Shown here: positions 1 to 39,514 of the stretch, piece by piece | How positions within the stretch are numbered: the stretch's first letter is position 1 | Layout of the letters: each line of letters starts with the position of its first letter | NCBI GenBank assembly: GCA_937136395.1 | Contig: CAKZOI010000025.1 | Coordinates: 1 to 39,514 of the forward strand | Direction: 5' to 3' | Length of the DNA: 39,514 nt | Source of the DNA: an uncultured Opitutia bacterium | GTDB taxonomy: Bacteria > Verrucomicrobiota > Verrucomicrobiia > Opitutales > Coraliomargaritaceae | Notes under the pieces: generated by a model | Databases searched by the model: none | Told to the model about the DNA's origin: nothing | What the model saw: the letters and a program-made list of their open reading frames with translations, nothing else | Translations under genes and position numbers: made by a program

Positions 1-480
1 GGTGTTACATGGCCGACTCTAATCGCGCAGATGATTAATTTCGTCCTCGTTGCCATCGTGCTCTACAAATTTGCCGTTAAGCCAATCGCTGCGACGCTTG
101 ACGAGCGTCAACAAAAGATCGCTGACGGTCTTCAGTATGCTGAAGAAATGAAGGCTCAACTCGCTGCAGCTACACGTGAGCGCGACGAAAAGATCAAAGA
201 AGCGGCTGCAGACGCGCAGCGCATCCTCACCGAATCCCGCGAGCAATCAAAGGAGATGATCGAGAAAAAGACTCAAGAAGCAGCTGCTCAAGCTGAAGCG
301 ATCATCCGCAAGGCGACTGAAGCAACAGAGCAAGAGCGCAAAAAGATGCTTTCCGATGTTCGCCAAGAAGTGGCACGTCTAGTGGTCGCAACTTCTTCCA
401 AGGTGCTTTCTCGCGATCTTTCTGATGCTGAGAAGTCAACTTTCTCTGAATCGGCTGCTAAAGAGTTGGCAAACAACTAA
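1..480 (+). CDS. atpF: F-type ATP synthase subunit b (5' end outside window)
   Basis: This is the peripheral-stalk b subunit, which links membrane subunit a to the F1 head. The frame is already open at base 1 and reads [10 protein letters not shown] before the first internal Met at 31, which matches the usual start of b subunits, so the true start lies upstream. A single N-terminal membrane segment ([16 protein letters not shown]) is followed by a long charged, Ala/Glu/Lys-rich helix typical of the dimerising coiled coil. It is the first of six consecutive ATP synthase genes, with atpH only 19 bases downstream. Subunits a and c are presumably just upstream of the window. The family assignment is secure. 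Confidence 0.95.
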
Positions 481-499
481 GCCCTAGAATTTCTACCAG

Positions 500-895
500 A
501 TGAAACGCGACAAAAAGATCACCCAGTTGGCTAAGAAGCTCGTCGAGCTTTCGAAGGACAACGGTGTCGTTACAGAAGCTAAAGTTAGCGAAGTCCTCGC
601 TGGTCTCAAGCAAGCGAAGCACCGCCATCATCTGACTGTGCTTAAGTCGTTCCTCGGTTATCTTCGCCGCGAAGTGGCACTTCAAACTGCTGTGGTGGCC
701 ACACCCGGTGCATTGAGTGCTGCTGCGCTGAAAGAAATCGAAGCGAATTACACAAAAATTTACGGTCGCCCAATCAGCGCGGTCACTACTCAAGATACTT
801 CTCTCATTGCTGGTGTGCGTGTGCGCGTCGGCGACGATGTGTATGATGCGTCCGTCGCCGGTCGCCTCCAGCGCCTCGCCGAAAACGTCCACTAA
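500..895 (+). CDS. atpH: F-type ATP synthase delta subunit, short form
   Basis: This is the delta/OSCP subunit that joins the b stalk to the top of the F1 head. It is recognised by its position between b and alpha and by its C-terminal part (IAGVRVRVGDDVYDASVAGRLQRL), which matches the conserved end of delta subunits. At 131 residues it is clearly shorter than the usual 175-180. The missing portion appears to come from the N-terminal helical domain that contacts alpha. No alternative upstream start can restore it, because atpF ends only 19 bases earlier. No clear Shine-Dalgarno precedes the ATG. The identity is good; whether the short form is lineage-typical cannot be decided here. Confidence 0.88.
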   Translation: MKRDKKITQLAKKLVELSKDNGVVTEAKVSEVLAGLKQAKHRHHLTVLKSFLGYLRREVALQTAVVATPGALSAAALKEIEANYTKIYGRPISAVTTQDTSLIAGVRVRVGDDVYDASVAGRLQRLAENVH

Positions 896-941
896 TCGAC
901 ACACCCTCTAACACTTTTCTACTAACTTCTCTCTTCTTATA

Positions 942-2486
<1,545 letters not shown>

Positions 2487-2531
2487 CCGCAGATTCCTCA
2501 TTCGTAATTTTTAATTCTTAATTGAAATAAA

Positions 2532-3428
2532 ATGGCTAATCTCCGCGACATCCGCCGCCGTATCAAGTCGGTTAAAAACACCCGACAGATCACGCGTGCG
2601 ATGCAGTTGGTTTCATCTTCCAAGATGAAGCGAGCTCAGGACGCCGCAGTTGCGGGCCGTCCCTACGCGCTGCTCCTTGCTGACTTGCTTGATACAGTCG
2701 GTGAAAAGCTCGATCTGTCCAGTGCCAGCATTTCGCATCCCTTCTTTGAGAAGCGCGAAGTGAAGACACGAGGCATTCTGATTCTCTCCACTGACAAGGG
2801 CCTTTGCGGCGCACTCAACACAAACCTTTTCCGTAAGGTGGTTGAAGAGGTCAAAGGAGATGCAAAATTCGTTACCGTCGGCCGCAAGGCGACACAGTTC
2901 ATCTCTCGCTCACAGCGCACCTTGATTGCAGACTTTACCGTCTCTGATAAAGCCTCTTTCTCCGAGCTTCGCCCCATGCTGAAGCTTCTGATCGATGCTT
3001 ACAAGAATGGCGAAGTCGACACCATCGAGATTGCATACCCGAGCTTCGTTAACGTTCTCGTGCAAGAGCCAGTGATTCAGTCACTCCTTCCGATCGTTGA
3101 TCTACGCGAAGTTTTGGATCAGCTCAAAAAGCGTGTTGCTGACCTACCATCACTTGAAGCACGTAGCGACACTCGCGAAATGGTTTTCGAACCATCCGCA
3201 GAAGCCGTTCTTGATGCATTGCCTGAGCTTTACGTAAAGGTCATCATCCACCAACTCCTTCTCGAAAGCCGCGCCGCAGAATACTGCGCACGTATGGTGG
3301 CGATGAAGGCTGCTACCGATAACGCGTCGACACTCGTTGACGACCTCACTCTCGACTACAACAAGGCTCGCCAAGCTGCGATTACTCAGGAAATCCTCGA
3401 GATCGCTGCCTCTGCTGCCGCTAATTAA
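2532..3428 (+). CDS. atpG: F-type ATP synthase subunit gamma
   Basis: This is the central rotor shaft of F1, which turns inside the alpha/beta hexamer. The 298-residue product has the family's N-terminal helix ([20 protein letters not shown]) and the matching C-terminal helix ([20 protein letters not shown]), which pair as the coiled-coil shaft. The middle Rossmann-like domain contains [15 protein letters not shown], another signature. The gene sits between atpA (45-base gap) and atpD (108-base gap). The ATG is preceded by aattgaaataaa, again without a Shine-Dalgarno motif. Confidence 0.97.
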
Positions 3429-4958
<1,530 letters not shown>

Positions 4959-4974
4959 AACGCGAAGCGTTTAA

Positions 4975-5055
4975 TGGCTGATGGATAATGAATAATTACT
5001 GATTGAAAAATCACCGCCTATTCTGACTCCTGTCTTCTGAATCCTTACTTCTTTT
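4975..5055 (+). repeat. Degenerate short-repeat spacer between atpD and atpC
   Basis: The spacer contains two kinds of repeated word: aatggctgatggataatgaataat, and then attctgactcctgtcttctgaatcc. The second is close to the reverse complement of gacacgggagtcagaatac found at about 35925-35945. This suggests worn short tandem repeats rather than a gene. It occupies most of the 100 bases between atpD and atpC. Confidence 0.4.
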
Positions 5056-5058
5056 AAA

Positions 5059-5469
5059 ATGATTACACTCGAAATTATTACGCCTGACGAAAAGGTCCTC
5101 AGCACTGAGGCAACTCAGGTTGTATTGCCGACCGAGTCGGGTGAAGCGGGTATTTTGACAGGCCACATCCCAATGGTGACGAAGATCGTCGCCGGCGAGC
5201 TCAAGGTCATCAAAGACGGCGGCACAGAATTCATCGCAGTCGACCACGGCTTCGCCAAGGTTCTCGGCAACACTATCTCCGTGCTCACTGAAGCCGCGAT
5301 CGACGTCGCAGAAATCGACCTCTCCGAGGTTGAGTCCGCACAAGCCCGCGCGGAAGAAGCGCTTCGCAAGGCAGAAGCCGAAGGCACCGATCCCGCTGAA
5401 GTCGAGCGTCTCGAAACCAGCGTGCGCTATCTCATCGCCCAAAAGCTGGCCAAAGGCCGCCGTAGGTAA
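5059..5469 (+). CDS. atpC: F-type ATP synthase epsilon subunit
   Basis: This is the regulatory epsilon subunit of the F1 rotor, which couples gamma to the c-ring and can inhibit ATP hydrolysis. The 136-residue product shows the N-terminal beta-sandwich start (MITLEIITPDEKVLSTEATQ), the conserved GEAGILTGHIPMVT segment, and a helical C-terminus rich in Ala and Glu (about residues 88-135). It is the last gene of the operon and is followed within 20 bases by a strong terminator. The ATG follows acttcttttaaa, with no Shine-Dalgarno. Confidence 0.96.
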   Translation: MITLEIITPDEKVLSTEATQVVLPTESGEAGILTGHIPMVTKIVAGELKVIKDGGTEFIAVDHGFAKVLGNTISVLTEAAIDVAEIDLSEVESAQARAEEALRKAEAEGTDPAEVERLETSVRYLIAQKLAKGRRR

Positions 5470-5487
5470 TTCGAACCAAAAGTTTTC

Positions 5488-5521
5488 AAAACGCGTCTCT
5501 CAAAAGGGGGCGCGTTTTTTT
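5488..5521 (+). terminator. Rho-independent terminator of the ATP synthase operon
   Basis: The arm aaaacgcgtctct (5488-5500) pairs with gggggcgcgtttt (5506-5518) around the five-base loop caaaa. This gives a 13-bp stem that includes several G-T pairs and runs into a T tract. It begins 19 bases after the atpC stop codon. Confidence 0.85.
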
Positions 5522-5582
5522 AAGTGTGTGTGGCAGTAGTTGAGTCATTCTGCATCCCTACATCTTTATAATGCGTGACAAA

Positions 5583-5660
5583 GGGAGTGTCGACCTCCCT
5601 GTCGACATGGTCGTGTATGGCGTCGCACAAACAATGCGGACACAGAGGTCTGCGCTCCAC
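5583..5660. repeat. REP-type palindrome pair (REPIN-like)
   Basis: Two inverted REP-like units are present. Unit 1 has arms TGTCGAC (5588-5594) and GTCGACA (5601-5607) around the loop CTCCCT. Unit 2, read on the minus strand from 5660 to 5636, begins GTGGAG and has arms GCAGAC and GTCCGC (one mismatch) around the loop CTCTGT. The plan (G-rich head, short stem, CTCYNT loop) matches the units near 6744, 7554 and 7611. Confidence 0.65.
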
Positions 5661-5680
5661 TAAAGCCATCCGTGGCACGA

Positions 5681-5698
5681 CCGGAGCGATGCTCTCCA
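5681..5698 (-). repeat. Possible solitary degraded REP unit
   Basis: On the minus strand this reads TGGAGAGCATCGCTCCGG, a TGGAG head with a short GAGC/GCTC hairpin and a CCG tail. It resembles the other REP-like units but is shorter and lacks the CTCYGT loop. It is a weak call. Confidence 0.3.
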
Positions 5699-5747
5699 GC
5701 GAGCTTAACTCCTTACTAAACATACGTAAATGTAAGGAATGGGTGCG

Positions 5748-6006
5748 ATGCAGGCAAAAGTCACAACGAAGGGCAGATCACGTTGCCGAAGGCGGTGCGT
5801 GACCAATTATCGATCCAGAGTGGTGATTGAATTGAATTTTCTGTGGAAGACGATCACACGGTGAGCATTCAAAAAATGGGGGCATCTGGTTCCTCGGCGG
5901 GTTGCGCGAAGCAGTTTCTGGCGTCGAATCAAAACATTTTACCAGAGTCGAAGAGAAGGCCGCAATGGTTGCAGAACTTGCGGCTAAATACGCACCGAAG
6001 CAGTGA
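5748..6006 (+). pseudogene. Broken AbrB/VapB-type antitoxin
   Basis: The DNA reads as a swapped-hairpin AbrB-type antitoxin once its lesions are corrected. The ATG at 5748 gives MQAKVTTKG. A one-base deletion near 5774 then shifts the frame, after which QITLPKAVRDQLSIQSGD continues the family pattern. An in-frame TGA follows at 5828-5830, where an Arg codon would fit, then IEFSVEDDHTVSIQKM. A second frameshift lies in the A6/G5 runs near 5872-5882. The remaining frame gives FLGGLREAVSG and a helical tail ending APKQ at the stop 6004-6006. A purine-rich word (taaggaat) precedes the start. The toxin ATG overlaps the stop, as in vapBC operons. Three lesions make it non-functional. Confidence 0.75.
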
Positions 6007-6104
6007 TGGTTGCCTTTGATACCAACCATTTACTGCGCCATCTACTGCAAGACGACGCCCTACAATGCACACATGTCGAGCGCTTTATTCTTCGATGTAT
6101 ATGA
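6006..6104 (+). pseudogene. N-terminal stump of a PIN-domain (VapC-like) toxin
   Basis: The ATG at 6006 overlaps the antitoxin stop codon (TGATG). The first residues, MVAFDTNHLLRHLLQDDALQ, match the start of PIN-domain ribonucleases, including the first acidic catalytic residue in the xxDTNxLxR motif. The reading frame then loses similarity and stops at 6102-6104 after 32 codons, against roughly 130 for an intact VapC. The downstream sequence reads as an unrelated protein fragment, so the toxin appears to have been truncated by a deletion or junction near 6070-6080. With the broken antitoxin it forms a dead toxin-antitoxin locus. Confidence 0.7.
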
Positions 6105-6309
6105 GAAATTACTTTTTGAAGGTGTGCCACCTACAGTATTTGGGTATCTCAACGGTCAAAACGAACAGATCTTTCTGCAGGAGATTTTAGACTTCCCAAT
6201 TGGGTTTTCGTTTGCGGTTTATCAAGACCCTATCGCAAACGCATCGACGAAGCCATTACTATGGACGCGTGGCTTGCATCGATATAATTTGCTTCCTCTT
6301 GGATGTTAA
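6077..6309 (+). pseudogene. Fragment of an unrecognised protein, possibly exported
   Basis: The frame reads SSALFFDVYEKLLFEG, then VFGYLNGQNEQIFLQEIL, then PLLWTRGL before a stop at 6307-6309. It looks like real protein sequence but has no proper start, because it is joined to the toxin stump on its left. The PLLWTRGL segment vaguely recalls C-terminal parts of type IV pilin-like proteins of this phylum; that is a guess. A small frame slip near 6300 would connect it to the next fragment, so both may derive from one gene. Confidence 0.4.
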
Positions 6310-6577
6310 TGATGCGCCCAACGAACTTGCCTATCTGGATAAGGAGCCACAGGCATCCATTTCGGTGACTCCCGCGTCAAGTGTCGCGATCAGCTATCCC
6401 GCAATCTCAGGCTACGACTATCAAATCGAAGCCACCGACAACCTGCAAAGCACTGAGCCATGGGGCGTCATTGACCGGCAAAGCACGACACGTTACTGGC
6501 AAACCTTAACGGCAACCGAAGCGATCACTAGCTCAGATACGGAGTGCTTCTACCGAGTGCGCGCTTTCGTTGACTAA
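6302..6577 (+). pseudogene. C-terminal fragment of an exported Verrucomicrobia-type protein
   Basis: An open frame from about 6302 to the stop at 6575-6577 reads VNDAPNELAYLDKEP, then SGYDYQIEATDNLQSTEPW and ends ECFYRVRAFVD. The pattern of YxIEATDNL, a W some residues later and a terminal FYRVR segment is common at the C-terminus of large secreted proteins of this phylum. There is no credible start codon or signal peptide, so I read it as the remnant of a much longer gene. The parent function is unknown. Confidence 0.45.
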
Positions 6578-6701
6578 ATTAGCTGCAAGTGTGGCGTGGA
6601 TTCCAGCTGAGGTTCGGCAGCGTATTGCCAATACTGGCGAACAAGATCTAATTTTTATGCGATTTGCACCCCACGGCTTACACCGGAGTGCTATGTGAAT
6701 C

Positions 6702-6780
6702 TGGAGGGGCAGACGTCCCGACCTTTATTAATCGATGAATTCTGTAAGGGTGGTGCCGGGACGGAGCCCGACTCGCCTTA
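6702..6780. repeat. REP-like palindrome pair at the 3' end of coaX
   Basis: On the minus strand, 6780 to 6744 begins GTAAGG (overlapping the coaX stop codon) and contains arms GTCGGG and CCCGGC around the loop CTCCGT, the same loop as in the 7554/7611 units. A second, less regular unit on the plus strand begins TGGAGGGGCAGACGTCCCG at 6702. The first hairpin could also serve as a weak transcription end for coaX, although no T tract follows it. Confidence 0.45.
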
Positions 6781-7548
6781 CCTTTGGCTTCGCTCAAATG
6801 CGACTCCCAATCCCATAAGAGTCAGATCCTCGACGAATTCGCTTTTCTCGACCCAGTCTTTGGTGAGATTAGCGATGCTGCCCCCAGTGGACAGCACAAC
6901 AGGTTTGGCTTCGCCGCGTGATTCGAGCTCGGCAATAACACGGGCGAGTAGGGCATCGATCATGCCCGAAAACCCGACGGCCATACCGAGCTTCATTGCG
7001 TGCACGGTGGATTTGCCAATCGCACCTTCGACATTCAGAAGGTCTTCTGTTTTGAGTTCGGGAAGTAGGGCAGTTTGCTCGTGGAGGTACTTGGTCATTA
7101 CTGCCAGTCCCGGTGCGATGATGCCGCCTTCGTATCCGCAACTGGATACAATATCGAAAGTGACTGCGGTTCCCATATCGATGACGATGGCGGGTGTGCC
7201 GTAGAATTCCTGAGCGGCAATGGCATTGGCGATACGATCTTGCCCGATCTCGGTGGGTTTCGGGTAGACGAGATTGAGACCAGGGCAAGTGTGGCAGGTG
7301 AGGTGGAAGGTGGGTTTGTCGAATCGTAGCAAACTCGCCCGTAAGTTGGTGTTAATGTCTGGCACGACGGAACAGAAGGAAATGCCTTGGGCTTGTGCAA
7401 TGAGCGGTTCGATCACATCGGCATATTCGGGTGAAGGGCTTTCACGAAATGCCTTCGTTGGAAAATGGCCAGTGTGGCTGACGGTTTGTCCTTCGACCAG
7501 TCCGTAGTGGGTGCAGGTGTTGCCGACGTCGATGGAGAGGATTTTCAT
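6778..7548 (-). CDS. coaX: Type III pantothenate kinase
   Basis: This enzyme phosphorylates pantothenate, the first step of coenzyme A synthesis. The 256-residue product has the ASKHA-fold phosphate-binding motif near the N-terminus ([11 protein letters not shown], Asp7), the IGQDRIAN motif (101-108), the second phosphate loop [11 protein letters not shown] (from about 123) and GGIIAPG (141-147), all diagnostic of CoaX rather than CoaA or PanK-II. It lies downstream of nadC and birA on the same strand, separated from birA by 90 bases holding a REP pair. It may be the last gene of that operon, or transcription may be modulated by the inserted palindromes. Confidence 0.95.
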
Positions 7549-7553
7549 TCTTA

Positions 7554-7636
7554 TGGAGGGCGATGCTCTGTCATCGCCGTTTGCTGTTGATGCTTAATTT
7601 ATAGCAATGGCGGTTGCGACGGAGCGCAACCCTCCA
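7554..7636. repeat. REPIN-like inverted REP pair between birA and coaX
   Basis: Unit 1 (7554-7579) has the head TGGAGGG, arms GGCGATG/CATCGCC and the loop CTCTGT. Unit 2, on the minus strand from 7636 to 7611, has the same head, arms GGTTGCG/CGCAACC and the loop CTCCGT. Both stems are perfect 7-bp pairs but differ in sequence, while head, loop and CCG tail are conserved. The pair fills nearly the whole birA-coaX spacer. Confidence 0.8.
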
Positions 7637-7638
7637 GA

Positions 7639-8655
7639 CTATTTTTTCAAAGTTACGTCGCCCGCGCGAATGCTACGCATTCCGGACTCGGTTTGTAGGA
7701 GTAGGGCGCCACTCGCATCGATTCCACTGGCGATACCGGAAATTTCTTTGCCGCTCATAATGGCGGTGACGTGTTTGCCAGCGAGTGCGCTGAGTGGGGC
7801 CCAAGCATCTGCAATGTTTTCGGTGATGCTGGCCCCCATAGCACACTGGTAAGCTGTGTGAATGGCCGCGATGACTTTGGCCGCGACTTGGTTGAGTGGG
7901 AGTTCCTTGCCGTGCACGGCGTAGAGACTGGTGGCTATTCCGCGAATTTCGATGGGGTAGTTTGCAGGATTGCTGTTTAAGTTGAGGCCGATGCCAAAGA
8001 TGATACTGCGTATACTATCGGCATCCATTTTGGCTTCGGTCAGCATGCCGGCAAACTTGCGACCGTCGCAGTGGAGGTCATTGGGCCATTTAATTTTCAG
8101 CGGTGCATTCGGCACAAAGCTTTGTAATGCTCGGCAAATATGGATGCCTGCCCAGAGTGTGAAATGCTGTAGTTGTTGAGGCGGGATGTTGGGCTCGAAA
8201 ACAGTGGTGAGGTAGAGATTGTGTGCGGAGGCGCTGTGCCAATCGCGCCCGAGGCGGCCCCGCCCCTTGGTTTGGCAACTAGAGGTGATTGCAAAGGGAC
8301 TCTTGCGCGCAAAGGAGAGTTGTCTTTCGGCTTCGCTGTTAGTGCTATCGATTACTGGAAAGTAGAGCACATCAGTCGTGTGCTGGCTTTTTTCCGTGTA
8401 GTAGCGAATCAAATCTGGATGGAGGACATCTGTTTCTTTGATGAGGCGATAGCCTTTGTTGCGCACCGCTTCAAACTCGAAACCTTGCTCGCGAAGTTTT
8501 TCTAGCTTGCCATGTATCGCTGGACGCGAGACGCCGAGTTGATCGCCGAGTTGGCTCCCGGAGACAAAGCCGTCGCCTGCATCGAGTAATGCCTTGAGGA
8601 TCACGTAGGTGTCCTCATTTGGTTCGATTTGGCGGTATTCGGTATCGGGTGTCAT
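7639..8655 (-). CDS. birA: Bifunctional biotin ligase / biotin operon repressor
   Basis: BirA attaches biotin to carrier proteins such as the acetyl-CoA carboxylase BCCP and, in two-domain forms, represses transcription. The 338-residue protein has an N-terminal winged helix-turn-helix (about 14-73; [20 protein letters not shown]), then the ligase domain with the biotinyl-AMP loop GRGRLGR (131-137), KWPNDL (189-194) and RKFAGML (199-205), and a short C-terminal SH3-like domain. The HTH suggests it can act as a regulator, though I see no bio genes here. Its ATG overlaps the nadC stop codon by four bases (ATGA), so the two are translationally coupled. Confidence 0.95.
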
Positions 8656-9581
8656 AGCCAGTCCAGACCGATGTCTTTCCAGGTGCTTTGGTGGACGGGT
8701 GCTCCAGTGGAAATGAAATCGAGGCCGAGTTCGCCGAGCGCAGGGAGCGTGCCGATCTGAATGCCGCCGCTGGCTTCGGTGCAGGCGCGTCCGTCGATGA
8801 TACGAATGGCTTTCTTCAGTTCGTCGATGGAGAAATTATCCAGCAGAATGATGTCCGCCCCAGCTTCGAGCACTGGAGGAATTTGATCGATGGTATCGAC
8901 TTCGACTTGCACGGGAAGATCCTCGAAAGTGTTGACTGCGAGGGCGACAGTTTCGGTGAGGCGGTTGCCACCCGTGGCTCCAGCGACGGCGAGGTGATTG
9001 TCTTTGAGCATGATGCGATCAAAGAGACCGATGCGGTGGTTGTGACCACCACCACAGGCAAAGGCATATTTCTGGAGCACTCGATAGCCTGGGAGAGTCT
9101 TGCGGGTGTCGAGTAAACAGGTTTCGCTACCGTCGAGTGCGTCGACATAGCGGCGGGTTTCGCTGGCGATCCCTGAGAGGTGTTGTAGGAAATTAAGGAG
9201 GACACGCTCGGCTTGAAGTAGTGGTCCGCTCGGGCCACTGAGGATGCCGATGACATCACCCTTGCAGAGCGCTTGGCCGTCCTCTGTCTTCGGATCGAAG
9301 GTGCAGCCTTCGCCGTAGCTATGGAGCACTGCCTCTACGAGGCCGATTCCGCAAAGGGTGAGGGGCTCGCGGGCGGTGAGTTGCGCATGACCCGTGGCAC
9401 CTTCCGGCATGAGTGCGGTGGTGACATCGCCGAGTCGTTCTGGGCGTGCCGTGAGTCCAGCGCCAGCGAGGTCTTCGATTTTGGCCAGTCCGATGAGTTG
9501 GCGCAGGTATTCTGGGTCGAGATCGGACCAGTCTAGGCGGGTGAGAAAGGTTTTCTTTGAGTAGCGGACGTTCTGGCTCAT
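8652..9581 (-). CDS. nadC: Nicotinate-nucleotide pyrophosphorylase (carboxylating)
   Basis: This enzyme (quinolinate phosphoribosyltransferase) converts quinolinate and PRPP to nicotinate mononucleotide in NAD synthesis. The 309-residue protein contains the expected signatures: [13 protein letters not shown] (125-137), DTRKTLPG (158-165), GGGHNHR (177-183), LKDNH (192-196), EVDT and ILLDNF for the PRPP site. It is the first gene of a nadC-birA(-coaX) cluster on the minus strand. Its start lies only eight bases from a REP palindrome pair (9589-9664), so any promoter is either within or beyond those palindromes. Confidence 0.96.
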
Positions 9582-9588
9582 GGAAATT

Positions 9589-9664
9589 GTAGGGGCTTCA
9601 TTGATGAAGCCCGTGGTGGATCGGTTGCTTGGCTTTGGCGGTCTCCATCAATGAAGGCCCTACG
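9589..9664. repeat. REPIN-like inverted pair upstream of nadC
   Basis: Unit 1 (9589-9613) starts GTAGGG and has arms GGGCTTC/GAAGCCC around ATTGAT. Unit 2, on the minus strand from 9664 to 9639, starts CGTAGGG and has a similar but imperfect stem with the same ATTGAT loop. A related single unit lies at 31335-31359. The pair sits between the 3' end of the lipoprotein gene and the start of nadC. Confidence 0.75.
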
Positions 9665-9685
9665 GATACGGATTGGAACCCCAAA

Positions 9686-10111
9686 TTAATTGTAAGACTC
9701 TACTTTGGCGACTTCGCCCGTCTGGCGATCAAAAACAAAACGCTTTAGGAGCTTTGTGCTGTTTGGGCTGACGCCAACACCTGTGCCAATTCCGACACCG
9801 CTGCCCCTAGTGCCGATGCCACCGCCGAGTGTGAGTCCGACTCTAGGTTTAATTTCGCGGTATTCCCAGGCGATGTGTTTTCCGCCTGCGGTATCGATGG
9901 TGGTCTCACGACTGGGGTCTCCTAGCGCCATACGGACCATATCTTGATCAAAGCCGACTGCCACTTGACCTGACTGGATCATGGCTTGTTCGCCTGGGGT
10001 GTAGCTGTTGAATTGAGCTTGGTTGTGGCTGATGCGGCTGTTGCTGCCAGATGCGCAACCGATCAATAGTAGGGCGAGCGCGCAGAGTGTGTAGTTGCAG
10101 AGAGTTTTCAT
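9686..10111 (-). CDS. Small glycine-rich lipoprotein
   Basis: The 141-residue product has a lipoprotein signal peptide ending in the lipobox LIGC, so Cys19 is the likely lipidated residue. The mature part has a segment resembling small SmpA/BamE-like or YXWGQ-type proteins (MVRMALGDPSRETTIDTAGG, WEYRE), then a Gly-rich stretch (VGLTLGGGIGTRGSG and following) and a C-terminal KRFVFDRQTGEVAKVESY. Its role is unknown, but the MALGDPS and W-Y pattern is common in outer-membrane assembly lipoproteins. Its ATG overlaps the stop of the upstream acetyltransferase gene by four bases. Confidence 0.8.
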   Translation of the reverse strand: MKTLCNYTLCALALLLIGCASGSNSRISHNQAQFNSYTPGEQAMIQSGQVAVGFDQDMVRMALGDPSRETTIDTAGGKHIAWEYREIKPRVGLTLGGGIGTRGSGVGIGTGVGVSPNSTKLLKRFVFDRQTGEVAKVESYN

Positions 10112-10731
10112 GATGTTAGCTCCTTAATCCAGAAGGTGAGTGTATGACTGGAGTCTAGCGGTTTTCCAACTTCTCTCCAGTCAAATGTCGCTTTGATATC
10201 TGGTTGCTGAATGTAGCCTCGTTTTTTCCAGCAAGGTTCTAGAGAGCGATAGGTTTCTGGGCGACGCGGGTCATCGGGTTCCCGATTGACTGCGCAGAAA
10301 GCAGCGTAGCGTGATCGGTATTTGCAGGCCTGTGCTTCGCGTGCATCGAAGAATTGGTGCCCGATGCCTTGGCAGTCGGGGTCGACATACACATCGGCGC
10401 CATATAACGTGTCTCCTTGTGGATCGTGATTATGGAAATAGCCACCATCGGTGATGCCGCCGTAGGTGTGTCCACGATAGGGGTCGCGGCTACTTTGTAT
10501 GATCAGCGAGGCGACGGCACCGACGATCGCATCGTCGACGATCGCAACGAGCTGACCAGTTGGGAAAAGTCTAAGGTGGTTTTGCAACTGGCGCTCACTC
10601 CAGACGACGTTCTCCTCGGCCATTAGGGGGAAGGCCTTTTTGTTTAGCTCGATCAAACGAGAAATATCATCGTGCTCAACTTGGCGGATGAGAATTGGGC
10701 CAGATTTACTTTGAAATGTGAAAGGAGACAT
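10108..10731 (-). CDS. GNAT-family N-acetyltransferase
   Basis: The 207-residue protein has a GNAT fold. The N-terminal part (IRQVEHDDISRLIELNKKAF) is followed by the acetyl-CoA-binding segment VDPDCQGIGHQFFDAREAQA, in which QGIGHQ supplies the pyrophosphate-binding loop. The C-terminal half (PETYRSLEPCWKKRGYIQQP) is like the uncharacterised acetyltransferases that act on small molecules. The substrate cannot be told from sequence. It overlaps the lipoprotein gene by four bases (ATGA), which implies co-translation, and faces a divergent gene starting at 10820 across an 88-base promoter region. Confidence 0.88.
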   Translation of the reverse strand: MSPFTFQSKSGPILIRQVEHDDISRLIELNKKAFPLMAEENVVWSERQLQNHLRLFPTGQLVAIVDDAIVGAVASLIIQSSRDPYRGHTYGGITDGGYFHNHDPQGDTLYGADVYVDPDCQGIGHQFFDAREAQACKYRSRYAAFCAVNREPDDPRRPETYRSLEPCWKKRGYIQQPDIKATFDWREVGKPLDSSHTLTFWIKELTS

Positions 10732-10819
10732 TGATGCAAAATGCGTATAAGTGGTTTATCGTCAAGTGGGACAAAAGGGGCTCGCAAAAATAATCAGAGT
10801 GCGCCATCGAAGATGAGGT

Positions 10820-11446
10820 ATGGGTATAGAAATCGCGTTTGTTGTTATGCTAACATTTGGGTTGGCGGTCTTCTATTGGATCATCGTGAAGGGCGCTTCA
10901 CGTAAAATATGTCAGCAATACAAGAAGCTCGCACTGCAATTACGCGTCAAACTTACAGAGCCTCAACCCCAGTTGGCTGGATTCATTCGTCCCGAGCCAT
11001 TTGTGCACGGAGTGTATCGAGGCCGTGCGATGTCGATTTCTGTTCCAGGTAAAGGGCTCCAGAATACACGCCAAATCGAGACGATACTGAAAGTGGAAGT
11101 TCATGATAAGAAAATCCAATGGCAGATGACTGAAAAGGGCTTCCTCTCAAACATGCGCCAACGCGATAGTGGGGGTATGGAGCGTTGGCAAAGTGAGAAC
11201 AACGTATTTGATCTGGCGATAGACGTGCGCACGAACGAGTCCGCTCGTCTGACTCGTATTTTGCATGAGGATCGATTGCAGCAGATTTCAAGAGCACTTA
11301 AAGGCACCAAGTCATCTATTTATTTAGGAGAGGGAATGATGGTCTATACTAAGTTTGGGCTCATTGCCGATGATCGCGAACGCGAGCGTTTTCTGAAAGT
11401 CACCGAGCTGTTCTGTGACTTGGCAGAGGTGATCGAGGGGCGATAG
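10820..11446 (+). CDS. Membrane-anchored protein of unknown function
   Basis: I do not recognise this 208-residue protein. It begins with one strongly hydrophobic segment (IEIAFVVMLTFGLAVFYWIIV, about residues 3-23) followed by a basic stretch, which suggests an N-terminal anchor with a cytoplasmic remainder. The rest looks like a compact alpha/beta domain (VYRGRAMSISVPGKG, TILKVEVHDKKIQWQMTEKG, SSIYLGEGMMVYTKFGLI) without obvious catalytic motifs. It is transcribed away from the acetyltransferase/lipoprotein pair. The reading frame is long and protein-like, so I am confident that it is a gene. Confidence 0.8.
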   Translation: MGIEIAFVVMLTFGLAVFYWIIVKGASRKICQQYKKLALQLRVKLTEPQPQLAGFIRPEPFVHGVYRGRAMSISVPGKGLQNTRQIETILKVEVHDKKIQWQMTEKGFLSNMRQRDSGGMERWQSENNVFDLAIDVRTNESARLTRILHEDRLQQISRALKGTKSSIYLGEGMMVYTKFGLIADDRERERFLKVTELFCDLAEVIEGR

Positions 11447-11479
11447 CCTTCTCTAGGATCTGGTATTTCGTAGCGTGCC

Positions 11480-11546
11480 GCTTCAGCAAACGAGTGTTGT
11501 GCTGGTGGTGACTCGGCCCGATGATATGCTAAACGTTTGCTAAAGC
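11480..11546. repeat. 13-bp inverted repeat with one mismatch
   Basis: GCTTCAGCAAACG (11480-11492) and CGTTTGCTAAAGC (11534-11546) are reverse complements except at one position, with 41 bases between them. No T tract follows, so this is not a standard terminator. It may be a REP-like pair of another family or an operator. The rest of the spacer 11447-11670 is AT-rich towards the next gene and shows no coding signal. Confidence 0.4.
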
Positions 11547-11670
11547 TACACGCCACCAGGCGAATTCCATGAGCCAGAATGGAACGAACTTCACTTCTCG
11601 GGCACTATTATTTAATAAATAAAGTCAACTTTTTCTCTAATAAATAGCTCCGTCCTACGTTTTACTTAAT

Positions 11671-13122
11671 ATGAAATTCTATAAACTATCCCTCTCTGCC
11701 TTTTTTATTGCCTCATTTCTAGATGCGCAGCCAGCAATTACAGTATACAACAAGGATTTTGGCGTCGTGCGCGATACTGTATCACTGGATCTGAAGTCAG
11801 GTATCAGCGACGTCAATTATAGCGGAGTGACTGCACAACTGGAGCCCGAGTCCGTGATTTTACGCGATCCGACAGGCAAGGTTGCCTTGAGTGTGCTTGA
11901 GCAGAGCTACCGAGGGGATCCAGTCGATCAACAGCGCTTATTACAGATGTTTGAGGGCGAGACGATTCGCTTCCTTCGCACGGGTGATGGTAAGGATGTG
12001 ATTGAGAGCGGCACAATCATCCGTGCCCCTTCAATGGTTACGACTAAAAATCAATACGGCCATCAACAACAGAAACATTTAGAGCCGATAATCGAAGTCG
12101 ATGGTGAGTTACAAACACGACTGCCTGGTATTCCACTCTTTCCGAGCCTTGGTGATGACTCGGTCCTCCAGCCGACCTTATCGTGGAAACTATTTTCTGA
12201 TAAAAAAGCCAAAGTCGATGCCCAGCTCAGCTATCTGACTAATGGTATGTCTTGGAAGTCAGACTACAACCTAGTGCTTCCTGAAAAAGGCGATGAAGTG
12301 AGTTTGACTGGATGGGTCTCGATTGAGAACAACACAGGGAAGACTTTTGAGGATGCGAAGATCAAGCTCATCGCGGGCGACGTGAACAAGGTAGAGCCAG
12401 CTCCACAAGTGCGCCGTGCAAAGATGTATGACATGGCAATGGCAGAGGCTGTGAGTGCCGCTCCGCAAGTCGAAGAGAAGAAGTTTGACGAATTTCACAT
12501 GTATACACTGCCGTTGCCGACCACCTTACGCGATGCAGAGACTAAGCAAGTCGAGTTTGTGCGAGGCGAAGGCGTGCAAACGAAAAAGCGCTACGTTTAC
12601 GAAGGTTTCAAGGGGAGTTATTATGGTGGGGTGAATTTAAATCAAAGCTACGGTAAAAATTCCCAGCCTGACGTCGCTATTTACCGCGAACTCGAGAACA
12701 GGGAAGAAAATGGCCTCGGCGTGCCACTACCCGCTGGTCGGATGCGCTTCTACCGAATGGATGACGATGGCCAGCTAGAGTTTACTGGTGAGAATACCAT
12801 CGATCACACTCCGAAGAACGAAACCATACGTGTGTATTTAGGGAACGCCTTCGACATCGTCGGCGAGCGTAAGCGCACCAACTTTTACAAGCACCCGAGT
12901 CGCGATTTAATCCGCGAAACCTACGAAATCGAAATTCGTAACCGTAGCGAAGAGCCCGTCACCGTGAACGTCGTAGAGCATCTGTTCCGTTGGTCCAATT
13001 GGGAAATTCAAAAAAACAGCCACGAGTTCGTGAAAGAAGATGCGCAAACCATCGAGTTTCCAGTAAGCGTCGGACCTGATGGCACCGCAAGCGTGAGCTA
13101 CACTGTCGAGTATATTTGGTAG
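11671..13122 (+). CDS. Exported DUF4139-domain protein
   Basis: The 483-residue product has a signal peptide ([20 protein letters not shown]) and mature sequence [20 protein letters not shown], typical of the N-terminus of DUF4139/DUF4140-like proteins. The C-terminal beta-rich domain has the family-like segments [38 protein letters not shown] and [18 protein letters not shown]. The family is widespread in Gram-negative bacteria and has no established enzymatic role. The protein is probably periplasmic or outer-membrane associated. The ATG follows the AT-rich leader tttacttaat, with no Shine-Dalgarno. Confidence 0.88.
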
Positions 13123-13174
13123 GAAATCGTGACTCTAGCGCCCGTGCAACTGCGGGATTAGCTTACTGGTCAAG

Positions 13175-14086
13175 GTGAGCTCGCCTGAGCTGACGCCTTT
13201 GCAAGATGTCACAGTGCCATCGCGTATCGTCCATCTGCCTTTGTCATGGGATGATTCGTCGACACAGGAAGCAACGCGAAAATATATGCAGTCCGTTCGC
13301 GAGGATGCTCCATGGTGCCCTGATAATATCGAATTTATTCGACGTATCAATGGTTTGGATACACGTCAGGATGTGTATGATGTGGTATTCAACGCTAGTT
13401 ATGTTGTGCTAGGTCTCGGCGATGTGTATCTAGGCGCGCCAGTGGCGACACCCCTTGATCCGCGCCATCGGTTAGTCACCACGAAATACAATCCTGCGCG
13501 CATCTGGACTCCTGAAAATGCGGTGGGCATTGGCGGTGCGTATATGTGTATCTACGGGATGGAAGGCCCAGGCGGATATCAATTTGTCGGCCGAACAGTG
13601 CAGATGAGGAATCGTTACAATACCGCAGCTTCATTCAAATCGGGTAAGCCTTGGCTTCTTCGTTTCTTCGATCAGATACGTTACTATCCAGTTAGCACAG
13701 AAGAGTTGGAGGGCTTACGTCATGATTTTCCGCAAGGGAGATATAACCCAAAGATTGAAGAAGGTTCTTTTAGCCTATCCGATTACGAAGCGTTTTTAAA
13801 AGCGAACGAAAGTAGTATCACGGAGTTTAAAACCAAGCAGCAGGCATCGTTCGATGAGGAACGTGCTCGTTGGGATGCCGCCTGACTATCCGGTTATGTG
13901 GAAGAAGAGGGTGGCGGGGTAATCGAAGATGCCGCGGAACTACCTGACGGTGCTGAGCCAGTAGAAAGCCCTGTCGCTGGTAGTGTGTGGAAGGTCTTGA
14001 TTCTTGAAGAAGGGCGCACGGTTGAAGAGGGCGAGGATATATCCACTGCGGGTAGCTGGCGTGGATTTCTGACTGAGGCTAATTAG
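13175..14086 (+). pseudogene. 3' remnant of a urea carboxylase gene
   Basis: The frame from about 13175 encodes the carboxyltransferase (AHS1/KipI-like) domain found near the C-terminus of urea carboxylase: [69 protein letters not shown] and [16 protein letters not shown]. An in-frame TGA at 13883-13885 interrupts it. The same frame continues into a biotinyl-carrier start (VESPVAGSVWKVLILEEG) that derails before the ESMKME biotin site and ends at 14086. About 300 of roughly 1,200 expected residues remain, with no biotin-carboxylase part and no biotinyl lysine. Some identical-looking domain text suggests fairly recent decay. No other urea genes are in the window. Confidence 0.85.
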
Positions 14087-14880
14087 TCTTCTAAATCGAG
14101 GACCTCCTCAGCAAAGTCGTCCATCATCTCGAAAGCGCGTTTAGCGGTCCGTTCGTGGTAACGGGCACCGTCTGATTGTGCAGTTGGATCCGTGAATGAG
14201 TGAACCGCGCTGCTGAATTGAACGAGCTGCCAGTCGTCCACTCCGCTGGTCTGCATCGCTGAGATGAATTGATGCACGTGTGCCTGTGGGACGTAGGGAT
14301 CGGCTGCACCGTGGAGAATGAGGAGCGGGATCTTCACCTTTGCGGCATCGGCTTCAAGTGTGGGTGAAACCAGATCACCGTGAAAGGAGACGATGCCGTC
14401 GAGGTCCTCGGTTCCAGTGCGTGCATATTCGAGTAGTGTGCCACCACCAAAACAAAAGCCGATCGCTAGAGTTTTGTCTAAATCGATCGGGTGCCCTTTG
14501 GCGAGTTCATCAAACACATCGACAGCCTTCTGTGCGCGTTCACGCATCAGGGCTCGATCGCCTCGGACGAAGCCTGCTGCGGCTCCCGCCTCCTTGCCAT
14601 CTTTTGGGCGCACCTCCGTGCCATACATGTCGGCGATGAAAACTACGAACTCGTCGCCTGCGATTTCCTTGGCTTTTTCATGTGTGGCTTGAGTGTCGGG
14701 TCCCATCCAATTTGGGATCATGAGGATTCCCGGTAGGTTTGTATCCTCCGGTAGGTCGCTGGAATAGATCAGGTGACCTTGAAAGGTAGTGCCGTCGATT
14801 TCGTAAGGAACCGCTTCTTTGATGAATTCAGCGCTTAATGAAATAGACGAGGCGAGTAGTAGTGGTAGGTGCGTTTTCAT
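14083..14880 (-). CDS. Exported dienelactone hydrolase family protein
   Basis: This 265-residue alpha/beta hydrolase has an N-terminal signal-like segment ([19 protein letters not shown]). The likely catalytic triad is Cys143 in GFCFGGG, Asp194 in GAADPYVP and His227 in SAVHSFTDP, which is the dienelactone-hydrolase (DLH) arrangement with a Cys nucleophile. The segment [15 protein letters not shown] is also typical of the family. The true substrate is unknown; relatives act on esters and lactones. Its 3' end meets the end of the urea carboxylase remnant (four-base overlap, convergent). Confidence 0.88.
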
Positions 14881-14922
14881 GCTTCTAACTTAGACATTGG
14901 GCGGGTGCGCCAAGTCGCGGCC

Positions 14923-15504
14923 CTACGATTTTGTGTCGCGATAGATCTTCGCCAGCGTTGCGAAATCTTCGTCCTTAGTGCCACTGAGAATAGTGTGGTC
15001 ATAAAACTCGCTTTGCCTCATCTCTTCGATGGCGACGTGCATACGGCGTTGAACTTCGTCTTCGGCGTCGGTGCCGCGCCCGCGCAGGCGGTTTTCGAGT
15101 TCTTCGATGCTGGGTGGCATGATGAAGACGGTGACGACATTGCCTTTGAGCAGCGGGTCTTTTTCAGAGGTCTCGCGCATTTGCGCGGCGCCTTGCACGT
15201 CGATGTTGAGCAGCAGGTCGGTGCCGGCGGCGAGCTTGTCTTGCACTTCGCTCTTGAGCGTGCCGTAGAGATTGCTGTGGACGTGCGCGTATTCGTAAAA
15301 CTCGCCCGCTGCGACTTTCGCTTCAAAGGTGTCGTGATCGAAAAAGTAATAGTCGACCGTATCGACTTCGCCGCCGCGTGGTTGGCGCGTGGTGGAGGTG
15401 ACCACGCGTTCAACTGTGGGAACTTCGGCGAGCATACGGTCACAGACGGTGGTTTTGCCACTACCTGCAGGACCGGAGACGATGATGAGTTTTCCTGAAG
15501 TCAC
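14923..15504 (-). CDS. gmk: Guanylate kinase
   Basis: This essential enzyme phosphorylates GMP to GDP with ATP. The 193-residue protein has the P-loop [10 protein letters not shown] (Lys17), the GMP-binding segments [19 protein letters not shown] and [16 protein letters not shown], the strand [10 protein letters not shown] and the lid [20 protein letters not shown]. Length is normal, about 190-210. The start is a GTG at 15504, only six bases downstream of the stop of the membrane-protein gene on the same strand, so the two are likely co-transcribed. Confidence 0.96.
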
Positions 15505-15510
15505 GGTAGA

Positions 15511-16044
15511 CTAGTAGCTAAAGGCGACTCCAGCGAGAAGGAGCCCGTAGGCGGCAAAAATACCTCCAAAGATTTTCGGGCGTTGCTCGGATTTGTAGAG
15601 CCATTCGAGAAAGTTGCGTAATTTGTAGGGACTGGCGCCGAGGAGTAATGCGGCGACGATACAGATATAAACGAAGACCTTGAGGATGAGCGCGGCACCG
15701 AAATACATATAAGAGGCATCGAGGAGTGCACCCGCTGTTAGTAAGGTCAGCGCGGCGAGACCACGCACGGCAAGAAAGTCTGGCACAAAGTAAAATGAAC
15801 CGACGGCAACCACTAAAAAGAGAATGAAGAGCAGTTTCTTATATTGCCCGAAATCAGCGGGGCCGAGGTGCATGACCTTATATAGAAACCAAGCCGTTGC
15901 GGCACCCATAAGAATATAGGCTGCGGTGGTTGAACGAGGAAAGGCCTTGGCACTTTTTTCTGAGGCCATACCGTGCCACAAAAAGTGCGCACCGAAGGCG
16001 ATTAAGAAAATCCCAGTGAAGAGTGTGGCTTGAAAGAGGCTCAT
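15511..16044 (-). CDS. Polytopic membrane protein of unknown function
   Basis: The 177-residue product has about five or six hydrophobic segments (for example [56 protein letters not shown] and [17 protein letters not shown]) separated by short loops, so it is an integral inner-membrane protein. I do not recognise a family or transport motif. The stop codon lies six bases before the GTG of gmk, so they probably share a transcript. No function follows from that alone. Confidence 0.8.
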
Positions 16045-16166
16045 AAGTGAATGGCGAATGCTAGATGACTAATTGCGGATACAATGGCTAATGACTAATG
16101 GCAGCGGTGGAAGGAAAAAAGTAATTCCGCATTTGTCAGAGCATGAGAAGCGCTTAGGAAGGTGAG

Positions 16167-16832
16167 ATGGATTTATTGCTAGCTGGTTCCCTAAAGCCGA
16201 TTGATTTGATCGTATTTGACTGCGACGGGGTGTTGCTCGATTCGATGCCCGCTAAAATAGAATCGTTTCGCCAGTGGGTGCCTGAGCAACATGCGGATAC
16301 GCGCGAAGCGTTCATGGAGGTTGTGATGGCTGGTTTTGGTAAAGCGCGCACGCACCACATTCGCACTTTCTATGAGCAAATTTTGGGTAGCTGGGTGAGT
16401 GATGATTTTTTAGAGTCAGAAGTCGCACGTTTCACCGATATTTGTGAGCCACTGTGTGCGGCTGCTCAATGGCGGACTGGCTCGAAGGAATTTGTGCAAA
16501 CCTGCCGTGAGGCCACAATCCCACTCTACGTCCTATCAGGCACGCCGCAGAAACCATTGGAGGATATGTTGGAGTCGACTGGTGGCACGCCCTTGTTTGA
16601 CGTGATTATTGGTTCGCCACCAGCGAAGCCTGAGAGTTTAGCGCGAATCCTGTCAGAGACGGATACGCCGGCGCACCGGACTGTCTTTGTTGGAGATGCC
16701 AATGCTGACCAAGAGGCGGCGTTGCATGTGGGCGCCCATTTCGTGTATTTCCCTTCCGAGGCGAACCCGCCCCTGCAAAAAACGCCTACTGTGGTTCAGG
16801 ATCTAAGGGAGTTGTTGGCTCAAATGGAATGA
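16167..16832 (+). CDS. HAD-superfamily hydrolase (phosphoglycolate phosphatase-like)
   Basis: This 221-residue phosphatase-type HAD protein has all four motifs: motif [10 protein letters not shown] (nucleophile Asp18, acid/base Asp20), motif II LSGT (123-126), motif III Lys154 in PPAKPES, and motif IV VGDANAD (175-181). The helical cap between motifs I and II puts it in the Gph/beta-phosphoglucomutase subgroup. The substrate is not determinable. The sequence aggaaggtgag just before the ATG is one of the few Shine-Dalgarno-like leaders in the window. The 3' end overlaps the convergent C39-like gene by 47 bases. Confidence 0.92.
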
Positions 16833-17604
16833 ACTGAACCATGCCGAGTATCTTGAGCTCTAGTTGCTCGGCATCGGTTGGTATAAACCATTGTGCCCCA
16901 TCTCGCATTTTTAATGTGCCACGATATACCTCTCCCCAGGTGCCGAATGTTAGATAGCCAGAACGGTCCGCCCTGATAAAGGTGATCGCATGGGTGCCGA
17001 TCGCTGGCTGCATGCCTTGGGGGTATTTGGGCTTCACGATGAGGTAGCCTGATCTAAAATTGGGCAACATTTCCAGAAAGGTCTTCAATTCGTAGGGCGG
17101 ATCGATGATGTGCGAATGCACCCGTAGGTTTCCTTGGGACAGTTCGTGCACCAGCTCGTCCATCACGATTGCGGCGGCGAGTGAGTTTGTGCCGAAGCTC
17201 TCCGTTCGCTGTTGCCCTGCCATCTTACTAATACGGCGGTCGATTTCGTTAAAAAAATTCAGTTTGTATTTTTGTGAATCCGCATTCCGGTTGAAAGGTG
17301 AGATCAAGCCAAATTTCTCATACCAGATGAGTATGTTGAGGAGGGCCGTGGGGCCACAACCACTCTCTGGCACCGGATAAATGAATTGATTTTCAGAGAG
17401 AATCGACAGCCGATTGAGCGCTTGATTCGAACGTTCAGTGCCATGGATCGTTCTGTAATGATAGTCGTGCTTCTGAGTTTCAGCGTTCCACGTGCGCTCG
17501 ATTACTTGGAAATTGTGATTGATCAGACGACTCTGTGCCGCTGTTGGCATCGATATTGTGACGCTTAAGGTGGCCAAGAAAAATGTCACGATAGGAGACT
17601 TCAT
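16786..17604 (-). CDS. Secreted papain-fold (C39-like) protein, putative cysteine peptidase
   Basis: The 272-residue product starts with a signal-like segment ([20 protein letters not shown]). The central motif [21 protein letters not shown] (Cys83) followed about 120 residues later by [11 protein letters not shown] (His205) and YLTFGTWG matches the Cys...His layout of C39-like papain-fold proteins. The family therefore gives a candidate Cys-His pair, but activity is not proven and a distant relative could be inactive. The first part ([17 protein letters not shown]) is unassigned. It converges on the HAD gene with a 47-base overlap of coding ends. No processing partner or peptide precursor gene is visible nearby. 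Confidence 0.68.
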
Positions 17605-17702
17605 CGGCTAAAGTTTTATTTCATTCTAGCTGCAGGGTAAAGCTCGGAGATCCCAGTATTAGAAAAACTTAAATTAGCTCTACTTTTTTGTTTAACCTTA
17701 AG

Positions 17703-17719
17703 GATAAGCTTAACTTATC
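17703..17719 (+). promoter_or_regulatory. Hairpin just upstream of the outer-membrane protein start codon
   Basis: GATAAG (17703-17708) and CTTATC (17714-17719) pair perfectly around CTTAA, three bases before the ATG at 17723. It overlaps a second possible palindrome formed by TTAACCTTA and TAAGCTTAA. Either could fold in the mRNA leader and cover the start site, or act as an operator. No ribosome-binding motif is visible. Confidence 0.35.
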
Positions 17720-17722
17720 TGA

Positions 17723-18625
17723 ATGCTGTTTACAAAAACTACTATAAATAACAAACAACTATCCTTACTATCCCTTGGACTACTAGCTGCGGGATCACTA
17801 CTCAACGCTGCCGATGGCTTCGTTCTCTTTGGAGATAATGTCGAAAAGCCTGCACCCGAAGATAAATTCGTTCGTCCGGTAACAGCACCTTACTTCCACG
17901 AAGACTCATTCGTGACGACTGATATACGCGCATGGTATCTAAACCATGAGTTTGGCAATGATACGCTCGGTGGCGACGTCACTGTGATGGCCCTTCAAGT
18001 GCGCATCGCGCTTACCGAGAGCCTGCAGTTGGTCGCTTACAAGGACGGTTACACTGAATTCGACGACACTGCAATCCTCGGCGATAATGAAGGCTGGAAT
18101 GATATCGGTGCCGGCATCAAGTGGGCGTTCATCCAAGACTGGGAAAACAACTTCCACATGGCCGCAGGTATCGGCTATGAGTTTGCTCTCGGTGACGAAG
18201 AGGTGCTTCAAGATACCAATGAGCTACGTCTATGGCTTTCTGCCAATAAGGGCTTTGGCAGGCTGCACCTTGGTGCAACAGTGAACGCGATCCTTTCTGA
18301 GGACGATTCAGATGGCCTCGCGGGTAACTCCGACATGTTCATGCTCCACTTACACGCAGATTACTATCTTACCGACTGGTTGAGCCCGGAGGTCGAAATC
18401 AACGGTTACTTTGCTCAAGACGACGAAGGACTGGCAGTGTCTGGTGTGGATGCGGGAAGCCTCGGTGGTTGTGACGACAACGATGTTTACACCATCGCAC
18501 TTGGAGCTGAGTTACGCCCATTCTGCGAAAATTCTGCGATTCGTGTTGCCTACGAAAAAGAGCTTAATGATGATATGTCTTTATTCGGTTCTAGTTGGAC
18601 AGTTTCTGCGATTTACGAGTTTTAG
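17723..18625 (+). CDS. Outer-membrane beta-barrel protein
   Basis: The 300-residue protein has a signal peptide (about 1-29, ending near LLNAAD). The mature part consists of alternating amphipathic strands separated by acidic loops (RAWYLNHEF, LQLVAYKDGYTEF, FHMAAGIGYEFAL, LRLWLSANKGFGRLHLGATV) and ends in IYEF, with the C-terminal aromatic residue expected of barrels inserted by the BAM complex. I do not recognise a specific porin or transport family. It is flanked by a leader hairpin and a strong terminator, so it is probably monocistronic. Confidence 0.82.
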   Translation: MLFTKTTINNKQLSLLSLGLLAAGSLLNAADGFVLFGDNVEKPAPEDKFVRPVTAPYFHEDSFVTTDIRAWYLNHEFGNDTLGGDVTVMALQVRIALTESLQLVAYKDGYTEFDDTAILGDNEGWNDIGAGIKWAFIQDWENNFHMAAGIGYEFALGDEEVLQDTNELRLWLSANKGFGRLHLGATVNAILSEDDSDGLAGNSDMFMLHLHADYYLTDWLSPEVEINGYFAQDDEGLAVSGVDAGSLGGCDDNDVYTIALGAELRPFCENSAIRVAYEKELNDDMSLFGSSWTVSAIYEF

Positions 18626-18658
18626 AATACTTAAATTTAGTGTTTAGTTTGCAATCTA

Positions 18659-18692
18659 AGGGCGATCCGTTTCGGGTCGCCCTTTCTTTTTT
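18659..18692 (+). terminator. Rho-independent terminator of the outer-membrane protein gene
   Basis: The arm agggcgatcc (18659-18668) pairs with gggtcgccct (18674-18683), one G-T pair included, around the loop gtttc, and is followed by ttctttttt. The stem and T tract overlap the last codons of the convergent small acetyltransferase gene. Confidence 0.85.
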
Positions 18693-18960
18693 AAACGAGC
18701 AAACGCTGCACTTTGGAGTGCCGACGGGCATAGACACCGATATAAGAACACTCCGGAATGACTTTTAGGCTCTGCGTCTGAGCATACTGGAATGCCGCCT
18801 TCGCGAGTTGCCCAGCAATACTCTGCCCGCGTAGCTCCGGTGGCACGAAGGTGTGTGTAATCGTCATAAGACCATCCGCCAAATCATAGTCGAGCACGGC
18901 TGTGGCGTCCTCGACCTGAATCTCAAAGCGCGCTCGCTCAATGTTGTGGGTGACTTTCAT
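18691..18960 (-). CDS. Small GNAT-like acetyltransferase (N-acetyltransferase CG type)
   Basis: The 89-residue product (MKVTHNIERARFEIQVED and onward) has a minimal GNAT core: a beta-strand pair, TITHTFVPPELRGQSIAGQLAKAAF with the RGQSIAGQL acetyl-CoA loop, and VIPECSYIGVYARRH at the end, which fits the very short YjdJ/YidJ-like group. I chose the ATG at 18960 because an upstream in-frame extension runs into metH and reads as non-protein. metH ends at 18962, leaving one base between the genes, so it is probably translated from the metH transcript. The substrate is unknown. Confidence 0.8.
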   Translation of the reverse strand: MKVTHNIERARFEIQVEDATAVLDYDLADGLMTITHTFVPPELRGQSIAGQLAKAAFQYAQTQSLKVIPECSYIGVYARRHSKVQRLLV

Positions 18961-18961
18961 T

Positions 18962-22834
<3,873 letters not shown>

Positions 22835-22846
22835 TACTTAAATTAA

Positions 22847-22876
22847 CATATCAAGATATTATGATATATTGATATG
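22847..22876. promoter_or_regulatory. 30-bp palindromic operator candidate before metH
   Basis: The sequence begins CATATCAA (22847-22854) and ends with its exact reverse complement TTGATATG (22869-22876). It can be read as two adjacent 12-base sites, ATATCAAGATAT and ATATATTGATAT, four bases apart. It sits between trkH and metH, just upstream of the metH start. The ATATC/GATAT word resembles, from memory, sites of SahR, an ArsR-family repressor of methionine-cycle genes such as metH. That link is inference. Confidence 0.6.
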
Positions 22877-22889
22877 ACAAGTTCTGATT

Positions 22890-24359
22890 TTAAGAAAAGC
22901 GCTTCCATGCCGAAGGAACAAAGAGGACCAAAATGGCGTAGATTTCAAGACGGCCAATGATCATCAATAGTGAGAGGAAGACTTTGGTGCTGCTTCTCAG
23001 AAAGTGGAAGTTCTCGGTGGGGCCGACGGCATCAAAGCCTGGCCCAATGTTGAAGAGCGTCGCTTGCACACACGAGAAGACGGTTAAAAACGAAATATGT
23101 GGCTCATTAGCTGAAATAAAGAGCATGGATAGTAATTGCAGGCCCGCCATGAGGATTAAAAAGAGTATCACGCTGTGAATTGCTCGCTCGCCAAGTGTTT
23201 GACCACCCATGCGCATGGGGATTGTAACGTTTGGGCGAAAGGCATGTGTAATACTGCGCATGGCGGCACGGACCGCGACCACGATACGCACTACTTTGAC
23301 GCCGCCACTGGTTGAGCCTGAGCAACCGCCGATAAACATGACAATCAGCAGGATCATTTTTGCTGGTGGTAGCCATTGATCAAAGTCAGTCGTTGCGTAG
23401 CCTGTCGTGGTGATGATGGATACGGATTGAAACACAGAGGCCCGGATGGAGTCGCGGTTCGGAAGTTGACCCGTTTGATCGACCAGAAACAAGACCAGCA
23501 TGGCAGCGGTTCCTAGAATTAAGGCATAGAACCAATAGACCTCATTGTTTTGTTTGAGGATGTGCGTTTGCCCACGGAGCAAGCGAATCATATACACAAA
23601 GGTGGTGCCGCAAATCGCCATGAAGACTATTGAAATCCATTCAAGTGTTGGGCTTTGGAATTCTTCCATACTCAAGGCTTCAGTGCTGAAACCACCTGTG
23701 GATACTGTAGTCATTGAGTGGTTGATGGCCTGAAACCAGTCCATACCGCCGAATCTGTAGGCGAGTGCGCATGCGACCGATACGACAAGGTAAAAAATCA
23801 TCAATTGTGACGCGCCACTTTGGATGCGACCGTGATCAAAGTCGGCTGAAGTTCCGGAGGACTCATTACTGAAAAGAATTTTCGCACCCGCACCGAGCGA
23901 GGAAAGGATCGCGACGAAGAAGACAACCACACCTAAGCCACCCACCCATTGGCTCATTGAGCGCCAGATGAGAAGACTTTTTGGAAACTTGTCGAAGTCA
24001 GAGAATGCCGTGGCACCCGTCGTGGTGAGCCCCGAAGCACTCTCAAAAATAGCGTCTGAATAGTCGCAATGCTCAGTGAATATATAGGGGAGAGCGCCGA
24101 CTAGAGTGGCCAGAATCCACGAGAGGCCGATGGCGACGAGTGCCTCCCGTCGAAACAGTTTGGTCTCCCCGTGACGACCGAGGATGTAGAAAATCGCTGC
24201 GATTCCGAGTGTGATACCAATCGTCGTGAGGAAGGCTTTAGTCGACTCATCGTGAATGGTTTCGCCCAATGCTAGGCCCGAGACTAGGCATACACTGAAG
24301 GCCCCTGCCAATGCAAGCAGAACCATGCTTAGGAGCCGATAGATAATGGGTGTATTCAC
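22890..24359 (-). CDS. trkH: Trk potassium uptake system, membrane subunit TrkH
   Basis: TrkH is the K+-translocating membrane subunit, controlled by TrkA on the cytoplasmic face. The 489-residue polytopic protein has the four pore-repeat filter regions of the TrkH/KtrB family: [43 protein letters not shown] and [13 protein letters not shown], with the selectivity Gly in each. The basic patch [11 protein letters not shown] is also conserved. trkA lies immediately upstream on the same strand (3-base gap), so the two form an operon. The metH operator candidate starts 14 bases past its end. Confidence 0.95.
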
Positions 24360-24362
24360 GGT

Positions 24363-25712
24363 CTAAATCAGGCAAGCAAGAAGCGCTTTCTCTTCGTCAG
24401 GAGTCACCAGCACGACGATACGGTCACCCGCGAGGATCATGTCGTCTGCTGCGGGCACTTTGGCTTTGAATTTATGCAAAAGTGCAACGAACAAGCTGCC
24501 ACGTGGCAGCTTAATGTCTTTGACCATACGACCGACACAAGGGCTTGAATGCTTAATCCGCACTTCAATGATCTTGCCGCCGTTGTTTGGCATCTGTGCC
24601 AGCGTGATTGTGCGATCGGTGGAGAGATTGCGCACCATGAAGTTGGCCGTTGCGCTGCGGGGCGAAACCACCAGTTCGATTCCGAGCATCGTGCGTAAGA
24701 TGCCTAGCAAATGGTCGTAGTCGCCCTTGTTGATCACGAGCTGCACATGGTTGACGCCCAGCTTTGACGCTTGCAAGCAGGTAAGAATGTTCTCCTCGTC
24801 GTCTTTGGTGCAGGCCACGAAGTAGTCCGCGCTGCCGATTTGCTCCTCCTCAAGCAAGCGCAGCGAAGTGGCATCGCCATTGATTACAGTGATTTCAGGA
24901 AAACGTTCAGCCAAAGAGCGGCACTTCTTTTCATCTTTTTCAATAATGCGAATCTTAAAACGCGGATTGGAGAGCAGTCGTATTAAACTAATCGCGGTTT
25001 CACTGCCGCCGAAGAGCACCACGCTGGAAACGTCTATTTTATGCTTTGGGTCAAAGCGATCACGTAGACCGAAAAGCGCTTCAGGATGACCAAAAAGAGT
25101 GACTGTATCGCCCTCCATGAGTTCCGTATCTGCACTGGCAACCTCTGTTTGGCCGCCCCTTTGAATATAACCGATACGCACACGTGCGTCGAACTTCAGG
25201 TCTTTGAGCTTGCGCCCAATGATACGTGCACCTGGCGCAATTTTCTGTTGCTGCACTTCGATTTGCCCGCGGGCGAAATTCTCCACCGCCACACGGCCCG
25301 CATTACGAATTTCCTTTGCTAGCTCAACTGCGCAGATCGCCTCTGGGTTCACCAAGAGGTCGATTCCGAAGTGGAGCTGGTAGTTGATCACCGAGTTATC
25401 GCTGAACGTTTCGTCGTGTATACGAGCAATGGTATTCTTGGCCCCGAGCCCCTTCGCGAGCGAGCAAGAGATGACATTCGTGCGGTCATCACTCGTCATC
25501 GCCAGGAAAGCATCACACTTTGCCACGTTTACATCCACGAGCTGTCGAGCCGAGCCGCCATTGCCGTTGATAATACGCGCGTTCTGCTCCTCATCGAGTT
25601 TTTCACAGCGGATATCCGATTGCTCGATGAGGGTAACGTCGTGCCCCGCCGCGGCGAGCGTCGTGCATAAATTATGGCCGACTTCACCGGCACCAACAAT
25701 GATGATTTTCAT
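24363..25712 (-). CDS. trkA: Trk potassium uptake regulator TrkA
   Basis: TrkA is the cytoplasmic, nucleotide-gated regulator of the TrkH channel. The 449-residue protein has two RCK repeats, each a Rossmann domain plus TrkA-C domain: the first starts [16 protein letters not shown] (residue 3 on), the second [17 protein letters not shown] (about residue 232). The conserved acidic end of the nucleotide site ([12 protein letters not shown]) fits NAD(H) or ATP binding. It is the first gene of trkA-trkH. No Shine-Dalgarno precedes the ATG. Confidence 0.95.
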
Positions 25713-25865
25713 AGTAGGAAGTCTAAATGGAATTCAAACTTTCGGCCATTGTGACGGGTCAGTTCCGCATTTCCAGCGAAATATTGAGTGTGTTTTATGC
25801 ATAATCTGATGAGGGAGCGTGAGAAATGTTTCCCGTTTGTGTTCGGTTGGGTTTGTGGGGCTACT

Positions 25866-25961
25866 GCGGACGCGTGAAACGCGTCCCTCCAGAAGGGAGT
25901 GGATTCTTAGTAAGAAATGTTGGGTAGAGCTAAAATGGAGGGACGCGTTTCACGCGTCCGC
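25866..25961. repeat. REPIN flanking the RAYT pseudogene (3' side)
   Basis: Two inverted units occur. The unit at 25936-25961 has the head TGGAG, perfect 8-bp arms GGACGCGT/ACGCGTCC with the loop TTC, then GC. Its inverted copy at 25866-25891 has the same stem with loop GAA, as expected from inversion. The 44 bases between them show no pattern. It ends two bases before the end of the restored RAYT reading frame. Confidence 0.9.
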
Positions 25962-25963
25962 AG

Positions 25964-26497
25964 TCAGTCATGCCAGCTAAGTTGAGTGACTTCACCTTGG
26001 TATCGCCAATCGTGTCTATTATCTACTAATTCATGCCGAACGGGATTGCTCGATACATAGGCCCACTTCTCCGTGTAGGATTCTTCGGAGCGTAATTGCC
26101 GATCCCAACAGGATTTTTGCTAGAGTGGCTTTTGCGAACTATTTGGCCATAGCCTCGTGACATATGCTTTCCAGTATTGGACCCATTTATGGATTGGCCG
26201 TGGCGGGAAGACTGCAGGCGCACAGAATAAATGGATGTGGTCGGGTAGGATCATGTAATTGCCAACGTGAAAGGCATCGGCCGCACGCGATGCTTCCAAG
26301 AGGATATGGTGTGCTGTCTCATTTGCTAAAATAGGTGCCCTATTTTTCGTGCAAACCGTGATAAATATAAGATTTGATCGATTTCCAATCTCGATGATTG
26401 GTGCTTTGGCTGGGGATTTTCGCTGTGGGAGGCTGGGCTTGTCAGGCATTTTTGGAGCTTTGGGTGTTCGGCGGACGTGTGAAACACGTCCCTCCAT
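25964..26497 (-). pseudogene. RAYT (REP-associated tyrosine transposase), broken by an amber codon
   Basis: RAYTs are single-domain IS200-like HUH nucleases that mobilise REP palindromes. The frame from 26497 shows NLIFITVCTKNRAPIL, the HUH motif PDHIHLF (His87, His89) and WVQYWKAYVTRLWPN. A TAG at 26122-26120 (codon 126) stops it where relatives have Trp (PLWQ). In the same frame, uninterrupted sequence continues: KSCWDRQLRSEESYTEKWA, SSNPVRHELVD and so on to TGA at 25966-25964. The second part carries the region where the catalytic Tyr should lie, so the truncated product should be inactive. The first 16 codons lie in REP sequence; ATG 26449 is probably the true start. REPINs flank it on both sides. 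Confidence 0.88.
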
Positions 26498-26532
26498 TTA
26501 ATAGGCTGGAGGGACGCATTTTACGCGTCCGC
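26471..26532. repeat. REPIN flanking the RAYT pseudogene (5' side)
   Basis: The unit at 26507-26532 has the head TGGAG and arms GGACGCAT/ACGCGTCC with one mismatch. The inverted unit (minus strand, 26496 to 26471) has arms GGACGTGT/ACACGTCC, a perfect pair in which the changes relative to the 25936 unit are compensated on both arms. The element overlaps the first possible start codon of the RAYT frame. Confidence 0.88.
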
Positions 26533-26558
26533 CGCAAGGTTGTGAGATTCAGGTATCC

Positions 26559-27485
26559 CTACAGCAACGACACTTCGACGCCGAAGGTCGCGCTTTCGCC
26601 ACCAGCGACTGCGTGCAGCCCTTTGCCATGTTCGGGACTATTTGGTGGGCCCATCCAAGGCTCGACACAGTAAAAGGGGCTGTCGGGCTTTTCGGTCCAC
26701 ACGACAAAGGCGTTCCAAGTGGAGTGTGTATTGGAATCGTTAAGCAGACGAATGCCGATGTCTTCTTCCCCGCCATTAGGGCCAAAAATCGCGGTATCTC
26801 CTTTCAGACGGGTGTAAATTCGATCGTTGTTTGCAGGATCGCCAAACGAGCACTTTTTGTCCCAACCTTTTGCAACCGGCAGCAGTGAGCCGTCTGGTGC
26901 GTGGGTGAAGCACTTCTTTGCGGGTATTTCGAAGCGGTAGTCTTTGCGGGACAGGCCATCGTGCCAAGGGAGCGTGAAATAGAAGTGGTGTCCTGCGGAC
27001 CAGAGAATGGGCGCGTCGCCAAGATTATCGAGGCGTAGGTAGACCTTGAAGGACACTTGCTCGAAGACGTAGCGGACAGTAAAGCGGTAATTAAACGGGT
27101 AGGCGGCTTGGTCAGCTTCAGTCGGTTTGAGCTCGGCGGTGAAGCCTGATTCGTCGACCGCGACGATTTCAAACTGTCCGTTACGCGAAAATCCGTGCAT
27201 CGGCATTGGGCGGACGACGCCCTCCTGGTCCTTCCATTCGCCTATCTTACCTTTGTTGTAGGTGCGGGCTGCAAAGGGAAACAAGATCGGGTTGCCTCCG
27301 CGCACTTTGGCGAAGTTATTATAGTCCGCATCCTCTGGCCAGTGAATGACATCGCGGTAGGAGCCGTCGCTCATCCGCAGATTCCAATTCATCAGACGCG
27401 CGCCGAGTTCTGGACGCGCTAGAAAGGTCGATGGACCGCAGTTCCAGCTATGCAGCGTCACGCCGTTAAAGTCGATTGTTTCCAT
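26559..27485 (-). CDS. Aldose 1-epimerase-like (mutarotase family) protein
   Basis: The 308-residue protein has a galactose-mutarotase-like fold. Features are [19 protein letters not shown] near the start, [26 protein letters not shown] (a catalytic-His context), [17 protein letters not shown] (second His region) and a C-terminal [12 protein letters not shown] with the conserved Glu of this family. Together these fit interconversion of sugar anomers, though relatives act on hexose 6-phosphates or unknown sugars. It is alone on its strand between the RAYT region and the nfeD operon, whose start lies 134 bases away, divergent. Confidence 0.88.
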
Positions 27486-27618
27486 ATCAGTAGAGTTGAA
27501 GTAATTTGGAGCCCCTGTCTAGCGCGAGAATATTTGCGGCTGATCTTTATCCCGAAACTGGTTGAAATTCGTGCGTCCTTTCTTGCTTTCTTTCGCACTC
27601 GTTCCATTCTTGGTATTT

Positions 27619-29055
27619 ATGACGCTACGTCGTTTCTGCCTTTTATTGCTTACGTTATTTTTTTTGCCTTTGAATGCTGTGTTCTCTCAGGATGAGAAAG
27701 CTGTCGCACCTTCTGCGGCTGAAGGAGTTGATTCTAAATTGAATGTTTATGTGATCCCCATTACGGATGCGATCAGTAAGCCGAATTTATATATACTTCG
27801 TCGTGGTCTAAAGGAGGCGATTGAGAATAAAGTCGAAATGGTGGTTCTCGACATGGACACGCCAGGTGGTCGCGTTGACATCACGATCGAGATGATGGAA
27901 ATGCTCGCTAAGTTTGATGGGATCACGGCGACTTATATAAATGATGATGCGATATCGGCGGGTTCGTTCATTGCGGCGGCGACGCAAGAGATTTACTTCT
28001 CGCCACAGGGCAAGATGGGGGCTTCGGCCGTCATTCAAGGAGGAGGCGAAGATGTGCCAGAAACCGCTCGGATGAAAATCGAGAGTTATCTTCGCGCTAA
28101 TATTCGGGCGATGACTCAGGACTATCCATATCGCTCAGATGTGATTCGCGCGATGCTGGATGCGGACTTTGAACTGAAAATTGGAGAAGAGATTATCAAA
28201 CCTGAAGGTGAACTCTTAACACTGACAGCAAGCGAAGCGGTTCGTGAGTATGGCGACCCTGCGATGCCCTTGCTGGGAAAAGGTATCCATGAGTCGATTG
28301 AGGAATTACTGGATGCTCGATTTGGGGCTGGGAAATACGAGATTCGGGATTTCGAAGTCACCTACTCTGAGGAAATTGCGAAATGGATGAATACTTTTGC
28401 ACCTGCGTTGATGGGAATTGGTATGTTGTTGCTCTTTTTAGAGTTTAAAACTCCTGGCTTTGGCATTTTTGGAATCATGGGGATTGTATTCATCGCCATC
28501 TTCTTCGCGAGTCAGTATATCGCAGGACTGGCAGGGAATGAGCCGATTCTATTCTTTATACTAGGAGTAGTATTGATACTTGTGGAGCTGTTTTTCTTTC
28601 CTGGCACATTCGTATGTGCGCTCAGTGGTTTTGCTTTAATGTTAGGATCCTTAATGTGGGCCATGGTAGATATATGGCCCGACGAGCCGATCCGTTTTAG
28701 CCCCGATCTCATCGCTGAACCTTTTGTGAATTTAATATTTGGTCTCAGCATCGCCGTGTTTGGTGCGCTGTTGTTTGGGCGTTTCTTCAAGGGTTCGTTC
28801 TTGGAGCGTCGTTTAGTGCTCGCCGATACCGCAGGGGGCTCCAGTTCTGAGATCCGCGAAGAGCGCGAGGCTTCACTTCCTCGCGTGGGCGCTATCGGCG
28901 AGGCGGTTACTGATTTATTTCCGAGCGGTCGTGTCGAAATCGAAGGTGTGCGGTATGATGCGCGCAGCGCTTTGGGCTCGATAGATAAAGGCACACGTGT
29001 TTCGGTGGTTAAAAGCAGTGATTTTGCATTGATTGTAAAGGAGGCTTCGGAATGA
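27619..29055 (+). CDS. NfeD-family membrane protein with ClpP-like protease domain
   Basis: This long NfeD protein has a signal peptide (MTLRRFCLLLLTLFFLPLNA), a ClpP-class periplasmic serine protease domain (DMDTPGGRVD, then DDAISAGSFIAAATQEIYFS with Ser113 the likely nucleophile), four membrane segments (about 270-410) and a C-terminal OB-fold NfeD domain (GEAVTDLFPSGRVEIEGVRYDA). I chose ATG 27619 because it gives a clean signal peptide; a TTG at 27562 would add a hydrophobic stretch of 19 residues. NfeD proteins work with flotillin-like proteins in membrane microdomains. Its stop overlaps the next start by four bases. Confidence 0.9.
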   Translation: MTLRRFCLLLLTLFFLPLNAVFSQDEKAVAPSAAEGVDSKLNVYVIPITDAISKPNLYILRRGLKEAIENKVEMVVLDMDTPGGRVDITIEMMEMLAKFDGITATYINDDAISAGSFIAAATQEIYFSPQGKMGASAVIQGGGEDVPETARMKIESYLRANIRAMTQDYPYRSDVIRAMLDADFELKIGEEIIKPEGELLTLTASEAVREYGDPAMPLLGKGIHESIEELLDARFGAGKYEIRDFEVTYSEEIAKWMNTFAPALMGIGMLLLFLEFKTPGFGIFGIMGIVFIAIFFASQYIAGLAGNEPILFFILGVVLILVELFFFPGTFVCALSGFALMLGSLMWAMVDIWPDEPIRFSPDLIAEPFVNLIFGLSIAVFGALLFGRFFKGSFLERRLVLADTAGGSSSEIREEREASLPRVGAIGEAVTDLFPSGRVEIEGVRYDARSALGSIDKGTRVSVVKSSDFALIVKEASE

Positions 29056-29516
29056 CACTTATTCTGGGATTGATCGTCGCCGCCTTGGTCCTCGTATTTT
29101 TTGAGATCATTTTGCCAGGTGGTGTGCTCGGCGTGTTAGCTGGGATCTGCGTGATTGCTGCGACATGGTTGGGCTTCAATGAATATGGCGTGCTGGGCGG
29201 CATGGGTATTTTTATCGGCACTTGCTTCGCAATTATTGTGATGGCCTATGTCGAATTTAAATTTCTCGCGAAGACGAAATTTGGTAAGGCGTTTCGTCTG
29301 GATGCGACCGTCACGGGGCACTCGAATGAATCCTCTGCAGAAGATTCAATAGTCGGCAAAGAAGGCACTGCACTAACGCGTTTAAATCCATCGGGAAAAG
29401 TTGCAATTGATGGACAGAGCTACGATGCTTATTCGCAAGATGGCTATGTCGACTCCGGTGAACTGATTGGCGTCGTTGCTAAAGATAATTTCAAATTAAT
29501 CATTAAAAAACTATGA
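29052..29516 (+). CDS. Short NfeD-like membrane protein
   Basis: The 154-residue product has two membrane segments ([19 protein letters not shown] and [16 protein letters not shown], then a third near [18 protein letters not shown]) and an OB-fold-like C-terminal domain ([35 protein letters not shown]), the architecture of short NfeD1b/NfeD2-type proteins. It has no protease domain. It overlaps the long nfeD by four bases and floA by four bases, so all three are translationally coupled. Confidence 0.9.
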
Positions 29517-30544
29517 ATGTATTCACACTCCCTCTAGCGCTTGCTGGGTGGCAACTTGGCGTTGCCGCTATCTTTGCTTTAATCTTACTTATAATTGGCG
29601 TTATTTTCGTCGTTTATATTGGCATTTTCGTCCGGGCTTGGGCTGCAGGTGCTTTTGTGGGCTTGCATACACTAGTTTTTATGCGGTTGAGAGGAGTGCC
29701 AGCAGCGTTGGTTGTTGATGCTCGTATTACCGCGGTGAAGGCAGGAATCGAACTATCAACTGATGATCTAGAAGCCCACTACCTTGCAGAGGGTAATGTG
29801 ATTCAAACGGTGCAAGCGATCATTGCTGCAGATAAAGCGAATATTGCCCTGGACTGGCAACGTGCTTGCGCGATTGACCTTGCGACCAAAGGCACTGGCA
29901 AGTCGGTGCTTGAAGCCGTGCGCACGTCAATCAACCCAAAGGTAATTGAGTGTCCTGCGAGTGGTGGGGGCCGTGCCACAATTGATGGTGTGGCAAAAGA
30001 CGGTATCCAAGTGAAAGCGCGGGCACGCGTTACCGTGCGTTCGAATCTCGACAACTATGTCGGCAGCGCGCTTGAAGAAACCATTATTGCCCGTGTGGGT
30101 GAGGGTATTGTGACCACGATTGGTTCTGCGGAATCATATAAGTCGGTGCTGGAATCTCCGGATTCCATTTCCAAGGTCGTGCTGGAGCGTGGCCTAGATG
30201 TGGGCACCGCCTTTGAAATTCTTTCGATTGATATCGCCGACGTGGATGTGGGTGAAAATATCGGTGCGAAATTGCAAGAGTCTCAAGCCGAGGCCGACAA
30301 GAACGTCGCTCAGGCGAAAGCCGAAATGCGTCGTGCGGCTGCGGTTGCCCTTGAGCAAGAAATGAAGGCTAAGGTTGAAGAGATGAATGCCAAGGTTGTC
30401 GAAGCCGAAGCGCAAGTTCCACTCGCGCTCGCTGAGGCCTTCCGTTCGGGTAATCTTGGAGTGATGGACTATTATCGTATGAATAACATCAAGGCCGATA
30501 CTGACATGCGCGACTCAATCTCGAAAGGAGACGAGAGTAAGTAA
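29513..30544 (+). CDS. floA: Flotillin-like protein FloA
   Basis: This is a bacterial flotillin-like SPFH scaffold protein for membrane microdomains. The 343-residue protein has a membrane hairpin near the N-terminus ([23 protein letters not shown]), a SPFH/PHB domain ([45 protein letters not shown]) and a long Ala/Glu/Lys-rich helical tail (about 250-320; [20 protein letters not shown]). The YqfA/FloA-type C-terminus [19 protein letters not shown] is recognisable. It is the last gene of nfeD-nfeD-floA, a known pairing of NfeD with flotillin. Confidence 0.95.
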
Positions 30545-30554
30545 TTATTTTTAA

Positions 30555-30588
30555 GAGAAGGCTTCACGGTTGACCGTGGGGCCTTCTC
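30555..30588 (+). terminator. Long two-part hairpin after floA (attenuator-like)
   Basis: GAGAAGGC (30555-30562) pairs with GCCTTCTC (30581-30588), and CACGG/CCGTG form an inner stem around TTGA. It lies between the floA stop and the next gene's ATG (30602). No T tract follows, so termination would be weak; it may instead protect the operon's 3' end or reduce read-through. Confidence 0.5.
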
Positions 30589-30601
30589 ATCAACTTTATA
30601 A

Positions 30602-31276
30602 ATGGATTGGTTAGAATACATTGGTCCCTTGATTATCGCGGCGATTTACTTCTTCGGAAATAAATTCGTCAGTGGGCAAGAAGAGGGCGAGGATCCACGC
30701 ACGCCAAGTAAACGCTCAGAGCCACGCGACTCTGAGGCTGCGGAGCGTCAGCGCCAGATTCAAGAAGAGATCCGCCGTAAGATTTTGGAGCGCCGCCAAG
30801 CCGCGGAACGTGGCGAGACGGCTACGCCCGTGGCCACGCGCGAGTCCGCTTCTGCATATGATGAGCAATTACGCAAGCGTCGCGAAGCGACACAGGCACG
30901 TCAGCAGCAGCGTGAGGCCGTCACGCCGCCGCCGATGCGCGACGCAGTAGAGCCACCACCGATTCAACAGGCTGGAGGAGCGAATCGTGGTTTTACTTGG
31001 GATGTGTCGGACAATGCGTATGAATCGCAGATGGAGCAGCAGCTTAAACAAATTGAGAAAACCAAGCGACAAGCTGAGCGACTCAAGAAGCAAGCGGGCA
31101 TGCTCGACGAAAAATCAAAGGGTTCGAAACGTTCGCGCACTTCACGGGCGTTTAGTGGATCTGTGCGCAGTCAGTTAAAAGACTCCGCGGCAGCACGAGC
31201 TGCATTTATTTACGGCGAGGTTCTTGGCCAGCCAGTGAGCATGCGCAAGCAGAGCAGTGTGCCAGGGCTGACTTAG
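30602..31276 (+). CDS. Membrane-anchored coiled-coil protein of unknown function
   Basis: The 224-residue protein has one N-terminal membrane segment (LEYIGPLIIAAIYFFGNKF), then a long charged coiled coil rich in Arg, Gln and Glu (about 40-110), a Pro-rich patch (TPPPMRDAVEPPP), a second charged helix (about 140-180) and a short conserved tail AAFIYGEVLGQPVSMR. The tail resembles a terminal motif I associate with small Verrucomicrobia membrane proteins; no function is known to me. It follows floA by 57 bases and could share its transcript if the intervening hairpin does not terminate. Confidence 0.82.
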   Translation: MDWLEYIGPLIIAAIYFFGNKFVSGQEEGEDPRTPSKRSEPRDSEAAERQRQIQEEIRRKILERRQAAERGETATPVATRESASAYDEQLRKRREATQARQQQREAVTPPPMRDAVEPPPIQQAGGANRGFTWDVSDNAYESQMEQQLKQIEKTKRQAERLKKQAGMLDEKSKGSKRSRTSRAFSGSVRSQLKDSAAARAAFIYGEVLGQPVSMRKQSSVPGLT

Positions 31277-31334
31277 GCTAGAGTATTGTGGTTAGGCGAT
31301 GTGTATCGCCTTTCAAGAAGAGACCTTGGGCGTG

Positions 31335-31359
31335 CGGACTTCACCAGTGAAGCTCCTAC
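31335..31359 (-). repeat. Solitary REP-like unit
   Basis: On the minus strand it begins GTAGGAGCTTCACTGGTGAA and ends GTCCG. It is close to the 9589 unit in head, stem and length, with loop ACTGGT in place of ATTGAT. The stem is imperfect and there is no inverted partner nearby. It lies in the convergent spacer between the coiled-coil gene and the RodZ-like gene. Confidence 0.6.
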
Positions 31360-31387
31360 AGACCCCGCACGATAGAATACGATTCAA

Positions 31388-32203
31388 TCAGGGCAGTGTA
31401 ATTTTTGCCGTGCCTGAACTACTTGGTTTGAGTCGCTCGCCATTGCTTTCGATCGTAATATGCTCACCTGCAGTAAACAAGATGTCGACAGCGCCGTCTT
31501 TGGTCAGGTTGATCGTTTGCCCTTCGCTCATAGTCTCACGGTAAAGGATCGCGTTATCAGACTGTTGTTTTACCAGCACATAGACCGTGCCACTTGCGAC
31601 TAAGGTGAGTTGATTGCTACTCACAGCTTCAGTCGACTCCACGGGCGTCACAGGCTCGGAGATTTCTGTGCGCACTTGTGGCGCAGGCTCGCTGGGGATT
31701 TCATCGCCACTGCTAAGGATTGCTTTGATCAGGCCAAAAATGACGAAGACCAATGTGAGTGTGCCAACAAATATGAGGCCGATCTTTAAATAGAATGTTT
31801 TGTCTGCCTCATCATCTGCACTTTCTGATTCCTCTTGTGCGGGTGATTGGGCGGCAATGCGACCGTAGCTGCTAGAGTCGTGGGTATTCACTTCTTCAGA
31901 TACTGCCGGTTTGCTGATCTCCATCTGCCCGAATAATTCAGAGCTGCCCTTTTTACCGACGCGTGAGCTGCTCAGTAACTGTGCGTTGTAATCGGTGGCG
32001 ATCTTTTCTGGGTCGAGTTTCAGGTAGCGGGCATAATTCTTGATAAAGCCCCGCTTGTAGAGGTCGGGGAGATCGAAATCGAATTTATCTTGTTCGATGT
32101 AGCCTAAAAAATCGCTGCGAATTTTAGTCGCCTCAGCAGCCTCGCGCAGAGAAATTCCCTTGCGTTTACGTGCTTCTTCTAAACGTGCCCCGATGGTTTG
32201 CAT
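31388..32203 (-). CDS. RodZ-like helix-turn-helix membrane protein
   Basis: The 271-residue protein has an N-terminal Xre-like helix-turn-helix of RodZ type (about 3-65; [40 protein letters not shown]), a linker, one membrane segment (about 145-170; [20 protein letters not shown]) and a C-terminal beta-rich domain similar to DUF4115 ([20 protein letters not shown]). This layout matches the cytoskeletal protein RodZ, which links MreB to the membrane. The degree of similarity is not enough to assign the gene symbol safely. Confidence 0.85.
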
Positions 32204-32338
32204 TGATACGCATAATGTGAGCGTCTTGTTTTATTTCGCAAGCACGAATCGTAGGCTTGGGTGAATCGTGCAAAATTAGGTAGCTGTAGCGATAACGCTT
32301 TGGATCAGCTCACTGAATCCTAAAACGATGCATGGTCG

Positions 32339-32429
32339 GTAGAAGCGACACTCTTGTCGCTTTTGCAGATGATAAGCTGTCTAGGAGCGTTTTGCTGACG
32401 TATGAAAGCGACAAGAGTGTCGCTTCTAC
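32339..32429. repeat. REPIN-like inverted repeat pair
   Basis: Unit 1 (32339-32363) has arms AAGCGAC/GTCGCTT around ACTCTT after the head GTAG. Unit 2 (32405-32429) is an exact inverted copy over 25 bases. It occupies most of the 241-base spacer between the RodZ-like gene and prmA. The near-perfect copy suggests a recent event or strong conversion. Confidence 0.85.
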
Positions 32430-32444
32430 GAGAACAGGATAGAA

Positions 32445-33344
32445 CTAGGAAAGCTCGAAGAGCAGATCGGCCCATTCGCCATCTGCTCGGGAGTCTGTGG
32501 TGATCGTCTGATCGCTGCGTAGGTCTTTAAAGCGTTGTAGGAAGTGGTCGCGGACGAGGTCGAGCTCTTTGGTGAGGATCCCACTCAAGGCGAGCGTTCC
32601 GCCGTCTTTAACGCCGTTGACCAACGGGTCGGAGTGGGGAATGAGCACGTCGGTTTGGATATTGGCGAGTACGAGATCACCTTGGCGTCCGTTTGCAAAG
32701 CCTCGCTCTAGGTCGGCCACTTCGAAATCGGGCTTCTTCAAGTGAGGGTTCTCTTCAGAATTGCTGTGGCACACGGTGATGGCTTCGGGATCGAAATCGA
32801 AGCCGAAGATGTTTTTGTAGCCGAGTGCTGCCGCTGAGAGGGCGAGCACGCCTGAGCCGCAGCCTGCGTCGATTAAGTCGATTGTGTCGCGGCTGTCGGG
32901 ATGCGCTTCCAAGTAGTCGAGGAGACGACCTGCGCAAAGACGAGTGGTTTCGTGAGTGCCTGTGCCGAAGGCCATGCCAGCGTCTAGGTAAACGATCGCA
33001 CTGCCATCGGGAGCAGTGATTTGGTCACGCTCCCAAAGTGGAATCCAGTGGAGTTGTCGATTGCTCCATGGCTTGACGAATTCTTTGTAAGCATTTTGCC
33101 AATCGGCATCGATGATCGGTGTTTCGACAAATTCGGCGGTGAGTATTGGAAAGTCCGCCTTCAGTTTGATCAATTCTGCTTGCGCGGTCTGGGAATCTGG
33201 AAAGATGCCAAACACGTCGTAGGGATCGGTGATCTCCTTCTGCATGATGCCCCAATAGGGCGATTCGGTCTCGAAGAAATAGCCGTCTAGGATTTCGACG
33301 AGGTCTTCAGGGATGCGGGCGCGGAGTTCAACTTGATTGCTCAT
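32445..33344 (-). CDS. prmA: Ribosomal protein L11 methyltransferase
   Basis: PrmA methylates ribosomal protein L11. The 299-residue protein has the family N-terminal domain ([26 protein letters not shown] region), the conserved [14 protein letters not shown] (121-134) before the AdoMet motif [15 protein letters not shown] (158-171), the acidic residue in GFDFDPEA and the catalytic-site motif [11 protein letters not shown], a variant of the common NILA. It is the last gene of grpE-dnaJ-purN-prmA on the minus strand, with a 40-base gap after purN. Confidence 0.93.
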
Positions 33345-33384
33345 TGCAAGTAATTTAAGGTGGGAAACGACGGATTGAGAAAGC

Positions 33385-33981
33385 TTAAGCGATGGGCTTA
33401 ATTTTGCCTTTACTCAGTTTATTGACCACTTCTGGTAGGAGGCGGTGTTCGGCGATATGAATTTTGGTCTCCAAGATTTCGAGTGTGTCCGAGTCTTCGA
33501 TGCGCACTTCTTTTTGATCGATAATGGGGCCAGCATCGAGGTCAGGCGTGACCCAGTGCACGGTGCAGCCAGTGACTTTTACCCCGTGGTCGTAGGCTTG
33601 CTTGATGCCGTTCATGCCAATGAAGCTTGGTAGTAGGCTGGGGTGCAAGTTGATGACTTGTCCATTGAAGGCTTCGATGAACTTTCGATTGATGATACGC
33701 ATGAAGCCTGCGAGCACGATCAGTTTAGGTGAGAATGACTGTATGCGTTCGATGTAGGCCTGTTCAGCATCTTCGGAGAGGCGCGCACCCTTGCGGCCTG
33801 GATCAATATAGATGGCCGGCACTTTGTGCTTCTGCCCGAGCTGTAGGATACCAGCATCCTCGTGATCACTAATGATCGCGGCAATTTTGGCGGCACCGAG
33901 TTGTTTTTTGCTTTCGGCTTTGAGGAGAGCGTCGGCATTGGAGCCGCGCCCAGAGCCGAGAATTACGATTGGATAGGCCAT
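33385..33981 (-). CDS. purN: Phosphoribosylglycinamide formyltransferase
   Basis: PurN transfers a formyl group from 10-formyl-THF to GAR in purine synthesis. The 198-residue product has [13 protein letters not shown] (8-20), the catalytic residues Asn111 and His113 in [11 protein letters not shown], and Asp149 in [12 protein letters not shown], all in family-typical contexts. Length is normal. It lies 42 bases after dnaJ and 40 before prmA on the same strand. Linking purine synthesis to chaperone genes is a local arrangement with no obvious functional logic. Confidence 0.96.
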
Positions 33982-34023
33982 TATTTAGAAAAGCTGGAAC
34001 ACTGAAATGTGGAGACGCTGAAA

Positions 34024-35193
34024 TTAACGGAAAAACTTCTTGGCTTTTTCGACGAAGGATTCGCTCACGGGGTTGGCGGGATCGCCGCAGGCTTCAGCGT
34101 ATTCTTCGAGCTTTATTTTTTGTTCGCCACTGAGCTTGATGGGCACTTCGACTTGGACTCGGATGAGAAGGTCTCCCTTGCCGTTGCCGCGCAAGTAAGG
34201 GATACCTTGGTCGCGTAGGCGGAAAGTAGTGCCAGTCTGTGTGCCAGCAGGAATCTTCAAGGATCCTTTACCAAATAAGGTGGGCACGTTGATCGAGCCG
34301 CCGAGTGCTGCGAGGGTGAACTTGATGGGCACTTCACAGAAGAGATCATTATCATGACGTTCGAAGAGTTCGTGCTCTTTGACGTGGATCATGATATACA
34401 GGTCGCCCGCTTGGCCACCCATTTGACCCGCTTCACCTTTACCGGCAGAGCGTAGCTTTGAGCCAGTAGAGACGCCGGCAGGAATACGCACTTTAACGGT
34501 GCTACTGTCCATGACGCGGCCTTCGCCACGGCAATCGCCACATGGTTTTTCGATGCTTTGACCTGCGCCATGGCAGCTTGGGCAGGCTTGGCGAAAGCTG
34601 ATGAACCCACGATTAGAGGTCACTTGGCCTGCGCCACCACAGGTTGAGCAAGTGACTTTTTTAGAGCCTGGCTCCGCGCCTGAGCCAGTGCACTTCTTAC
34701 ACTCGACTGGACGGCGATAGCGAATTTCTTTCTCGGTGCCTTTGGCAGCCTCTTCGAGGGTAATTTCTAAGTCGTAGCGTAGGTCTGAGCCGTGCGCCGC
34801 ACCGCCTGCTTGGCCGCGTCCGCCACCACCTCCTCCGAAGAATTCTTCGAAGATGCCGCCGCCGCCAACTCCGCCGCCGCCAAAGGCTTCGCGGAAGATG
34901 TCGAAAGGATCGTGGCCGCCCATGCCGCCCATACCGCCGCCGGGGTTGCCCATGCCACCTTGTTTAAAGGCTGCGTGACCATAGCGGTCGTAGGCTGCTC
35001 GCTTGTCAGCGTCTTTAAGGACGTCGTAGGCTTCGGAAATTTCTTTGAACTTGGCTTCAGCAGCGGCATCGCCCGGATTTTTGTCTGGGTGGTATTTGAC
35101 CGCCTGCTTGCGGTAGGCCTTCTTTAAGTCGCTTTCAGATACGTCGCGAGAAACGCCTAGAAGTTCGTAATAATCAGTCGTTGCCATGGTCAT
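34024..35193 (-). CDS. dnaJ: Chaperone protein DnaJ
   Basis: DnaJ is the co-chaperone that delivers substrates to DnaK and stimulates its ATPase. The 389-residue protein has the J domain with HPD (35-37), a Gly-rich linker with GGMGGMGG-like repeats, the zinc domain with four CxxCxGxG motifs ([32 protein letters not shown]) and the C-terminal substrate domain. The ATG at 35193 gives [12 protein letters not shown]; the ATG two codons later (35187) is the more typical start. It follows grpE by 13 bases and is probably co-transcribed. Confidence 0.97.
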
Positions 35194-35206
35194 TTAGATT
35201 TGAAGC

Positions 35207-35836
35207 TTAGTCTTTTTGTGGGCCGCTGGAAACGATCACACTGGCAGCGCGGATAAGGCGCTCGTTGAGGCGGTAACCGGCACGAACTGTTTGAATGACG
35301 TGGTCTTCTTTAACCTCTTCGGATGGCTGATGTGCGATACATTCGTGGTAATTAGGATCAAAGACGTCACCATCGGGAGCAAGTTCTTCGAGCCCTTGCT
35401 CGGTGAGAGACTTCTTTAATTGATCGTCGACCATTTTGAAGCCGAGTGTGACGTCCTTAGCTTCTGGATGATTTTCGGCGGCTTGGAGGCCGAGCTTCAT
35501 GTTGTCGAGCACGGGCAAGAGTGATTCGATGACATCGGCAGCTGCACTGCGAATGATCTCTTGTTTTTCTCGAGCGATACGCTTGCGGAAATTCTCCATA
35601 TCGGCGACGGAACGCAGGAAGCGAGTCTTCATTTCTGCGGCTTCCTGCTGCGCTTTCTCGAGTTCACTCAGCTCTGGCTCAGGGTTGGTCGCTGCTTCTT
35701 CAGCCACATTATTGATAGGCGTGTCTTCCACGGCAGTCTCCGAGGCGCTTGCTTCGACTTCGTCTGTGGTGTCTTGTTTCTTGTCTGTCATGGTTTTGAA
35801 AAATTGTTTGATTCGACCCATATGTATGGAGCTCAT
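35207..35836 (-). CDS. grpE: Nucleotide exchange factor GrpE
   Basis: GrpE releases ADP from DnaK. The 209-residue protein has an acidic N-terminal tail, a long helix ([20 protein letters not shown]), the family motif [32 protein letters not shown], and a C-terminal beta domain ([12 protein letters not shown] ... [21 protein letters not shown]). The ATG at 35836 is preceded by actttaaaa, like other starts in this window; MTDKKQ at 35791 is an alternative. dnaK is not in the window and no CIRCE element is visible upstream. Confidence 0.94.
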
Positions 35837-35927
35837 TTTTAAAGTGAGCGCGGGAGTGTGCGGAAAAAATCCAAGAATTCAAGGGCGCTTTCCACTCTGT
35901 GTCATTCGAGGTGCAATTAACCTAGAC

Positions 35928-35970
35928 ACGGGAGTCAGAATACTGAAGTCAGAAGTCAGTCGTTTATACT
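35928..35970 (+). repeat. Short-repeat cluster upstream of grpE
   Basis: The stretch contains related words: gggagtcagaat, gaagtcagaagtcag and a terminal tcg. It resembles worn heptamer-type repeats and partly matches the reverse complement of the atpD-atpC spacer. It has no coding potential. Confidence 0.45.
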
Positions 35971-35992
35971 GAGGAACTTACAAACACAGAGA

Positions 35993-36013
35993 GCTTCGCC
36001 CAATTGGCGAAGC
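35993..36013. promoter_or_regulatory. Perfect 8-bp inverted repeat in the grpE upstream region
   Basis: GCTTCGCC (35993-36000) and GGCGAAGC (36006-36013) flank CAATT. It lies between the 3' end of the glycosyltransferase gene and grpE. No T tract follows on either strand, so an operator or a small structural RNA element is as likely as a terminator. Confidence 0.4.
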
Positions 36014-36073
36014 GTATAATACTGCAATCGGTTGATTGTGAATCCTGTATTTCGACTTCCTGTCTCTCTTGGG

Positions 36074-36820
36074 TTAATTTGCTTCAGTCGCCGGACGTTT
36101 ATACCAAAAGCCGCAGAGTTTGCGGTAGCGCACGGCGACAGGCATGAGAATCATCAGCGCGACCCAGCCGAGAATTTGCGGTCCTGAATACCACGCTAGC
36201 TTGCGTGCGGAGGTGCGTGCGGGGGCATGGGTGAGTATTTCGAAACTGAGTTGCTGTTTTTTTCCCCATGTTTTGAGTTGGCGCGAAAGGCGCACTTCTT
36301 CGCTTGCGTAGAGCTTTTCATCGAATCCACCAACGGCTAGAAATGCGTCGCGGCGACAGAAGAGGTAACTGCCAGCGGCAGTGCGTGTGAGTTTTGAAAT
36401 TTTTGCCCAGAGCCCGATCCCGAATCGGCCGATGGCGGAGATCTCACCTTCGAATTGAATGAGTGAACCGCCGCCGACGCACTTGCCGGTGCGTAGTTGT
36501 CGGAGGGTTTCGGTGAGTAAGCTGGGTTCGATGCGGGTGTCTGCATCAATGAAGATTAGAAATTTACCATGACTTGCAGCGACCCCTGCGTTTCGGGCGC
36601 GAGCGATTTGGTTCACCGGCTCAAAGACTACGGTGATACCCTCGTAGCCACGGGCGACGGTTGCGGTCTCGTCGGTGGAGTTGTTATCGACGACGATACA
36701 TTCCCCTTGCTGGTCTTGAGCGGCCATGACTTGCTGCACGGTATTTAAGGTCACGGGCAGTTCGGCCGCCTCGTTGTAGGCGGGTATGATGATGGAGTAG
36801 TCGATCGCCGTGTGGTTCAT
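36074..36820 (-). CDS. Family 2 glycosyltransferase
   Basis: The 248-residue GT-A protein has the nucleotide-sugar segment SIIIPAYNEAAELPVTLNTV, DNNSTDETATVA, NQIARARNAGVAASHGKFLI and the metal-binding DxD in IFIDADTRIEP. The C-terminal end carries a hydrophobic membrane segment (GWVALMILMPVAV), so it is membrane associated. Acceptor and product are unknown. The ATG overlaps the stop of the SOUL-family gene by four bases, so the pair is translated together. Confidence 0.93.
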   Translation of the reverse strand: MNHTAIDYSIIIPAYNEAAELPVTLNTVQQVMAAQDQQGECIVVDNNSTDETATVARGYEGITVVFEPVNQIARARNAGVAASHGKFLIFIDADTRIEPSLLTETLRQLRTGKCVGGGSLIQFEGEISAIGRFGIGLWAKISKLTRTAAGSYLFCRRDAFLAVGGFDEKLYASEEVRLSRQLKTWGKKQQLSFEILTHAPARTSARKLAWYSGPQILGWVALMILMPVAVRYRKLCGFWYKRPATEAN

Positions 36821-37359
36821 TTTTCGTTAATCACTACTGGAATGTGGACCTCGAAGCGTTTAAACATTCCAGGCATAAAGGGTCCATTCCAGAAGATACC
36901 GCGGGCATCTCCAGTGATGGCATATCCCTCTTGCTCGGCGAGCCATGCTCGGAGTTTGGTTTCTGCCTCGCGGAAGTTGCGCTCGGCGTAGCCGCCACGC
37001 ACGCCGATACTGGCAACCGTGCGGGCTGGGATTTGGTGAATCGTGACATCATCGGTGCCTTCTTGCGCCTTTTCGATGGCGTCTTCACCAATGTAGAAAT
37101 ACATGACACCGGGCTCAATCTCGGCTTCGACCGGAGTGGTCATGGCAATGTCGCGCGAGCTGATGTAGCGAAAGAGTGGGCGAAAGAGGCCGTTGCCATC
37201 GCTGAAGTAGGGGCGCTCCGATTGGCTCGCAATCAAGTGCGCCGCGGGCAGTGTTTTGATTTCGGTTACGCCGACATCAGTTTTTGGGAAGGCTTGTTCG
37301 GCGGCAGTCATGGCTTGAATGGAGCATGAAAAGATGAGGAGCAGTTGGAACGCTTTCAT
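36817..37359 (-). CDS. Exported SOUL/HBP-family (heme-binding-like) protein
   Basis: The 180-residue protein has a signal peptide (MKAFQLLLIFSCSIQAMTAA) and a SOUL-type domain: EIKTLPAAHLIASQSERPYF, LFRYISSRDIAMTTPVEAEI and a C-terminal FKRFEVHIPVV. The family includes heme-binding proteins, but whether this one binds heme is unproven. The ATG at 37359 follows ctataaaa and gives the signal peptide; the longer frame to 37419 adds a poor leader. It is upstream of, and overlaps by four bases, the glycosyltransferase gene, and is divergent from the DsbD-like gene. Confidence 0.88.
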   Translation of the reverse strand: MKAFQLLLIFSCSIQAMTAAEQAFPKTDVGVTEIKTLPAAHLIASQSERPYFSDGNGLFRPLFRYISSRDIAMTTPVEAEIEPGVMYFYIGEDAIEKAQEGTDDVTIHQIPARTVASIGVRGGYAERNFREAETKLRAWLAEQEGYAITGDARGIFWNGPFMPGMFKRFEVHIPVVINEK

Positions 37360-37472
37360 TTTTATAGATCTCAATTTCGAGTAGAACCTTACAGATTCGT
37401 TTCTTCGCAATTGCCTCAAATGTGTTGCTAGCTTGGAATATTCTGCGTGCTTGTATTATCCATAAAGTATCT
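37360..37472. promoter_or_regulatory. Divergent promoter region between SOUL and DsbD-like genes
   Basis: The 113-base spacer must hold promoters for both divergent genes. A weak match TTGGAA (37433-37438), 15 bases, TATTAT (37454-37459) could serve the plus strand, but the spacing is short. There is no strong palindrome here. Confidence 0.35.
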
Positions 37473-39514
37473 ATGAATTTCTTGTTACGCATTCTCAGCC
37501 TCAGCTTGTTTGGTTTTTCTGCATTGGTTTTACAGGCAGCGCCTGTAAAAGGCGAGCAGGCCAGTGTTGAACTGATCGCCGATGTCGCCCAAATCGTGCC
37601 AGGCGAGTCGTTTCAAGTGGCGGTGCACTTTGAGTTGGAGCCACATTGGCATATATATTGGCAAAACCCAGGGTCGAGTGGTTTACCGTTGGAGCTCACT
37701 TGGGAGCTCCCTGAAGGGCTTGAAGCAGGGGCGATTCAATGGCCAACGCCACAGCGATTTGATTTAGATGGCTTTATTACTTATGGCTACGAAGACTCGG
37801 TGACTTTTATGGTGCCCGTTACGGTCGCGGAAGGCTTTCGAGGTGATATCGCGACTCTGAAAGCAGATGCGTTCTGGTTGATTTGCAAGGAGCTGTGCTT
37901 GCCTGGTGACGCCAAATTGAGTCTATCGCTGCCTATTGGAGATGCCTATCTAGAAGGTGCGAATGTGGCACTTTTTCAGCAAGCAGTCGAGAGCTTGCCT
38001 GCGGGCGATGTGCCTTGGGAGTTGTCGGCTAGCTTCAACTTGGACTCAAAGGAGGCGATGCTTCGCCTCACAGCAGATCAAGGCGGTTTTCTGCCGACGG
38101 AATTGTATTTTTACGCAGACCAAGAAGGCATCGTAGACCCGAATGCGGCTCAAGTCATGAGTTCACCCAGCGCTCAAGTTGCTGAGCTCCGTTTAAGTTT
38201 AGATATGCTATTTCTAGATACGCCGGCGGATCGTTTAAATGGTGTCTTGCAGAGTGAAAACGGGAGTTGGGCGATCCAGGTCGATTTTACGGATCACGTG
38301 ACCTCGCTGTCCCGCATTCAAGAGCTGGAGTCGGGAGGCTTTGAGCAAAGCCTTCTGGATCTCGGATTACCAGGATTTTTGGCATTGGCATTCCTTGGTG
38401 GGTTGATTCTGAATGTTATGCCCTGTGTTTTACCAGTGCTTTCATTGAAAGTATTTTCGCTTCTGAAGCATTCTGGGCAATCGAAGCAACAAGCCTTGGC
38501 GCATGGCTTCGCCTACACGGCAGGTGTGGTGTTGAGCTTTATCGCGCTCGCGGCTGCTTTATTTGCACTACGGGCGGTCGGCGAGCGGATCGGTTGGGGG
38601 TTTCAGCTGCAGAATCCGAATTTCGTGGTGTTACTCGTCGTGGTGTTCTTTTTGTTTGGGCTCAACTTAATGGGTGTATTTGAAATTGGCACCAGTTTGA
38701 TTGGGGCGGATAGCAAAGTGTCGCAGCGGAATGATGTGCTGGGTTCATTCGGGATGGGCATCCTCGCTGCAGTGGTTGGTGCGCCATGTATGGGCCCGCT
38801 GGTGGCATCGGTCAGCGGCATTGCGGTGCAGGCGAATCAAGCGACAGGTTTATTGATTTTTGGCACGATGGGGCTGGGGCTGGCGTCGCCGTTTTTGTTG
38901 CTGTCTGTGTTTCCCAAACTGGTCGCGTATTTGCCCAAACCCGGTGTCTGGATGGAGTCCTTTAAGCAATTCATGGGCTTTTTGTTGATGGCGGCAGTGG
39001 TTTTTCTGGCGTTGGTGGTTGGCCGTCAAGGCGGGGTGGATGCCGTTTTTGCGATACTAGTGGTGTTGCTGATCACTGGAATGTCCGCTTGGATCTACGG
39101 TCGCTGGGCCGCGCCGGCGAAATCAAAGCGCTCGAAATTCATCGCAACGACCCTCAGTGCGGCACTCACCATAGGCGTCAGTGTGTATGCGATTCAGTCG
39201 ACTAAAGCGGCTTATGAGAGCTTTCAAGGAGGTTCGACTACCGAAGACGGACAATGGCAGGCATGGTCGAGTGAGCGTGTTGAGGCAGAGTTAGCCGCAG
39301 GTAATCCTGTGTTTATCGATTTCACTGCCACCTGGTGTCTGATATGTCAGGTGAACAAAAAAGTGGCGCTTCGCACAACTGAGACGCAGACGCTTTTTGA
39401 AGAATATGGGATCGTTGCCCTTGAGGCCGACTGGACGCGTTATGATGCGGCAATCACCGATGAGCTCGAACGTTTTGGCCGCTCAGGCGTGCCGCTCTAC
39501 GTGCTGTATACTCC
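37473..39514 (+). CDS. DsbD/ScsB-like protein-disulfide reductase (3' end outside window)
   Basis: The open frame runs from the ATG at 37473 off the window edge, giving 680 residues. It has a signal peptide (MNFLLRILSLSLFGF), an N-terminal immunoglobulin-like domain (HWHIYWQNPGSSGLPLEL, CKELCLPGDAKL), about eight membrane segments with the two conserved Cys sites NVMPCVLP and GAPCMGP, and a C-terminal thioredoxin domain with ATWCLICQVNK (CxxC). This is the DsbD/ScsB electron-carrier layout that passes reducing power from the cytoplasm to the periplasm. The partner substrate is unknown. Confidence 0.92.
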   Translation, partial: MNFLLRILSLSLFGFSALVLQAAPVKGEQASVELIADVAQIVPGESFQVAVHFELEPHWHIYWQNPGSSGLPLELTWELPEGLEAGAIQWPTPQRFDLDGFITYGYEDSVTFMVPVTVAEGFRGDIATLKADAFWLICKELCLPGDAKLSLSLPIGDAYLEGANVALFQQAVESLPAGDVPWELSASFNLDSKEAMLRLTADQGGFLPTELYFYADQEGIVDPNAAQVMSSPSAQVAELRLSLDMLFLDTPADRLNGVLQSENGSWAIQVDFTDHVTSLSRIQELESGGFEQSLLDLGLPGFLALAFLGGLILNVMPCVLPVLSLKVFSLLKHSGQSKQQALAHGFAYTAGVVLSFIALAAALFALRAVGERIGWGFQLQNPNFVVLLVVVFFLFGLNLMGVFEIGTSLIGADSKVSQRNDVLGSFGMGILAAVVGAPCMGPLVASVSGIAVQANQATGLLIFGTMGLGLASPFLLLSVFPKLVAYLPKPGVWMESFKQFMGFLLMAAVVFLALVVGRQGGVDAVFAILVVLLITGMSAWIYGRWAAPAKSKRSKFIATTLSAALTIGVSVYAIQSTKAAYESFQGGSTTEDGQWQAWSSERVEAELAAGNPVFIDFTATWCLICQVNKKVALRTTETQTLFEEYGIVALEADWTRYDAAITDELERFGRSGVPLYVLYT

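Follow-up and report, generated by a model that had tools for sequence, protein, structure and literature searches.

A RAYT gene interrupted by an amber codon between two REPINs, and the state of the same locus in two congeners

How did a RAYT (TnpA-REP) gene lying between REPINs come to be interrupted by a single amber codon, and what has become of its REPs? The question is raised by a frame on the reverse strand of a 39,514-nt stretch of DNA (the window), which is the entire contig C25 of the draft genome of an uncultured Opitutia bacterium (G000; 106 contigs). A preliminary description of the letters alone had read this locus as a RAYT recently killed by one TGG to TAG change and flanked by two REPINs that match each other. 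It is very probable, in our judgement, that a REPtron inserted between an epimerase gene and trkA, was kept by selection and was then lost separately in G000 and in a congener, G002, the loss in G000 being due to nonsense at a tryptophan codon.

The RAYT frame and its amber codon

The frame has 161 codons (25967-26449, reverse strand) and runs from an ATG at 26449-26447 to a last codon at 25969-25967, followed by its own TGA at 25966-25964. This start is the conserved one; an alternative ATG at 26497 sits inside a REP. That the frame is a RAYT broken by one stop is confirmed by profile and by fold, and the identity first assigned to it holds. The NCBIfam family NF047646 (REP_Tyr_transpos) matches the read-through residues (26446-25970) with 86.9 bits, above its cut-off of 80, and the pre-stop part alone with 34.7 bits; in a six-frame search of the genome, with the stop left in, the locus scores 79.2 bits. 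Y1_Tnp gives 23.5 bits on the read-through protein (cut-off 23) and 18.9 bits without the post-stop part. An AlphaFold model of the read-through protein, built on an alignment of 29 sequences (mean pLDDT 87.2, pTM 0.80), has the E. coli REP transposase as its closest structure (4er8_A; Z 14.1, rmsd 2.8, 133 residues) and 2a6m as its second match (Z 10.7); Foldseek gives E 4.7e-7. The HUH motif is present as PDHIHLF, its H71 and H73 being invariant, and the gene is flanked on both sides by inverted REPs or REPINs. The signature Y---NP of class 2 RAYTs, in which Asn119 belongs to the metal site (available text of PMC6006769), appears as YVSSNP, aligned to Tyr115 and Asn119 of 4er8; it is located behind the stop and is hence missing from the product.

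Two conserved neighbours enclose the gene, both on the reverse strand. One is trkA (24363-25712), which fixes the locus as orthologous in two other genomes of the same genus, G001 and G002; the other is an aldose-1-epimerase-like gene (26559-27485) with a TAG as its own stop. A stretch at about 25720-25790, just upstream of trkA (CTCTGGAAAT ... GTCACA), recurs before trkA in many members of the family and looks, from its letters, like a conserved promoter or leader.

The amber codon is codon 110 (26120-26122, read on the reverse strand as 26122-26120). In a profile alignment to 4er8 the W-Q pair, R104, Tyr115 and Asn119 are all in register, and the stop occupies the place of Trp94. The residue at this place is Trp in all 12 close relatives. 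Among RAYT loci from named genomes it is Trp in 76 of 80, Phe in the other four and a stop in none, the 80 being the best of 231 confirmed matches, which were found via conserved peptides and are thus biased to intact genes. As the remainder of the frame is intact, a single TGG to TAG change accounts for the truncation, just as had been proposed. The open part of 109 codons (26123-26449) keeps the HUH histidines (71 and 73) and nothing after them of the active centre described here: the 51 conserved codons that are no longer translated (25967-26119) hold the equivalents of Q95, R104, Tyr115 and Asn119, so that Tyr131 and Asn135 of the frame fall behind the stop, and the strand and helix that follow residue 114 of the model are absent from the stub. 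In the available text of PMC6006769, the region tied to reading of the REP tetranucleotide includes W94, Q95, E100, H101 and R104, and the role of W94 is called unclear. Since the stop spares only the HUH motif and takes away residues that contact the guide as well as the catalytic Tyr and the partnering Asn, the stub should be unable to cleave or move REPs.

With the E. coli protein (PDB 4er8; described in the available texts of PMC6006769 and PMC8266576) the window RAYT shares the fold, the HUH motif and the equivalents of W94, Q95, R104, Tyr115 and Asn119, but it has Asp at the place of E100 and Arg at that of H101 (W-D-R). Its REPs also differ, having a GGAG foot in place of GTAG and, where the E. 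coli stem is bulged, a short perfect one of 8 bp closed by a 3-nt loop. A perfect 8 + 8 stem that follows the tetranucleotide immediately and is closed by a 3-nt loop, together with D at position 100, is found in the Group 3 or subclass 2.5 REPtrons of S. maltophilia and Marinomonas, as described in the same text of PMC8266576. The tetranucleotide GGAG sets the window system apart from these as well, and the likeness is one of features.

REPs at the locus and elsewhere

The REP of this locus is 25 nt long, with GGAG directly 5' of an 8-bp stem closed by a 3-nt loop, and all four copies at the locus carry the GGAG. Inverted-repeat and REP searches delimit the downstream REPIN at 25863-25964; it consists of two identical REPs (25866-25890, reverse; 25937-25961, forward) within perfect 29-nt arms separated by 44 nt. 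The upstream REPIN (26471-26532) is shorter and pairs a REP with a compensated stem change (26471-26495, reverse) with one that has an uncompensated stem change and a loop change (26508-26532, forward). As single-stranded DNA both fold better than expected (z -13.2 downstream, -7.2 upstream), the uncompensated REP having a fold energy of -6.4 kcal/mol compared with -10.0 and -8.5 kcal/mol for the others. The two REPINs had been said to be unlike the majority of REPs in the window; there are no others of their family in it, the four copies scoring 40-47 bits and the next match 13.9. The two further REPIN-like loci of the window belong to different, GTAG-headed families. One is an imperfect inverted repeat with arms 88% complementary (9589-9663); the other, found by the inverted-repeat search, is a REPIN with perfect 25-nt arms (32339-32429). 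The REP of the latter occurs 31 times in G000 but in neither G001 nor G002, and it also flanks a RAYT on contig C39. The frame of that RAYT is open, stops 10 residues past the Tyr and, at 49 bits, falls short of the cut-off.

Across 12 genomes, at up to three mismatches, the REP of the RAYT locus has 18 copies: 4 in G000, 1 in G001, 13 in G002 and none in the other nine. A reversed control pattern has no match in the same search. All four copies in G000 sit at the RAYT locus and none is dispersed, so at this threshold there is no sign of spread; in G002, 12 of the 13 lie away from the RAYT, despite the gene being broken there too. A covariance model recovers the same strong matches and adds in G000 only weaker ones of 24.7-28.7 bits (150 of 1384 candidates scored). 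There are five of these; the ones on contigs C6 and C22 are members of a separate GGAG family, GGAGGGACGCGCTCCGTCGCGTCCGCC, with 6 copies in G000 and 2 in G002, and another is on C35.

That the compensated stem change is peculiar to the RAYT locus is not supported. In G002 the stem has T in 8 of 13 copies, with the matching A in 7 of those 8; the compensated form belongs to the standing variation of this REP. The T/A form lies upstream of the RAYT in G000 and downstream of it in G002; therefore, there has been REP turnover at the locus since the two species diverged, which resembles the 'orthoswitch' in the available text of PMC3686654.

Congeners, selection and the age of the lesion

G002 keeps the order epimerase-RAYT-trkA, and its RAYT DNA is 72.6% identical to the G000 copy. 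Its codon 110 is TGG, so the TAG is not common to all relatives, yet the G002 orthologue is broken by lesions of its own, a 1-base deletion at codon 81 and a TGA at codon 89. In G001 the gap between epimerase and trkA is 111 nt and the RAYT is absent. The epimerase adjoins trkA in 13 of the 18 trkA loci examined (of 30 found). A check of RAYT matches found none between the two genes at the 11 paired loci other than those of G000 and G002, so the insertion is known from these two genomes only. There is no intact orthologue at the trkA site, the sole one, that of G002, being itself broken; intact relatives are at most 57% identical and all at other loci. The empty site in G001 may reflect gain of the RAYT after G001 split off, or loss in G001, and both readings stand because a tree of 1246 residues from three proteins groups G000 with G002 with only 69% support. 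A deletion scar in G001 was considered and not upheld. The 111-nt spacer and the last codons of the G002 RAYT have 10 nt in common, GGCATGATTG, and a match as good was reached in 102 of 20000 shuffled spacers, in a test picked after the match had been noticed; the native spacer of another genome, G004, carries GATTG at a similar place.

The G000 and G002 genes were compared over 157 of the 161 codons; codons 81 and 161 (gapped) and 89 and 110 (stops) were excluded. Differences at the three codon positions number 26, 23 and 82. Before the stop pN/pS is 0.139/0.734 (ratio 0.19) and after it 0.158/0.767 (0.21), ratios that are rough given synonymous sites near saturation; the neighbours give 0.058/0.742 (trkA) and 0.054/0.740 (epimerase). 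Most of the divergence between the two RAYTs appears to have arisen while selection acted, before the stop codon as well as behind it, and the early statement that the 51 codons behind it are intact and protein-like stands. That statement had led to the view that the inactivation is recent. The conserved tail and the lack of any extra stop favour this view, which is only loosely bounded: neutral simulation gives a probability of 0.79 that no extra stop has arisen at 1% divergence, 0.50 at 3%, 0.095 at 10% and 0.039 at 15%. It is fair to call the inactivation recent, without a sharp date.

The order of events that we infer begins with insertion of a RAYT between its own REPINs at the epimerase-trkA site, in an ancestor of at least G000 and G002. 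The gene would have been under selection for most of the time since the two lineages parted, and each lineage would then have lost it by different mutations. In G000 nonsense at the conserved Trp would end the protein at residue 109, leaving a stub that retains the HUH metal ligands but neither the part responsible for reading the REP foot nor the catalytic Tyr with its partner Asn. G000 has no further RAYT of this clade, the next-best match in it being 35% identical (E 2.7e-8), and we infer that REPs of this family have no other RAYT to act on them there; they would be orphans, now only able to decay.

Decay of the gene is preferred over recoding because TAG ends neighbouring genes and because the G002 orthologue has TGG at the site, with a frameshift and a TGA of its own. 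Here TAG serves as a normal stop, used by 9 of 25 long ORFs hand-picked from the ORF list and by the adjoining epimerase, which counts against its being read through, by suppression or recoding, to yield full-length RAYT at a low rate; no tRNA gene, and so no suppressor, lies within the window. The post-stop codons are as conserved as those before the stop, as readthrough would have it, but equal conservation is also expected of a young stop. A second RAYT of G000 has a stop at the same Trp, which might suggest recoding, but one is TAG and the other TGA, and no stop stands there in any of the 80 best relatives. Readthrough is accordingly judged very unlikely. Somewhat less so, while still improbable, is an error of sequencing or assembly in an intact gene: a single base in one draft assembly of 106 contigs is at issue, the frame being otherwise flawless, but the two separate lesions in the G002 orthologue make loss at this locus plausible in the genus. 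A function of the 109-residue stub itself, for example as a REP-binding repressor, scarcely deserves credence. In the model the stub would retain the HUH half of the fold, but it is without the strand and helix beyond residue 114 and also the residues that recognize the guide according to the available text of PMC6006769; G002 has not kept the same stub, and the absence of a further stop in the lost part says nothing in favour of this idea.

RAYT pseudogenes as such are already known, and the window case is one of ordinary gene decay. Such genes with nonsense or frameshift lesions are described from fluorescent pseudomonads and stenotrophomonads, with a model in which orphan REPs decay, in the available text of Nunvar et al. 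2013 (PMC3686654). The lesioned RAYT flanked by its own REPs is like those cases; it differs from the ones in that text in that a single locus can be compared across three Opitutales congeners with different fates, and in its GGAG foot in place of GT[AG]G. The interest lies in how cleanly a single REPtron can be followed through parallel loss, with one locus in three states in three congeners and REP counts to match each (G000 4, G002 13, G001 1), so that the model in which REPs decay once their RAYT is gone, as worded in that text, becomes testable within a genus. The dispersed copies of G002 beside its broken RAYT mean that REP spread is not tied to the gene's present state. The preliminary description had looked to a TAG in all relatives together with continued spread of the REPs as a sign that another transposase acts on them. 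The outcome is intermediate: G002 has TGG at the codon but a gene broken elsewhere, and the REPs are confined to the locus in G000 but number 13 in G002.

The GGAG foot and related RAYTs

The amber codon itself is of modest interest, and the GGAG foot is the wider point. Every one of the RAYTs closest to that of the window has GGAG-headed REPs at its flanks. A GGAG-headed hairpin lies no more than 350 nt from the gene at 63 of 80 RAYT loci (the best 80 of 231) and GT[AG]G alone at none, while control stretches of the same loci have a GGAG-headed hairpin in 5 of 79 and 4 of 79 cases. The foot departs from the GT[AG]G definition given in the texts consulted. It is absent from the main texts of PMC3733652, PMC6006769 and PMC8266576 and, judged by title, from the papers listed in literature searches, and it may be new in print. 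The tag points to a little-described branch of RAYTs.

The residue at E. coli position 101 covaries with the type of foot, and this is a strong lead from sequence comparison. In a set of 253 distinct RAYT domains, with duplicated loci merged, 85 are of GGAG type, 58 of GT[AG]G type and 110, of which 31 have His, were unclassed and left out. His occupies position 101 in none of the 85 and in 52 of the 58, one row (L308, the REP of which reads GTAGGAG) having been moved by hand from GGAG to GT[AG]G; six GT[AG]G-type domains are without it. Across RAYT loci of many genomes (L088-L350), GGAG feet go with Thr, Arg or Ser and GT[AG]G feet with His. One close group unites L236, with a TGGAG foot and Arg, and L242 and L249, with GTGG and GTAG feet and His. 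On a tree made without the contact stretch there are eight foot switches on the best tree and three on well-supported branches, compared with one supported switch on an earlier tree of 92 rows. Residue 101 follows the switch in most pairings and never goes the opposite way (sign test, p 0.25). With only three supported independent switches the link lacks proof, and in subclasses 2.5 and 2.7 H101 is at times R with the foot unchanged (available text of PMC6006769). We therefore put forward only tentatively, as somewhat less probable than its contrary, that a large RAYT branch has GGAG REPs and that residue 101, His as against Thr, Arg or Ser, might set the foot tetranucleotide that is read. If so, a single residue would switch specificity between the two kinds of REPtron. 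If the branch uses GGAG, REP surveys based on GT[AG]G would miss such repeats, and if residue 101 tracks the foot, the recognition code between RAYT and REP would be open to a simple swap experiment.

Three more RAYT loci of G000 may be recorded. On contig C22 a RAYT (locus L200, about 1980) has TGA at the same conserved Trp that is TAG in the window. A hot spot or recoding at this Trp was considered on that account and set aside: stops occur in 4 of the 80 best relatives, none of them at that position, and codon 110 offers only 5.3% of the one-step nonsense paths in the RAYT frame. On C71 (locus L201) there is a RAYT remnant, the HUH half of which is out of frame or has stops upstream. On C70 (locus L202:1234-3120) a MenE-like o-succinylbenzoate-CoA ligase is fused in frame to a RAYT in one open frame of 628 codons, with the AMP-binding part at residues 118-408 and the RAYT at residues 455-587; menC precedes the fusion and a PolX-like gene follows it, part of the linker recurring in the opening codons of that gene.
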